NCBI GenBank assembly: GCA_004028765.1
Contig: SAIX01000066.1
Location: 1-64,000, forward strand
Length of the DNA: 64,000 nt
From: Chitinophagaceae bacterium
Lineage (GTDB): Bacteria > Bacteroidota > Bacteroidia > Chitinophagales > Chitinophagaceae
Direction of reading: 5' to 3'
Numbering within the stretch: the first letter of the stretch is position 1; each line of letters starts with the position of its first letter. Shown here in pieces: positions 1 to 64,000 of the stretch. Made by a program: the position numbers and the translations under genes. The notes beneath the pieces were generated by a model. The model saw only the letters and a program-made list of their open reading frames with translations, did not search any database and was not told where the DNA came from.

Positions 1-1523
1 CCTGTGAATGAAAGATCAGCATAATACAAAGCAGTTAATCCATTTACGGTTTTCCCATTGTTTGTTGTGTGCAAAAAAGAAGCCGGTACCACAGCATCTA
101 TGGTTTCCTGCCTGCCGGGACCTGGTGCAAAACGAAGAACTGTTTTATTCCCAAGTTTCTCTCCTATTCCCTGCAGGATAGATATTTTATTATTACCCGG
201 GCCGCTGTATCCACCAAGTCTTGCCTCAATGGCATCGGTGCCGATCACAGCGATCTTATTGATCGATTTGGAAAGCGGTAATTGCTTTAGATCGTTCTTC
301 AATAAAACAATCGATTTGGTGGCCGCTTCTTTTGCAATGGCTTTGTGTTGCGATCCATCATTTACCTGTGATGGATCGATATATGGGTTTTCAAATAAGC
401 CGAGTTCCATCTTTGCAGTCAGCACCCGTTTCACGGCATCATCGATCCTTTGCGCAGGAATGGAGCCATTGAGAAAAGGCGGGATGAACAGTTTATAATG
501 ATCATAATCCGTCTGAAAAATCACATCGAGCCCGTTTGTGATCGCTTTCTTTCCGGCATCTGCATAATCGCTGGCGGTAAAATGCAATACATTGGCACCA
601 CCCACGGCACTGGCATCGGATATCACAAATCCTTTAAAACCCCATTCTTTTTTTAACAGCTGATTCAGCAGGCGGTCGCTGGCAGTAGCGGGAATCCCAT
701 CAACAGAATTGTAGGATGTCATGATGGATCTTGCACCTGCTTTTTGTAGGGCCATTTTAAATGGAGGCAGGTATACTTCCTGCATCAGCCGGTCGTTAAA
801 ATGGATCGGGTAACTGTCGCGTCCGCCATCGCCCACATTTGCGAGAAAATGTTTGGGTGTGGCGATAATGCCGTTTTTTTCAAGGGAAGAAATATAGGCA
901 TAGCCCATCAACGAAGAAAGAAAAGGATCTTCCCCATAGGTTTCTTCGGTTCTTCCCCAGCGAACATCAGATGCAATATTGATCACCGGCGATAATATCT
1001 GACGGATGCCTCTGCTCTTTGTTTCTGCAGCAATGGCAGAAGCCACTTTCCGCATCACAGAAGTATCCCAGGTAGCTGCCAGTGCGATCGACTGGGGAAA
1101 AGCCGTTGCATTGGCTCGGACCAATCCATGCAATGCTTCATCAAAAGCAATGATAGGAATACCGAGGCGGCTATGCTCCACAAAAAAACGCTGGATCCGG
1201 TTGATCTTTGCAGCAAGTGCTTTGGCATCATCACGGGTATTATATTGCAATAACTGGTTAGCAGCACCACCGGATGAACTTGCGCTCACTTGTAATCCAA
1301 AAATACCATGCGCATATTTTGCAGAATCTATTCCCGGTTCACCCGGTATCATAAATAACTGCCAGAATTTTTCTTCAGGCGTCATCCGCTTCAGCAGGTC
1401 GGCTACCCTGGTTGCAATCGGTAGTTTGGGATTTTTATAAGGCAGTGATCCCTGCGCAGATGTTTCAATCCAGGTCAATCCAAATAATAAAACACCAAAG
1501 TATTTTTTACTGCTGAATCGCAT
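1..1523 (-). CDS. Glycoside hydrolase family 3 (beta-glucosidase/beta-N-acetylhexosaminidase-like), C-terminal part outside window
   Basis: Reverse-strand reading from ATG at 1523 is open to the window edge: MRFSSKKYFGVLLFG...LGIPIIAFDEALHGL...FPQSIALAATWD...ATPKHFLANVGDGGRDSYPIHF...GFKGFVISDASAV; GH3 signature motifs. Missing from the ORF track because it is truncated. Confidence 0.9.
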   Translation of the reverse strand, partial: MRFSSKKYFGVLLFGLTWIETSAQGSLPYKNPKLPIATRVADLLKRMTPEEKFWQLFMIPGEPGIDSAKYAHGIFGLQVSASSSGGAANQLLQYNTRDDAKALAAKINRIQRFFVEHSRLGIPIIAFDEALHGLVRANATAFPQSIALAATWDTSVMRKVASAIAAETKSRGIRQILSPVINIASDVRWGRTEETYGEDPFLSSLMGYAYISSLEKNGIIATPKHFLANVGDGGRDSYPIHFNDRLMQEVYLPPFKMALQKAGARSIMTSYNSVDGIPATASDRLLNQLLKKEWGFKGFVISDASAVGGANVLHFTASDYADAGKKAITNGLDVIFQTDYDHYKLFIPPFLNGSIPAQRIDDAVKRVLTAKMELGLFENPYIDPSQVNDGSQHKAIAKEAATKSIVLLKNDLKQLPLSKSINKIAVIGTDAIEARLGGYSGPGNNKISILQGIGEKLGNKTVLRFAPGPGRQETIDAVVPASFLHTTNNGKTVNGLTALYYADLSFT

Positions 1524-1526
1524 CCC

Positions 1527-2126
1527 TCAGAGTTTATTTTTTAGTTGATCTTTCACACCGCTCTCCCATTCTTTACGCAAAATGCTCAGTACAATACTGT
1601 CGCGCCGCAACCCATTCGCTTTGATGGTATTACTCCGCAGGATCCCCTCAACAGTACAACCAATACTTTTCATCGCTGCAATACTTTTTTCATTGGTGGC
1701 ATCGGCCCTGAATTCAACCCTTTCCATCCCGATGGTTTCAAATGCGAATTGCAGCAGCAGAAATTTGCAATGCTTATTCAGCCCCGTTCCCTGGAATTTC
1801 TTTCCATACCAGGTATAGCCAAGCTGCAGTGTTTTGTGCGTTAACTGGATATCGTAAAAGCGGGTGCTGCCGGCATATTCCTTTGTTCGTTTGTCGAAAA
1901 CAATAAACGGATATTCTTTTCCCTGTTTCCTGGCAGAAATGGTTGCTTTTATATACGCTTCGAGATTTTCTTTGCCTGCCACTGGCACAAGTGAATAATT
2001 CCATAACTCAGGTTCGTTTTCAGAAAAATGCAGCAGATTCCCGCAATCATTTTCGGTCAAAGGCCGCAATAAAACGCAATTATCTTCCAGGGTATGATCC
2101 CTGGTCAAATCAAAGACGGGTTCCAT
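1527..2126 (-). CDS. GNAT family N-acetyltransferase (RimJ/RimL-like)
   Basis: MEPVFDLTRDHTLEDNCVLLRPLTENDC...GYTWYGKKFQGTGLNKHCKFLLLQFAFE...RVEFRADATNEKSIAAMKSIGCTVEGILR; internal ATG at 2126 preferred over the track start. Confidence 0.9.
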   Translation of the reverse strand: MEPVFDLTRDHTLEDNCVLLRPLTENDCGNLLHFSENEPELWNYSLVPVAGKENLEAYIKATISARKQGKEYPFIVFDKRTKEYAGSTRFYDIQLTHKTLQLGYTWYGKKFQGTGLNKHCKFLLLQFAFETIGMERVEFRADATNEKSIAAMKSIGCTVEGILRSNTIKANGLRRDSIVLSILRKEWESGVKDQLKNKL

Positions 2127-2230
2127 AATAAATATTCTTCTTTTTTTACCTGCACATTCACAATGCAAATGACGTTGCTTTCCATCAAATTAAGTAAACT
2201 TGTTCTTTATTTTAAACCAATCATTTTTTT

Positions 2231-4069
2231 ATGTGTGGAATCGTTGGCTATACCGGGCACAGAGAAGCATTTCCGGTAATCGTTAAAGGATTAAAAAGAC
2301 TGGAATATCGTGGATACGATAGTTCCGGCGTTGCCCTGCTGAACAACGGGCAACTGAATGTATACAAGAAAAAGGGGAAGGTTTCGGAAATGGAGGAATC
2401 GGTGATCGGGAAAGACCTTCACTCACACATTGGCATTGGCCATACCCGCTGGGCCACGCATGGTGAACCGAGCGACAGAAACGCGCACCCGCATCAATCG
2501 CAAAGCGGTGAACTTGCGATGATCCACAACGGCATCATCGAGAATTATGCGCAGATCAAACAGGAACTGCTTGCAAAGGGCTATACTTTTAAAAGTGATA
2601 CCGATACCGAGGTATTGCTGAATTTTATTGAAGACATCAAAAAAAACAATAACTGCGGCCTCGAAGAAGCTTTGCGTATTGCATTAAAACGAATTGTCGG
2701 TGCTTATTGTATCCTGCTGATCTCGCCGGAAGACCCCGAAACCATTATCGCCGCAAGAAAAGGAAGCCCGCTTGTGATCGGGATCGGGAAAGGCGAACAT
2801 TTCCTCGCCAGCGATGCATCCCCTATTATTGAATACACCAAAGAAGTGGTGTATGTGAACGATTACGAGATTGCTATTATCCGTCCCGATGAACTGATCC
2901 TGAAAAATCTCGGTAACGAAAAACAGACTCCCTTTATACAAAAGCTGGATATGGAACTGGCAGCCATTGAAAAAGGCGGCTACGAACATTTCATGCTGAA
3001 AGAAATACATGAACAGCCTGATACGATCTTCGATTGTTTGCGTGGCCGTTTGCTGGTTCAGACCGGACAGATCATGATGGGTGGTATCGAAAACAACCTG
3101 GATGCATTTATTCATGCACAGCGTATCATCATTGTTGCCTGCGGCACAAGCTGGCATGCCGGTCTGATTGCCGAATACCTGATCGAAGAACTTTGCCGCA
3201 TACCTGTTGAAGTGGAATATGCATCCGAATTCCGCTACCGCAACCCAGTGATCAATAAAGGAGATGTGATCATTGCGATCTCACAAAGCGGTGAAACAGC
3301 CGATACACTCGTAGCACTCGAAAGTGCAAAAGAAAAAGGTGCATTTATTTTCGGCGTGGTGAATGCAGTGGGAAGCAGTATCGCAAGACTGAGCCATGGC
3401 GGCGCTTACACACACTCCGGCCCTGAGATCGGTGTGGCCAGTACCAAAGCATTTACCGGTCAGCTGGCTGTTCTGTCAATGATGGCTTTAAAGATCGGCC
3501 GCGCAAAAGGTACATTAGATGAAAAACGTTACCTGCAACTGATGCAGGACCTGGAAACCATTCCGGAAAAAGTAAAAGAGATCCTGAACGACACATCCAA
3601 TATTGAACGCATCGCAGAAAAATACAAAGATGCCAGTGATTTTCTTTTCCTGGGGCGCGGATATAATTTCCCTGTGGCACTTGAAGGTGCGCTGAAACTG
3701 AAAGAGATCTCCTATATCCATGCTGAAGGGTACCCTGCTGCCGAAATGAAACATGGGCCCATTGCACTGGTGGATGAAAAACTGCCGGTTGTATTTGTCG
3801 CTACAAAGGACTCTTATTATGAGAAGATCGTTTCGAATGTGCAGGAGATCAAAGCGAGAAAAGGGAAAGTGATCGCTGTTGCCACTACAGGAGATGAGAT
3901 CATTCCCGGCATGGCCGATGATGTCATGTTTGTACCCGATGCAGACGAAACCATCGCTCCATTGCTGAGTGTGGTACCGTTGCAGTTGCTCAGTTATTTT
4001 GTAGGCAAAGCAAAAGGGTTTGATGTAGACAAACCACGGAACCTTGCCAAGAGTGTAACTGTTGAATAA
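2231..4069 (+). CDS. glmS: Glutamine--fructose-6-phosphate aminotransferase (isomerizing)
   Basis: MCGIVGYTGHREAFPVIVKGLKRLEYRGYDSSG; two SIS domains; C-terminal KPRNLAKSVTVE. Confidence 0.98.
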   Translation: MCGIVGYTGHREAFPVIVKGLKRLEYRGYDSSGVALLNNGQLNVYKKKGKVSEMEESVIGKDLHSHIGIGHTRWATHGEPSDRNAHPHQSQSGELAMIHNGIIENYAQIKQELLAKGYTFKSDTDTEVLLNFIEDIKKNNNCGLEEALRIALKRIVGAYCILLISPEDPETIIAARKGSPLVIGIGKGEHFLASDASPIIEYTKEVVYVNDYEIAIIRPDELILKNLGNEKQTPFIQKLDMELAAIEKGGYEHFMLKEIHEQPDTIFDCLRGRLLVQTGQIMMGGIENNLDAFIHAQRIIIVACGTSWHAGLIAEYLIEELCRIPVEVEYASEFRYRNPVINKGDVIIAISQSGETADTLVALESAKEKGAFIFGVVNAVGSSIARLSHGGAYTHSGPEIGVASTKAFTGQLAVLSMMALKIGRAKGTLDEKRYLQLMQDLETIPEKVKEILNDTSNIERIAEKYKDASDFLFLGRGYNFPVALEGALKLKEISYIHAEGYPAAEMKHGPIALVDEKLPVVFVATKDSYYEKIVSNVQEIKARKGKVIAVATTGDEIIPGMADDVMFVPDADETIAPLLSVVPLQLLSYFVGKAKGFDVDKPRNLAKSVTVE

Positions 4070-4102
4070 TCATTTACAGATGCTGAACTTAGACTGAAAC
4101 AA

Positions 4103-6328
4103 ATGCAGCAGAACAAGATCTCCAAAACGCCGCTGGATACACTGGGATACCAATTCATCAGCAGCGAATACCTTCCCAAAGGAAAGAACGAATATTACCT
4201 GCGCAATATGCAAAACCGGAACGGTATCCATTACCGGATGCTGACGGCTTTTGAAATTGAGATGCTGGTGCGGAATGGGAATAGCTGTGATAACTGGAAC
4301 CATTTTCTGGTATCCGATGCATTTAACCCCGAACTGGTTAAGAACTGCAAGTTTTACGGGCTCGTACGCATCGGCAAACTGGAGCCTTTTTATATGGGCT
4401 TCAGCGACCTGAAAGCACCGGTAGGTTTGTACAACTCCACCATCATCAGTTGCGATTTTGGCGACAATGTAGTGATCGATAACGTGAACTATCTCTCCCA
4501 TTACATTATCGGCAGCGAAGTGATCATCACCAACGTGAATGAAATGGTGACCACCAACCACGCCAAATTTGGAAACGGGATCATCAAAGAAGGGGAAAGC
4601 GAAGAAGTGCGCATCTGGATGGAGCTTTGCAATGAAAACACCGGCCGCAAAGTGATGCCCTTTAACGGCATGCTTGCCGGCGATGCTTATCTCTGGAGCC
4701 GTTACCGCGATGACAAAAAATTACAGGATAAATTCAAAACATTCACCGAGCAGAAATTTGATAACCGCAGGGGTTATTATGGAAAAGTGGGCGACAGAAC
4801 GGTGATCAAAAACTGTAAGATCATCAAAGATGTCTGGGTGGGAAGTGATGCCTATTTCAAAGGCGCCAATAAACTAAAAAACCTCACTGTAAATTCGGGG
4901 CCCGAAGGGCTGACACAGATTGGTGAGGGTTGTGAAATTGTAAATGGCATTATCGGATATGGCTGCCGATTGTTTTATGGTATCAAGGCAGTGCGTTTTA
5001 TCATGGCTTCACATTCGCAGTTAAAATATGGTGCCCGATTGATCAACTCCTACCTCGGTAATAATGCCACCATCTCCTGCTGCGAGGTCCTGAATTCGCT
5101 CATCTTCCCCGCGCACGAGCAACACCACAACAATTCATTTTTGTGCGCGGCATTGGTAATGGGGCAGAGCAATATCGCCGCAGGCGCCACCATCGGCTCC
5201 AACCACAACAGTCGGGGTGCAGATGGTGAGATTGTGATGGGGCGTGGTTTCTGGCCGGGCTTATGTGTTAGCCTCAAACACAATTCGAGGTTCGCCAGCT
5301 ATACCATTCTTACCAAAGGCGATTATCCTGCCGAACTCGATATCCCGTTTCCGTTTTCACTTGTGAATCATGATGTATCGAAAGACCGTATCGTGATCAT
5401 GCCCGGGTATTGGTTTATGTACAATATGTATGCACTGGCACGGAATTCCTGGAAATACATTGACAGGGACAAAAGAACCGAACGCATCCAGCATATCGAA
5501 TACGATTTTCTTGCACCCGATACCGTGAATGAAATGTTCCGCGCAATGCCCCTGATGGAAACCGCTGTAGGCAAAGCATATCAAGCAGCAGGCCACACAG
5601 CCGCACCACTTTCGGATGCAACCGATACCGGTAAGTTTCTGCTCAAATCCAATGACCCGGTTGTAAACCAACTGACAGTGATCGCAGAGAATATTGAGAA
5701 CAGTAAGCGGAAAAACATCCTGATCAAAACAGGAAGTGCTTACCAGATGTACCAGCAGTTTATCCTCTACTATGGGGGCAATCATTTATTGCAACTGATC
5801 AAAGAGAAAAAAATCACCTCTGTTGAAGATCTCAGGAAAGTGTTACCCGCTTCTGTTTCGCGGAACGAATGGGTGAATGCAGGCGGGCAACTGATCCCTG
5901 AAAATGAGATTGCGCTGCTGAAAGAAAAGATCAAATCGGGTAAAATCAGTTCCTGGGAATCAATCCACGATTTCTATCGCCAGCAGGGACAGAAATATGC
6001 CACACTCAAACAAAACCATGCACTGGCTTCGCTTGCAGAGATCACAGGCATTCGCCTGAAAAAAATAGATGCTCAGCAATTAAACAGTTTATTGAATAAC
6101 CTGGTGAGTACAAAAGAATGGATCACCCATGCGATTTATGATGCAAGGGCGAAAGATTACCAGAACCCCTTCCGTAAAATGGTGTATGAAAACAAGGCGG
6201 AGATGAACGAAGTGATAGGGAAACTGGAAGACAATGGCTTTATCCGCGAACAGCAGGAAGAACTGAAACAATTCAAAAAAGAGATCGCATCTATCAAAAG
6301 GAAATTCGGGCTAAATACCAAACGCTGA
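4103..6328 (+). CDS. DUF4954-like protein with left-handed beta-helix repeats
   Basis: 741 aa with hexapeptide-like repeats (NSTIISCDFGDNVVIDNVNYLSHYIIGSEVIITNV) and a C-terminal helical region. Confidence 0.75.
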   Translation: MQQNKISKTPLDTLGYQFISSEYLPKGKNEYYLRNMQNRNGIHYRMLTAFEIEMLVRNGNSCDNWNHFLVSDAFNPELVKNCKFYGLVRIGKLEPFYMGFSDLKAPVGLYNSTIISCDFGDNVVIDNVNYLSHYIIGSEVIITNVNEMVTTNHAKFGNGIIKEGESEEVRIWMELCNENTGRKVMPFNGMLAGDAYLWSRYRDDKKLQDKFKTFTEQKFDNRRGYYGKVGDRTVIKNCKIIKDVWVGSDAYFKGANKLKNLTVNSGPEGLTQIGEGCEIVNGIIGYGCRLFYGIKAVRFIMASHSQLKYGARLINSYLGNNATISCCEVLNSLIFPAHEQHHNNSFLCAALVMGQSNIAAGATIGSNHNSRGADGEIVMGRGFWPGLCVSLKHNSRFASYTILTKGDYPAELDIPFPFSLVNHDVSKDRIVIMPGYWFMYNMYALARNSWKYIDRDKRTERIQHIEYDFLAPDTVNEMFRAMPLMETAVGKAYQAAGHTAAPLSDATDTGKFLLKSNDPVVNQLTVIAENIENSKRKNILIKTGSAYQMYQQFILYYGGNHLLQLIKEKKITSVEDLRKVLPASVSRNEWVNAGGQLIPENEIALLKEKIKSGKISSWESIHDFYRQQGQKYATLKQNHALASLAEITGIRLKKIDAQQLNSLLNNLVSTKEWITHAIYDARAKDYQNPFRKMVYENKAEMNEVIGKLEDNGFIREQQEELKQFKKEIASIKRKFGLNTKR

Positions 6329-6372
6329 ATGCAAAACGCTTAACGCAGGACCCACGTTAAGCGTTTTGCATT
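6319..6372. repeat. Heptad palindrome, GC-core family
   Basis: CAAACGC|TGAATGC|AAAACGC|TTAACGC then an 18-bp perfect inverted repeat AATGCAAAACGCTTAACG/CGTTAAGCGTTTTGCATT. Confidence 0.9.
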
Positions 6373-6387
6373 GAATTTTCTTCCATC

Positions 6388-6984
6388 TTAAAACCGCAGC
6401 CCGATACCACCCTGTATCTGCTGGTTCTTCCATTTATCTTTATTGTCGATATCGTTGATGTTCTGCAAACCGATATTGTAACGGGCATAAATACGCAGGA
6501 TCTTAAAGTTGAGCTGAACACCTCCTACCATTGAAAAATCGCCGTTCTTAAATGCAGATTGCCCGTTCTGGAGAAGGGTCTTATCCTCTTTTAACAGGAT
6601 ACCGAATTGCGGGCCTGCATTCAGTGTAAGAAACCCACCCAGCATATTGTACCGGAGTAGCAGCGGGATACTCAGGTAATCAAGTTTGATCTGCTCATTT
6701 CCGTTGAACAGCGGGTTCACGCCGGTTGTATACACCGTATTAAAACTGGAAGGTTTGCTGCTGGTCTGGTTCCAGAGCACTTCCGGTTGGATCCCCCATT
6801 TTTTATTGAACTCGATTTCCATAAATCCGCCAAAATGATACGACAGATCGAATCCATCATTAAAGGATTTACCTTCGATCTTATTCAGGTTGGTGCCTGC
6901 CTTGATACCAACTTTTACTCCCTGGGCCTGGGTACCGGTTATGAACAATGTCAAAACCATGACTGTCAGAATTACGCGCTTCAT
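6388..6984 (-). CDS. Outer membrane beta-barrel (porin family/PorT-like) protein
   Basis: Signal peptide MKRVILTVMVLTLFITGTQAQ then GVKVGIKAGTNLNKI...; ends GGIGLRF. Confidence 0.8.
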   Translation of the reverse strand: MKRVILTVMVLTLFITGTQAQGVKVGIKAGTNLNKIEGKSFNDGFDLSYHFGGFMEIEFNKKWGIQPEVLWNQTSSKPSSFNTVYTTGVNPLFNGNEQIKLDYLSIPLLLRYNMLGGFLTLNAGPQFGILLKEDKTLLQNGQSAFKNGDFSMVGGVQLNFKILRIYARYNIGLQNINDIDNKDKWKNQQIQGGIGLRF

Positions 6985-7040
6985 ACAAATTGTTTTGTTT
7001 ACAGAATCTATTCAAGCACCGTGCCAAAATACAGAACTGT

Positions 7041-7937
7041 TTAAAAATCAAACCCCGCAGTAAGTCCGAAAATAGCGTTCCACTGGCTTTCCGATTTTGG
7101 TACGGTATAATCGAGCACCAACTGCGGCTGCAGGTAAAACTTACCTACGCTGTATTCAAAATCAAAATACAGGCTGATATATTGTAAGGCAAATTTACTC
7201 GCCGTTGTGCTGCCTGCCAGTGTAGCGGCACGTTTGTTGGAAGTAAACCTGGCCAGCTTCGAACCCAAGAGGTTGGCACCATACGTATTGGTGCCTGTTA
7301 TAGCCATGACTGTCGGTGTAAAACTGATCGCATCATCGCTGGAAAATACAGAACCGAGATCAAACACATGCTTCACAGAACTCAGGATACTGATATCATG
7401 CACTTTTGTGGTTTTGCTTACGGTTCTGCGTTGTGTGGTAAGCACATCTTTCTGTGTTCCCGCCGCATAATTCACAGCCAGTGTTGGTACCAGGAAACCA
7501 GGCTTGTATGTGAGGTAACCATAAAATTCATTTTTAAGCGGGCTTATGTAAAATCCTGTGGAATCTTTGGTGATATACCGGGTATAACTGAGCCCACCTC
7601 CCCAAGTTTTGCCCTTGTTAAAATCAAACCCGGGGGTAATGGCTGTTTGATAAAGTGAAAAACTGCCAAGGTCCTGTGTAAGCATGCCCAATACAGAAAG
7701 ATTCAACCCAAATGGGGAAAAATAGCCGGTGCCGACCGAATAAAAAAGTTTCGACTGGGGCTGGTCGTTTGTATTACTGGTTTTTGGGCTGAAATAGCCA
7801 TTCGATACGCCGGCATTTACATCAAAATAGCCGGAGGCAGAATCTTCTTTTTCTTTTTCGGTTTTATTGCCGGTTTGCGCGGGCAAATGTAAAACCAGCC
7901 CCAGCAGGAGCATAACGGTTATGCAGCGGTAAAACAT
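7041..7937 (-). CDS. Predicted outer-membrane/secreted hypothetical protein
   Basis: Signal peptide MFYRCITVMLLLGLVLHLPAQ; beta-rich, C-terminal Phe (GLTAGFDF). Confidence 0.6.
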   Translation of the reverse strand: MFYRCITVMLLLGLVLHLPAQTGNKTEKEKEDSASGYFDVNAGVSNGYFSPKTSNTNDQPQSKLFYSVGTGYFSPFGLNLSVLGMLTQDLGSFSLYQTAITPGFDFNKGKTWGGGLSYTRYITKDSTGFYISPLKNEFYGYLTYKPGFLVPTLAVNYAAGTQKDVLTTQRRTVSKTTKVHDISILSSVKHVFDLGSVFSSDDAISFTPTVMAITGTNTYGANLLGSKLARFTSNKRAATLAGSTTASKFALQYISLYFDFEYSVGKFYLQPQLVLDYTVPKSESQWNAIFGLTAGFDF

Positions 7938-7990
7938 ATTGAGGTTTTGATTGCCGGTTTGACGCCGGGTATTCCCGCAGGTTTAACGGG

Positions 7991-9247
7991 TCAGGCTTCC
8001 GATCTCAGTTCAATCACCGTGATCTCGGGCAAAATACCCACACGGCCCGGGTAGCCGATAAAACCAAATCCGCGGTTTACATAGAGTTTCTGCTTCCCCT
8101 CTTCATACAAACCCGCCCATTGCCGGTACATCCATTGCACCGGGCTCCATTTAAAATAAGGGTTCTCTATACCGAACTGCATACCATGTGTGTGGCCGGC
8201 AAGCATCAGGTCGATATCGCTATACAAGGGTTTTACTTCTGCATCCCAGTGACTCGGGTCATGGCTCATCAATATTTTGAAGGGGATCTTTTCCGTTCCG
8301 GGATAGGCTTCCTGCATTTTCCCGTATTTAGGGAACCGCCCTTTGGCACCCCAGTTTTCGATGCCCAGTAAAGCGATCTGCTGCTTGTCTTTTTCCAGCA
8401 ATACATGCTCATTCATCAATAAACGCCAACCCAGGTTCGCATGTACTGTTTTTAACCTGTCGAGGTTTTCTTTTTTCGCCTGCGGCGATGGCCAGGAAAC
8501 ATAATCACCATAGTCATGGTTACCCAGTGTACTGTAAACACCCATCGGCGCTTTTACCTTGCTGAATACGTCCATATACTCTTTCATCTCATCCGCACGG
8601 TCGTTCACCAGGTCGCCAGTAAACAATACCAGGTCGGCCTGCTGCTGCAATACCATTTCCACTCCCCTGTTCACCGCATTTTTATTCTGAAAACTTCCGC
8701 TGTGGATATCGCTGATATGTACAATACGCAACCCGTTAAAAGCCTTGGGAAGATTTGAAAAAGCAAGGCTGATTTTCTTTACCTGGTAATTGTATTTGTT
8801 ACTGAAGCCATAGAGAAGTGTTCCGAAAAGGCCACCGCCAAGTCCGAGCCCGAGCCAGCTCAAAAATGTGGACCGCGGGATGGCATTTTCATCGTTCAGG
8901 AAACGGGCGCCGCTATCGGGCAGCACTTTGCTTAGGAGAAAAAGCGAACCACGTCGAAGGTCATCCGTGAGAAAAATCACCGACCCTACCAGTTTTGCAA
9001 AGAAAAGCCCGACGAGTATCGCAAAAATATAATTCCGGAAAAGTTTTGAAGTTTGCAAAGCCTGTATATAGGGAAAAGAAAGCAAGGCAAGCAAGGTAAC
9101 GGCCGAAACCAGCCAGTAACCGATATGGATCGCTACGCGGAAACGTTCATTCGAGTTTTGGGTAACGGTTCTGAGTGCCTGGAAAACATACAAATCTAGC
9201 AGGAGCATGATCACCGCTATGATCCACCAGGTGCCGGAATTTCTCAT
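7991..9247 (-). CDS. Membrane-anchored metallophosphoesterase
   Basis: N-terminal TM segments; LRIVHISDIHSGSF, LVLFTGDLVND, YSTLGNHDYG, LMLAGHTHGMQ metallophosphoesterase motifs. Confidence 0.95.
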   Translation of the reverse strand: MRNSGTWWIIAVIMLLLDLYVFQALRTVTQNSNERFRVAIHIGYWLVSAVTLLALLSFPYIQALQTSKLFRNYIFAILVGLFFAKLVGSVIFLTDDLRRGSLFLLSKVLPDSGARFLNDENAIPRSTFLSWLGLGLGGGLFGTLLYGFSNKYNYQVKKISLAFSNLPKAFNGLRIVHISDIHSGSFQNKNAVNRGVEMVLQQQADLVLFTGDLVNDRADEMKEYMDVFSKVKAPMGVYSTLGNHDYGDYVSWPSPQAKKENLDRLKTVHANLGWRLLMNEHVLLEKDKQQIALLGIENWGAKGRFPKYGKMQEAYPGTEKIPFKILMSHDPSHWDAEVKPLYSDIDLMLAGHTHGMQFGIENPYFKWSPVQWMYRQWAGLYEEGKQKLYVNRGFGFIGYPGRVGILPEITVIELRSEA

Positions 9248-9407
9248 CGTTCAGGATTTATTGGTGTTGGGAGACGGACACAGGTAAAAAATATTGTATC
9301 CTGGTCATAAAAAAGCTCCCTGGTTACGTTAACAGCGATGGGATAAGATTGTTTCGGAAGATTTCCCCTAAAACGTATTTTTGACCACTTTTGAGCAAAA
9401 TTAACCT

Positions 9408-10088
9408 ATGCAGTTAACCTATTTCGGGCATTCCTGTTTCCAGGTGACCATCGGGGGTAAAAAAATACTTTTCGACCCTTTTATCACCTATAATGAACTG
9501 GCGAAGGATATTTCTGTGGATTCCATCAAAACGGATTATATCTTTCTTTCCCACGGCCATGCTGATCATATCGCCGATTGCATCTCTATCGCGAAAAGAA
9601 CGGGCTGCAAAGTTGTGGCCAGTTGGGAGATCCATGAATGGCTGAATAAAAACGGCATTGCCAATACCCACCCGATGAATACGGGCGGTAAATGGCAATT
9701 CGATTTTGGTACAGTGAAATGTGTGGTGGCGCAACACAGCAGCGGACTACCCGATGGCAGTTATGGCGGCAACCCGATGGGCTTCCTGTTTATGACAGGC
9801 GAAGGTAATTTTTATTACAGCGGCGATACGGCCCTTACGCTCGATATGCAACTGGTACCCACCTGGGCAACACCTGATTTTTGTGTATTGCCTTTGGGCG
9901 ACAATTTTACCATGGATGTAGCCGATGCGGTTCGGGCAGCTGCATTTGCAGGATGTAATAAAGTGATAGGCGTACATTACAACACCTTCGGGTTTATCAA
10001 AATAGATACCGAAGCGGCTAAAAAAACTTTTGAAAAGGCAGGAAAAGAATTATTGTTGCCTGCCATCGGGCAAAGCATTACAGTTTAA
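9408..10088 (+). CDS. UPF0173-type metal-dependent hydrolase (MBL fold)
   Basis: MQLTYFGHSCFQVTIGGKKILFDPFI...DYIFLSHGHADHIAD...YYSGDTALTLDM. Confidence 0.93.
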   Translation: MQLTYFGHSCFQVTIGGKKILFDPFITYNELAKDISVDSIKTDYIFLSHGHADHIADCISIAKRTGCKVVASWEIHEWLNKNGIANTHPMNTGGKWQFDFGTVKCVVAQHSSGLPDGSYGGNPMGFLFMTGEGNFYYSGDTALTLDMQLVPTWATPDFCVLPLGDNFTMDVADAVRAAAFAGCNKVIGVHYNTFGFIKIDTEAAKKTFEKAGKELLLPAIGQSITV

Positions 10089-10120
10089 TCATCATTTTTC
10101 AATCTGAGGAAATAAAAGAT

Positions 10121-10921
10121 ATGGCGAGAATCATCGGAGTGGCTAACCAGAAAGGCGGCGTGGGCAAAACAACATCGGCCATCAATGTGGCGGCAAGCCT
10201 GGCTGTGCTCGAATTCAAAACGCTTCTGGTGGATGCCGACCCGCAGGCAAACAGTACAACCGGCGTGGGTTTTGACCTGCACAATATCACCAGCAGCCTG
10301 TACGACTGTATGGTGAACAATACTTCCGCAGGAGATGTGATCCTCAAAAGCGATGTGCCCAATCTCGATATCATCCCATCGCATATCGACCTGGTAGGTG
10401 CTGAAATTGAAATGATCAATTATCCCAACCGTGAAAATGTATTAAAGGGCATCCTCGAACCGGTGAAAGAAAGGTACGATTTCATCATCATCGACTGCTC
10501 GCCATCGCTCGGTTTGATCACGGTAAATTCACTTGTGGCAGCAGATAGTGTGATCGTTCCGGTACAATGTGAGTTTTTTGCGCTGGAAGGACTTGGAAAA
10601 TTATTGAATACGATCAAGATCGTGCAAAGCCGACTGAACCCTGAATTACAGATCGAAGGCATATTAATGACGATGTATGATGGCCGGCTTCGCCTCTGCA
10701 ACCAGGTGGTAAGTGAAGTAAGAAGGCATTTCGATGATATGGTTTTTGATACCATCATCCATCGCAATACGAGGCTGAGTGAAGCTCCCAGCGTGGGCAA
10801 ACCCGTGATCCTCTACGATGCGGAAAGCAAGGGCGCCGTAAACTATCTCAATCTCGCCAAAGAGATCCTGCAGAAAAACGGCATGACCAAAATGAGCAAC
10901 GAAGAAAGAATCATTGAATAA
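10121..10921 (+). CDS. parA: Chromosome partitioning ATPase ParA/Soj
   Basis: MARIIGVANQKGGVGKTTSAINVAASLA...LLVDADPQANSTTG; deviant Walker A. Confidence 0.97.
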   Translation: MARIIGVANQKGGVGKTTSAINVAASLAVLEFKTLLVDADPQANSTTGVGFDLHNITSSLYDCMVNNTSAGDVILKSDVPNLDIIPSHIDLVGAEIEMINYPNRENVLKGILEPVKERYDFIIIDCSPSLGLITVNSLVAADSVIVPVQCEFFALEGLGKLLNTIKIVQSRLNPELQIEGILMTMYDGRLRLCNQVVSEVRRHFDDMVFDTIIHRNTRLSEAPSVGKPVILYDAESKGAVNYLNLAKEILQKNGMTKMSNEERIIE

Positions 10922-11007
10922 AGTCTGGAATCAGGAGTTAGGAGTTTGGAGTCAGAAAAACATGATCACCCCCTAACTCCTGACTCTTAACTCTCAACTC
11001 CTAACTA
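10922..11007. repeat. Heptad palindrome, AGT/ACT-core family, between parA and parB
   Basis: AGT at 10922, (AAT 10929), 10936, 10943, 10950; ACT at 10976, 10983, 10990, 10997, 11004. Confidence 0.92.
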
Positions 11008-11010
11008 ATT

Positions 11011-11934
11011 ATGACTTCTCCCAAACAAAATAAAGACCTCATCGGTAAAGGGCTCCGTTCCCTGTTACAGAATATTGATGCCGACTTAAAAACCACCGCA
11101 GGCAGTTTAAAAACCGATGTGGTGGAACAGGTAACACATACCATCCGCATACCGCTGGCAGATATACAGATCAACCCCAAACAGCCCCGGCGCGATTTTG
11201 ATGAAACGGCATTGAATGAACTGGCAGCATCCATCAAACTGCATGATATCATCCAGCCACTTACCTTATCAAAACTTCCGAACGGGAAGTACCAGCTGAT
11301 CGCAGGTGAACGCCGTTTCCGCGCATCAAAAATTGCAGGGCTTGCCGATGTTCCGGCCTATATCCGACAGGCCAACGACCAGCAATTGCTTGAACTGGCC
11401 CTGCTGGAAAATTTGCAGCGGGAAGACCTGAATGCCATTGAAATTGCCCTGAGTTATAAACGCATGATGGAAGAACTCGATTTTACACAGGAGCAGGTGG
11501 CAGAACGTATGGGCAAGGAAAGAACCACTGTTACCAATTACCTGCGCCTCTTAAAACTTCCGCCGGATATACAACTTGCCGTGCGCAACGGGTCACTCAG
11601 TATGGGCCATGCGAGGGCATTGGTGAATATCGACACGATCGACAGGCAATTGTATGTATTCAAAGAAATCGTGAACAGGCAACTGAATGTAAGGCAAACA
11701 GAAGAACTGGTTCGCAACCTTTACAAGGCGGAAAAATCCGGCGCTGTTAAATCTTCTCAAAAATCAGAACTGCCCGCTGCCTACAAAAAGATTGAAGATA
11801 ACTTAGCATCGCATTTTTCCACCAAAGTAAAAATGGTGCACAACAAGAAAGGTTACGGAAGCATTACCATCGAATATTTTTCACTCGAAGAATTGAATAA
11901 AATACTTGATGGCATGAATATTTCTGTAAGCTGA
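11011..11934 (+). CDS. parB: ParB/Spo0J chromosome partitioning protein
   Basis: IRIPLADIQINPKQPRRDFDETALNELAASIK...LIAGERRFRASKIAGL...EQVAERMGKERTTVTNYLRLLKLP. Confidence 0.97.
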   Translation: MTSPKQNKDLIGKGLRSLLQNIDADLKTTAGSLKTDVVEQVTHTIRIPLADIQINPKQPRRDFDETALNELAASIKLHDIIQPLTLSKLPNGKYQLIAGERRFRASKIAGLADVPAYIRQANDQQLLELALLENLQREDLNAIEIALSYKRMMEELDFTQEQVAERMGKERTTVTNYLRLLKLPPDIQLAVRNGSLSMGHARALVNIDTIDRQLYVFKEIVNRQLNVRQTEELVRNLYKAEKSGAVKSSQKSELPAAYKKIEDNLASHFSTKVKMVHNKKGYGSITIEYFSLEELNKILDGMNISVS

Positions 11935-11941
11935 TCCCGAA

Positions 11942-12616
11942 ATGAGATCCTCTTTATCTTTCATATTACTGTTTCTTCTGGCAATTAGCACAGTTCCCTT
12001 ATCGGCCCAGGACGAGAAAAAATCGCTTGCAACGGGTTCCGTATTTACCGGAACCGCCGGCGCTGCAGATAAAAAAGATTCTGCCGCTGCCAAATGGTCG
12101 ATGAAACAGGATACCACCAAAAAACATATTCCGCGCATTGCCACCCTGCGTTCAGCATTGATACCCGGCTGGGGCCAGGCTTATAACCGCGAATACTGGA
12201 AAATACCCCTTGTTTACGGCGTGCTCGCCATTCCGGTTACACTTTACTTTTACAATAACAGTTATTATAAAAAAACAAAATTCGCATACGAGGCAAGGTA
12301 TAAGGAACAGGTGTTGAAAGACAGTTCCGATGTACCGCTGATAGATCCCGAATTAAAAAACCTCGGGATCATTTCCCTGCAGAGCTACCGCAATTCTTTC
12401 CGGCGCGACAGGGATTTTTCAATCCTCTGGTTCCTGCTGGCATGGGGGTTGCAGGTTATGGATGCAACCGTATTTGCCCACCTCAAACAATTTGATGTTT
12501 CCGGCGACCTCACAATGGAACTGAATCCTGTTTTCAATCCCGTTACCCGTACGCCTGGTCTTGGCTTGTCATTGAGTTTAAAGAATCCTTCTTCAAAACG
12601 TATCAGCACACGCTGA
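11942..12616 (+). CDS. DUF5683-like membrane protein
   Basis: Signal peptide; LRSALIPGWGQAYNREYWKIPLVYGVLA motif; position between parB and dapB as commonly seen in Bacteroidota. Confidence 0.8.
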   Translation: MRSSLSFILLFLLAISTVPLSAQDEKKSLATGSVFTGTAGAADKKDSAAAKWSMKQDTTKKHIPRIATLRSALIPGWGQAYNREYWKIPLVYGVLAIPVTLYFYNNSYYKKTKFAYEARYKEQVLKDSSDVPLIDPELKNLGIISLQSYRNSFRRDRDFSILWFLLAWGLQVMDATVFAHLKQFDVSGDLTMELNPVFNPVTRTPGLGLSLSLKNPSSKRISTR

Positions 12617-12672
12617 TGTTTCGGCAAATGCGGTTATTTTTGTCCGCAGTAATTCAACCTGCATAAATTTTT

Positions 12673-13389
12673 ATGAAGATCGCACTCATCGGATACGGCA
12701 AAATGGGCAAAGCCATTGAAGCCATTGCATTGGAAAAAAGGCATGAAATTGTTTTAAAGATCGATCTTGATAATGCATCCGATCTGAATGCGGAAAATAT
12801 TGCCAAAGCAGATGTGGCCATCGAATTTACCGGGCCGCACAGCGCTTTCGGCAATGTGATGAAATGCCTCGAACTCGGTATCCCACTGGTTTGTGGTTCC
12901 ACCGGCTGGCTTGCTCAGTGGGATGCCGTAAAAGCATCCTGCGAAAAAAATAACGGCACGCTTATTTATGCGAGTAATTTCAGCATCGGTGTCAATCTTT
13001 TTTTTGAATTGAATACAAGGCTTGCAAAACTTATGAGCGGCTATCCTTCCTACAATGTATCCATGGAAGAGATCCATCATACCCAGAAAAAAGATGCCCC
13101 GAGCGGAACCGCAATCACGCTGGCTGAGCAGGTACTGGACAATATCCCCGGCAAAAAGAAATGGGTAAACCACCCGAGCAGTAACCCCGGAGAGCTTGAG
13201 ATCATCTCGGAACGCATCGACCCGGCACCCGGTACCCATAAAGTAAAATATCACTCAGCCGTAGACGATATCGAGATCATTCATACCGCGCATAACCGGA
13301 CAGGATTCGCCGGCGGCGCTGTGCTGGCCGCTGAGTTTGCAATCAATAAAAAAGGTATATTTGGAATGAAAGAAGTGTTGGGATTATAG
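12673..13389 (+). CDS. dapB: 4-hydroxy-tetrahydrodipicolinate reductase
   Basis: MKIALIGYGKMGKAIEAIA...EIHHTQKKDAPSGTAITLAE. Confidence 0.95.
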   Translation: MKIALIGYGKMGKAIEAIALEKRHEIVLKIDLDNASDLNAENIAKADVAIEFTGPHSAFGNVMKCLELGIPLVCGSTGWLAQWDAVKASCEKNNGTLIYASNFSIGVNLFFELNTRLAKLMSGYPSYNVSMEEIHHTQKKDAPSGTAITLAEQVLDNIPGKKKWVNHPSSNPGELEIISERIDPAPGTHKVKYHSAVDDIEIIHTAHNRTGFAGGAVLAAEFAINKKGIFGMKEVLGL

Positions 13390-13408
13390 TGTATCTCCCC
13401 GTTTCCAA

Positions 13409-13492
13409 ACACCATTCATTTATCCCAGTCCTGTGAAAAAGGACCAGATAAATGCCCCCATATAAATACCCCCATAACGAATAACGAATATG
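13409..13492. repeat. Heptad-type element upstream of the Rrf2 gene
   Basis: ATAAATG|CCCCCAT|ATAAATA|CCCCCAT|AACGAAT|AACGAAT|ATG from 13448; upstream CATTTATC/GATAAATG pairing. Confidence 0.7.
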
Positions 13493-13900
13493 CTTTCCAA
13501 GAAGACCCAATATGCTTTTAAAGCGCTCACATTTATGGCAGAGCGGAAAAAAGAAGGGCCTGTGCTGATCGCAGAGATCTCGAAAAGAAAAAAAATACCG
13601 CTGAAATTCCTTGAGAATATTCTCCTGGAATTAAAAAAAGCAGGGCTGCTCGACAGTAAAAAAGGAAAAGGCGGCGGTTATTTTTTTAATGTGGATCCTG
13701 CAGAAATAAAACTGGCGCAGGTAATGCGGCTGATTGAAGGGCCGATTGCTCTGTTGCCCTGTGTGAGCCTGAATTTTTATGAAAGATGCAAAGACTGTGA
13801 TGAAAAAAAATGCGGGTTGAAAAAAGTGATGATCCAGGTACGCGACAACACACTCGCTATTTTAGAACACAAAACCGTGCATGACCTTGTAGCAAAATAA
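13490..13900 (+). CDS. Rrf2 family transcriptional regulator
   Basis: MLSKKTQYAFKALTFMAERKK...ISKRKKIPLKFLENILLELKKAGLLDSKKGKGGGY. Confidence 0.93.
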   Translation: MLSKKTQYAFKALTFMAERKKEGPVLIAEISKRKKIPLKFLENILLELKKAGLLDSKKGKGGGYFFNVDPAEIKLAQVMRLIEGPIALLPCVSLNFYERCKDCDEKKCGLKKVMIQVRDNTLAILEHKTVHDLVAK

Positions 13901-13923
13901 ATCAAACCCTAAAAATCGCCCTT

Positions 13924-14958
13924 ATGAAGAAAGTCCTTTTTGGTTTACTCATCCTTGCATCGGGTAAAACGGTGGCACAGGATATGGGCCAGATCCTCGC
14001 TGGTTCAACCGCTGATGCCAACAAGTACCTGAATGCATATTTCGAGCCTTTCGCAAAAGGCGAAATAATGAATATAGGCCGCGGCTGGACGAGCACCGCC
14101 AAAACCCATAAACTCCTGGGTCTGGATATTACGGTAAATGCCCAGATGGGATTGGTACCCAGCGGCGCGGAAGCTTTTACTTTTAACAAAGCCGACTATT
14201 CCACTTTTTCACTCACCAGTGGTGCATCCAGTGCCACATTACCCACTTTTATGGGAGGGAAAACACAGCAAAATATCACTGTGAATACAACCGTGAACGG
14301 AAAAAATGTAAAGTACACATTCAATTCACCCATCGGTGTGGGGGATGATATTAAAAATGCCATTGGACAGGCGGCTGTTCCTCTCCCGGTGATTCAGGTA
14401 GGACTCGGTTTGATCAAACATACGGATGTAAAACTCCGCTATTTCCCCAAAACAGATTTTGGCGGCACCAAGGTTGGCGTTTTCGGACTGGCTGTGCAAC
14501 ATGAATTCACCAATTACCTGCCCTTTCTCGGTAAAGCACCATTCCTGCATCTTTCCGGCCTCGTGGGTTATAACAGCATTGATGCTTCGTACGACCTTAC
14601 CGGCAAAGGCGTTTCGGGAAGCAACCAGCGTGCAGAGCTTAGTCTTTCCGGTCTCACCGTACAAGCGATCGCTTCTGCCAAACTCGCTTTCCTTGAGTTC
14701 TATACTTCACTTGGATATACAAGCGGTAAGTGCGATGCGAACATGAAAGGAACGTATAACTTCAACTATACAGATGCATCAAGCGGCGCAACTGTGAGTG
14801 GTTCTGTTACGGACCCTGTTTCACTGAATTATAAAAACAGCGGTGTATCGAATACATGGGGAGTTCGTGCCAATCTTTTATTCATCAAATTATTTGCCGA
14901 TTATACTTTCGCCAATTACAACGGTGTAGGTCTTGGCGCTTCTTTCAGTTTCCGCTAA
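13924..14958 (+). CDS. DUF6588-like outer-membrane protein
   Basis: Signal peptide MKKVLFGLLILASGKTVAQD; beta-rich; C-terminal SFSFR. Confidence 0.65.
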   Translation: MKKVLFGLLILASGKTVAQDMGQILAGSTADANKYLNAYFEPFAKGEIMNIGRGWTSTAKTHKLLGLDITVNAQMGLVPSGAEAFTFNKADYSTFSLTSGASSATLPTFMGGKTQQNITVNTTVNGKNVKYTFNSPIGVGDDIKNAIGQAAVPLPVIQVGLGLIKHTDVKLRYFPKTDFGGTKVGVFGLAVQHEFTNYLPFLGKAPFLHLSGLVGYNSIDASYDLTGKGVSGSNQRAELSLSGLTVQAIASAKLAFLEFYTSLGYTSGKCDANMKGTYNFNYTDASSGATVSGSVTDPVSLNYKNSGVSNTWGVRANLLFIKLFADYTFANYNGVGLGASFSFR

Positions 14959-14975
14959 ACGATCCGTTATCATAC

Positions 14976-15015
14976 AATAAAAATGGTCATGAATGTATTC
15001 ATGACCATTTTTATT
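14976..15015. terminator. Bidirectional intrinsic terminator
   Basis: AATAAAAATGGTCATGAAT GT ATTCATGACCATTTTTATT, perfect 19-bp inverted repeat with A/T tracts between convergent genes. Confidence 0.85.
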
Positions 15016-15029
15016 TCCGGATGGTTCTT

Positions 15030-16001
15030 TTATTTTTTCAGGTTCTGTAACATATCAGTTGTCATTTTAGCAAGATCATATTCCGGTTTCCATCCCCAGT
15101 CTTTCGCAGCCACCGAATCATCGATACTCTGCGGCCAGCTGTTGGCAATATCCTGCCGGTAATCGGGCGAATAGCTCATTGCGAAACCAGGAATATGTTT
15201 TTGGATCTCCGCACCGATTTCTTTCGGAGAAAAACTCATACCCGAAATATTATAGGAAGTACGGATAGAAATTTTTTCTGCAGGTGCATCCATCAGCTCC
15301 AGTGTGGCGCGGATGGCATCCGGCATATACATCATGGGGAGATACGTATCTTCTTTTAAAAAACAGGTGTACTTGCCCCGTTCAATTGCCTCACCATAAA
15401 TTTCCACTGCATAATCGGTGGTACCGCCACCGGGTTCTGATTTATAACTGATCAGCCCGGGATAACGGATGCTTCGTACATCCACACCATAACGGTTGTG
15501 ATAATAATTGCACCAGAACTCGCCCGCATATTTGCTGATGCCATAAACGGTGATCGGTTCGATCACCGTTTGCTGCGGACAGTTCTGTTTTGGCGAAGTG
15601 GGCCCGAACACAGCGATACTGCTGGGCCAGTATACCTTGTGCAGTTTTTCTTCCCGTGCAATGTCAAGCACATTCAGCAAACCCTGCATATTCAGGTGCC
15701 AGGCAAGATTGGGATTTTTTTCGCCCGTGGCGGATAAAATCGCGGCAAGCAGATAGATCTGCGTAATATTCTGGCGGATCACCTGCACATGCAGCATTTC
15801 CTTGTTCATTACATCGAGGCTTACATAAGGGCCGGTTCCCTTCAGCAAAGGGTTTTCTTCCCGCAGATCGGAAGCCACCACATGCTGGTTCCCGTATTGT
15901 TTGCGCAAAGCAAGCGTAAGCTCAACACCTATCTGGCCCGAAGCGCCGATAACCAGGATTTTATCTTTTGTAACCGACATGGCAATCTGTTTGAATGGCA
16001 A
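15030..16001 (-). CDS. NAD-dependent epimerase/dehydratase (L-threonine 3-dehydrogenase-like SDR)
   Basis: KILVIGASGQIGVELTLALRKQYG...VYWPSSIAVFGPTSP...ITVYGISKYAGEFWCNYY. Confidence 0.88.
   Translation of the reverse strand: MPFKQIAMSVTKDKILVIGASGQIGVELTLALRKQYGNQHVVASDLREENPLLKGTGPYVSLDVMNKEMLHVQVIRQNITQIYLLAAILSATGEKNPNLAWHLNMQGLLNVLDIAREEKLHKVYWPSSIAVFGPTSPKQNCPQQTVIEPITVYGISKYAGEFWCNYYHNRYGVDVRSIRYPGLISYKSEPGGGTTDYAVEIYGEAIERGKYTCFLKEDTYLPMMYMPDAIRATLELMDAPAEKISIRTSYNISGMSFSPKEIGAEIQKHIPGFAMSYSPDYRQDIANSWPQSIDDSVAAKDWGWKPEYDLAKMTTDMLQNLKK
15545..15571. repeat. Perfect 12-bp inverted repeat inside epimerase gene
   Basis: AAACGGTGATCG GTT CGATCACCGTTT. Confidence 0.95.
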
Positions 16002-16019
16002 AGAAAACGAAAAAAATAA

Positions 16020-16132
16020 CGAATACCGAGCAAGGAATATCGAATAACGGGTTTACGATCTTGCCGGTTACTCGAATAATCTTCATCATTCAATAGCTGA
16101 TAATCGGTATTCGATATTCATTATCCTTATTT
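16020..16132. repeat. Heptad palindrome, CGAAT/ATTCG family
   Basis: CG at 16020, 16027, 16041, 16048; right array CATCATT|CAATAGC|TGATAAT|CGGTATT|CGATATT|CATTATC from 16084. Confidence 0.82.
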
Positions 16133-16155
16133 TTGCGGAGTCACAATCTTTTTTT

Positions 16156-16980
16156 ATGCTCCCTTCTTTCCTCTCCCGTCTTTTCAAAAACCAATCCTAC
16201 AATCCCGATCATTTTTTCCTGATTGCAGGGCCTTGTGTAGTGGAAACCGAAGAGCTGGTGATGGAGGTTGCCGATAAAGTTTCTGCTATCTGTAAAAGAC
16301 TGGAGATACCGTATGTTTTTAAAGCCAGCTACCGCAAAGCCAACCGTACCAGTGCAAATTCATTTACGGGCATCGGTGACGACAACGGATTATCGCTTAT
16401 CAAAAAAGTAGGCGATACTTTTCAGCTTCCCACTACTTCTGATATCCATGCACATGAAGAAGCTGCGATGGCCGCGCCTTTTATTGATATCCTGCAGATA
16501 CCCGCTTTTCTCTGCCGCCAGACCGATCTGCTTATCGCAGCAGCAGAAACGGGAAAAATCGTGAATGTAAAAAAAGGCCAGTTTCTCAGCGGGCCTTCCA
16601 TGAAGTTTGCAGCAGATAAGATCCGCAACGCGGGAAATGACCAGGTTATCCTTACTGAACGCGGCACTACATTTGGCTATCAGGATCTCGTGGTGGATTA
16701 CCGCAACATACCCTGGATGCAGGAACATGGGGCGCCTGTTGTGATGGACTGTACACATGCCCTGCAGCAACCCAATCAAACCAGCGGCGTAACAGGCGGT
16801 AACCCGCAACTGATCGGAACCATTGCCAAAGCCGCCATTGCAACCGGGGCCGATGGATTATTTATCGAAACACATCCCAATCCCGCTGTAGCCAAAAGCG
16901 ACGGGGCCAATATGCTCAAACTTGACCTGCTCGAAGGATTACTCGAAAAACTGGTGAAACTCAGGAAAGCGGCTATATGA
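16156..16980 (+). CDS. kdsA: 3-deoxy-8-phosphooctulonate synthase
   Basis: FFLIAGPCVVETEELVMEVADKV...FKASYRKANRTS...TERGTTFGYQDLVVDYRNIPWM. Confidence 0.96.
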   Translation: MLPSFLSRLFKNQSYNPDHFFLIAGPCVVETEELVMEVADKVSAICKRLEIPYVFKASYRKANRTSANSFTGIGDDNGLSLIKKVGDTFQLPTTSDIHAHEEAAMAAPFIDILQIPAFLCRQTDLLIAAAETGKIVNVKKGQFLSGPSMKFAADKIRNAGNDQVILTERGTTFGYQDLVVDYRNIPWMQEHGAPVVMDCTHALQQPNQTSGVTGGNPQLIGTIAKAAIATGADGLFIETHPNPAVAKSDGANMLKLDLLEGLLEKLVKLRKAAI

Positions 16981-17059
16981 GTTAAAAGTGAGGAGTTAAT
17001 AGTTAAAAGTGATCCTTTACTTGTTGGACCTACTATTAACTTTTAACTATCAACTTTAA
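16980..17059. repeat. Heptad palindrome, AGT/ACT-core family
   Basis: AGT at 16980, 16987, 16994, 17001, 17008; ACT at 17032, 17039, 17046, 17053. Confidence 0.92.
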
Positions 17060-17067
17060 ACCAACTT

Positions 17068-17289
17068 CTACCAGTTCCTGATCGGGTTTCTTTTCCCGTC
17101 CATGATATAATTTTTAATATTGATCCAGAAGGCAAGGATCATATAAAGGATCACCGGCGATCCCATGGTGAGGAAAGAGATATAAATAAACCACATCCTG
17201 ATTTTAGAGGAGGCGATGCCCAGTTTCTCACCTATTTTGGTGCATACGCCAAATGCATTCAGTTCGAGGAATTCCCTGATCTTTTCCAT
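17068..17289 (-). CDS. PspC domain-containing small membrane protein
   Basis: MEKIREFLELNAFGVCTKIGEKLGIASSKIRMWFIYISFLTMGSPVILYMILAFW; start at 17289 preferred. Confidence 0.8.
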   Translation of the reverse strand: MEKIREFLELNAFGVCTKIGEKLGIASSKIRMWFIYISFLTMGSPVILYMILAFWINIKNYIMDGKRNPIRNW

Positions 17290-17406
17290 ACTGTTTTTGG
17301 TTGGCGGGGGTACACGGTTATGAATCAAAAATAAGACAAATCAAGCCAATAAATGTTTAAAAGCCTGACTGTGCCCGGCTGTTTTTCCGTAAATTCGCGT
17401 CTCCAT

Positions 17407-17477
17407 GCGGAACGCTTATCGCCAAACGCTAAATGCGGCCCCGCCCCTTAGCGTTTTGCTTTCTGCGCCCGGCATCC
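17407..17477. repeat. Heptad palindrome, GC-core family
   Basis: GC at 17407, 17414, 17421, 17428, 17435 and 17451, 17458, 17465, 17472. Confidence 0.92.
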
Positions 17478-17513
17478 AGTTCTCAATCTATTGCGAATCC
17501 TAAATACCGAATT

Positions 17514-19781
17514 ATGGCTTTTGACATCGACATGATCAAAAAAGTGTACGCCGAATTACCCGCCAAAGTAGATGCAGCCCGCAAAACTTTGGGAAGGCCG
17601 TTAACACTCAGTGAAAAAATATTGTTCGCCCACCTGCATACCGACCAGGCGCTGCAGGTTTTTGAAAGAGGCAAAACCTATGTTGATTTTGCCCCCGACC
17701 GCGTGGCGATGCAGGATGCTACTGCACAAATGGCCTTATTACAGTTTATGCAGGCGGGACGGCCAAAAGTAGCCGTTCCATCCACAGTACACTGCGATCA
17801 CCTGATCATGGCCCGTGATGAAGCCAAAAAAGACCTTGCTGTTGCGACTTCAGAAAGCAAAGAAGTGTATGATTTCCTTGCTTCTGTTTCTAACAAATAC
17901 GGCATTGGTTTCTGGAAACCCGGTGCTGGTATCATCCACCAGGTAGTACTCGAGAACTATGCGTTTCCGGGTGGTATGATGATCGGAACAGATTCACATA
18001 CCGTAAATGCTGGTGGCCTCGGAATGATCGCCATTGGTGTGGGCGGCGCCGATGCATGTGATGTGATGGCCGGCTTGCCCTGGGAACTGAAATGGCCCAA
18101 ACTGATCGGGGTGAAACTGACCGGCAAATTAAACGGCTGGACCGCCCCCAAAGATGTGATCCTGAAAGTGGCTGGCATCCTCACCGTAAAAGGCGGAACC
18201 GGTGCAATTGTGGAATATTTTGGAGAAGGTGCCACCAGTATGAGCTGTACAGGTAAAGGAACCATCTGTAATATGGGTGCGGAAATCGGCGCCACCACTT
18301 CTACATTTGGCTACGACGAAAGCATGAGCCGTTACCTCAAAGCCACAGGCCGTGCGGAAGTGGCTGAGATGGCGGATGGTATTGCATCTTACCTGAATGC
18401 CGATCCGGAAGTATACGCTGATCCTAAAAAGTATTTTGATGAATTGATCGAGATCAACCTAAGTGAACTGGAACCCCACCTGAACGGTCCATTCACACCC
18501 GATCTCGCCACGCCTATTTCAAAAATGAAAGAAGCTGCAGCAGCAAACGGATGGCCCACCAAAATTGAAGTGGGTTTGATCGGAAGCTGCACCAACAGTT
18601 CTTATGAAGATATCAGCCGCTCAGTAAGCCTGGCCAAACAGGTAAAAGCAAAAGGTCTTACCCTGAAAAGTGAATTCACCATCACACCCGGTTCTGAACA
18701 GGTTCGCTTTACGGTGGAAAGAGATGGCTACCTCGATGTATTCAACCATATCGGTGCAAAAGTATTTGCCAATGCCTGCGGGCCTTGTATCGGTATGTGG
18801 GACCGTGTGGGTGCTGAGAAAAAAGAAAAGAATACCATCGTACACAGCTTTAACCGCAACTTCGCAAAACGTGCAGATGGCAACCCCAATACTTTCGCAT
18901 TTGTAGGATCGCCTGAACTGGTAACCGCATTGGCGATTGCGGGAGATCTTGGTTTCAATCCCCTTACAGATACACTTACCAATGCCAACGGCGAACAGGT
19001 AAAACTGGATCCGCCAAGCGGAGATGAATTGCCTGCAAAAGGTTTTGCAGTAGATGATCCCGGCTACCAGGCACCAGCTGCAGATGGAAGCAGTGTTACT
19101 GTAGCAGTAGCGCCCGACAGCAAGCGACTCCAGTTACTCGCTCCATTCCCTGCATGGGAAGGCACCGATCTCAAGGGTTTAAAACTGCTGATCAAAGCCA
19201 AAGGGAAATGTACCACCGACCATATCAGTATGGCCGGTCCCTGGCTCAAATTCCGCGGGCACCTCGACAATATCAGCAATAACCTGCTCATTGGCGCCGT
19301 GAATTTCTTTAATGAGAAAACAGACAATGTAAAAAACCAGCTAACCGGTGAATACGGCGCAGTTCCTGCAACACAGCGTGCCTACAAAGCAGCGGGTATC
19401 GGCAGTATCGTTGTTGGTGATGAAAACTATGGAGAAGGAAGTTCCCGTGAACATGCTGCCATGGAGCCCCGCTTTCTCGGTGTACGTGCGATCCTGGTGA
19501 AATCATTTGCCCGTATCCACGAAACAAACCTGAAAAAACAGGGCATGCTGGCACTCACTTTCGCCGACAAAGCCGATTATGAAAAGATCCAGGAAGATGA
19601 TACCATTGACATCATCGGCTTAACCTCTTTCGCACCCGGTCAGCCGCTTACACTTGTATTCACACATGCGGATGGAAGCAAGGATACCATCGTGGCAAAT
19701 CATACCTACAACCAGCAGCAGATTGAATGGTTTAAAGCCGGTGCGGCACTGAACATCATCCGCAAACAGGTAGGTGCTTAA
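17514..19781 (+). CDS. Aconitate hydratase
   Basis: [41 protein letters not shown]...[16 protein letters not shown]...[13 protein letters not shown]-type motif ([19 protein letters not shown]). Track start 17433 lies inside an intergenic repeat element; ATG 17514 preferred. Confidence 0.96.
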
Positions 19782-19812
19782 TTACGACCCGTTCCGGAAA
19801 TCGTTCCGGTAT

Positions 19813-19855
19813 GCAATAAAAAAATCCCACAAACAGTGTGGGATTTTTTTATTGC
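19813..19855. terminator. Bidirectional intrinsic terminator
   Basis: GCAATAAAAAAATCCCACA AACAG TGTGGGATTTTTTTATTGC, perfect 19-bp inverted repeat. Confidence 0.92.
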
Positions 19856-19868
19856 AGGATATCGTTAC

Positions 19869-20477
19869 TTATTGCTTGGGAAAATTGGGATCGGCTTTCA
19901 CTTCGTTGATCTGCTGCATGTGGCGGTTACTGTGTGCGCCGATAAACAGGATCATCTGGTAACTGTCGAACACACCTACCGGCAACTGGTTAATATGGTT
20001 GCGCAGGTCATCATTCGTGCTGTTTACATACTCCACCAGTTTATCCCGGCTGGCAGAAAAAGCGGCCCACGCTTCCTGCATGGTTTTAAACGGTGTATTT
20101 ACCGGTTCCAGCGGCGCGAAGGTTTTCACCTTGGTGCTGCGGTCTTCCACGTTTTTAATTACATCCTGATCTGTCGCTTTTACATCACTTCTTTTTTCAG
20201 GAGTGGCCGGTTGTTTTAAGCTGGCAGCCACCATACCCCACAACATATTTTCGCTTTGGGCTATGTGCTTAACACAATCTTCCACACTCCACCTGTCGGG
20301 TGCGGGTTTAAATTTCAGTTGCGCTTCGCTGAGGCCGTTCACGGCATCCCAGATTCCCTTTTTGGTTTCATTCAGGAAATCGGTTGCGGTTTTTCTTTCT
20401 TCTTTTGAGATGGTGGTGTCGGCGGTTGTAAATGATAATAACATACAACCCGCCAGGATGGAAAAGATCTTTTTCAT
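19869..20477 (-). CDS. DinB family protein, exported
   Basis: Signal peptide; WDAVNGLSEAQLKFKPAPDRWSVEDCVKHIAQSENMLWG...HSNRHMQQINEVK. Confidence 0.88.
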   Translation of the reverse strand: MKKIFSILAGCMLLSFTTADTTISKEERKTATDFLNETKKGIWDAVNGLSEAQLKFKPAPDRWSVEDCVKHIAQSENMLWGMVAASLKQPATPEKRSDVKATDQDVIKNVEDRSTKVKTFAPLEPVNTPFKTMQEAWAAFSASRDKLVEYVNSTNDDLRNHINQLPVGVFDSYQMILFIGAHSNRHMQQINEVKADPNFPKQ

Positions 20478-20626
20478 AAAGGTTTATTTTGTTTGGGGCA
20501 GATAGCCAATTTAGAAAGAAAAATCCTGAAATGCAATACCGTTTAAAAAACATAATGCAATCAGGTTTATACCTGTTTTTATAACGGTGCTGCATACTTT
20601 CGTCCTTTTTACAGATAGCTTAGGGC

Positions 20627-21103
20627 ATGGAACAATCTGTCATCCAGCAAAAGATTTTTGGAATCAGGGATGAAAAAGTAATGCTTGACTTTGATCTTGC
20701 CCTCCTGTATGGGGTAGAAACCAAGCGGTTAAATGAACAGGTAAAACGAAACCAGGCCCGTTTCCCGTCCGATTTTATGTTTCAATTAAGCCAGCAGGAA
20801 TGGGCAATGATTCAGCAACAGCCGGGTTTCTTTTTTCCCTTGCACCGGTCGCATTTTGCGACCGGTGCAATCAAAAACCGAAATAAGCAATACCTGCCTT
20901 ATGCTTTTACGGAACATGGGATCACCATGCTGGCCAGTGTACTTCGCAGTGAAAAAGCTGTGGAGGCGAATATCCATATCGTAAGAGCGTTTATTGCATT
21001 AAGGCATCTTGCTATGCAATACAAAGAACTGGCAGAGAAACTGGCCAAACTCGAAAACAGCAATAACAGACAGTTCCGCGAAATATACGAGGCATTGAAT
21101 TAG
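20627..21103 (+). CDS. ORF6N domain-containing protein
   Basis: IFGIRDEKVMLDFDLALLYGVETKRLNEQVKRNQARFPSDFMFQL...YLPYAFTEHGITMLASVLRSEKAVEANIHIVRAF. Confidence 0.93.
   Translation: MEQSVIQQKIFGIRDEKVMLDFDLALLYGVETKRLNEQVKRNQARFPSDFMFQLSQQEWAMIQQQPGFFFPLHRSHFATGAIKNRNKQYLPYAFTEHGITMLASVLRSEKAVEANIHIVRAFIALRHLAMQYKELAEKLAKLENSNNRQFREIYEALN
20840..20870. repeat. Perfect 14-bp inverted repeat inside ORF6N gene
   Basis: TTGCACCGGTCGCA TTT TGCGACCGGTGCAA. Confidence 0.95.
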
Positions 21104-21218
21104 CTCGTCGATAAAAAACAAAAGGAAGAAGATTTTCAAAAAAGACAAAGGATCGGTTTTATCAGGTAGAAATAAATTCTTTCAGCTTAGATTTATGCCT
21201 GTAAGCAAAACAATCTTT

Positions 21219-21980
21219 ATGTCAGATAATAAAATCGCCCTTGTTACCGGAGGCAGCCGTGGCCTGGGCCGCGATATGGCCATCCGTCTCGCAGAAAAAG
21301 GAAATGATGTGATCATTACCTACCAGTCACAAAAAGAAGCAGCCCTTTCTGTTGCAGGTACTATTGAGGCAATAGGCAGAAAAGCAGCAATCCTTCCCCT
21401 CGATATGACGGATACTGCATCGCCCGATACGTTTGTAAAAAATCTTTCGGCTACCCTGCAGGAAAAATGGGGTACAGATCGTTTTGATCACCTCATCAAC
21501 AATGCGGGCATGGGCTCCACGATCTTTTTCCCGGATGTTACCGAATCAGATTTTGACCGTTTCCTGAATGTGCATTTTAAAAGCGTATTCTTTCTTACGC
21601 AGAAATGTTTGCCTTTGCTGAACGATGGCGGTCATATCATCAATATTTCATCCGGAAGTACACAACATTCGGTTCCGGGTTATTCGGTATATGCCTCTAT
21701 GAAAGGTGCAATAGAAACCCTCACGGTTTATCTCGCAAAAGAACTCGGGCAGCGTGGCATCACCGTAAATGTGGTGGCACCGGGCCCCATTGAAACAAAT
21801 TTTAATAATGCCGCCATCCGTTCAAACCCGGAACGTAAAAAAGCACTGGCTTCCACCATCGCTTTGGGAAGAGTGGGCAAAGCGGAAGATATCGGCGGCG
21901 TAGTGGCTTTTCTTTGTTCAGATGATGCCGGCTGGATCAACGGGCAAAGAATTGAAGTGGCGGGTGGGTTGATGCTCTGA
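21219..21980 (+). CDS. SDR family oxidoreductase
   Basis: KIALVTGGSRGLGRDMAIRLAEKG...INNAGMGSTIFF...YSVYASMKGAIETLT. Confidence 0.92.
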   Translation: MSDNKIALVTGGSRGLGRDMAIRLAEKGNDVIITYQSQKEAALSVAGTIEAIGRKAAILPLDMTDTASPDTFVKNLSATLQEKWGTDRFDHLINNAGMGSTIFFPDVTESDFDRFLNVHFKSVFFLTQKCLPLLNDGGHIINISSGSTQHSVPGYSVYASMKGAIETLTVYLAKELGQRGITVNVVAPGPIETNFNNAAIRSNPERKKALASTIALGRVGKAEDIGGVVAFLCSDDAGWINGQRIEVAGGLML

Positions 21981-22059
21981 CCCGTTTTACTTCAGCCATA
22001 AAATATTTACATCGGTGAAAGGTCACCGTAATTTCACATTCTTCAACCAAAATCACTCC

Positions 22060-22278
22060 TCACCAATGCCCTTCCCAGGTACGCGGGAAGCGGTCGGTTA
22101 CATGAATCGTCTTCATGTGTTTCTGCAAATTCCAGAGATCAGCCTGTGAAAAAATTGTTTCTTTTTCTAAAGCAATTTCCATGACTGATTCGGGGATATC
22201 CGCTTCTGAAACATTTGCAGAAACCTGGCTGGTTTGCAGGTTTTGTTTGGCGCCTGATTTTTCAGTGAGATAATGCAT
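22060..22278 (-). CDS. Small hypothetical protein (72 aa)
   Basis: ORF with a TAACTTTG -7-like box upstream on the minus strand (complement of CAAAGTTA at 22310-22317). Confidence 0.5.
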   Translation of the reverse strand: MHYLTEKSGAKQNLQTSQVSANVSEADIPESVMEIALEKETIFSQADLWNLQKHMKTIHVTDRFPRTWEGHW

Positions 22279-22362
22279 AGCACCTTCTTTTTACCTTTCA
22301 ACTGATATGCAAAGTTAGTATCCCTGTAGTGCGGACTACTATGACATTTGTCAGCTATCTAT

Positions 22363-22392
22363 AAAAAAGCTCCCGCCTTCGCGGGAGCTTTA
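22363..22392 (-). terminator. Intrinsic terminator downstream of dnaK
   Basis: AAAAAAGCTCCCGC CTTC GCGGGAGCTTT; T-tract on the minus strand. Confidence 0.85.
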
Positions 22393-22417
22393 GCTGTTTC
22401 CTATATCCTTCCTTTCC

Positions 22418-24325
22418 TTATTTCACTTCTTCGAATTGCGCATCTTCTACATTGCTTCCGGCAGCGTTACCTGTCGTACTGCCATTGGCCTGCGCAGAAG
22501 CACCCTGGTCGGCACCGGCAGCGGCCTGTGCCTTATAGATCTCTTCAGAAGCGGCAGTCCATGCATTGTTCATCTCGGCAAGCGCCGCGTCAATAGCAGG
22601 GATATCCTGGTTTTTATGCGCTTCTTTTAATTTACCCAGTGCGGCTTCGATCGGCGCTTTTTTATCAGCGGATATTTTTTCACCAAATTCTTTCAGTTGT
22701 TTTTCCGTCTGGAAAATCATGCTGTCGGCAGAATTCAGTTTGTCCACTTTTTCCCTGGCTTCTTTATCCGCAGCCTCATTGGCTTTGGCTTCAGCTTTCA
22801 TTTTCTCTACTTCTTCCTTGCTCAAACCACTACCTGCTTCGATCCGGATCTTCTGTTCTTTACCTGTGCCTTTGTCTTTTGCACTTACATGCAACATACC
22901 ATTGGCATCAATATCGAAAGTCACTTCGATCTGCGGAACACCGCGCGGTGCCGGCGGGATACCATCCAGGTTAAATACACCGAGGCTCTTATTCTGGTTG
23001 GCCATCGGGCGTTCTCCCTGTAATACATGTATCTGTACGCCCGGCTGGTTATCGCTGGCAGTTGAGAACACTTCTGTTTTTTTGGTAGGGATGGTTGTAT
23101 TGGATGGAATCATCGCCGTCATTACACCACCCATGGTTTCGATACCGAGACTCAGTGGTGTTACATCAAGCAGCAATACATCTTTCACTTCACCGGTAAG
23201 GACGGCTCCCTGTATGGCGGCACCAATGGCTACCACTTCATCAGGGTTCACACCTTTGTTTGGTTTTTTACCAAAGAATTTCTCAACGATCTCCTGTACT
23301 TTGGGGATACGGGTAGAGCCACCCACGAGGATCACTTCATCGATTTGTGAAGTAGAATAACCGGCATCTTTCAAAGCAGCTTCACAAGGTTTTAAGCAAC
23401 GTGCGAAAAGGTTATCAGCCAGCGCTTCAAATTTTGAACGGCTGAGTTTCAACACCAGGTGTTTGGGAACGCCGTCCACAGCGGTGATATATGGCAGGTT
23501 AATTTCTGTTTCTGAAGAAGAACTCAGTTCGATCTTTGCTTTTTCAGCGGCTTCTTTCAAACGTTGCAATGCCATCGGATCTTTGCGCAGATCGATCGCT
23601 TCCTGCGATTTGAATTCGTCTGCCAGCCAGTCCATGATCACTTTGTCAAAATCATCACCGCCAAGGTGTGTATCCCCGTTGGTGGATTTTACTTCAAATA
23701 CCCCGTCACCCAGTTCAAGGATCGAGATATCAAAAGTACCGCCACCAAGGTCGAACACGGCGATCTTCTGATCGGCATGTTTTTTATCAAGGCCATAAGC
23801 CAGTGCAGCGGCGGTGGGTTCATTCACGATCCTGCGAACGGTTAAACCGGCGATCTCGCCTGCTTCTTTAGTGGCCTGGCGCTGCGCATCGTTAAAATAG
23901 GCAGGCACGGTTATTACGGCTTCATTTACTTCCTGGCCAAGATAATCTTCTGCGGTCTTCTTCATCTTCTGGAGAATCATGGCAGAGATTTCCTGCGGGG
24001 TATACAAACGGTCTTCGATCGCTACACGAACGGTATTATTGTCACCCTTGGCCACTTTATAACTCCAATGGCTGATTTCTTCCGTCACTTCGTCGTAACG
24101 GCGGCCCATAAAACGCTTCACGCTGCTGATGGTATTCTGGGGGTTGGTAATGGCCTGCCTTTTCGCAGGATCCCCAACTTTACGCTCCCCGTTTTTCAGG
24201 AATGCCACCACGGAAGGGGTTGTTCTGCGCCCTTCGTCATTGGCAATCACTACCGGCTCATTACCTTCCATTACGGCCACACAACTATTGGTGGTACCGA
24301 GGTCAATTCCAATTATTTTGCCCAT
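22418..24325 (-). CDS. dnaK: Molecular chaperone DnaK (Hsp70)
   Basis: [42 protein letters not shown]...[38 protein letters not shown]. Confidence 0.99.
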
Positions 24326-24447
24326 ATCTGTTGAATTTCAGTGAATAATCAGCAAACAATCGTCAATCATTATGCCACCTGTCACGGAAGTGTAAAATTG
24401 TCAGCCCCTGTCCCGGCTTTTTACACAATGTTACAGGAGCTGTTAAT

Positions 24448-27147
24448 TTGCAAGGAATTAATGGCAGACCGTTTGCAATAAGCAGGTATTTCGTAGCTTT
24501 ATTTGCCCTGCAAACTGTCAAATGTTTCCCGGGAGTTTTACGTCCGATCCTATCGAAAACCAGAGTATTGTCTAACCCCCGGTCAAAACTTTGTGTGAAT
24601 ATATCAGTGTATCCAATTCATAGAGCGTACCTGGTCCTGTGCGTACTGTTATTGTTGAGCTCTCCAGTTTGGGCGCAAAGGATAATGCTGCGTGGTAAAG
24701 TGATCAACGATTTTACCAAAGAGCCAGTATCATTTGCCAGCGTTTACTGGAAAAAAGCCGGCAGCGGGGTCACTACCGACAGTGCGGGAAACTTCCTTCT
24801 CAAATTCAGCCACCACCCGCTCGATACCCTCGTGGTAAGTTATGTCGGTTTCGCCGATGTTTATAAGCCGATCCGCAACAATGGTTCTGACACAGCTTTT
24901 ATTGAAATGGTTTTACGCGACCTGAAAAAGACCAATACCGTAGAAGTAAAATCAAAATTCAACAAAGGCCTCCGCTGGTGGAAACTGATCGTTGCCAATA
25001 AATACAGGAATAATCCTTACAAGTATAACAACTATGCTTACGAGCTCTATAATAAAATGGAACTCGACATCAACAATGTAAGCCGCCGTTATTTTACAGA
25101 TAAAAAATTACTGAAGCCCTTTGCATTTCTGCTGGATAATATCGACAGTGTATCCGACCATAAACCTTTTTTGCCCGTATACATGACGGAAGCACTTTCT
25201 GATTATTATTATTCCATTGATCCGCGCAAAGTGCGGGAAGAGATCAAAGCCGCTAAAACAGACGGGCTCAAAAATGAAAGCATGCTCCAGTTCATCGGCG
25301 GCATGAACCAGAAAGTAAATGTGTACGAGAATTTTACCAATGCAATGGGTAAAGAGTTTATCAGTCCGCTGAGTGATGTGGGTGATAAATATTATAATTA
25401 CAAAGGTGCCGATACACAGTATATCGGGGGGCAACGGTACCTGCACCTGCTGTTTACGCCGAAAAGAGATGGTGAAAATACATTCAGCGGCGATTGCTGG
25501 ATACATGGAAGCAACTGGGGCATCTACCGCATTGAACTGAATATTTCTGCAACAGCAAATATCAACTATGTAAACCGTCTCAGCATTGTACAGGAATTCA
25601 GCCTGCGGCCGGATAGTGCGTGGATGTTTGCGAAAGACAAAACCGTAATCGACTTCACCCCCTTCGGGAAAGAAAAATTATCTTTTATCGCCAGGCGGAC
25701 CAGCACTTACAAAAATGTCAGGGTAAATGATTCCTCGATTCTTGCAAAACTCAACATGAATGCCAGCAAGGAAGAAGTGATCGTTTCGGAAACGGCCAGG
25801 GATAAAGACAAACAATTCTGGGAGGAACAAAGGCATGAAGAGCTGACCGCAAATGAAAAGAAAGTGTATAAGATGATGGATACCATCAAAACGATCCCGG
25901 CATTCATCAAATACACCAATACCCTCACTTTTATTTTTGACGGGCACAAAAAATTCGGCAATGTCGAGATCGGCCCCTGGTACAAATGGGTAAGCGGAAA
26001 CCAGCTTGAAAAATTCCGGATGCGTTTTGATCTCGGCACCACCGAAAAATTCAGTAAATACCTGCGTTTGCATGGGTACCTTGCCTATGGATTTAATGAT
26101 GCCCGGTTCAAAGGACGCCTTGATGTAACTTATCGCCTTCCGGGAGACCAAGGGATTACCTTGTTTACCTCTTATACCCACGATCTTGACAATGGCCGTA
26201 CCCGTTACAATGATGAAGATATCACTACGGATAATATTTTCAGTCAGCTGATCCGCCGGCCCGGCATCCCGCAAAAATTCCTGGGTGTGGAAGAAGCGAA
26301 GATCGCAGTGACAAAAGAATGGAAAACCAAGTTTTCAATCCAGCCGTTCTTTACACGAACCGCTTACGAAACCTTTAACCCATTACCTGCCACAAGAACT
26401 TTGTTAAGCCATCCCGCGCAGGACCAGATCGTCAGTTCAGAACTCGGTATGCGTTTGCGTTATGCGCCGGGTGAAAGAACTTTTTCGCGTCACCGCAAAG
26501 AAGTAAAGCTCAAAAGCAACCAGCCGGTTTTTGAAGTACGGGGCGCATGGAGTGTCCAGAACCTTTTTAAATCAGATTACCAGTATTTCCGCCTTGGCGC
26601 TAACATTACACAAACCGCACGCATTCCGCGATGGGGCAAACTCAATTACATGGTATACGGGGGTAAAATATTCACCGGTGAATCGCTGCCTTTTATGTTA
26701 CTTGAAATGCACCCGGGTAATGAGATTTACTACTACAATAAGCAATCCTTCAACCTGATGAACCGCTTTGAATATGTGAGCGATAAATTTGCCGGGGTGA
26801 ATATTGAACACAATCTTGAAAAAAAATTCCTCAACCTCCTGCCGTTTATGCGCAAATCAAATATGCGCCAGTTCTGGAATTTCAAGGCAGTGTGGGGCGA
26901 CCTGAGCGATATGAGCCGCGCACTGAACAGGATCGAATATTATAATGAATATCGTTTGCGCTCACTGCGTGGTGGTATTTATTCAGAGATCGGAACCGGT
27001 TTTGAAAATATTTTCAAACTGCTGCGTATCGATCTTGTCTGGAGAAACGCCCCGCTCCGCAATATCCCCCCGGGGCTCAATCCCAACCTTTTTAAATCGA
27101 ACACCAACGACTTTGGTATTTTCGGGAGTGTGCGCCTGCAGTTCTGA
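24448..27147 (+). CDS. DUF5686 / carboxypeptidase-like regulatory domain outer-membrane protein
   Basis: Signal-peptide-like AYLVLCVLLLLSSPVWAQ then IMLRGKVINDFTKEPVSFASVYWKKAGSGVTTDSAGNFLL (CarboxypepD_reg-like); C-terminal GIFGSVRLQF. True start probably downstream of the track start, possibly a non-ATG codon. Confidence 0.8.
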   Translation: MQGINGRPFAISRYFVALFALQTVKCFPGVLRPILSKTRVLSNPRSKLCVNISVYPIHRAYLVLCVLLLLSSPVWAQRIMLRGKVINDFTKEPVSFASVYWKKAGSGVTTDSAGNFLLKFSHHPLDTLVVSYVGFADVYKPIRNNGSDTAFIEMVLRDLKKTNTVEVKSKFNKGLRWWKLIVANKYRNNPYKYNNYAYELYNKMELDINNVSRRYFTDKKLLKPFAFLLDNIDSVSDHKPFLPVYMTEALSDYYYSIDPRKVREEIKAAKTDGLKNESMLQFIGGMNQKVNVYENFTNAMGKEFISPLSDVGDKYYNYKGADTQYIGGQRYLHLLFTPKRDGENTFSGDCWIHGSNWGIYRIELNISATANINYVNRLSIVQEFSLRPDSAWMFAKDKTVIDFTPFGKEKLSFIARRTSTYKNVRVNDSSILAKLNMNASKEEVIVSETARDKDKQFWEEQRHEELTANEKKVYKMMDTIKTIPAFIKYTNTLTFIFDGHKKFGNVEIGPWYKWVSGNQLEKFRMRFDLGTTEKFSKYLRLHGYLAYGFNDARFKGRLDVTYRLPGDQGITLFTSYTHDLDNGRTRYNDEDITTDNIFSQLIRRPGIPQKFLGVEEAKIAVTKEWKTKFSIQPFFTRTAYETFNPLPATRTLLSHPAQDQIVSSELGMRLRYAPGERTFSRHRKEVKLKSNQPVFEVRGAWSVQNLFKSDYQYFRLGANITQTARIPRWGKLNYMVYGGKIFTGESLPFMLLEMHPGNEIYYYNKQSFNLMNRFEYVSDKFAGVNIEHNLEKKFLNLLPFMRKSNMRQFWNFKAVWGDLSDMSRALNRIEYYNEYRLRSLRGGIYSEIGTGFENIFKLLRIDLVWRNAPLRNIPPGLNPNLFKSNTNDFGIFGSVRLQF

Positions 27148-27218
27148 TCCGTTACTTGTTTACAAAACTTTATCCATGGTTTTTATGGAAGGGATATGGG
27201 TTTATTATCTTTAGAGAT

Positions 27219-29411
27219 ATGAAATATTTTTTGCTGCTTTGTCTGCTGTTCTCTTTTACCGGTTCATTAATGGCGGCTGAAACCGAACTCAAAGCGGGCA
27301 TGGTGATCAGTCAATCGGTTACCATTCTTCCAAAAACCTACCGGCTCGATGTAACCGCAGATACAATACCACTGATCCAGGTTGAAGGAAAAAATATTGT
27401 TGTCGATTTTAACCATGCAGTATTACAGGGATCCGATCATACAGAGAAACCCGATGAGTTTACCGGCATCGCCATCCGCATCAGAAAAGGGGCGTCGAAT
27501 ATCACAATACTGAATGCGGCTGTTCATGGTTATAAGATCGCCATACTGGCGGAAGATGTGAAAAATCTGACCATCAAAAACTGTGACCTCAGTTATAACT
27601 ACCGGCAGCAACTGAAAAGCAATCTTGACCGGGAAGATGTGAGCGACTGGATGAGTTATCACAAAAATGAAAAAGATGAATGGAAAAGATATGGCGCTGC
27701 AATCTATCTCCGCAACTGCATATCCGCTACCGTCCAGAATAATATTGTGACCGGTGGGCAATGCGGGCTCATGATGACCTCCTGCGAAAAAGCCTGGGTA
27801 TCTGACAATGATTTTTCTTTTAACTCGGGCATCGGTATCGGTTTATACAGGAGCAGCAATAACAGCATCGTTCATAATAAACTTGATTTTAATGTGCGTG
27901 GCTACAGCGATGGGAAATACAAGCGCGGACAGGACAGCGCTGCGATTCTGCTGTTTGAGCAGAGCAGCAATAACCTCATCGTGTACAACAGCGCCACGCA
28001 TAGCGGCGATGGTTTTTTTCTCTGGGCCGGACAGCATACCATGGATACAGGCGAAGGCGGATCGAACGACAATTTTATTTATGGAAATGATTTTTCCTAC
28101 GCACCCACCAATGGTGTTGAAATTACATTCAGCTCAAACCTCGTAATGAAAAACAATATCCGGGATTGTGACCACGGCGTTTGGGGGGGCTATAGTTACA
28201 ATACAGATATTACCGACAACCGTTTTGAAAACAACCGGATCGGCATCGCCATCGAACACGGGCAGAATATCAATATTGCGCTCAACAGTTTTACAAATGA
28301 TAAAACGGGGATAAAATTATGGTCGCGCGAAAAGCAGCCTTCCGACTGGATCTATCCGCAAAAAAGAAATACCGAAAGCCGAAATTACTGGATCGCTGCC
28401 AACCGTTTTACGGGCAACGAAAAAGCATTTGATATCATGGGCACCGATACCGTTGTATTCAGCGGTAATATCAAACTGGGTGTTGCAGAACCACTGGTGC
28501 TCGGCGACAGGGTAGACAATATCGACACCTCGCGCGAAGCAGAATTTCTCGACATGGATTACCAGAAAGATGAGCGACTGAAAAAAATAAAAGATACCAG
28601 TTATCCCGCACCATCCTTCCCGCAGGGAAAAAAGGAAATCCGCATTACCCGCTGGGGACCTTATGATTTCAGGTACCCTTTATTATGGTTGCAGAAAAAA
28701 GAACCCGCAGGTGTCTGTCGTTTTGAAATACTCGGTCCGGCAGGTAGTGGCTGGGAAATAAAATCCACGCAGGGGTTTTCCATCCTTGAAAAAGGGAATG
28801 ACCATTTCCCTTCTTATCTCATTGCAAAAGCTGACAGTTCCGCACAGGAAAGAAATATCGTTTTGAGTTATACAGGGAATGATTTTACAGATGCATTCGG
28901 CAGAAAAAAAGAAGGCGTTTCCCATCCCGCTTTTTTCTATGAAGAATGGGATCCGCAAACGCAATGGACCGTAAACTGGTACCAATGGACTGCTGAGAAC
29001 GATCCGGGAAAAGGATTTGAACTTTTTGAAAAAAAATTAGCTGCACAAAACCCTGTATCAACTGCTGTAACACCGTCTGTTGATTATACCTGGTGGGGAG
29101 CGATCGGAAAAGGATTGCCGGCTGATTCCTTCGCCACAGTCGCCGCTGCAAAAATGAACCTTGCCGCAAACAGTTATGAGATCGGGATCACAGCCGATGA
29201 TTTTGTTAAAGTATTTGTCGATGGAAAAGAACTGATTGATGCATGGGACAGTCACTATACCGAACTCGATGAAAACACGCACCACCGTGTACAGCTAAAA
29301 CTGGAAGCGGGTGAACATAATTTCCGCATTGTACATGCCGAAAAAACAGGATTGGCCACCCTGCAGTTTTATATACGGCCTTCAACCCCTACTGCGCTTC
29401 AACAGCCTTGA
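27219..29411 (+). CDS. Right-handed parallel beta-helix protein with C-terminal PA14-like domain
   Basis: Signal peptide MKYFLLLCLLFSFTGSLMAA; repeats NNIVTGGQCGLMMTSCEKAWVSDNDFSFNSGIGIGLYRSSNNSIVHNKLDFN; C-term YEIGITADDFVKVFVDGKELIDAW. Confidence 0.85.
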   Translation: MKYFLLLCLLFSFTGSLMAAETELKAGMVISQSVTILPKTYRLDVTADTIPLIQVEGKNIVVDFNHAVLQGSDHTEKPDEFTGIAIRIRKGASNITILNAAVHGYKIAILAEDVKNLTIKNCDLSYNYRQQLKSNLDREDVSDWMSYHKNEKDEWKRYGAAIYLRNCISATVQNNIVTGGQCGLMMTSCEKAWVSDNDFSFNSGIGIGLYRSSNNSIVHNKLDFNVRGYSDGKYKRGQDSAAILLFEQSSNNLIVYNSATHSGDGFFLWAGQHTMDTGEGGSNDNFIYGNDFSYAPTNGVEITFSSNLVMKNNIRDCDHGVWGGYSYNTDITDNRFENNRIGIAIEHGQNINIALNSFTNDKTGIKLWSREKQPSDWIYPQKRNTESRNYWIAANRFTGNEKAFDIMGTDTVVFSGNIKLGVAEPLVLGDRVDNIDTSREAEFLDMDYQKDERLKKIKDTSYPAPSFPQGKKEIRITRWGPYDFRYPLLWLQKKEPAGVCRFEILGPAGSGWEIKSTQGFSILEKGNDHFPSYLIAKADSSAQERNIVLSYTGNDFTDAFGRKKEGVSHPAFFYEEWDPQTQWTVNWYQWTAENDPGKGFELFEKKLAAQNPVSTAVTPSVDYTWWGAIGKGLPADSFATVAAAKMNLAANSYEIGITADDFVKVFVDGKELIDAWDSHYTELDENTHHRVQLKLEAGEHNFRIVHAEKTGLATLQFYIRPSTPTALQQP

Positions 29412-29889
29412 ATGTGTAATTTTTCTGCGAAACATAACTGAAGGCCACTACAAAAACAGTGGTGAGCAGTTTGGAAGGCGTGGGATACCATTTAAAAACA
29501 TCCACAAAGAGTTTGAGGAACCCATAGTTCAGGAACAGGCAACCCAATACCACCATAAAATATTTACCCAGTTGCTCACGCTTGGCAACCGAGGTTTCCT
29601 GGAAAACCACGTAACGGCTGAGGTAAAAACCAATGGGGAACGTAACACAGAACCCGATCAGGAAAGCTGCAATATGCGGACCGATGGTAAGAAAGGGAAG
29701 ATGAACCGGCTGTTTCGCGAGAATAAAATTATACGACACAAAAAAAAGTGTGATATCGAGACAGGTATTAAATCCGCCGCAGGCCGCATACCGGAAGGTT
29801 TGTAAAGGCATAAAACGCCGGAAAAGTGGATAAAAAAAATCCACTACCCGCAGTATCAGTGCCCGTACCATGTTGTGCAAGTTCCGCAT
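29389..29889 (-). CDS. GtrA family protein
   Basis: FRYAACGGFNTCLDITLFFVSYNFIL...FPIGFYLSRYVVFQET...LFVDVFKWYPTPSKLLTTVFVVAFSYVSQKNYTF. Confidence 0.88.
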   Translation of the reverse strand: MRNLHNMVRALILRVVDFFYPLFRRFMPLQTFRYAACGGFNTCLDITLFFVSYNFILAKQPVHLPFLTIGPHIAAFLIGFCVTFPIGFYLSRYVVFQETSVAKREQLGKYFMVVLGCLFLNYGFLKLFVDVFKWYPTPSKLLTTVFVVAFSYVSQKNYTFKAVEAQ

Positions 29890-29944
29890 CCGGGCCGAAG
29901 GTAGGGCTTAAATGATTATTTTTGCCAGCCGAAAATGTTAAGAA

Positions 29945-31723
29945 ATGAGTGTTGTTGCCCGGATCAAAGAAGTTACCGCAGAAGCCATTAACCGTTTGTA
30001 TTCAGTTGATATACAACCAAACGATGTACTCGTTAATGCCACCAAACCCGAGTTTGAAGGAGAATATACTGTTGTGCTTTTTGCTTTTGTAAAGCAATTA
30101 AAAAAATCACCCGATGCACTCGGGCAGGAACTGGGCGAGGCCATCCTTGCATCTAATCCCGGGCTTTTTTCTTCCTTCAATATCATCAAAGGCTTCCTGA
30201 ACCTTACCATTTCCGACAGTTACTGGATCCCTTTTCTGCAGGATGCGTATTCAAAAAACAATTTCGGTTATGGCGCATTAACCGGTCAGAAAGTAATGGT
30301 GGAATATTCTTCTCCCAATACCAATAAACCTTTGCATCTCGGTCACCTCCGCAATAATTTCCTGGGATGGAGCATAGCGGAAATCCTCAAAGCCACCGGT
30401 AACGAAGTGGTGAAAACCTGCATAGTTAACGACCGCGGTATCCATATCTGTAAAAGTATGATCGCGTGGCAGCTTTTTAGTGAGGGTGCAACACCCAAAT
30501 CTACAGGTACCAAAGGCGATCATTTTGTAGGCGACTATTATGTAAAATTCAATGATGCCTATAAACGTGAAGTGGATGAACTGGTGGCGGGCGGCATGGA
30601 TAAAGAAACTGCGGAAAAAGAAGCGCCGATCATGAAAGCCACACAGCAAATGCTGCTCGACTGGGAAGCCGGTAAACCGGAAGTGATGGAACTCTGGCGT
30701 ACGATGAACGGCTGGGTGTACAAGGGTTTTGAGGAAACTTATCAAAAGATCGGCAGCGACTTTGACAAAACTTATTACGAAAGCAATACCTACCTGCTCG
30801 GCAAAGACCTTGTTGAAAACGGTTTGGCCAAAGGCGTATTTTACCAGAAAGAAGACGGCAGTGTATGGATTGATCTTACCGCAGATGGTTTGGATGAAAA
30901 ACTGGTAAGAAGAAAAGACGGCACCTCTGTTTATATCACGCAGGATATCGGTCTTGCCGAACAGAAACAAAAAGAATTCAACGCCAGCCAGAGTATTTAT
31001 GTGGTGGGCGATGAACAGAATTACCATTTCAAAGTTTTGAAACTGATCTGCCAGAAACTGCAACTGCCTTCTGCCGATGGTATTTACCACCTCAGCTATG
31101 GGATGGTGGAACTGCCCACCGGTAAAATGAAAAGCCGCGAAGGTACCGTGGTGGATGCCGATGACCTGGTGCAGGAAATGATCAATATTGCCAAACAGAA
31201 AACCGAAGAGCTCGGTAAGGTGAAAGACTTTACCGAAAGCGAACTGGCAGAACTTTATGAAACCATCGGTTTAGGCGCGTTGAAATTTTTTCTCTTAAGG
31301 GTGGACCCGAAAAAGAAAATGGTATTCAACCCCGAAGAAAGCATCGACTTCCATGGTTTTACTGGTCCATTCATCCAGTACACCCATGCCCGCATCAAAA
31401 GCATTCTACGGAAAACAGGGGAGCCTGGCAACAATGTTTCATTCCATATGCCCTTGCTGCCGCTCGAAAAAGAACTGCTGGTATTGCTGGAAACTTTTCC
31501 TGCAGTGATCGCCGATGCGGCATCGGAACACGATCCCTCCAAACTGGCGATCTATGTATTCAATCTCGCAAAAGCATTCAATTCTTTTTATACCGAACAC
31601 TCCATTGCCCATGCCGAAACCCCCGAAAAAAAGGAATTGCGCCTGTTATTGGCAGGCTTAACAGCAAGGGTGATCAAAAGCGGGATGCAGGTATTGGGTA
31701 TCCGGGTTCCGGAAAGAATGTGA
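29945..31723 (+). CDS. argS: Arginine--tRNA ligase
   Basis: VMVEYSSPNTNKPLHLGHLRNNFLGWSIAEILKATG...; KMKSREGTVVDADDL; C-terminal anticodon-binding domain ending VLGIRVPERM. Confidence 0.98.
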   Translation: MSVVARIKEVTAEAINRLYSVDIQPNDVLVNATKPEFEGEYTVVLFAFVKQLKKSPDALGQELGEAILASNPGLFSSFNIIKGFLNLTISDSYWIPFLQDAYSKNNFGYGALTGQKVMVEYSSPNTNKPLHLGHLRNNFLGWSIAEILKATGNEVVKTCIVNDRGIHICKSMIAWQLFSEGATPKSTGTKGDHFVGDYYVKFNDAYKREVDELVAGGMDKETAEKEAPIMKATQQMLLDWEAGKPEVMELWRTMNGWVYKGFEETYQKIGSDFDKTYYESNTYLLGKDLVENGLAKGVFYQKEDGSVWIDLTADGLDEKLVRRKDGTSVYITQDIGLAEQKQKEFNASQSIYVVGDEQNYHFKVLKLICQKLQLPSADGIYHLSYGMVELPTGKMKSREGTVVDADDLVQEMINIAKQKTEELGKVKDFTESELAELYETIGLGALKFFLLRVDPKKKMVFNPEESIDFHGFTGPFIQYTHARIKSILRKTGEPGNNVSFHMPLLPLEKELLVLLETFPAVIADAASEHDPSKLAIYVFNLAKAFNSFYTEHSIAHAETPEKKELRLLLAGLTARVIKSGMQVLGIRVPERM

Positions 31724-31791
31724 CCGCAATTTTCGCATGATGAAGCGATCCGGATTCAGTTTTTCCCTTACATTTGCAGCCCACAACAAAT

Positions 31792-31875
31792 GCGGAGGTG
31801 GCGAAATTGGTAGACGCACTACTTTGAGGTGGTAGCGGGGTAACAGCCGTGGGAGTTCGAATCTCCTCTTCCGCA
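31792..31875 (+). tRNA. tRNA-Leu (anticodon GAG)
   Basis: GCGGAGGTGGCGAAATTGGTAGACGCACTACTTTGAGGTGGTAGCGGGGTAACAGCCGTGGGAGTTCGAATCTCCTCTTCCGCA; acceptor, anticodon (CTACT/GGTAG, loop TTGAGGT), long variable arm and T arm (GTTCGAATC) all fold; CCA not encoded. Confidence 0.96.
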
Positions 31876-31877
31876 CA

Positions 31878-31910
31878 AACCCGGTTCAGTCTGAGCCGGG
31901 TTTTTTCTTT
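31878..31910 (+). terminator. Intrinsic terminator after tRNA-Leu
   Basis: AACCCGGTTCAGTCTGAGCCGGGTTTTTTCTTTT hairpin plus T-tract. Confidence 0.88.
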
Positions 31911-31945
31911 TCCGGCCTTAGATTTACCTTGTAAAAAAATACAGC

Positions 31946-33199
31946 ATGTCGAGCTTTATCATAACCTGTCCCAATTGTAACCACCAGTTCGAACCCGGCG
32001 ATTCCATGCGTGAAGAGATCGAAAAAGAACTGCGCGGGAAAATGGTAGACTGGCAAAAAAAGAAAGACGAAGAATTCCGGCAGAAAGAAACTGCTTTCCA
32101 GCAGCAACTGCAGGCAAAAGAAGAAGAGAACAAAAAGGTCATCGAAGCAGAAAAGAAAAAACTGCAGGAAGAATTGCGCGAATCCATCCGCAAATCTGTG
32201 GCCGGGGATTATGAGAACAAGTTGAAATTATTACAGCAATCGGCCAGCGATGCAGAAGAGAAACTAAAAGAATCCCGCAAAAAAGAACTCGAATTTTTAC
32301 AGAAAGAACAGCAACTCAAAACAAAGGAAGAAGAATTACAAATAACCGTACAGAAACAATTGCTGGAGGAAAGAGAAAAACTGAAAGAACAGTTGCAGAA
32401 AGAAGAGTCCGAAAAATTATCGCTCAAAGAACAGGAATACCAGCTTCGCATGAAGGAACTGGAAAAACAACTCGACGACCAGAAAAAACTGGCCGAAGAA
32501 ATGCGCCGCAAAGCCGATCAGGGCAGTATGCAGTTACAGGGCGAAGTGCAGGAACTGATGCTTGAGGAACTGCTTGCGGCCACATTCCCCTTCGATAAGA
32601 TCGAAGAAGTGGGCAAAGGTGTAAAAGGAGCCGATTGCATCCAACTCGTGAGCAACCAGTTTGGCCACGTAGCAGGTAAAATTATTTATGAAAGCAAACG
32701 CACCAAGGATTTTTCGAATGAATGGATCGAAAAATTAAAAGCCGATATGCGCACCACAGGTGCGGATGTGGCTGTAATTGTTACACAGGCATTTCCCAAA
32801 GACATGGATCGCTTTGGTGAAAAAAACGGGGTGTACATCTGTTCCTTTACAGAAGTGAGAAGTGTTGCCCTGTTATTGCGTAATGCAATACTGAAGATAG
32901 CCGATGCAAGAAAAAGTGAAGAGAACAAAGGCGATAAAATGGTGATGCTGTATAATTACCTCACGGGCAGCGAATTTGTAGAGCAATGGAAAGCCATCAG
33001 CGAAGGCTTCCGCAGCATGCAGCAAAGCATACAGCAGGAACGCAATGCCATGGAAAAATTATGGAAAGCCCGCGAAAAACAACTGGAGAAAGTGTTGCTG
33101 AATGCCGCACATATCAAAGGCTCCATTGAAGGTATTGCCGGCTCCGATGCCATCAGTTTGAATTTATCCGACGATAAAGACGCATTACTGCTTGAGTAA
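31946..33199 (+). CDS. DUF2130 domain-containing coiled-coil protein
   Basis: N-terminal CPNCNHQFEPGDSMREEIEKEL, long coiled coil, then ADCIQLVSNQFGHVAGKIIYESKRTKDFSNEWIEKLKADMR...AVIVTQAFPKDMDRFGEKNGVYICSF. Confidence 0.88.
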   Translation: MSSFIITCPNCNHQFEPGDSMREEIEKELRGKMVDWQKKKDEEFRQKETAFQQQLQAKEEENKKVIEAEKKKLQEELRESIRKSVAGDYENKLKLLQQSASDAEEKLKESRKKELEFLQKEQQLKTKEEELQITVQKQLLEEREKLKEQLQKEESEKLSLKEQEYQLRMKELEKQLDDQKKLAEEMRRKADQGSMQLQGEVQELMLEELLAATFPFDKIEEVGKGVKGADCIQLVSNQFGHVAGKIIYESKRTKDFSNEWIEKLKADMRTTGADVAVIVTQAFPKDMDRFGEKNGVYICSFTEVRSVALLLRNAILKIADARKSEENKGDKMVMLYNYLTGSEFVEQWKAISEGFRSMQQSIQQERNAMEKLWKAREKQLEKVLLNAAHIKGSIEGIAGSDAISLNLSDDKDALLLE

Positions 33200-34298
33200 C
33201 CTTTTTAACCATATTCTCCCCGGCGGCGAAGCAGACAGGCCCTCGAAAAAAAAGCCCATCTTCCCAGTTAACCCCCACCTGCGGCAATACCTGCTTAAGT
33301 ATGGCCGCGAAGTAAAACTGCCGGTAAGCTATGCCGACCTGCAGCGCTTCACCTATACCGTTCCACTAAAAGACAAACACGGAAAAGAAACCGCATGGGA
33401 AAAAGTTTCCTACGATATGCACGAGTGGGAATACCTCCGCGAAAACCTGGTGCGCATTTATGCGATCCTGAAAACCGAAGGTGACCTGAGTTTTATCAAC
33501 CACCTCGATGTGGCCCGTATCGATTTCTGCTATTTCGGGAACAGCCAGCCCTTTCGCATCCGCATCGTGAATAAATTCAACGATAACTACGACCACTACT
33601 ACATCAAAAAGGCGGATGCCAGCCGCATTTACGGCCTCGAACTCGAACACCTGTTATCACCCAACCGCATCACTTATTTCACTGATAAGAATACTTTGAT
33701 CGAAGAACATATCCCCGGCATACCGGGCGATATTTTCATCAACGAATACCTGCAGGATTCGAATACCAACCTGATCCGCCTCGCAAAAGAATTTGTAAAA
33801 TTCAATGAACGCTGCTTTGTGCATTTACTCGGTGATATGCGTTCTTATAATTTTGTGGTGAACATCATTCCCGATATCGAAGATTTCCAGTACCGGATAC
33901 GCGCCATCGATTTCGACCAGCAATCTTACGAAGGCAGAAAAAACCTGTACCTGCCGCAGTTTTTTAAAGAGAACCGTCCTTTGGTGGAGATCGTTCAGAA
34001 ACACCTCGACCAGAAATCGATTGCACAATACCAGGCAGAGGAAAGGACCATGATGACTTTCCGCCTCGTGTCCTCGCGATACCGTGTGATGGAAATACTG
34101 GATAACATGACGGCGGACAATCTCTCCAAACCCGAAAAACTGGAACAACTCAAAAACGAATTGTCTGAACATTTCCAGAACAGCAATTATTTTAAACGCG
34201 CTAAAACCATGGGGCAGCTTGTAAAATTACAACTGAAGAAAACCCTGCAGAAACACCTGGTACTCGTTCCCAAAACCAAAAGTAAATTCGACGACTGA
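33192..34298 (+). CDS. Conserved hypothetical protein (kinase-fold-like possible), overlaps preceding gene by 8 nt
   Basis: 368-aa ORF; TTG start in the track; sequence ...NHLDVARIDFCYFGNSQPFRIRIVNKFNDNYDHYYIKKADASRIYGLELEHLLSPNRITYF. Confidence 0.7.
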   Translation: MSNLFNHILPGGEADRPSKKKPIFPVNPHLRQYLLKYGREVKLPVSYADLQRFTYTVPLKDKHGKETAWEKVSYDMHEWEYLRENLVRIYAILKTEGDLSFINHLDVARIDFCYFGNSQPFRIRIVNKFNDNYDHYYIKKADASRIYGLELEHLLSPNRITYFTDKNTLIEEHIPGIPGDIFINEYLQDSNTNLIRLAKEFVKFNERCFVHLLGDMRSYNFVVNIIPDIEDFQYRIRAIDFDQQSYEGRKNLYLPQFFKENRPLVEIVQKHLDQKSIAQYQAEERTMMTFRLVSSRYRVMEILDNMTADNLSKPEKLEQLKNELSEHFQNSNYFKRAKTMGQLVKLQLKKTLQKHLVLVPKTKSKFDD

Positions 34299-34308
34299 AC
34301 CAGTATGG

Positions 34309-34947
34309 TTATGAATGCGCAGATCCGCTAACCCATGATAAACACAGATCGCCCATTACACGGTAATGCATCTGAAGAGGAATCGTATTTGCGGCATCAT
34401 AAAAAAATACCTGCGCCTGTCCATAAGCTGATAAAGTAAAAGGTTCTATCCGCAGCATCTCACTGAAATCAACTTCACCCCTTCCCCACCATTTAAACAT
34501 CGATTCCTTCATGCTCCATAAAAGCGTAAGCAGGCGGATATGGTCTTCTGCGGGATGTTTTTTTACAAAAGCCAGTTCATCCGCATGTAAAAATTTGTGT
34601 TTGATCTTTTCCACCCGCGGGGTCACGAGTTCAATATCGATTCCCACCCGCTCGCTGCTGCTCACAATGGCAGCGCCATAATTACCGCAATGCGAAATGG
34701 AAAAATGATATTGTTCATCCGGCAGGTAGGGTTTCCTTGTATCTGCGATCAGGATCTCTTCGTAAGGGAAATCCGGGAAAAGACAGAGCAATAGATACCG
34801 CGCCGAAAGATGTTGCAGTCTTTTGTGCGGGTGCGTGATCTCCCTTTGCAAAGGCACTTTCGCAAGGAAAAAAGATTCTTCTTCGCCGATCTCCCATATC
34901 CCGAGCTTTGTTGTCAGGTTGATATCTTGTTGATAAAACAGTGGCAC
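34309..34947 (-). CDS. 4'-phosphopantetheinyl transferase superfamily protein
   Basis: YHFSISHCGNYGAAIVSSSERVGIDIELVTPRVEKIKHKFLHADEL...LLTLLWSMKESMFKWWGRGEVDFSE. Confidence 0.92.
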   Translation of the reverse strand: MPLFYQQDINLTTKLGIWEIGEEESFFLAKVPLQREITHPHKRLQHLSARYLLLCLFPDFPYEEILIADTRKPYLPDEQYHFSISHCGNYGAAIVSSSERVGIDIELVTPRVEKIKHKFLHADELAFVKKHPAEDHIRLLTLLWSMKESMFKWWGRGEVDFSEMLRIEPFTLSAYGQAQVFFYDAANTIPLQMHYRVMGDLCLSWVSGSAHS

Positions 34948-35015
34948 CGCTGTATTTTAGAAATTAGATTGCAGCGCACAGAAAGGAACGCTTACAAAGC
35001 ATAAAATTACAAAGA

Positions 35016-35552
35016 ATGATCCTCACCGATTCACGCATACTCGAAGAAATAGAAAAAGGCACGATCAAGATCGAACCCTATAACCGCGCCGATCTGGGAA
35101 GCAACAGTTATGATGTGCACCTCGGCAAATGGCTCGCCACGTATGTGAATGCGGAACTCGATGCTAAAAAACACAACAAGATCGAATACTTCGAAATACC
35201 GGATGAAGGTTTTGTTTTGCAGCCCCATGCATTTTATCTCGGCGTTACGCTCGAATACACCGAAACGCACGCGCATGTGCCTTTTCTAGAAGGCAAATCA
35301 TCCACCGGCCGGCTCGGTATCGATATCCATGCAACCGCCGGCAAAGGCGATGTGGGTTTCTGCGGCAACTGGACCCTAGAAATTTCCTGTAAAATGCCCG
35401 TTCGTGTTTATAAAGGGATGCCCATCGGTCAGCTGATTTACTTCCCCGTTGATGGCGAGATCGCTGTCAAGTATAACCAGAAAGGGAATGCCAAATACAG
35501 CGGCCAGCCCGATAAACCGGTGGAGAGCATGATGTGGAAGAATGTTTTTTAA
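35016..35552 (+). CDS. dcd: dCTP deaminase
   Basis: MILTDSRILEEIEKGTIKIEPYNRADLGSNSYDVHLG...FLEGKSSTGRLGIDIHATAGKGDVGFCGNWTLEI. Confidence 0.96.
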   Translation: MILTDSRILEEIEKGTIKIEPYNRADLGSNSYDVHLGKWLATYVNAELDAKKHNKIEYFEIPDEGFVLQPHAFYLGVTLEYTETHAHVPFLEGKSSTGRLGIDIHATAGKGDVGFCGNWTLEISCKMPVRVYKGMPIGQLIYFPVDGEIAVKYNQKGNAKYSGQPDKPVESMMWKNVF

Positions 35553-35642
35553 GATTGCCTGATTAATGAATTATGCATTAGCGGATTAACGGATTGATAA
35601 TTTTTAATTCCACAATCCGTTAATTCGCTAATTCGCTTATCC
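35553..35642. repeat. Octad palindrome, ATT/AAT-core
   Basis: ATT at 35554, 35562, 35570, then 35577, 35585, 35593; right AATCCGTT|AATTCGCT|AATTCGCT|TATCC from 35614. Confidence 0.87.
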
Positions 35643-35649
35643 ACCATCC

Positions 35650-36840
35650 TTACAACAATCCATATTTTTTCCGGTAACTGATAAGCCAGGCAACCACTTC
35701 ATTATAACTGTTGATGCCTTCTTTCTGTTTATTCAGTTTTAAATACTGGTCGTACAAACTGGACACTGCGGGAGAAAACTTGTTATTTCTTTTCAGGAAG
35801 AATGCCCTGATCTCTTTCCGGTCTTTCTTCACCAAAGTATCCAATGCTGCGCGATTGTGTTTCATGATACTGTCGAAGGAATGAAAATTATTTTCTTTAC
35901 CTAAGAGGAACAAACGGATCTCTTCTCCCTGCGTATAAGAAAAAAGATCGAGGTAAACGGAATACCGGAAAAAAACATCCTTTGAGGAAACCGCTGCGAG
36001 ATATCCTACAAAATTGGCTTCACTCTCATTGGCATAACCCAGTTGGTGTGCCATTTCATGACAGGTAACATACGGCAAAAGGATGCTGGGAACATCCGTT
36101 CTTACCTGTGCTTCTCCCGTAAACGGGTTATAATAGCCCGTGAAATTCAGGTAATCGGCAACAGGGGTAAACAGACTTCTTTTCACTGATCGGTTCCGGT
36201 AATTCAGGAAATCATATTGCAGCGATAAATTCTGATACGATCGGAAAGCTTTGCGGAAAATCGTATCAATGGGTTGAACCGGTAATGCCGTATCGGCGAT
36301 CCTTTTCCGGCATGCATTCATTGAATCGATCAGGATATCTGCCAGTTGCAGTACTTCTTCTTTGGTGCAGGCGTTTTTGGTGAGTTTTAACTGGTATTCG
36401 ATCCCCAACCGGTTATAGTTCAATCCCCAAAGCAGTTTAAAAATGACATAGACCCAGCAAACTTTTCCCGCAAAGCCCAAAAGCCAGTGAACCCATCTCT
36501 CACGCGAAAATTGTTTCCTTAAAACACGCAATACCATTTTTACCAGGCTGATACAGAGGGAAACTGCTGCCCATATATACAGGACATCGCCAATACTAAA
36601 CGGTATCCAGCGTGTAAATATCCGCAGTGTGGTTCCGATGGCCGGGTACAAGCCATTCGAATAAATCATTTCCACCTGCACCGGGAAATAAGAATAAATA
36701 CTGATAATCAGCGCAATAAAAAAAATAACCCCAAGCTTTACCCAAATTTGCCCCGATAAAGTGGTTTTTTGCCGCATACCTGCAAAGATGCCATAATTTT
36801 GTTTGTACCTGCAAAGCCCCCTGAACAGGTGGAATGCCAA
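35650..36840 (-). CDS. DUF3810 domain-containing membrane protein
   Basis: Multiple TM segments; SILLPYVTCHEMAHQLGYANESEANFVGYLAA zinc-peptidase-like HExxH. Confidence 0.85.
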   Translation of the reverse strand: MAFHLFRGLCRYKQNYGIFAGMRQKTTLSGQIWVKLGVIFFIALIISIYSYFPVQVEMIYSNGLYPAIGTTLRIFTRWIPFSIGDVLYIWAAVSLCISLVKMVLRVLRKQFSRERWVHWLLGFAGKVCWVYVIFKLLWGLNYNRLGIEYQLKLTKNACTKEEVLQLADILIDSMNACRKRIADTALPVQPIDTIFRKAFRSYQNLSLQYDFLNYRNRSVKRSLFTPVADYLNFTGYYNPFTGEAQVRTDVPSILLPYVTCHEMAHQLGYANESEANFVGYLAAVSSKDVFFRYSVYLDLFSYTQGEEIRLFLLGKENNFHSFDSIMKHNRAALDTLVKKDRKEIRAFFLKRNNKFSPAVSSLYDQYLKLNKQKEGINSYNEVVAWLISYRKKYGLL

Positions 36841-36870
36841 TTTTCCTTTGGTGTTTCAGGGGTTTTGACC

Positions 36871-36878
36871 TACCTTTG
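36871..36878 (+). promoter_or_regulatory. Bacteroidota -7 box TACCTTTG with TTG at 36848-36850 (20-nt spacer), upstream of YceD-rpmF
   Basis: Matches TTG-N19-21-TAnnTTTG. Confidence 0.65.
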
Positions 36879-36898
36879 CCAGCCCTTAAAAAGCGGTT

Positions 36899-37447
36899 AT
36901 GAGTCAGCGCCGGGAATTTGAGATAGCATTTGTGGGTCTGAAACCGGGTGTGCATGTGTACGAATACCGCATTGAGGATAAGTTCTTTGTTCCTTATGGA
37001 GAGCAGGATTTCAAAAACTGTATCGCCGATGTAAAGCTGAGCCTTGATAAAAAAACAGGGTTTATGCAGCTGAAATTTGATATCGGCGGAACTGTGGAAG
37101 CAGCCTGCGACAAATGCGGTAACAATCTTCCGCTGCAGTTATGGGATGAGTTCAACATCATTGTAAAAATAGTGGATGAGCCCGAACTCATGAATGAGCA
37201 GGAAGAAGACCCGGATGTGTATTATATCGGCCGGGGCGAAAGCCACCTGCATCTCTCCGACTGGATCTATGAATTCATCAATCTCAGTCTGCCCCTGCAG
37301 AAAATGTGCAGTGAAGCGGAAATGGGTGGCCCGAAATGCAACCTTGAAGTGCTCGAAAAACTGAGAAAGATGGAAGAAGAGACGCGCAAAGAAAACGGGA
37401 CGCAAACCGTTTGGAAGGGACTGGATAAATTTAAAAACCTGGAATAA
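36899..37447 (+). CDS. YceD/DUF177 family protein
   Basis: VEAACDKCGNNLPLQLWDEFNIIVKI...; directly upstream of rpmF. Confidence 0.9.
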   Translation: MSQRREFEIAFVGLKPGVHVYEYRIEDKFFVPYGEQDFKNCIADVKLSLDKKTGFMQLKFDIGGTVEAACDKCGNNLPLQLWDEFNIIVKIVDEPELMNEQEEDPDVYYIGRGESHLHLSDWIYEFINLSLPLQKMCSEAEMGGPKCNLEVLEKLRKMEEETRKENGTQTVWKGLDKFKNLE

Positions 37448-37476
37448 CAACTTTTAAGATCTATAAATACTGAGAT

Positions 37477-37671
37477 ATGCCGAATCCTAAACGCAGACAT
37501 TCCCAGCAGCGCAGCGCCAAAAGAAGGACGCACTATGTGGCACAGGAAGTTACGCTGAGCAAAGACAGCACCACAGGTGAAACACATGTACGCCACCGTG
37601 CGCACGTGAGCGAAGGAAAATTGTACTACAAAGGGAAACTGGTAGCCGAAAAAGCGCCATTGAAAGCCTAA
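37477..37671 (+). CDS. rpmF: 50S ribosomal protein L32
   Basis: MPNPKRRHSQQRSAKRRTHYVAQEVTLSKDSTTGETHVRHRAHVSEGKLYYKGKLV. Confidence 0.97.
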   Translation: MPNPKRRHSQQRSAKRRTHYVAQEVTLSKDSTTGETHVRHRAHVSEGKLYYKGKLVAEKAPLKA

Positions 37672-37703
37672 CCTTTTAGTTCAAATTTTTACTTCCTGCC
37701 ACG

Positions 37704-38648
37704 ATGACTATTGGCCTCGACATGATGGGTGGAGATTTTGCACCGCTGGAAGCGGTGAAAGGTTTGCAGCTATACCTGTCGGGCAATAACAATCCGGCTA
37801 ACCTTTTATGCATAGGTGATGAAGCCTGGGTAAAACCTCTTCTCGAGGAGCACCAGGTTGCATCACCTGTTTTGCATCTGGCACATGCCCCCGAAGTGAT
37901 CGGGTACCACGAACATCCCACCAAAGCGCTGAAAGAAAAACAACGTTCCTCCATTGCCATCGGTTTTCATTTACTGGCAACAGGTAAGATCGATGCATTT
38001 ATCAGTGCCGGAAATACCGGTGCCATGCTGGTGGGTGCCATGTTCAGTATCAAGCCGATAGAAGGATTGCTTCGTCCCACCATTGCCACTATCATTCCCA
38101 AAACCAATGGCGAAACGGGTGTACTGGCAGATGTTGGCCTGAATGCCGATTGCAAACCCGAGCAACTGAACCAGTTTGCTGTTCTCGCCAGTTTGTATGC
38201 GCAGTATATCCTGAACATCGGCTCGCCCCGCGTGGCTTTACTGAATGTGGGTGAGGAAGAAGGCAAGGGCAACCTGCTTGCACAGGCCACTTATCCCCTG
38301 CTGAAAGAAAATCAACTGATCCGTTTTGTGGGCAATGTGGAGGGCCGCGACCTTTTTGCCGATAAAACCGATGTAACCGTTTGCGATGGCTTTACGGGTA
38401 ATGTGATCCTCAAAATGGCAGAATCGGTTTACGATGTCGCTGCCCAGCGCGGCTTTGAGAAAGACGCTTATTTCAGCCGTTTTCATTATGAAAATTATGG
38501 CGGGACACCTGTACTCGGTGTGGCCAAACCGGTTATCATTGGTCATGGTATCAGCAATGCCAAAGCTTTCCGGAATATGATCGGCGTAGCCGAGAAAATG
38601 ATCCAGAGCGATCTCTGCGGCAAAATGGCTGAATCATTCAGGTCTTAA
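37704..38648 (+). CDS. plsX: Phosphate acyltransferase PlsX
   Basis: MTIGLDMMGGDFAPLEAVKGLQLYL...ISAGNTGAMLVGAMFSI...VCDGFTGNVILKMAE. Confidence 0.97.
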   Translation: MTIGLDMMGGDFAPLEAVKGLQLYLSGNNNPANLLCIGDEAWVKPLLEEHQVASPVLHLAHAPEVIGYHEHPTKALKEKQRSSIAIGFHLLATGKIDAFISAGNTGAMLVGAMFSIKPIEGLLRPTIATIIPKTNGETGVLADVGLNADCKPEQLNQFAVLASLYAQYILNIGSPRVALLNVGEEEGKGNLLAQATYPLLKENQLIRFVGNVEGRDLFADKTDVTVCDGFTGNVILKMAESVYDVAAQRGFEKDAYFSRFHYENYGGTPVLGVAKPVIIGHGISNAKAFRNMIGVAEKMIQSDLCGKMAESFRS

Positions 38649-38828
38649 TTTTTCAGGCTGATCTGGCTTTGAAAAACATCCTTTTCCCGTTTTTTATCCC
38701 TTTATTTTTCCGTTCGTCACAATCCCAAAATTCCTGGTTTTGCTACCAAAACAGGGTAATTGATTGATTTACATATACTTATTTGTATAAACTGCATCTA
38801 TTCAATAGAAAATACTTTCCTTTAGATG

Positions 38829-38869
38829 GTACTATGTGTTGCATAGTACTAAAAAGCAACTTATCTTTG
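38829..38869 (+). promoter_or_regulatory. Operator-like palindrome overlapping a Bacteroidota promoter
   Basis: GTACTATG-TGTTG-CATAGTAC (38829-38849); TTG 38839-38841, 20-nt spacer, TATCTTTG 38862-38869. Confidence 0.7.
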
Positions 38870-38907
38870 ACTTATCAAATCAAACAAAACCATTAAAAAT
38901 AACCGTT

Positions 38908-39084
38908 ATGAAAAAGTTTATCATCAATGCCTGCCTGATCGCATTGATCGCCATGATCCCTGCCGTATTCCTGGGTTACCTGCACACCGATTCCACCACA
39001 CCTGCCAATAACCGCGAAGTGGTGAAAGATGTAAACAATGCACAGGATGAGATCACGACGCTTCGCCTGGTAAGGACATTTTAA
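38908..39084 (+). CDS. Small single-TM/secreted hypothetical protein (58 aa)
   Basis: MKKFIINACLIALIAMIPAVFLGYLHTDSTTPANNREVVKDVNNAQDEITTLRLVRTF; own promoter upstream and terminator downstream. Confidence 0.65.
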   Translation: MKKFIINACLIALIAMIPAVFLGYLHTDSTTPANNREVVKDVNNAQDEITTLRLVRTF

Positions 39085-39110
39085 AAGCACACAGCAGCAT
39101 AAAACAAGCC

Positions 39111-39150
39111 AAGCGGCGCCGGTACTAAATTGCCGCGCCGCTTTTATTTT
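39111..39150 (+). terminator. Intrinsic terminator
   Basis: AAGCGGCGC...GCGCCGCTTTTATTTTT. Confidence 0.75.
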
Positions 39151-39237
39151 TCCTTTTTTCGCCAGTTGAAATTGCGTAAAGCATGGATTTGGGATGCGCA
39201 AACCTATACCTTTGTCCCAAACATCTGTTAGCATTGT

Positions 39238-40593
39238 ATGTGGCTGAATAATATCCTCGAAACGATCGGCAATACCCCATTGATTAAACTGAATAAAGTA
39301 ACCAAAGACATACCTGCCACCGTTCTTGCAAAAGTGGATTATTTCAATCCCGGTAATTCCATCAAAGACCGGATGGCCTTGAAGATGGTGGAAGTTGCTG
39401 AAAAAGAAGGCAGGCTGAAACCGGGTGGCACCATCATCGAAGGTACCAGCGGAAACACGGGTATGGGGCTGGCGCTGGCGGCCTGCGTAAAAGGATATAA
39501 ATGCATTTTTGTTACAACTGATAAACAGTCGAAAGAAAAAGCCGATATCCTGAAAGCAGTTGGTGCGGAAGTGATCGTTTGCCCGACAAATGTACTGCCC
39601 GAAGATCCCCGCAGTTATTACAGTGTGGCGCGCAGGCTGGGAGAAGAGATCCCCAATTCCGTATACATGAACCAGTATGATAACCTTGCAAACAGGCAGG
39701 CGCATTACGAAAGCACAGGGCCTGAAATCTGGAATCAGACAGAGGGAAAGATCACACACCTGGTATGTACGGCAGGAACCGGTGGAACCATTACAGGTAC
39801 CGCCATGTACCTGAAAGAAAAAAATCCCAACATTAAAGTATGGGCAATTGATGTGTACGGCTCACTGCTCACAAAATATTTCAGAACCGGTGAAGTGGAT
39901 ATGAATGAAGTGCACCCATATATCTCGGAAGGTTTTGGGGAAGATTTTGTGCCGAAGAATTATGACATGCGTGTGATCGATCAGTTTGAACAGGTCACGG
40001 ATAAGGACGGAGCAGTGATGGCAAGACGCATTGCGAAAGAAGAAGGGCTTTTCTGTGGATACAGTGCCGGCAGTTGTTTACAGGGGTTAATGCAGTTAAA
40101 ATCATCTCTTACAAAAAACGACCTGGTGGTTTGTATTTTCCATGATCATGGCAGCCGCTATGTTGGAAAAATTTACAATGACCAGTGGATGATGGAGCGG
40201 GGATTCCTTGATGTAAAAACATTTAAGGATATCGTAAATGGCCGAAGCGCCAAACGATTGGTGACCCTTGAACCGACACATACCGTTGCAGAAGCAGTAG
40301 AGTTGATGAAGAAATATGATATTGAACATATCCCGGTGATGAAAGAAAATGAATGTATCGGTGCAGTGAGTGAGGGTGGTTTATTTCAGAAAGTGTTCAG
40401 CAACCCTGAGATCAGGAATGAAACGGTGCAGAATGTACTGGAGCCCGCTTACCCGGTAGTGGCATTTGATACTGCGGTTGAGCGGTTAAGCAGTCTCATC
40501 ACCAAAGAGAACGGCGCTGTGCTGTCGAAAGATGAAAAAGGAGATTACCATATCGTAACCAAGTATGATGTGATTCAAAGTCTCGCAAAATAG
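39238..40593 (+). CDS. Pyridoxal-phosphate dependent cystathionine beta-synthase-like enzyme with C-terminal CBS domain pair
   Basis: LETIGNTPLIKLNKVTKDIPATVLAKVDYFNPGNSIKDRMALKM...EGTSGNTGMGLALAACVKGYKC; C-terminal CBS repeats (LVTLEPTHTVAEAVELMKKYDIEHIPVMKENECIGAVSEG). Confidence 0.93.
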   Translation: MWLNNILETIGNTPLIKLNKVTKDIPATVLAKVDYFNPGNSIKDRMALKMVEVAEKEGRLKPGGTIIEGTSGNTGMGLALAACVKGYKCIFVTTDKQSKEKADILKAVGAEVIVCPTNVLPEDPRSYYSVARRLGEEIPNSVYMNQYDNLANRQAHYESTGPEIWNQTEGKITHLVCTAGTGGTITGTAMYLKEKNPNIKVWAIDVYGSLLTKYFRTGEVDMNEVHPYISEGFGEDFVPKNYDMRVIDQFEQVTDKDGAVMARRIAKEEGLFCGYSAGSCLQGLMQLKSSLTKNDLVVCIFHDHGSRYVGKIYNDQWMMERGFLDVKTFKDIVNGRSAKRLVTLEPTHTVAEAVELMKKYDIEHIPVMKENECIGAVSEGGLFQKVFSNPEIRNETVQNVLEPAYPVVAFDTAVERLSSLITKENGAVLSKDEKGDYHIVTKYDVIQSLAK

Positions 40594-40594
40594 T

Positions 40595-40654
40595 ATGGTG
40601 AATGGTGAACAGACAATAACGTAGCAATTCACCATTGCCCATTCACCATTCACG
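40595..40654. repeat. Heptad palindrome ATGGTGA / ATTCACC
   Basis: ATGGTGA x2 from 40595; ATTCACC|ATTGCCC|ATTCACC|ATTCACG from 40627. Confidence 0.9.
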
Positions 40655-40666
40655 AATACCACTGCC

Positions 40667-41566
40667 ATGATCTCTACCCGACACGAAGTATTTCTCACTG
40701 TAGCGCAGCAGAAAAGCTTTTCGAAGGCGAGCCAGGTATTGTATATCTCGCAGCCTGCCATTAGTAAGCACATCAAATCGCTGGAGGAACATTACAAAGC
40801 GAAACTGTTCGACCGGAAAGGGATACAGATAGACCTCACCCCTGCAGGGAAACTTTTATTTGAGAAACTCGTGGAAGTAAAACGCATCCAGGAGCAGACA
40901 GAATATGAAATATCAAGCATCCGGGATGTGATGCAGGCAAAGGGCGTTTTAAAACTCGGTGCAAGTACCACTATAACATTGTATACGCTGCCCAAAGTGC
41001 TTTCTTCCTTTCACCAGCATTATCCACAGATACATATCAGCCTGCTGAACCGCAATACAGAACTTGTGATGGAGGCCTTGCTGAACCAGGACATCAACCT
41101 GGGCATTATCGAAGGCCGCGCCAAACTCACGAATATCGATTATGAACCTTTTATTACCGATGAAGTTGTGGCGGTTTGCAGCCGGAAAAGCCCGCTCACC
41201 AAAAAGAAACAATACGCGATCAAAGAAATATTAGGCATGCCCCTCGCGATCAGGGAAAGGGGAAGCGGGACCCTCGCTGCGTTAAAACATGCGTTGGAAA
41301 AGAACCGCATCAAAATGAGTGATCTGAATATCAAGGTAAGGCTTGGCGGTACGGAGGCTTTAAAAAATTTCCTGGTTGAGTCTGATTCACTGGGTTTCCT
41401 CCCGCATAAAGCGGTTGAAAAAGAACTGGCTTTTGGTGACCTAACGCAGATCCACTTTGACGGGCTGCAGATACAGCGGAATTTTTATTTTATCCAGCGC
41501 AAGGGGGAGAACAGCGAACTTAATAAAAGTTTTATCAAACTTGCACAGAAGATATATAATGTGTAG
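40667..41566 (+). CDS. LysR family transcriptional regulator
   Basis: TRHEVFLTVAQQKSFSKASQVLYISQPAISKHIKSLEEHYKAKLFDRKG. Confidence 0.95.
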   Translation: MISTRHEVFLTVAQQKSFSKASQVLYISQPAISKHIKSLEEHYKAKLFDRKGIQIDLTPAGKLLFEKLVEVKRIQEQTEYEISSIRDVMQAKGVLKLGASTTITLYTLPKVLSSFHQHYPQIHISLLNRNTELVMEALLNQDINLGIIEGRAKLTNIDYEPFITDEVVAVCSRKSPLTKKKQYAIKEILGMPLAIRERGSGTLAALKHALEKNRIKMSDLNIKVRLGGTEALKNFLVESDSLGFLPHKAVEKELAFGDLTQIHFDGLQIQRNFYFIQRKGENSELNKSFIKLAQKIYNV

Positions 41567-41625
41567 TTATAGTTCATAAGAACTATATATCATATTGGTT
41601 ATGGGTATCCCAGTAGCTTTGGGGT

Positions 41626-41829
41626 ATGACAACAACTCAATTCACTGCAGAACCCGATATTGTATATTCGCTGCAACAGGTTTTTGATATCAATTGGCGA
41701 ACAGAGATCCGGCAGCTTTCCAGGTACCTTACACCCGAATGGCTTGCCGCTTATTCCGGTTTTAAAAAACTGGTTGAAAAAGACTTCCGTAACGAAGAGG
41801 AGCCACAATCCCTTTTGCTGCATCCCTGA
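41626..41829 (+). CDS. Small hypothetical protein (67 aa)
   Basis: MTTTQFTAEPDIVYSLQQVFDINWRTEIRQLSRYLTPEWLAAYSGFKKLVEKDFRNEEEPQSLLLHP; directly upstream of the BtuF-like gene. Confidence 0.5.
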   Translation: MTTTQFTAEPDIVYSLQQVFDINWRTEIRQLSRYLTPEWLAAYSGFKKLVEKDFRNEEEPQSLLLHP

Positions 41830-41851
41830 CCGATCTTCCGTATTTTTGAAG

Positions 41852-42637
41852 ATGCCTGTTTTTACGGACCAGTTAGGCAGACAAGTGGAGATCGTATCTC
41901 CTCCCGAAAGGATCATTTCACTTGTACCGTCGCAAACAGAATTGTTGTTTTCACTTGGCCTTGATACGGAAGTTGCCGGTATCACGAAATTCTGCGTGCA
42001 CCCGAAGAAATGGTTCGAGACCAAAACAAAGATCGGCGGCACCAAAAATATTTCCCTTGAAAAAATCATACTGCTGAAACCCGACCTCGTTATTGCGAAC
42101 AAGGAAGAGAACCTGCAGGCACAGATCAGTGAGCTGGAAAAAATCTCTCCGGTATGGATAAGTGATGTGAATGATCTGTCATCTGCATTACAAATGATAC
42201 AGGCCATTGGTGAGATTACTGGAAAAAGTACCGAAGCCGCTGCATTGGTAACCACCATACAAAGTAGGTTCAAGAAGATCACACCGCTTGCTTCAAAACC
42301 GAAAACGGCTTACCTGATCTGGAATAAACCCCTTATGGCTGCAGGCGGTGATACTTTTATCCATGCCATGATGCAGCAAACAGGTTTGGAAAATGTTTTT
42401 GCCAGCCAGTTACGTTATCCTGAAACAACGATCGAAGACTTACATCGCAGGGGAACCGAGTTGATCCTGTTATCATCAGAACCCTACCCTTTCAGCGAAA
42501 AACATATTGCCTTATTGCAGGAACAGATGCCGGGAACAAAAGTAGTTCTGGCAGACGGAGAAATGTTCAGCTGGTATGGAAGCCGGATGCAGCATGCCGC
42601 AGATTACCTGCAATACCTGCCATCTCTATTGCATTAA
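41852..42637 (+). CDS. Helical backbone metal receptor / BtuF-like cobalamin or Fe3+-siderophore binding protein
   Basis: MPVFTDQLGRQVEIVSPPERIISLVPSQTELLFSLGLDTEVAGITKFCVHP...TKIGGTKNISLEKIILLKPDLVIANKEEN. No signal peptide visible from ATG 41852. Confidence 0.88.
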   Translation: MPVFTDQLGRQVEIVSPPERIISLVPSQTELLFSLGLDTEVAGITKFCVHPKKWFETKTKIGGTKNISLEKIILLKPDLVIANKEENLQAQISELEKISPVWISDVNDLSSALQMIQAIGEITGKSTEAAALVTTIQSRFKKITPLASKPKTAYLIWNKPLMAAGGDTFIHAMMQQTGLENVFASQLRYPETTIEDLHRRGTELILLSSEPYPFSEKHIALLQEQMPGTKVVLADGEMFSWYGSRMQHAADYLQYLPSLLH

Positions 42638-42757
42638 ATTTATTGCATTAAAACCCATAGGATATCTTGTGGAGAAACCTAACAGATGTTTGGGGCAAGT
42701 AAAGTATCTTGCGGCAACCCAAGCCATACAGGCAATTCTTTTTTTCAATTCACACAC

Positions 42758-43825
42758 ATGAAAAAATACCGCGCCGGCGTATTGTTCGGCAAAGAACTCG
42801 AAGCATTGTATAACGATGCAAAAAACAATGAATTTGCACTGCCAGCCGTAAACACCATCGGCACGAATACCATTAACGCAGTGCTTGAAACGGCAGCGAA
42901 AGTAAACTCGCCCGTAATTATCCAGTTTTCCAACGGCGGTGCCCAGTTCATTGCCGGCAAAGGGATGCCCAATGATAACCTCCAGGGAAATATTTCGGGC
43001 GGTATATCCGGTGCGTTGCATATCCATAATGTGGCAAAATATTATGGCGTGCCCGTGGTACTGCATACAGACCATGCCGCAAAAAAATGGTTACCCTGGG
43101 TAAGTGGTTTGATCGATGCGGGCGAACAATATTATAAAGAGAAAGGCCAGCCCCTTTTCAGCTCGCACATGCTCGACCTGTCAGAAGAACCCATCGAAGA
43201 GAACATTCATACTTCTGTTGAATTTTTCAAACGCATGGCACCGCTTGGTATGAGTATCGAGATAGAACTCGGTGTTACTGGCGGTGAAGAAGACGGTGTT
43301 GATAACAGCGGTGTGGAAAATGAAAAACTGTACACACAACCGCAGCATGTTGCCTATTCTTATACCGAACTTGGCAAAGTAGGCAATCTTTTTACAGTGG
43401 CTGCTGCATTCGGAAATGTACATGGGGTATACAGTCCGGGTAACGTGGAGTTGCGTCCCGAGATCCTGAAGAACAGCCAGGATTATATCGAGCGGGAATT
43501 GAAGACCGGCCCTAAGCCTGTTTATTTCGTATTCCATGGTGGCAGTGGTTCGCCGCAGCACCAGATCAGGGAAGCGATCAGCTATGGTGCCATTAAAATG
43601 AATATCGATACCGATCTGCAGTGGGCTTTCTGGGAAGGCATCCACCAGTATTACCAGAAGAATGAAGGTTACCTGCAGGGCCAGCTCGGAAACCCCGAAG
43701 GGCCGGAGAAACCCAACAAAAAATATTATGATCCGCGTGTATGGCTGCGCAAGGGTGAAGAAAGTTTCTCTAAAAGATTAGAGCAGGCTTTTGAAGACCT
43801 GAACTGCATCAACCGAAATGCCTGA
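42758..43825 (+). CDS. fbaA: Class II fructose-bisphosphate aldolase
   Basis: PAVNTIGTNTINAVLETAAKVNSPVIIQFSNGGAQF...VVLHTDHAAKKWLPWV...FHGGSGSPQHQIREAISYGAIKMNIDTDLQWAF. Confidence 0.96.
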   Translation: MKKYRAGVLFGKELEALYNDAKNNEFALPAVNTIGTNTINAVLETAAKVNSPVIIQFSNGGAQFIAGKGMPNDNLQGNISGGISGALHIHNVAKYYGVPVVLHTDHAAKKWLPWVSGLIDAGEQYYKEKGQPLFSSHMLDLSEEPIEENIHTSVEFFKRMAPLGMSIEIELGVTGGEEDGVDNSGVENEKLYTQPQHVAYSYTELGKVGNLFTVAAAFGNVHGVYSPGNVELRPEILKNSQDYIERELKTGPKPVYFVFHGGSGSPQHQIREAISYGAIKMNIDTDLQWAFWEGIHQYYQKNEGYLQGQLGNPEGPEKPNKKYYDPRVWLRKGEESFSKRLEQAFEDLNCINRNA

Positions 43826-43960
43826 TTGAATTGTTCGGGGCTTGTTTGAATCAAGCAGTAGCAATGTCTCAGTATGAAGACAGCTGCCATGAAAACAAGC
43901 AGCTGAAAGAAGTGCGACGCAACAGGCGATGCCATAAAAGACAGTCGCCCGGAAAATAAA

Positions 43961-43995
43961 AACAAAAGAGCAGCCATTACGCTGCTCTTTTTGTT
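43961..43995. terminator. Bidirectional intrinsic terminator
   Basis: AACAAAAGAGCAGC CATTAC GCTGCTCTTTTTGTT. Confidence 0.82.
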
Positions 43996-44642
43996 TATGC
44001 ATCTTTAGGCCCGCCATTGATCATATCGGATACCACCCCTTTGTATTTTTTTCTTTCGGCCCTCACAAGACCGACCATGTGTACCAAAATAAAAAGCAGC
44101 AGTACCACGAATGCGTTTTCGTGGATCTCTTTTACGGAATGAAATTTTTCTCCTGCAGTTTGTTTCAAATCGGTATTGGCAGCCATCCACAAACCGGTGA
44201 ATACGATGGTGGCCAGTAACACATAAAAAAATGCGTAGATCATTTTCACCACCAGGTAATGCCTTGCCTGGGGCCTGAATTCTTTTTGTTTTACCTGTTG
44301 CAATGCTTTGCGCATGCGGTAAAAAAACCTTTCTTCTTTAACCTGTAATACTTCAATGAATACGCGGAAAAAGAAAAGAAAGGCCAATGCATATCCGAAG
44401 CGCGTATGCCATACCCAGATATGATCGCGCAGGGCAAAAACGGCGCCGAAAGCCTGGTCTTTGCTGACGGTTGCACCCGATCTGATCAGCGACCCGTACA
44501 GGATATCCCTTGCTGAAAAAACACTCAGATAAGTTTTGGTAACAAAAACGGTGAAAAGGAGTAAGCCTACCACGAACATGTTGGCCCAGTGCCAGAACCG
44601 GATCAACCCCGAATGGGGCTCCCGAAAAGAAACTTGCTTCAT
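43995..44642 (-). CDS. Cytochrome b561/[NiFe]-hydrogenase-type cytochrome b domain protein
   Basis: HSGLIRFWHWANMFVVGLLLFTVFV...HIWVWHTRFGYALAFLFFFRVFIEVLQ...HENAFVVLLLFILVHMVGLVRAE; His-rich TM helices. Confidence 0.85.
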   Translation of the reverse strand: MKQVSFREPHSGLIRFWHWANMFVVGLLLFTVFVTKTYLSVFSARDILYGSLIRSGATVSKDQAFGAVFALRDHIWVWHTRFGYALAFLFFFRVFIEVLQVKEERFFYRMRKALQQVKQKEFRPQARHYLVVKMIYAFFYVLLATIVFTGLWMAANTDLKQTAGEKFHSVKEIHENAFVVLLLFILVHMVGLVRAERKKYKGVVSDMINGGPKDA

Positions 44643-44885
44643 ACAACTGTTTTTAAAATGAAAAAAGCTGGTTGAAGCGGGATGGTTAAAACTACAATAG
44701 CCAGCAACGGGTAGAACACTTATTTACATAAGCGGAGAAAATCGATTGTGGATGAATTGTATGCAAAAGCTAATGATCGTTAGTATTTGAATCATTTCCC
44801 TGTATCCCGTATTGTAAAACAGGCAACTGGAAAAACCGCTGGTTAAAAATGATTATCTTCACCGCCCCAATTGCAATTGACCCGT

Positions 44886-45806
44886 ATGAAAAAAGAACGT
44901 GAAGAAGATTTTGAAGTCAACCTCACCGGAGATGAAAGCCAGGGTGGAGATGCTGCCAAACCGCGCTGGTTCAAGCGCATCCGGAAAGGGATCCTGACCT
45001 CGACCGCCGACAAAAAAGAAACACCCGAAGGCCTCTGGAACAAATGCCCCGAGTGTAATTATATCTGTACCACCAGCGAACTCAGGGAGAACCTCTATGT
45101 TTGCCCTAAGTGTAATTATCACCATCGCATTGGCAGTGATGAATATTTTGACCTGATCTTCGACGAGAAACAATACACCGAACTTTTTGAATCGATCCAG
45201 AGCATTGATGCGTTGGGGTTCACCGATCTGAAACCTTACCAGAAAAGGCTTGATGATATCCATTCCAAAACAGACCTGAAAGATTCGATGCGCGTTGCCA
45301 CCGGTAATGCAAATGGCCAGGGTTTGGTGGTGGCCTGTATGGATTTTGAATTTATCGGCGGGTCGCTGGGCAGTGTGATGGGTGAGAAATTCAGTCGCGC
45401 GGTGGATTACTGCATTGAACACAAACTGCCCTATGTGGTGATCAGCAAAAGCGGTGGTGCACGTATGATGGAAAGTGCTTTCAGCCTGATGCAGCTTGCC
45501 AAAACCAGCGGTAAGCTTTCGCAACTCAGCGATGCAGGTTTGCCTTATATTTCACTTCTCACCGACCCAACTTTTGGCGGTATTTCTGCAAGCTTTGGTA
45601 TGCTCGGCGACCTGAATATTGCCGAACCGGGTGCACTGATCGGTTTTGCAGGACCCAGGGTGATCAAAGAAACCATTAAAAAAGACCTTCCCGAAGGTTT
45701 CCAGCGCAGTGAGTTTTTGCTTGAGCACGGGTTCCTCGATTTTATCGTGGAAAGAAAAAGCCTGAAGGAAAAACTGGCACAACTCGTAATGCTTTTCAAA
45801 AGCTGA
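44886..45806 (+). CDS. accD: Acetyl-CoA carboxylase carboxyltransferase subunit beta
   Basis: WNKCPECNYICTTSELRENLYVCPKCNYHHRIGSDEYF...SKSGGARMMESAFSLMQLAKTSG. Confidence 0.96.
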   Translation: MKKEREEDFEVNLTGDESQGGDAAKPRWFKRIRKGILTSTADKKETPEGLWNKCPECNYICTTSELRENLYVCPKCNYHHRIGSDEYFDLIFDEKQYTELFESIQSIDALGFTDLKPYQKRLDDIHSKTDLKDSMRVATGNANGQGLVVACMDFEFIGGSLGSVMGEKFSRAVDYCIEHKLPYVVISKSGGARMMESAFSLMQLAKTSGKLSQLSDAGLPYISLLTDPTFGGISASFGMLGDLNIAEPGALIGFAGPRVIKETIKKDLPEGFQRSEFLLEHGFLDFIVERKSLKEKLAQLVMLFKS

Positions 45807-45872
45807 ACCAACCCTCTGTGCATCAGCAATACCGGCCATTGCAAGCCGGTTAGTTGCAGCCATATAGCAAAA

Positions 45873-45938
45873 GAAAAATTAAAAAGGCCAGCATCCGTGT
45901 TTAGGCATTTTTAATTTTTAATTTTTAATTTTTAATTA
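45873..45938. repeat. Heptad element with perfect (ATTTTTA)x4
   Basis: ATTTTTA x4 at 45907-45934; left GAAAAAT|TAAAAAG at 45873-45886. Confidence 0.85.
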
Positions 45939-45954
45939 CTGCTCCTTGGCAGAG

Positions 45955-46386
45955 ATGAATAACCGGCAGGCTTATTTTAATTACTACATAGAAGACAAAT
46001 ATGTGGCCGGTATTGTATTGCTGGGAACAGAAGTAAAATCGATCCGCGAAGGGAAACTGAGTTTTAATGATGCTTTCTGTTTGTTTGATGATGATGAACT
46101 ATGGGTCCGGGGGTTGTTTATCGCAAGTTATTCGCATGGAACCTCCAATAACCATATTGAAGTGCATGACCGGAAACTGCTGCTGACAAAAAGGGAATTA
46201 AAGCGGATACAATCCAGGATCAAAGAGAAAGGATATACCCTGGTTCCCTTGCGCGTTTTTTTCACAGAACGAAATCTTGTAAAAGTCGAGATCGGTTTGG
46301 GAAAGGGGAAAAAACTGCACGACAAACGCGAAACCATCAAGAACAGGGATGTGGAGAAAGAGATCAAGCGCTGGTTAAAGCCATAA
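45955..46386 (+). CDS. smpB: SsrA-binding protein SmpB
   Basis: YFNYYIEDKYVAGIVLLGTEVKSIREGKLSFNDAFC...KGYTLVPLRVFFTERNLVKVEIGLGKGKKLHDKRETIKNRDVEKEI. Confidence 0.96.
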   Translation: MNNRQAYFNYYIEDKYVAGIVLLGTEVKSIREGKLSFNDAFCLFDDDELWVRGLFIASYSHGTSNNHIEVHDRKLLLTKRELKRIQSRIKEKGYTLVPLRVFFTERNLVKVEIGLGKGKKLHDKRETIKNRDVEKEIKRWLKP

Positions 46387-46410
46387 CATACAATTACCCC
46401 ACTTAATTTT

Positions 46411-46767
46411 ATGCTGACAGGTATCGCGCCAAAACTCCCGATGCGGGACAAGCAGATAACAAGGGATTATTATGTGAGCCAGTTAGGTTTTACCGATATC
46501 GGGAAAGCAGATTATGATGGATATTTACTTGTAAGGAAAGACAACATTGAAATCCATTTCTTCGAATTCAAAGCGCTTGACCCGAAAGAAAATTACGGAC
46601 AGGTATATATCCGCACCAATGATATTGAAGCGTATTATCATTCACTCCTGGAAAAAAATACCAGGGTACATCCTTCGGGCCATTTGCAGAAGAAACCCTG
46701 GGGGCAAATTGAATTTGCCTTGCTTGACCCGGATAATAACCTGCTCACCTTCGGGCAAAGCGTGTAG
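46411..46767 (+). CDS. VOC family protein (glyoxalase/bleomycin-resistance-like)
   Basis: PKLPMRDKQITRDYYVSQLGFTDIGKADYDGYLLVRKDNIEIHFFEF...GQIEFALLDPDNNLLTFGQ. Confidence 0.9.
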   Translation: MLTGIAPKLPMRDKQITRDYYVSQLGFTDIGKADYDGYLLVRKDNIEIHFFEFKALDPKENYGQVYIRTNDIEAYYHSLLEKNTRVHPSGHLQKKPWGQIEFALLDPDNNLLTFGQSV

Positions 46768-46802
46768 ATCAGATTAGAGAGTAAAAAGGTGGACAGATCC
46801 GT

Positions 46803-47240
46803 TTACTCATCATACCTTTTCTTTTTTTCAGGAATATATTCCAGTTGATCCATCACTGCTTCCGGTGTGGGATTTTTTGTAACCGAAACTGCCACCTGGA
46901 ACAAGCCGATATAGATCAAAACCGTTGCAAGCAATTCGCCCCAGGTAAGCCAATAACCCCAGAAACGGTAAACCACCGCTTTTTCCGGATGATCGGTTTC
47001 GTAGATCACTTCCAGTTTCTCCCCCTCTGATAACTCACGGAAAAAATACCTGGCATCTATGGAAAACTGTTTATGCCCATCGTTAAAAACCGCCATGGGG
47101 ATCTCAATCTTTCCAGGTGCATTTTTTACAAAATGGATGGTGGCCGGTGATTTTTCTCCGTCGAGATAATCAGGCTGTCTTGTAAAAAACACATAACAGG
47201 CAAAACAAACAATGTATAGGATCGTAATTGATTTGTACAA
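46803..47240 (-). CDS. DUF3592-like membrane protein
   Basis: Two TM segments flanking an extracellular beta domain: SIDARYFFRELSEGEKLEVIYETDHPEKAVVYRFWGYWLTWGEL. Confidence 0.65.
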   Translation of the reverse strand: MYKSITILYIVCFACYVFFTRQPDYLDGEKSPATIHFVKNAPGKIEIPMAVFNDGHKQFSIDARYFFRELSEGEKLEVIYETDHPEKAVVYRFWGYWLTWGELLATVLIYIGLFQVAVSVTKNPTPEAVMDQLEYIPEKKKRYDE

Positions 47241-47275
47241 GTAGAAGCTTTGTGCTGCAAGTTCCGGTATTTCTG

Positions 47276-48235
47276 TTAAACGGGTTTGTGCATATTTAAT
47301 TTATGCAGTTCGAGGATGGTGGTCAATCCATCCTCGCTTTCGCGGTACATGGGAATAAATTTCCGGTTAAAGAGGATCTCGCGGTAAGTGTAAGATGTGC
47401 GCTGCTGCACATAATTCGAAAACACATCATCAAAACCACGAAGCATTACATAGAGTTCCACATCACCGGTTTCCATGTCTTCTTTTGTGAACCCGTAAAA
47501 AGGGCTCTGCTCGTTGATGGGATGCACCACCGTCCAGCTCAGCGGCATGGTTTCCACACGCGTCCTTTCCAGTTCAAGCGCAAAATATTTGTATTCGGGT
47601 CTTTCATTTTCCAATACCCGCAAACCCACATTCACCCTGATCTCAAGGTCGGTGAGTGCGTGTTTATCTTTATAAGCCGCAAACCGGAACATCAAACCTG
47701 TGCCGTTTTTATAAGGGGCGATAACCGCTTCATTGCTGAACACCAGGTAACTCCTCGGTTTTGAAAAACGGCCATATATCAAACCTGTGGCAATGGCGAG
47801 TGATAACAAACCGGTGAGCGATTCAAGGCCTGCCACAAGGTTGGCGAAATCACCTTTGGGGTTCACCCTGCCATAACCTACTGTTGTATAGGTTTCGGTG
47901 CTGAAATAAAACAGTTCGCGGAAAATACGCCATGGTGAAGCAGTGGCAGGCAAGCCTTCGAACTCCGCAGGGCCGATCAAAAAATAAACAGCAGTGAATG
48001 CAAGGTTGATCGCGATATAAAAAAGCAGTACCACTGCGATAAATTTCCATTTGGGCAGGTTCAGCATATCGTGAAAAATGCTGATCCTTCTCCAGAAAGG
48101 CATCCCCTCTTTTACGATATTGTATGAGCCGTCTTTATTGATAAAACGCCCACCGCCCACATCATTACTGTGTGTACTGAACCCTGTATCATTATTCAGT
48201 TTGGAAAAGGGATTGATTTTTTTATAGAGCGACAT
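47276..48235 (-). CDS. Inward-rectifier (KirBac-like) potassium channel
   Basis: FYFSTETYTTVGYGRVNPKGDFANLVAGLESLTGLLSLAIATGLIYGRFSKPRSYLVFSNEAVIAPYKNGTGLMFRF; TVGYG filter plus Kir C-terminal domain. Confidence 0.93.
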   Translation of the reverse strand: MSLYKKINPFSKLNNDTGFSTHSNDVGGGRFINKDGSYNIVKEGMPFWRRISIFHDMLNLPKWKFIAVVLLFYIAINLAFTAVYFLIGPAEFEGLPATASPWRIFRELFYFSTETYTTVGYGRVNPKGDFANLVAGLESLTGLLSLAIATGLIYGRFSKPRSYLVFSNEAVIAPYKNGTGLMFRFAAYKDKHALTDLEIRVNVGLRVLENERPEYKYFALELERTRVETMPLSWTVVHPINEQSPFYGFTKEDMETGDVELYVMLRGFDDVFSNYVQQRTSYTYREILFNRKFIPMYRESEDGLTTILELHKLNMHKPV

Positions 48236-48335
48236 GGTATGGCTTAAAATTCCTTTTACAACTACGCCTTCACATCTCAGCGAACAGATTGTTTGCAAAG
48301 ATGCAAAGGCGCAGTAACTGATGTATTAACTAACC

Positions 48336-51300
48336 TTAATTCGCGAGACTCCTGAAATCCACCGGAACCAGTTTACTTACCCCGGGTTCCTGCATGGTAA
48401 CGCCATAGATCACATCCACCGCGCTCATGGTTTGTTTGTTATGCGTAACAATGATGAACTGTGAGTTGTCACTGAACTTCTTGATCATTTGCGTGAACTT
48501 ACCCACGTTGGCATCATCCAGCGGCGCATCCACCTCATCAAGGATACAGAACGGGGCTGGTTTGATCAGGTAAATAGAGAACAGCAAAGCCGTGGCCGTA
48601 AGTGTTTTTTCTCCACCGCTTAATTGTGTGATGGAAGAAGGCCTTTTTCCTTTGGGCTTCGCGATGATCTCAATACCTGTTTCGGCCAGGTTCTCCGGGT
48701 TCATCAGGATCATATCCGCCGTATCTTCTTCCGTAAATAACGCTTTGAATACTTTCTGGAAATTCTCCCTTACCTGGTTGAATGTATCGAGGAATTGCTG
48801 GTTGGCTGTGGCTTCCACTTCTTGGATGGTTTGCAGCAGGCTTTCCTTCGCAGTTACGAGATCATTCTTTTGTTCGAGTATGAATTCGTAACGCTTTTTC
48901 ATTTCCGTAAATGCTTCGATGGCTGTCGGGTTCACTTCACCCATATTCTCGAGGCGCTTTTTCATCCTGTCGGAACTGGCCTGCAATTCTTCCAATGGTG
49001 TTTCTCCGGTTCTGGGCTGGTCGAGGATATCATCCAGTTCCACTTTAAACTCAACACTCAATCTTTCCTTCATTCCTGCAAGCTGCAGCTTCAGTTCATT
49101 CAGTTTATCCTTGATCTCATTGACAAGATGATCGATCATCTCCTTTGTTTTCACCTTATGCCGCAGTTCGCTTTCTTTTTCCTGCAGGGCATTGCGGAGG
49201 TTATAATATGCCTGGTCGGCCTCATTCAGTTTTTTCTCTTCCTCTTCTTTGCGCCGCATCATTTCAAGCAATAATTCTTCCGAACCGATCAGGGCTTTCT
49301 CGCCTTCTTCGATATTGGCACTGGCTTCTCCAAGCTGTGTGGTATTGCTGCTGATCTGTACGTGCAGGTCGTTCAGCTGGTTTTCTTTGAAGACCAGTTC
49401 CTGTTTCAGCGTAGTGATCTTGCTCTGCTGGCGTGTGAGCTGCAGGTTGGTGTCGTTGAACTGAACATTGGCATAATTATACTCCTGCTCCGATAACTGG
49501 TAATCCTGCTCAACCGATTTCAGTTCTTCGCTGGTCGCCTGCAGTTGTTCATTGAGTGAATGAAACTCTTCGCGGGTTGCGGCAATGGCATCGTGCTCTG
49601 CCTGTAAACGTTGCTCAATATCTTCCAGGCGCTGTAAACCGTTTTGTTGTGCCGACTGGAGGTTCTCCAGCCTGTTGCGTGATGCAAATACCTGGTTGGT
49701 AAGCTGGTTGATTTCTGTTTCCGTCTGGCGGATCAGGTTTTCTTTCAACTGGTCGTTGAAAGCAATCACTTCATTGTGCTTCGCCTGGATATCTGCTTTC
49801 AGCAGGCTAACCACCGATTCCTGGTCGGCAATTTCTTCTGCCAGTTTTTCAAGATTTTTTGCGCGGCCGATTTTTTTCCCTTCAAACAAACCAACACTAC
49901 CACCGGTAAGGGTGTATTTTCCTTTTACATATTTACCGCTCTTTTCAATTACCACTGCCCCATTGCTGTTGCTGATGGCCGATTCATTTTCGGCGATATA
50001 TACATTGGCCAGCAGGTATTCGGCCAGTTTGCGGTATTGTTCATCCACTTCAATCACCTGCATGGCGGGAATGGTGTCAGCAGGCTGATGCGTTTCCACG
50101 CGGTGACTGGCAAACTTATCAAGCATGAAAAAGTTGGCCTTCCCTTTTTTGTGTGCATCCAGCAGGTGAACTGCCTGTAGTCCTTCTTCGAGGTTATTTA
50201 CCACATAATAGTTCAGGTAAGGTTCAAGCACATTTTCCACGGCTGAGCGGAATTCTTCCTTTACATAAATGATATCAGAGAGAATGGGCGCTCCGTGATT
50301 CCACTCAGGGTTTTTATGCAGAAACTTGATACTGTCCGGGTAGCCCTCCATCGAATCGATGAGGCTCTTCAGCAGGTTGTACTCATTGCGTTTGGCATCG
50401 AGTTTACGGTTCTCTTCATTCAGTTCATTGCGCAATACCTCAAGCTGTGCCTGCGTTTCAAAGATCTGCTCCTTGGTTTTCTGCTGGTGTTCCTGCAACT
50501 GTTGCAGGTCGATGCGTTTTGATTCAAGCGTAGCTTCTTTTTCCTCCACTTCAATACCCAGTTGCGCCATCTGCGCTTCGCGGTTCTGCTTTTCTTCGGT
50601 CAGTTGTGTTTGCGCACGCTGCAGGTTCATGATCGAAGTATCGGCAACAGCCACTTTCTTTTCTGCATCAAACTGACTGCGTTGTATCTGCTGGTAACGG
50701 GTACGCAGGCTATCGAGCCCGCTTCGTTTTTCATCAAATATGCGGCGCTTCTCTTCTACGGCTAGTTTACCGGTTTCAACCAATTCCTGTAATTCGAGTA
50801 GGCGCGCTTCTTCCTCGCCTACCTGCAGTTGGGTATATTGTATCGAATCGCCAATGGTTTTTAACTGGCCTTCTGCTTTCTGTAAAAAATCCTTCAGGTT
50901 GGTTTCCTTTTCCTTCAGGTAATGCAGTTTCTGTGTAGCAAGGTTTTTCTCATTTTCCTTGCTGCGCAGTTCCTGTAAAAAATCATTGAACTCGTGCTGC
51001 ATGCTTTGCAGGGCACGTTCTTTTTCAATAAACCCTACTTTTTCCTGTTCAACAGCAGCTTCTTCGGTGGCAATTTCCGCCTCCAGTTGTATGCGTTTAT
51101 TGGTTTCGAGTTCCTGCTGCTCATTCAGGTCTTTGTAGGTGATATTAAACCCTTCGAGCGCCGCTTTGGCCAGTTCAATGGCCACTTCCTTGTATTCTTT
51201 TTTGATCTCGTAAAACTTCTCTGCTTTCTTCGCCTGGTTCTCGAGTGTCTTCAGCTGGTTATTGATCTCGAACAAAAGGTCTTCGATACGGGCAAGATCC

Positions 51301-51857
51301 TGCTCGGTAGCATCCAATTTATTTTTGGCTTCTTTTTTCCTGGTTTTATAGATGGTGATACCGGCAGCCTGCTCCAGCATTCTCCGACGGCTGTTCTCTT
51401 TGTCTTTGATGATATCATCCACCATTCCCAGTTCGATGATGGCGTAGCTGTCGGTACTAACCCCGGTATCCAGGAAAAGATTATGGATATCTTTTAAACG
51501 GCAGGTAACATCATTCAGCCTGTATTCGCTTTCCCCGTTCTTATAAAAACGACGGGTTACGGTAACCGTATTAAATTCGGTTGGAAGCAGGTTCTTGGTG
51601 TTTTCAAAAGTGAGGCTTACTTCCGCCAAACCGCTCGGGCTCCTGGTTTTACTTCCGTTGAAAACAAGCGCTTCAAGGTTTTCACTACGCAGTGCAGATA
51701 TTTTCTGTTCGCCGATTACCCAGCGGATACTATCGATGATATTGCTTTTGCCACAACCGTTCGGGCCGATGATACCGGTGATACCCTCATCAAAACTCAC
51801 TACAGTTTTATCAGCAAAACTTTTGAACCCTTTGATTTCTAACGACTTTAATCTCAC
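48336..51857 (-). CDS. smc: Chromosome segregation protein SMC
   Basis: MRLKSLEIKGFKSFADKTVVSFDEGITGIIGPNGCGKSNIIDSIRWVIGEQ...SGGEKTLTATALLFSIYLIKPAPFCILDEVDAPLDDANV. Confidence 0.98.
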   Translation of the reverse strand: MRLKSLEIKGFKSFADKTVVSFDEGITGIIGPNGCGKSNIIDSIRWVIGEQKISALRSENLEALVFNGSKTRSPSGLAEVSLTFENTKNLLPTEFNTVTVTRRFYKNGESEYRLNDVTCRLKDIHNLFLDTGVSTDSYAIIELGMVDDIIKDKENSRRRMLEQAAGITIYKTRKKEAKNKLDATEQDLARIEDLLFEINNQLKTLENQAKKAEKFYEIKKEYKEVAIELAKAALEGFNITYKDLNEQQELETNKRIQLEAEIATEEAAVEQEKVGFIEKERALQSMQHEFNDFLQELRSKENEKNLATQKLHYLKEKETNLKDFLQKAEGQLKTIGDSIQYTQLQVGEEEARLLELQELVETGKLAVEEKRRIFDEKRSGLDSLRTRYQQIQRSQFDAEKKVAVADTSIMNLQRAQTQLTEEKQNREAQMAQLGIEVEEKEATLESKRIDLQQLQEHQQKTKEQIFETQAQLEVLRNELNEENRKLDAKRNEYNLLKSLIDSMEGYPDSIKFLHKNPEWNHGAPILSDIIYVKEEFRSAVENVLEPYLNYYVVNNLEEGLQAVHLLDAHKKGKANFFMLDKFASHRVETHQPADTIPAMQVIEVDEQYRKLAEYLLANVYIAENESAISNSNGAVVIEKSGKYVKGKYTLTGGSVGLFEGKKIGRAKNLEKLAEEIADQESVVSLLKADIQAKHNEVIAFNDQLKENLIRQTETEINQLTNQVFASRNRLENLQSAQQNGLQRLEDIEQRLQAEHDAIAATREEFHSLNEQLQATSEELKSVEQDYQLSEQEYNYANVQFNDTNLQLTRQQSKITTLKQELVFKENQLNDLHVQISSNTTQLGEASANIEEGEKALIGSEELLLEMMRRKEEEEKKLNEADQAYYNLRNALQEKESELRHKVKTKEMIDHLVNEIKDKLNELKLQLAGMKERLSVEFKVELDDILDQPRTGETPLEELQASSDRMKKRLENMGEVNPTAIEAFTEMKKRYEFILEQKNDLVTAKESLLQTIQEVEATANQQFLDTFNQVRENFQKVFKALFTEEDTADMILMNPENLAETGIEIIAKPKGKRPSSITQLSGGEKTLTATALLFSIYLIKPAPFCILDEVDAPLDDANVGKFTQMIKKFSDNSQFIIVTHNKQTMSAVDVIYGVTMQEPGVSKLVPVDFRSLAN

Positions 51858-52090
51858 AAATTTTCCTGTTTAGTACCTGCGAACATACAGTAAATGGGCT
51901 GGAAAAACGATAGAGGAAAAAATCCTGTGTATAATAAGTGGAGAAGTAAAAACTGAGGTAAATGACCAGGGCATATTGAATTTCTAAATCAATGAAAATC
52001 AATGTTATCAGAGAGGGTAATTTTTATAAACTGCGGATAAGCCAATCATTTTTGGGGCGGAAAGATATCTTTGCCGGATAAGCTGTTTTT

Positions 52091-53176
52091 TTGAAGAAGA
52101 TCATTTTTACAGTTACCAACGACCTCAGTTACGACCAGCGGATGAACCGGATAGCCGGCAGTTTGGCTGCAGCAGGTTATGATGTTTTGCTCGTGGGGCG
52201 GAAACGAAAAGGTTCGATACCTCTCAGGACTACCTCTTTCAGGCAACATCGTTTATGGCAGCCTTTTGAAAAAGGGTTCCTCTTTTATGCGTTTTATAAT
52301 CTTCGTCTCTTCTGGTATTTGTTGTGGCAGAAAGCGGATATTTTTTGTGCGATCGATCTGGATACCATCCTTCCCGTTTATTTGGCAAGCGTTCTCCGCA
52401 ACAAAAAAAGGGTGTATGATGCCCATGAACTGTTTACCGAACAGAAAGAAGTATTAAGCAGGAAACAGGTGCACCGCTTCTGGCTTGCAGTGGAACGGTT
52501 TGCAGTTCCGCGTTTTCAACTGGGCTATACGGTGAATCATTTTTTACAGGAAGAATTCCAGAAAAGGTATGGGGTGCGTTATGAAGTGATCAGGAACCTG
52601 CCCAAAAAGATCATTACTCCCCCCAAAAAAAATTCCGGCAAACATATCCTGTATCAGGGATCAGTGAATGAAGGGCGTTGTTTTGAAACACTGGTGCCCG
52701 CGATGAAGGATGTGGATACGGAGCTTGTGATCTGCGGGGAAGGTAATTTTTTTGAACAAACCCGTGCATTGATCGATCGATACCAACTCGGTCATAAGAT
52801 CCATTTGAAGGGCTACCTGCCGCCGGAAGAACTTTCCCAGGTAACACCGGATGCAGCTATCGGACTTACCCTGTTTGAACGCGAAGGCATGAACCAGTAT
52901 TATTCGCTTGCCAACCGTTTTTTTGATTATATCATGGCCGGTATACCGCAGGTTTGTGTGAATTATCCCGCCTACGCACAGTTGAACAAAGAATATGGCG
53001 TGGCTTTACTGATTGATGACACCAGCAGTGCCGGTATCGCAGCAGCGCTGAACAAATTGCGCACCGATACTGTTTTATGTGAGGAACTTGCCAACAATTG
53101 CCTTAAAGCACGTGAAGTTTTAAACTGGGAAGAAGAATCGGGGAAATTGCTGGCATTCTATCAGAAAATACCATAG
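52091..53176 (+). CDS. Glycosyltransferase family 1/4-like (TTG start)
   Basis: KKIIFTVTNDLSYDQRMNRIAGSLAAAGYDVLLVGRKRKG...RVYDAHELFTEQKEV...LYQGSVNEGRCFETLVPAMK...GLTLFEREGMNQYYSLANRFFDYIMAGIPQV. Confidence 0.88.
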   Translation: MKKIIFTVTNDLSYDQRMNRIAGSLAAAGYDVLLVGRKRKGSIPLRTTSFRQHRLWQPFEKGFLFYAFYNLRLFWYLLWQKADIFCAIDLDTILPVYLASVLRNKKRVYDAHELFTEQKEVLSRKQVHRFWLAVERFAVPRFQLGYTVNHFLQEEFQKRYGVRYEVIRNLPKKIITPPKKNSGKHILYQGSVNEGRCFETLVPAMKDVDTELVICGEGNFFEQTRALIDRYQLGHKIHLKGYLPPEELSQVTPDAAIGLTLFEREGMNQYYSLANRFFDYIMAGIPQVCVNYPAYAQLNKEYGVALLIDDTSSAGIAAALNKLRTDTVLCEELANNCLKAREVLNWEEESGKLLAFYQKIP

Positions 53177-54300
53177 TGGAAAAGCACCTTCATATCATTT
53201 CATTCAACGTTCCCTACCCGGCCGATTATGGCGGGGTGATGGATGTTTTTTATAAACTACCCGCCCTGCAGAAACAGGGGGTAAAAATACACCTGCATTG
53301 TTTTACCTATGGGCGGGAAGAGCAGCCCATCCTTAACCAGTATTGTGCTTCCGTAAATTATTATGAACGATATACCGGGCACAAAGGGATTTCGAATACG
53401 CTTCCCTATATCGTTTCGAGCCGAAGGAATGAACAGTTACTGGAGAATCTTTTACAGGACGATCACCCGGTTTTTATGGAAGGGGTTCATTGCACCTATC
53501 CTTTATTGGATAAAAGATTTGCAGGCCGCCGGTGCTTTGTTCGGGTGCACAATGTTGAATTCCAGTATTACCATGACCTGTACCGCAGTACAAGCTCTCC
53601 GCTAAAAAAAATATATTACTGGATGGAAAGCCGCTTATTAAAAGCGTATGAAAAAAAGATCGCTGCAAAAGCTGTTTTCTGGGGAACTACGGAGAAAGAT
53701 GATGAAACCTACCGGAATGAACTGGGCTGCCCGGATATTGAACATCTGTCTCTTTACCTGCCCGACTGGAAAGTTACCGCAGAGGAAGGCATGGGTACTT
53801 ACTGTTTGTATCATGGCGACCTGAGTGTGGATGCCAACGATAAAGCCGCTACCTGGTTATTAAAACATATTTTTTCAAAACTGAAGATACCTTTTGTAAT
53901 TGCCGGTAAAAACCCTTCAGAAAAACTGATGGAGCTGGCACATGCACAAAACCATACCTGTCTAGTGGCCAATCCATCCGACCGTGAAATTGAAGACATG
54001 ATCACCAAAGCGCATATCAATGTACTGCCTTCTTTTACAAGAACCGGAATGAAAACAAAACTGGTGAATGCGCTTTTTCATGGGAGGCATTGTGTAGTGA
54101 ATGACGCCACTATTGCAGGGAGCGGATTGGAAGCCGCCTGTCATTCCGCCAACACTGCTCAAGCATTCACTGATATCATTGCCCAATTGTACCACCAGCC
54201 TTTTACACAGGATGAAATCACTTTGCGGAAAAAATTACTCAGCGGCCTTTTTAATAATGATGTGAATGCTGCAAAACAGGTGAAGTGGATCTGGGGGTGA
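53176..54300 (+). CDS. Glycosyltransferase (GT4-like; GTG start overlapping upstream stop by 1 nt)
   Basis: EKHLHIISFNVPYPADYGGVMDVFYKLPALQKQGVKIHLHCF...RVHNVEFQYYHDLYRS...VLPSFTRTGMKTKLVNALFHGRHCVVN. Confidence 0.85.
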   Translation: MEKHLHIISFNVPYPADYGGVMDVFYKLPALQKQGVKIHLHCFTYGREEQPILNQYCASVNYYERYTGHKGISNTLPYIVSSRRNEQLLENLLQDDHPVFMEGVHCTYPLLDKRFAGRRCFVRVHNVEFQYYHDLYRSTSSPLKKIYYWMESRLLKAYEKKIAAKAVFWGTTEKDDETYRNELGCPDIEHLSLYLPDWKVTAEEGMGTYCLYHGDLSVDANDKAATWLLKHIFSKLKIPFVIAGKNPSEKLMELAHAQNHTCLVANPSDREIEDMITKAHINVLPSFTRTGMKTKLVNALFHGRHCVVNDATIAGSGLEAACHSANTAQAFTDIIAQLYHQPFTQDEITLRKKLLSGLFNNDVNAAKQVKWIWG

Positions 54301-54305
54301 TTTTA

Positions 54306-54480
54306 GTTTAGTGGTTTGCTTGTTTATTGGTTTATTGGTGGCTACTCTATCGGGTATCGCAAGCAGAAGCAGGTACTATCTTCGTAAATTATACACCTAC
54401 AAATAATAAACAGAGCCATAGTTAACAGGACTAAGAACCAAGAAACCAAGAAACCAATAAACAAATCAACCAATCAAACC
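54306..54480. repeat. Octad palindrome GTTTATTG / AAACCAAG with a longer loop
   Basis: GTTT at 54306, 54314, 54322, 54330; AACC/AACA at 54436, 54444, 54452, 54460, 54468. Confidence 0.9.
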
Positions 54481-55160
54481 TGCACTGCCGCACTGTCGAT
54501 CACGCGGGCGCTTTCCGTTTTCAGCATACGGGAAGGGTAACGGTTGATCACGATAAAGTCATGTGTGGCCATCAATACTGCGGTGCCATAATCTTTTGCG
54601 ATCTGAATCAGTAACTGCATGATCTCATCGCTGGTTTCCGGGTCAAGATTGCCGGTAGGTTCATCTGCGAGAATGAGTTTGGGAGAATTCAGCAATGCCC
54701 TCGCAATATCCACCCGTTGCTGTTCGCCACCGCTCATTTCAAAAGGCATTTTGAATCCCTTGCTTTTCAAACCCACTTTATCCAATACATCATTGATCTT
54801 TTCTTCCATTAATTTTTCGTCCTGCCAGCCCGTTGCTTTTAAAACAAAGCGGAGGTTTTCATGGACATTCCTGTCTGTCAGCAGCTGAAAATCCTGGAAT
54901 ACCACACCGAGATTGCGGCGGAGAAAGGGTACGTTTTTCCAGTCCACGGTCTTTAGGTCAAACCCTACCACTGAAGCTTCACCGGATTGCAAAGGCAGTT
55001 CGCCGTACAGCGTTTTCAGCAGGCTGCTTTTACCCGTACCGGTTTTTCCAACGAGGTACACGAACTCGCCACGGCTGATATCAAAATTTACATTCTGCAA
55101 TACCAGGTTATCTCCCTGGTAAATATTGGCATTGTGGATGGATACAACAAAATCTGGCAT
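54474..55160 (-). CDS. ftsE: FtsE-like ABC transporter ATP-binding protein
   Basis: [37 protein letters not shown]...[36 protein letters not shown]; cell-division FtsE similarity, no FtsX adjacent. Confidence 0.85.
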
Positions 55161-55235
55161 GGTGCTAAATTACGAATTGTTGGCAAGACCTGTAACCGGC
55201 AGGGGATTTTAGCGGATCGCTAACAGCAAGCTGCG

Positions 55236-56411
55236 TCAGTATGCATATTTTACTTCTCCAAAAGAACCTTGCAGCAGCAAGGAAGGCGTCGCTGCCGATT
55301 CCACCCTTCCTACAATTTTTGCTTCGATACCCAATGCCGTGGAGGTCTGAATCATTTTTTCAGCGGTTGCTTCATCCGTAAACGCTTCCAGCCGGTGGCC
55401 CATATTAAACACCTGGTACATTTCGCGATAATCGGCGCCTGAATTCTGGCGGATCAGATCGAACACGGGTGGTATTTCGAACAGGTTGTCTTTGATCACC
55501 GCAAACGGATGCGGCAGGTATTTCATGCACTTAGTTTGTCCGCCGCCGCTGCAGTGGATCAATCCATGAATGTTTTCGAAATGATCGGTGAGCAATTGTT
55601 TCACCAGCGGTGCATACGTGCGTGTGGGCGAAAGCAGCAATTTCCCGACAGGGATCGCGTCATTGCCGATCTTGATCGTATCGGTCATTTTATTCTTCCC
55701 GATATAAACAACCGCATCTGAAAGTCCGGGTTCAAAAGTTTCGGGGTATTCTCCGGCGTAGTATTTTTCCAGTACGTCGTGGCGCGCACTTGTAAGCCCG
55801 TTGCTTCCCAGTCCGCTGTTATATTCATTTTCATAGACTGCTTTCCCTGCACTTGCAAAACCAACGATCACATCACCTGCCTGTATTTTATCGTTAGTGA
55901 TAAGTTTATTTTTAGGCCAGCGTGCCGTCATCGTGCCGTTTACGGCGATGGTGCGTACCACATCGCCCACATCGGCTGTTTCGCCACCGAGATAATGGAT
56001 ATGGACCCCATAAGAACGCAGTTGATCGAAGAATTCCTGTGTGCCATTGATAATAGCCTGTAAAACTTCGCCGGGGATCCGGGTTTTATTTCTATCGATG
56101 GTGGAAGAAAATAACAGGTTATCGGTAACGCCCACACAAAGCAGGTCGTCGAGGTTCATCGCAACGGCATCCTGCGCAATACCGGCCCAAACCGAAACAT
56201 CACCGGTTTCTTTCCAGTACAGGTAAGCGAGAATACTTTTGGTGCCAGCGCCATCGGCATGCATGATATTAACCCAGTTATCATCTCCGGATAAAAAATC
56301 GGCATATATCTTACAGAATGCATGGGGATAGAGGCCCTGGTCCAGTTTCTGGATGGCTGCATGCACTTCTTCTTTTTGAGCCGAAACACCGCGCTTTGCG
56401 TATAAAGACAT
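55236..56411 (-). CDS. AIR synthase related protein / phosphoribosylformylglycinamidine cyclo-ligase-like
   Basis: MSLYAKRGVSAQKEEVHAAI...HADGAGTKSILAYLYWKETGDVSVWAGIAQDAVAMNLDDLLCVGVTDNLLFSSTIDRNKTRIPGEV. Start corrected to ATG 56411. Confidence 0.88.
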   Translation of the reverse strand: MSLYAKRGVSAQKEEVHAAIQKLDQGLYPHAFCKIYADFLSGDDNWVNIMHADGAGTKSILAYLYWKETGDVSVWAGIAQDAVAMNLDDLLCVGVTDNLLFSSTIDRNKTRIPGEVLQAIINGTQEFFDQLRSYGVHIHYLGGETADVGDVVRTIAVNGTMTARWPKNKLITNDKIQAGDVIVGFASAGKAVYENEYNSGLGSNGLTSARHDVLEKYYAGEYPETFEPGLSDAVVYIGKNKMTDTIKIGNDAIPVGKLLLSPTRTYAPLVKQLLTDHFENIHGLIHCSGGGQTKCMKYLPHPFAVIKDNLFEIPPVFDLIRQNSGADYREMYQVFNMGHRLEAFTDEATAEKMIQTSTALGIEAKIVGRVESAATPSLLLQGSFGEVKYAY

Positions 56412-56472
56412 CTGATTTTTTTGAGATCCGTAATTGTACCCTGAAATGCCGCAAAGATAAGGGGGTTTGGGT

Positions 56473-56559
56473 AGTGAAGAGTTAGGAGTTAGGAGTCTGG
56501 AATTTCTCCAATCCACTCCCAACTCCTAACTCCAAACTCCAGACTCCAGACTCCTAACT
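56473..56559. repeat. Heptad palindrome, AGT/ACT-core family
   Basis: AGT at 56473, 56480, 56487, 56494, (AAT 56501); ACT at 56515, 56522, 56529, 56536, 56543, 56550, 56557. Confidence 0.94.
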
Positions 56560-56574
56560 TATCCCCCCTTCCCT

Positions 56575-56582
56575 TACTTTTG
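56575..56582 (+). promoter_or_regulatory. Bacteroidota -7 box TACTTTTG upstream of ribF
   Basis: TACTTTTG 9 nt before ATG 56591; directly downstream of a heptad palindrome. Confidence 0.5.
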
Positions 56583-56590
56583 CGTTCATT

Positions 56591-57544
56591 ATGAAAGTTC
56601 ATCGGGAATTGGCGGGGGCTTTGCCTGGATTCAGGAATGCGGTGGTAACCATCGGAACATTTGATGGTGTGCATCTCGGGCACAGGAAGATTATCGGCCA
56701 CCTGAAAGCGGAAGCTGCCCGCATCGGCGGCGAAACCGTGATCATTACCTTTCATCCGCATCCGCGAAAAGTGGTTTCATCCGTTCCGGGTGATGTGAAA
56801 CTGTTAAGCACACTCGATGAAAAAACCGGGTTGTTATCCGCCGCCGGCATCGATCACCTCGTAATTGTTCCCTTCGATCATCGCTTTTCCAACCAAACCG
56901 CCGAACAGTATGTAAAGGATTTCCTTTACCACGATTTCAAACCACATACCGTGATCATTGGGTATGACCACCGTTTTGGAAAAGGAAGAGAAGGCGATTA
57001 TCATTTGTTAAAGTCTTATGGTGCTGAACTGGGTTTTGAAGTAAAAGAGATCCCCGAACAATTACTGCAGGAAGCCGTTGTAAGCTCCACAAGGATCAGA
57101 AAAGCGGTAAGTGAAAACAGGATCGATGAAGCGAATGCATTGCTGGGCAGGCCTTATTCTTTTGAAGGAACGGTGATCGAAGGAAATAAACTGGGGCGCA
57201 CCATCGGTTACCCCACGGCCAATCTCCACATCGGCAGTGAAGAAAAGCTGGTACCCGGTAATGGTGTATATGCTGTTACAGTGCGTATTGAAAATGAAAA
57301 TGCAGAAGAGATTGAAAAAAATTATGAGGGGATGATGAATATCGGCGTAAGGCCAACGGTGGACGGGAAGAAAAGAGTGATTGAAGTAAATATTTTTGAT
57401 TTTGACAAAGACATATACGGCAAAACATTACAGGTGAACCTGCATCATTACCTGCGTGGTGAAGTAAAATTCAACGGGCTCGAAGAATTAAAGGCACAAT
57501 TACAGAAAGATGCCATGGCTGCGAAAGCCTCATTGAAAGATTAG
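56591..57544 (+). CDS. ribF: Bifunctional riboflavin kinase/FAD synthetase
   Basis: VVTIGTFDGVHLGHRKIIGHLKAEA...STRIRKAVSENRIDEANALLGRPYSFEGTVIEGNKLGRTIGYPTANL. Confidence 0.96.
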   Translation: MKVHRELAGALPGFRNAVVTIGTFDGVHLGHRKIIGHLKAEAARIGGETVIITFHPHPRKVVSSVPGDVKLLSTLDEKTGLLSAAGIDHLVIVPFDHRFSNQTAEQYVKDFLYHDFKPHTVIIGYDHRFGKGREGDYHLLKSYGAELGFEVKEIPEQLLQEAVVSSTRIRKAVSENRIDEANALLGRPYSFEGTVIEGNKLGRTIGYPTANLHIGSEEKLVPGNGVYAVTVRIENENAEEIEKNYEGMMNIGVRPTVDGKKRVIEVNIFDFDKDIYGKTLQVNLHHYLRGEVKFNGLEELKAQLQKDAMAAKASLKD

Positions 57545-57822
57545 TTTGCAGGCGTTTCTTTTTTTCTGAATAATTCATCCGGATCAAAATCGATGATCTG
57601 CCGGTAATTGGTAAGGCCGAATATTTCTGCCAGGCGGATCAGTGTTTCGATCCTCACTTCCGAAACCCCGTTCTCCCAGCTCGATAAAGTAGAGCGCCCC
57701 ACTTTCAATTCTGCAGCCACATACCGTTGCCCGTAATTCCTCAGTTCGCGGATGAGGCGGATGTTCCTGGCGATACGCATTCTTTCTTCGGATCTTTTAT
57801 ACATAATGGTGTGGTTACACAA
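57541..57822 (-). CDS. Helix-turn-helix (XRE-like) transcriptional regulator
   Basis: IRLIRELRNYGQRYVAAELKVGRSTLSSWENGVSEVRIETLIRLAEIFGL; stop overlaps ribF stop by 4 nt. Confidence 0.88.
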   Translation of the reverse strand: MCNHTIMYKRSEERMRIARNIRLIRELRNYGQRYVAAELKVGRSTLSSWENGVSEVRIETLIRLAEIFGLTNYRQIIDFDPDELFRKKETPAN

Positions 57823-58071
57823 TAATAGGATTCAGATGAAAGCGATCTGAAAAAACGGGGAAAACACGCTGTTTTCTTCCGTAGATACTTTCTATTTTCA
57901 ACCCCGTAAATAAGTGTCAGTGCAGATAACATAGTGTCGGGCCGGTTTCTTGGAAACGGATGTTGTGCATTGGAATTTTATCCCATCATTTGGCCAATGA
58001 GATGGGACAACAAATTCCTCCGATACCCATACCCTTTGTGAAACTGAGGAGGTGTTATCAAATCAACACTT

Positions 58072-58998
58072 ATGAAAAAGATATATGGCTGGTTGCTCGT
58101 TATCGCGGTCACCGGCACCATCGGGCTGATCAGTTGCAAAAAAAATATTGACAGCACAAAAAACCAGGTAACCATTGAAGCCACACCGGCAGATCCGGGA
58201 AAAGATGAGGTTTTTCAGAAACTGAACAGTTCTATCAGCCGCTTTGATCCCAAATACCTTCAATTGGTATATAAGGATAAAAGAAGTACAGAAGATATCA
58301 CAAAAGAAAGCCTGTTATTGTTACAGGAGTTGGGGAATGATCCGAATAATATCGGGATACAGCAAAAACTGGCGGCCTTTTATCATTTCAGGTCGGTGGA
58401 TGAGTTGAAACAGGTTTCTGCAGATATCAGTTCCAGCCTGCAGGCAGTGGATAAAAAATACCACCTGCAGCAAGGACTTTCGGATGGAACGGCAACAAGG
58501 ATTTTTTCGCAGGCGCGAAAACAATGGGCGAAAGACAGGCTGGACAATTATCCCAATAACGGCCGGCAGACAAGCGGGTTGTGGACCGATTTCGTAGATA
58601 CCTATTTCAGCGAATTTGATTATAATACATACATATACGATCAGGAGCTTGCTCCTGCATTAGATGGAGGTGGTGGTGACAATGGTTGTAATGGAGAGAA
58701 GTGTTGCATAGATAGATATGTTTGTTTGGCTGAGGCAAAGAATAAATTTTGGTCTGATTTAATTACATACGGCGGAGGCATGGCCGTTGGAGCAGGTACG
58801 ACAGCGGGTGGTATTGGTTTCAAAGCAGCAATATTGGCTGGATCACCTGAATTTGCCATGTTTTCAATGGCTTTTTTTGGAGGATTTGGTTTTGCGGCTG
58901 GAGGTTCTTTAGGAGCCAGTATCGCTTATAATATTTATTCAACAAATAAAGATATATGCAATGCAAAATATGATGCATGTATAAAAGAAAAAAAATAG
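58072..58998 (+). CDS. Predicted lipoprotein with Cys-rich segment and Gly-rich hydrophobic C-terminus
   Basis: Lipobox-like MKKIYGWLLVIAVTGTIGLISCKKN; C-term GGGGDNGCNGEKCCIDRYVCLAEAKNKFWSDLITYGGGMAVGAGTTAGGIGFKAAILAGSPEFAMFSMAFFGGFGFAAGGSLGASIAYNIYSTNKDICNAKYDACIKEKK. Confidence 0.75.
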   Translation: MKKIYGWLLVIAVTGTIGLISCKKNIDSTKNQVTIEATPADPGKDEVFQKLNSSISRFDPKYLQLVYKDKRSTEDITKESLLLLQELGNDPNNIGIQQKLAAFYHFRSVDELKQVSADISSSLQAVDKKYHLQQGLSDGTATRIFSQARKQWAKDRLDNYPNNGRQTSGLWTDFVDTYFSEFDYNTYIYDQELAPALDGGGGDNGCNGEKCCIDRYVCLAEAKNKFWSDLITYGGGMAVGAGTTAGGIGFKAAILAGSPEFAMFSMAFFGGFGFAAGGSLGASIAYNIYSTNKDICNAKYDACIKEKK

Positions 58999-59002
58999 CA
59001 TT

Positions 59003-59335
59003 ATGAGTTTTGTAAAATCATTGCAGGAAAAAATCCTGAGCCGCTCAGAAAAAAAAGTAAAAATTCTTTTCGGACTCTTAATGGCAATTGTGATTATCGT
59101 CATTATTGCTATTCGCTCATTCCAAACGAGTTTCTACCTAAATACAGTATTTTGCTTTGCAATTTTTTGGCTGGCCGCAGTTAATTACGCCTGGCTCGTG
59201 GCAAAAGCCCTACTACTGAACAGAAAGGATTTATTATTCCGATTGATGATCAGCTTCTGTATTATTATTTTGGTACTAATGCTTGTATTACCGGTTATAT
59301 ATCTGGTGGTAGGAATACTTTCGGATGTGCATTGA
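59003..59335 (+). CDS. Small hydrophobic membrane protein (110 aa, about 3 TM helices)
   Basis: MSFVKSLQEKILSRSEKKVKILFGLLMAIVIIVIIAIRSFQTSFYLNTVFCFAIFWLAAVNYAWLVAKALLLNRKDLLFRLMISFCIIILVLMLVLPVIYLVVGIL; starts 4 nt after the lipoprotein stop. Confidence 0.7.
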   Translation: MSFVKSLQEKILSRSEKKVKILFGLLMAIVIIVIIAIRSFQTSFYLNTVFCFAIFWLAAVNYAWLVAKALLLNRKDLLFRLMISFCIIILVLMLVLPVIYLVVGILSDVH

Positions 59336-59459
59336 TGTTTTTTTATGTATCACTTGAATTATACGTAAGAGAATTTAAAATCTTGCATAAGCGCAATGCC
59401 ATTCTACAAGGCTTTTGTTTGGAGATCAATGAGAAAACCACAATTGAATTTTGAACTAT

Positions 59460-59487
59460 ACCAGGGAAAAATCCCTGGTTTTTTTGT
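59460..59487 (+). terminator. Intrinsic terminator
   Basis: ACCAGGGA AAAA TCCCTGGT TTTTTTG. Confidence 0.85.
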
Positions 59488-59549
59488 CTGATGATTCGCT
59501 AAGTTTTTACAATCGTAATCAGGTTCCTTATAATAAAACAAACGCAACA

Positions 59550-59609
59550 GACTCAAATTTGAGTCTTGTATTCACCGCAGAGGCGCGGAGAAGCAGAGGT
59601 TTCGCGGAG
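59550..59609. repeat. 16-bp palindrome followed by CGCAGAGG-type octad half-element
   Basis: GACTCAAATTTGAGTC 59550-59565; GCRGAG at 59577, 59585, 59593 and off-phase at 59604. Confidence 0.7.
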
Positions 59610-59630
59610 TTTTACCGAAGAAGTTAATGT

Positions 59631-60629
59631 TTACCCCATCATCTTAACCGCCATCTCTTTCATCAGGCCGGCATCACTGGTACCGCCATCATGCACACCC
59701 ACACCGCGAAGATTATACTGGTGCAGTAACAACAATATTTTTTCCACGCCTGCATAGTCGTATTTGCGTGCGGCACCCAGGTAATCCCGCACGAAATAAG
59801 GGTTTACACCAATCGCACCGGCCACCGACTTTTCATCCGGCTGCGGAACGCTGAAGATCATAAATACCTTACTGAAAAAATTATACAAAGCTGGCAAGAT
59901 CATTTGAATCGGCCCTGCTTTGGGATTGGCCTCGAAATAATGAATGATCCGGATGGCTTTGGGGAGGTCTTTCTGTGCGATGGCGGTTTGCAGTTCAAAT
60001 ACATTGTATTCCTTGCTTACGCCGATATAATTTTCAATATCATCTTCCGTGATATTTTTTCTCGCACCAAGATTCACTGCCAGTTTTTCGATCTCGTTCT
60101 GGATTCGGCTCAGGTCGTTCCCGATATGGTCAACCAGTAAATGCAAGGCTTTGGGATTGATCGAAAGGCCATGCTGCTGCACCATCTGCGAAGCCCATTC
60201 AGGCAGTTGACTGTCATACAGTTTTTTGGTGGTAAAAAATTCGGTTTTCTGTTTTACCATTTTCCCGAACTTCAGGCGACCATCCACTTTTTTATCCTTA
60301 TAGCTTACTACAAAAATTGTACTTGGGGTTGGGTTTTCAATATAAGCTTCCAGCTTTTCTATATCGCGCATCTGCTGGGCCTCTTTCAGCAATACCACCT
60401 GCCGCTCGGCAAACATCGGGTAACGCATGCAGGCATTTACCACATTGGCCCATTCCGCATCTTTCCCATAAAAAATGGTGAGGTTAAACCCTGCTTCCGA
60501 TTCGGAGAGGATTTTGTGTTCGGCATAATTCATGACCTGGTCGATGAAAAAGGACTCCTCGCCTTCGAGCCAGTAAACAGGCTTGAATTGCCCTTTTTTC
60601 CAATCAGAAATAATTTTTTCCGCCGACAT
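59631..60629 (-). CDS. holA: DNA polymerase III subunit delta
   Basis: KGQFKPVYWLEGEESFFIDQVMNYAEHKIL...FAERQVVLLKEAQQMRDIEKLEAYIENPTPSTIFVVSYKDKKVDGRLKFGKMV. Confidence 0.93.
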   Translation of the reverse strand: MSAEKIISDWKKGQFKPVYWLEGEESFFIDQVMNYAEHKILSESEAGFNLTIFYGKDAEWANVVNACMRYPMFAERQVVLLKEAQQMRDIEKLEAYIENPTPSTIFVVSYKDKKVDGRLKFGKMVKQKTEFFTTKKLYDSQLPEWASQMVQQHGLSINPKALHLLVDHIGNDLSRIQNEIEKLAVNLGARKNITEDDIENYIGVSKEYNVFELQTAIAQKDLPKAIRIIHYFEANPKAGPIQMILPALYNFFSKVFMIFSVPQPDEKSVAGAIGVNPYFVRDYLGAARKYDYAGVEKILLLLHQYNLRGVGVHDGGTSDAGLMKEMAVKMMG

Positions 60630-60732
60630 GGCTGCAAAGATGGGCCAGCAAATACGAAATCAGAAAAAACAGGGCCGGAAGTTTTTAACAGCTGTTGATG
60701 ATTGCATATATACGATTATCACAAAGAATGCG

Positions 60733-61482
60733 TTATGGCACAACGGAAATACCCGATTCATCCAGCAAGGGCCTGTCGAGAAAACGCAGGATGATATTCG
60801 CCGTAACCACCACATCCCGCTGGCAATAGTCAACGATCCGGGGCAGGTTATCGTCACGGTAATACACATCCTGCACCTGGCTGCCATCCATATCGGTTTT
60901 GGAACTTGGGATACCCAGAACCGTCGAAAGCAGGTGCAGCGACACATAATTCTTGTTATCACCGAATTTCCACCAGTTCAGGGTATCGAACATTTTTACT
61001 TCCCAGGGCTTTTTATCGTGCAGGCGAAGCGATGCCGGAAGCGGGATCCCATTGATCAGTAAGCGGCGGCAGATATACGGGATATCGAATTCTTTAATAT
61101 TATGCCCGCCAAACTGGAAATCCGGATGCAGCTTCTGCATTTTTTCACACAATTCAGTGAAAACACGGAGTATTTGCACTTCATCATTTCCATAGATACT
61201 TTTCAGTTTTAGCCCCAGGCTATGGTCTTCCCGTTCATAAAAACAGGCCGTTGAAATACAGATCACTTTGCCGAATTCGGCCAGTATCCCTGCTTTTTTA
61301 CGATAAATTTCCCCGGGGGTTATGCCGTCTGGCATGGTTTTGGCATTTTTGTCGAGAAACAGGCTTTTCCAGTGCAAAGGCAGTTCTTCAAAGGAAGAAA
61401 ACGCGGGTACGGTTTCGATATCGAGTAATAAAAGTTCTGTTAGCATAAGCGTATTATGAAAATTTTTACAATCAAAATGCAA
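60733..61482 (-). CDS. Predicted 3'-5' exonuclease (PolB-type DEDDy)
   Basis: LLLDIETVPAFSSFEELPLHWKSLF...FQFGGHNIKEFDIPYICRRLLINGIPLPASL...IVDYCQRDVVVTANIILRF. Confidence 0.88.
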   Translation of the reverse strand: MHFDCKNFHNTLMLTELLLLDIETVPAFSSFEELPLHWKSLFLDKNAKTMPDGITPGEIYRKKAGILAEFGKVICISTACFYEREDHSLGLKLKSIYGNDEVQILRVFTELCEKMQKLHPDFQFGGHNIKEFDIPYICRRLLINGIPLPASLRLHDKKPWEVKMFDTLNWWKFGDNKNYVSLHLLSTVLGIPSSKTDMDGSQVQDVYYRDDNLPRIVDYCQRDVVVTANIILRFLDRPLLDESGISVVP

Positions 61483-61486
61483 TCAC

Positions 61487-62482
61487 ATGAGTTACACTGA
61501 CACAACCACATCCGGTGCAGGCGATCAATCACCCCAGCAGAAAGATAACCGGAAATTGATTTACGGCGTACTGATCGCCGCTTTGGTGGGAACCTGGGGT
61601 TATATTATTTACGACAAGAGCCAGACCCGCGAAAAAGTCACGATCCTGCAAACGCAGATATCCAATGTAGACAGTGCCCGCAATGCCATACAACAGGAAT
61701 TCCTGGCCGTGTCGGCAAAAGCGGATTCACTTACGCAGAACAACGTACAATTACAGGGTGATCTCGCGGATAAAAACGCAGCGATCCAGAAACTGAAAAG
61801 TAATATCAGCGGCATCTTAAAAAAGAAAAATGCGAGTGATGCCGAACTGGCCCAGGCCAAGCAAATGATCGGCGAGCTGAATGGCAAGATCGACGGGCTT
61901 TTTGCGGAGATTGACAAACTAAAGGGAGAAAACCAGCAGTTAACCACAGCAAACCAGCAACTCAATACCGAAAAAACACAGCTGGCCGCAGATAAACAAA
62001 GCCTGGAGCAAAATCTTTCTTCCACCAAAACAGAGAAGAAACAGCTCGAGGACAAAGTGGATGTGGCTTCCACCCTGCACGCTTCTTCCATCGGCGTTGC
62101 GGCCATTAAGGTAAGCGGTAACGGAAAAGAAAAAGAAACCACCACCGCAAAAAGAGCAAACCTGATCCGTGTGGGATTTATGCTGGATGAAAACCGCGTA
62201 ACCCCTTCAGGCAACAAAGACCTTTTTGTAGTGGTTACCGGCCCTGATGGAAAAGTGATCGGCAGCGATGGCAGCACATTCAATACACGTGAAGAAGGCT
62301 CAAAAGCATATACCAGCAAAGTATCCGTGAATTATGAGCAGGGAAAAGCACAGCCGGTTAGTTTTAACTGCGGGCAAAACGAAAAATACAAAGAGGGCGA
62401 TTATAAGATCGAGATCTACAACAACGGTTTTAAGATCGGCCAGGGTGTGAAAACACTGAAGAAAGGCGGATTATTCAGTTAA
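61487..62482 (+). CDS. Coiled-coil membrane-anchored hypothetical protein
   Basis: N-terminal TM LIYGVLIAALVGTWGYIIYDKSQ, long coiled coil, C-terminal beta domain (RVGFMLDENRVTPSGNKDLFVVVTGPDGKVIGSDGSTFN). Confidence 0.8.
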   Translation: MSYTDTTTSGAGDQSPQQKDNRKLIYGVLIAALVGTWGYIIYDKSQTREKVTILQTQISNVDSARNAIQQEFLAVSAKADSLTQNNVQLQGDLADKNAAIQKLKSNISGILKKKNASDAELAQAKQMIGELNGKIDGLFAEIDKLKGENQQLTTANQQLNTEKTQLAADKQSLEQNLSSTKTEKKQLEDKVDVASTLHASSIGVAAIKVSGNGKEKETTTAKRANLIRVGFMLDENRVTPSGNKDLFVVVTGPDGKVIGSDGSTFNTREEGSKAYTSKVSVNYEQGKAQPVSFNCGQNEKYKEGDYKIEIYNNGFKIGQGVKTLKKGGLFS

Positions 62483-62498
62483 GATTCTTCAATCAATG

Positions 62499-62526
62499 CA
62501 AAGCGGTTACGGGTGTAACCGCTTTT
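62499..62526 (+). terminator. Intrinsic terminator
   Basis: AAGCGGTTAC GGGT GTAACCGCTTTTTTATTTT. Confidence 0.88.
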
Positions 62527-62596
62527 TTATTTTACGGAACTGCATGAAAACATACGGCATACATTATTCAGTTACATTTACAACAGATACACGTTC

Positions 62597-62634
62597 ATCA
62601 TCCGCCAATCCGTAATCCAAAAATTCACTAATCG
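62597..62634. repeat. Possible heptad half-element AATCCGT/AATCCAA upstream of histidine kinase
   Basis: CAATCCG|TAATCCA|AAAATTC|ACTAATC; only one arm and weaker phase. Confidence 0.5.
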
Positions 62635-62637
62635 TTT

Positions 62638-63816
62638 ATGCTTCCCCAATGGTTCAACTGGAAGATTGTTCTCACCGTGATCGCTATCCTGCTGGTAAGC
62701 GGAACCATTTTTTATTCGCAGTATGTTTCAGGGAAAATTGCAAGGGAAGAAAGAAAAAATGTTGAAGCATGGGTGGAAGCACAACGCACGATCCTGAATT
62801 CATCCGACAGTGCCAGCATCAACCTTGCTACCAAAATCTCGACAGAAAACACGCAGATACCCATTATTGAAACCAATGAACGCGACAGTATCACAGGCAA
62901 TTATATCAACCTTGATACGGCCGAGATCAGGGCTGATAAGCAATACCTGTCGCGCAAACTCGCTGAATTCCGTCGCTATAATAATAAGCCGATCATCCTC
63001 GTGCTGAAAGAAAATCCCTATACCGCTAATAAATATTATTATGGCGAAAGTGTGCTGCTGAAAGAAGTGCAACTCTACCCGATCGTTCAACTGGTTATCG
63101 TGGCACTGTTCATCACCATTGCGATCCTTTCTTTACAAACTTCTTACCGCAGCGCGCAAAACCAGTTATGGGCTTCGATGGCAAAAGAAACAGCGCACCA
63201 GTTGGGCACACCGGTTTCAAGTTTACAGGGATGGGTGGAGATCCTGAAAGAACAGGAATCAAATGCGGCCATTGTGCCCGAGATCGCGAAAGATGTGAAC
63301 CGCTTATTACTCGTGACCGATCGTTTTGGAAAGATCGGCAGTGAACCGGTTCTTGAATGGAAAAACCCGGCGGAACAGGTACACCACATGATGGATTACA
63401 TGAAAAAAAGAACAGGGGGTTCTGTTGATTTTTATTTTGATGACAGCCGTATCCGGGAGATAAAAATTTTATTATCGGCACCCCTGTTCGACTGGGTATT
63501 GGAGAACCTGATGAAAAATGCGCTGGATGCCATTGAAGGAAACGGAAAGATCACGATCACGGCTGATAAAAATGAAGCTTACCTGCTGATCGATGTTACG
63601 GATACCGGAAAAGGGATCCCGAAAAATCTGGTGAGTAAAGTGTTCAGACCTGGTTTTACAACCAAGAAGCGGGGATGGGGGCTCGGGCTTTCGCTCAGTA
63701 AACGGATTATCGAGCAGTATCACAAAGGAAAACTCTTTGTGAAATGGAGCGAGCCAGGTAAAGGAACCACGTTCCGGATCATTCTGCCTCTGCAGAAACA
63801 GCAGCCGGCGGGTTAA
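62638..63816 (+). CDS. Sensor histidine kinase (two TM helices, HATPase)
   Basis: ASMAKETAHQLGTPVSSLQGWVEILKEQ (H box), ENLMKNALDAIEGNGKITI (N box), DVTDTGKGIPKNL (G1), KRGWGLGLSLSKRIIEQYH (G2). Confidence 0.93.
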   Translation: MLPQWFNWKIVLTVIAILLVSGTIFYSQYVSGKIAREERKNVEAWVEAQRTILNSSDSASINLATKISTENTQIPIIETNERDSITGNYINLDTAEIRADKQYLSRKLAEFRRYNNKPIILVLKENPYTANKYYYGESVLLKEVQLYPIVQLVIVALFITIAILSLQTSYRSAQNQLWASMAKETAHQLGTPVSSLQGWVEILKEQESNAAIVPEIAKDVNRLLLVTDRFGKIGSEPVLEWKNPAEQVHHMMDYMKKRTGGSVDFYFDDSRIREIKILLSAPLFDWVLENLMKNALDAIEGNGKITITADKNEAYLLIDVTDTGKGIPKNLVSKVFRPGFTTKKRGWGLGLSLSKRIIEQYHKGKLFVKWSEPGKGTTFRIILPLQKQQPAG

Positions 63817-64000
63817 CTGTTAACCCGAAATAACTCATGGCTGCCTGCCATTGGTGCAAGGATTGAGGGGTTGCCGTTTCTACATACAAATTTGCTTCGC
63901 TGCAAAGGCTCAATAATTCAGATTCGGCATCTGCAATTTCAGCCGAATTTTCCGACTCATTGATACAGCGAAAACAACTGTACATGCGCGACAGTTTCTC
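63779..64000 (-). CDS. C-terminal part of an uncharacterised protein running off the right edge
   Basis: Open minus-strand frame to window end: ...EKLSRMYSCFRCINESENSAEIADAESELLSLCSEANLYVETATPQSLHQWQAAMSYFGLTVNPPAAVSAEAE; overlaps the kinase 3' end by about 38 nt. Confidence 0.5.
   Translation of the reverse strand, partial: EKLSRMYSCFRCINESENSAEIADAESELLSLCSEANLYVETATPQSLHQWQAAMSYFGLTVNPPAAVSAEAE

Follow-up and report, generated by a model that had tools for sequence, protein, structure and literature searches.

The inverted heptad array at positions 56473-56559 is best read as belonging to a family of such arrays dispersed through the genome of its host, a Chitinophagaceae bacterium that comparison with relatives places close to Sediminibacterium. 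The family would be a self-amplifying repeat that is tolerated in unconstrained sequence; we put the probability of this reading at about 0.6. An operator role for the array in the purM-ribF gap, where it lies, is unsupported. The window (the whole stretch of DNA that was analyzed, 64 kb in length) belongs to a host genome of 3.7 Mb in 140 contigs, referred to below as G000.

The element consists of two arms of 7-nt units and a loop:

56473..56501, plus strand: left arm, units AGTGAAG, AGTTAGG, AGTTAGG and AGTCTGG, then a degenerate AAT; its partner is the outer right arm
56502..56514, no strand: loop separating the two arms, without similarity to the loops of other copies in an all-against-all BLAST
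56515..56559, minus strand: right arm, read on the minus strand as AGTTAGG, AGTCTGG, AGTCTGG, AGTTTGG, AGTTAGG, AGTTGGG and AGT

The original prediction counted four or five heptads on the left and seven phased heptads on the right, and the positions agree with it. On the left, AGT stands in phase at 56473, 56480, 56487, and 56494, and the fifth unit, at 56501, is degenerate (AAT). On the right, ACT stands at 56515, 56522, 56529, 56536, 56543, 56550, and 56557, the arm ending at 56559. The longest in-phase AGT/ACT run was 7 units in the real sequence vs only 3 in 200 dinucleotide-preserving shuffles of the whole 64-kb window. Pairing of the arms gave a z-score of -5.3 as RNA and of -4.4 as single-stranded DNA. 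The heptad hairpin is real and well above chance. It is the largest AGT-heptad palindrome, as had been proposed, within the window but not genome-wide, as contigs C118 and C121 of G000 hold GGAGTTA arrays of at least 14 units. Units of the purM-ribF copy have GG, with TTGGGAG as the sole exception; a GGG in every unit, from which a three-tier G-quadruplex could form, is thus lacking.

The array lies between two outward-facing predicted promoters, as follows:

55236..56411, minus strand (start at 56411): purM-like AIR synthase gene (Pfam PF00586, PF02769)
56452..56459, minus strand: predicted purM -7 box TATCTTTG, a TANNTT(T/C)G box present in 55 of 57 orthologous gaps
56460..56574, no strand: spacer of 115 nt between the -7 boxes, mostly taken up by the array; 9-116 nt in relatives
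56575..56582, plus strand: predicted ribF -7 box TACTTTTG, present in 55 of 57 orthologous gaps
56591..57544, plus strand: ribF, bifunctional FAD synthetase/riboflavin kinase (Pfam PF06574, PF01687)

The Pfam matches bear out the predicted pair of divergent flanking genes, an arrangement kept throughout the genus, and the ribF -7 box is indeed adjacent to the array, beginning 15 nt past its end. Both boxes are of the Bacteroidota type, TANNTT(T/C)G, and they are kept together in 54 of 57 distinct orthologous purM-ribF gaps (each singly in 55); their function is predicted from this conservation. The distance between them ranges from 9 to 116 nt across the 57 gaps. No upstream site is conserved in these gaps, and the spacer appears to be unconstrained in both length and sequence. 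The absence of a visible TTG -33 element for ribF, to which the original prediction drew attention, is true here but not special. Only 1 of 55 orthologous ribF promoters has such an element, so its absence is a rule of the family and not an effect of the array, which as its cause is ruled out by the other 54.

The gap being divergent, the element cannot be a 3' terminator for either gene, as had been stated. An intrinsic terminator was rejected as its identity: there is no GC-rich hairpin with a T run 3' of a gene, and no U-tract, intrinsic terminator, or sigma-70 promoter was predicted at the array. A conserved RNA family was rejected as well, an Rfam scan of the window having matched tRNA only. 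The array is predicted to lie outside both the purM and the ribF transcripts. Both predicted start sites face away from it, so it is unlikely to act at the RNA level for either gene.

No array was found in the purM-ribF gap of G073, G070, or G010, which are among the closest relatives of G000. The spacer of G033 contains a different inverted heptad array, with the word GTCTATG. Arrays with an 8-nt unit occur in the gaps of four other loci: an AATT-type array in L225, an array upstream of ribF in L229 (13 GGGTGATC units counted, assembly gap included), and arrays adjoining the purM box in L230 and L232. Arrays have thus arisen in this gap repeatedly, with unrelated words. For a MITE, one would look for terminal inverted repeats with a target-site duplication, but the gaps of relatives are too diverged for a duplication to be read.

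These data bear on whether the phased AGT heptads are the binding site of a protein that regulates the purM and ribF promoters or keeps them apart, which we consider very unlikely. Such a protein would fit the fixed AGT and four variable positions of each heptad, the location of the copy exactly between two -7 boxes, and the presence of a heptad array, albeit with an unrelated word, in the G033 spacer. It does not fit a copy that is lineage-specific and missing from the closest relatives, words that differ between species at one site, or flanking genes of family members that have no common theme; moreover, the 9-nt spacer in 16 relatives implies that no upstream site is required. The regulatory or protein-binding site implied by the original prediction thus finds no support: a TTG -33 element is missing from nearly all orthologous ribF promoters, the spacer length is free, the closest relatives lack the array, and others have unrelated ones. 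The heptad family is spread over hundreds of places, including in-frame locations inside genes, and so implies no gene-specific role.

Exact matches to GGAGTNNGGAGTNNGGAGT number 51 in G000, and there are none to the reversed pattern; a looser pattern has 371 matches vs 85 for its reverse. When periods 4-15 are compared in unbiased stretches of G000, the one that stands out is 7. A period-7 array was present in 10 of 92 G000 gaps of 40-500 nt and in 0 of 83 gaps of G017 and G061. The unit is a 7-nt word made of a fixed AGT and four variable bases (TAGG, TAAA, CTGG, CAGG, TTGG, GGTG, and others), the conservation of AGT being partly built into the detection, which found arrays by AGT. Many AGT arrays have a reverse-complement run 10-55 nt downstream. 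The polarity of such pairs is invariant, AGT followed by ACT in 17 of 17 cases and the opposite order in none. Two other members of the family are found in the window:

10922..11006, no strand: parA-parB element, AGT4>ACT5, filling the parA-parB gap, ~45.5 kb away
16980..17055, no strand: third element, AGT5>ACT4, with AT-rich words, between a kdsA-like gene and a convergent gene

The first is the element said to share a word family with the purM-ribF copy from 45 kb away, and it does. Two arms of the same copy have more words in common than two arms taken from different copies (p<0.001), and they match in the best register (p=0.0015). Strict outer-register pairing of same-copy arms was not significant (p=0.075), and maintenance of an exact palindrome by such pairing was rejected. 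Word sharing with a best-register but no outer-register match is what gain and loss of whole heptads would produce.

Related repeats were seen alongside the AGT family. A dispersed composite repeat of 150-200 bp combines ACTCACCACT heptads, a TTCACCACAGAGACACAGAG-like stretch, GGTTAAA units, and AACTTTTAACTCC heptads; it is found at L078:16583-16805, L076:5428-5596, and L069:5222-5430, and also in L091, L082, and L097. Further period-7 stretches occur at 40624-40660 and 45902-45945 of the window, with the words CCATTCA and AATTTTT. Period-8 arrays are present at 54311-54480 (inverted) and 35612-35644 of the window, in L229, and in the kdsA gaps of G070 and G073; from their heptad-like placements, the unit is not strictly seven.

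A mobile palindromic repeat (of the REP, REPIN, MITE, or Rickettsia type) moved by a transposase is a highly improbable source of the family, even though palindromic copies are dispersed, some are inserted in frame in genes, as in Rickettsia, the purM-ribF copy is lineage-specific, and G000 has one Y1 transposase gene:

L104, contig C3:8212-8556 of G000: single Y1 (RAYT-like) transposase gene, adjoining REP-like palindromes GGCGTAGCCTCG and AACGGATTTTAATCTGTTG

The palindromes that flank this gene are ordinary REP-like ones and not heptads, and a RAYT-driven REP was rejected for this reason. G027 has heptad arrays and no Y1 match, and relatives carry other words at the same site. An all-against-all BLAST of 41 stretches found only heptad similarity and the separate composite repeat, with no shared ends or loops, and a mobile element with conserved ends was rejected. 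Near a Y1 transposase gene in another genome, G036, locus L106 has CCATCGC units followed by GGGCGAT/GAGCGAT units around TTTAAA. This inverted heptad array has the architecture of the G000 arrays and an unrelated sequence.

Contigs C118 and C121 (GGAGTTA; at least 14 units) and C89 and C102 (AGTTGTG) of G000 end inside perfect heptad arrays of ~14 units. Long arrays therefore probably break the assembly, and the longest copies would be unseen. Assembly is unreliable at such ends, but that the element is an artefact of assembly or contamination is scarcely credible: the purM-ribF copy is short, imperfect, and internal to a contig of 128,816 bases, and the order of the flanking genes is conserved across the genus.

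Arrays occupy places where the sequence is free. Some directly follow a stop codon or fill the stretch from a stop to the next -7 box; others are in promoter spacers or, in frame, in protein loops that vary. Of 27 single arms downstream of a stop codon, 16 start no more than 12 nt past it, and among 15 intergenic pairs, 9 have a stop within 5 nt. By gap class, 20 array sites are convergent, 31 tandem, and 9 divergent, where ~12, 31, and 16 are expected from the available bases. These placement counts come from a simple home-made gene finder. As some sites are clustered, the convergent excess and divergent deficit are only suggestive. In seven genomes, strong hairpins were present in 20 of 32 convergent gaps vs 2 of 37 divergent gaps. 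Their rarity in divergent gaps makes the purM-ribF location an unusual one for a hairpin.

This distribution raises the possibility, which we find doubtful, that the family consists of transcript-end hairpins, either bidirectional terminators or stabilizers of mRNA 3' ends, with the purM-ribF copy as a stray that would at most block antisense transcription or insulate the promoters. Arms that begin 0-12 nt past stop codons, the abundance of strong hairpins in convergent gaps, and the scarcity of divergent array sites are in its favor. So is the occurrence at some sites in relatives of a plain hairpin in place of the array, as at trxB-folB of G070 (z -6.2), and plain convergent-gap hairpins share the purine-first polarity (28:12). 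However, the purM-ribF copy has neither a U-tract nor a terminator prediction, other copies are present in divergent gaps and in coding sequence, and several array-free orthologous gaps (kdsA, era, and pgm of G033) are without any hairpin. Placement after stops is also favored by the arrays themselves, which contain TAA/TAG when read in sense.

Arrays inside genes are the main reason for ranking tolerance above function. In-frame arrays were found in lpxB and in genes for a polysaccharide deacetylase, an amidohydrolase, and an RluB-like protein, and one more at the purN junction:

L093:4192-4293, L097:4043-4073, L092:504-541, L096:5054-5084, and L094:4835-4914: arrays in or between conserved genes of G000

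In-frame heptads yield peptides such as LQTPNSKLQT. Alignment with relatives maps them to loops of variable length, and the corresponding loops of relatives often look heptad-made, with other words, which argues that arrays settle in any free sequence.

Arrays also recur at the same intergenic sites with different words. The orthologous gaps of purM-ribF and of 11 further G000 arrays, picked among clear arrays, were read in G073, G070, and G033. Arrays with a 7-nt period were present in 15 of 32 orthologous gaps vs base rates of 7-8%. The pooled binomial probability of 3e-8 is overstated, since a given site enters the count for more than one genome; when sites are counted instead, 8 of 12 show an array in one relative or more. 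In most cases the words are not the same. The parA-parB words are AGTTAGG in G000 and AGTAATG/AATTACT in G073 and G070, and those of rseP-ssrA (tmRNA) are AGT in G000 and AATT in G033 and G073. Six outgroup genomes had no array at the four gaps tested, which are often just 5-49 nt long there. A tree of PurM+RibF places G000 as the sister of a group made up of G070/G073 and G033/S. roseum. From the site sharing, the absence in the outgroup, and the tree, arrays would most simply have arisen before this split at several sites, with the words changing afterwards. Sharing above background could mean selection for a junction hairpin instead of tolerance.

The purM-ribF copy itself arose on the G000 lineage, in the free spacer between the two outward -7 boxes. 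On the reading of a tolerated self-amplifying repeat, arrays would gain and lose whole heptads when replication slips or copies a folded-back strand, and words would drift and move about within an array, perhaps also from one array to another, resulting in different words at one site in different species. Selection would mainly purge harmful placements, and hairpins at gene ends may act as, or have replaced, transcript-end hairpins. At purM-ribF the array probably does nothing, or at most insulates the two promoters passively. Simple slippage does not predict the 17:0 polarity, and of all the observations this is the one that slippage alone accounts for least. The presence of this polarity in plain convergent-gap hairpins suggests a transcription-related constraint.

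A broader proposal is that fixed sites (gene ends, promoter spacers, and protein loops) keep arrays over the long term, with words exchanged by species, and that an active heptad-making process operates in Bacteroidota, Xanthomonas, Beggiatoaceae, and Cyanobacteria. We regard this proposal as rather unlikely; if true, the process would be a polymerase or another enzyme with a 7-nt step and purine-first polarity. A link of 7 nt to polymerase goes back to earlier work, as cited in PMC4679880 and PMC4692102. The value of the purM-ribF locus is corrective: the array is poor evidence for a special regulator of the two genes, and a missing -33 element is normal for ribF here. As a class of bacterial repeats, heptameric arrays still lack a good explanation; they came to notice in Xanthomonas, in cyanobacteria, and in giant sulfur bacteria on separate occasions. 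The Chitinophagaceae arrays, inverted and close to stop codons, with changing words at shared sites, offer a natural series for measuring the origin and turnover of such arrays.

Within the open-access literature, published full texts contained no bacterial match to the G000 words, and no description was found of word exchange at fixed sites. Several known systems share some of the features of the family. REP/REPIN-RAYT systems (PMC3733652, PMC3116915) are likewise dispersed extragenic palindromes, but heptads have no defined REP sequence of 20-40 nt, and the RAYT-like gene adjoins other palindromes. Rickettsia palindromic elements, ~150-bp families with a conserved peptide (reviewed in PMC10969869), also occur between genes and in frame within them; unlike these, heptad arrays have no fixed sequence, and their in-frame copies give differing peptides. 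The STRR of cyanobacteria, heptanucleotide repeats first reported in Calothrix according to the citation in PMC4692102, can be likened to the family as short tandem heptanucleotide repeats scattered between genes, on these features alone. The TAACTGA repeats of Beggiatoaceae, Cyanobacteria, and five Bacteroidetes (MacGregor 2015, PMC4679880) are intergenic tandem heptamers with 7-nt indel steps, some within ORFs; shorter gaps of relatives have no repeats, and contigs end in repeats. They are mostly direct, located just 5' of start codons, and built of one word, whereas the G000 arrays are inverted AGT-N4 pairs just 3' of stops, with a drifting vocabulary, and are not TAACTGA repeats. The latter represent the same class in other phyla and in some Bacteroidetes.

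The closest likeness is to the GGGAATC/GGGANTN repeats of Xanthomonas, described together with the GGGGA(C/T)T heptamers of Nostoc PCC 7120 (Rehm et al. 2015, PMC4692102). Xanthomonas genomes have ~185 heptad arrays each, many of them paired convergently; the arrays are under-represented between divergent genes, and most are flanked by the same genes in two species and vary in length and sequence. The G000 family has the same 7-nt unit with fixed and variable positions, pairs close arrays convergently only (17 AGT>ACT, 0 ACT>AGT), appears to avoid divergent gaps, and is dispersed, mostly intergenic, and near sense-strand stops, the purM-ribF copy in its divergent gap being placed otherwise. 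The differences are the AGT-N4 word, which in nearly every unit has no G run longer than GG and is thus not built for a three-tier G-quadruplex, the occurrence in Bacteroidota, the change of word between species at one site, and the in-frame copies in conserved genes. The GGG tract defines the GGGAATC word family and not the wider kind of paired heptad arrays. In these features the AGT-N4 arrays match the paired heptameric repeats of the Xanthomonas kind and belong with them, with words of their own and in another phylum.
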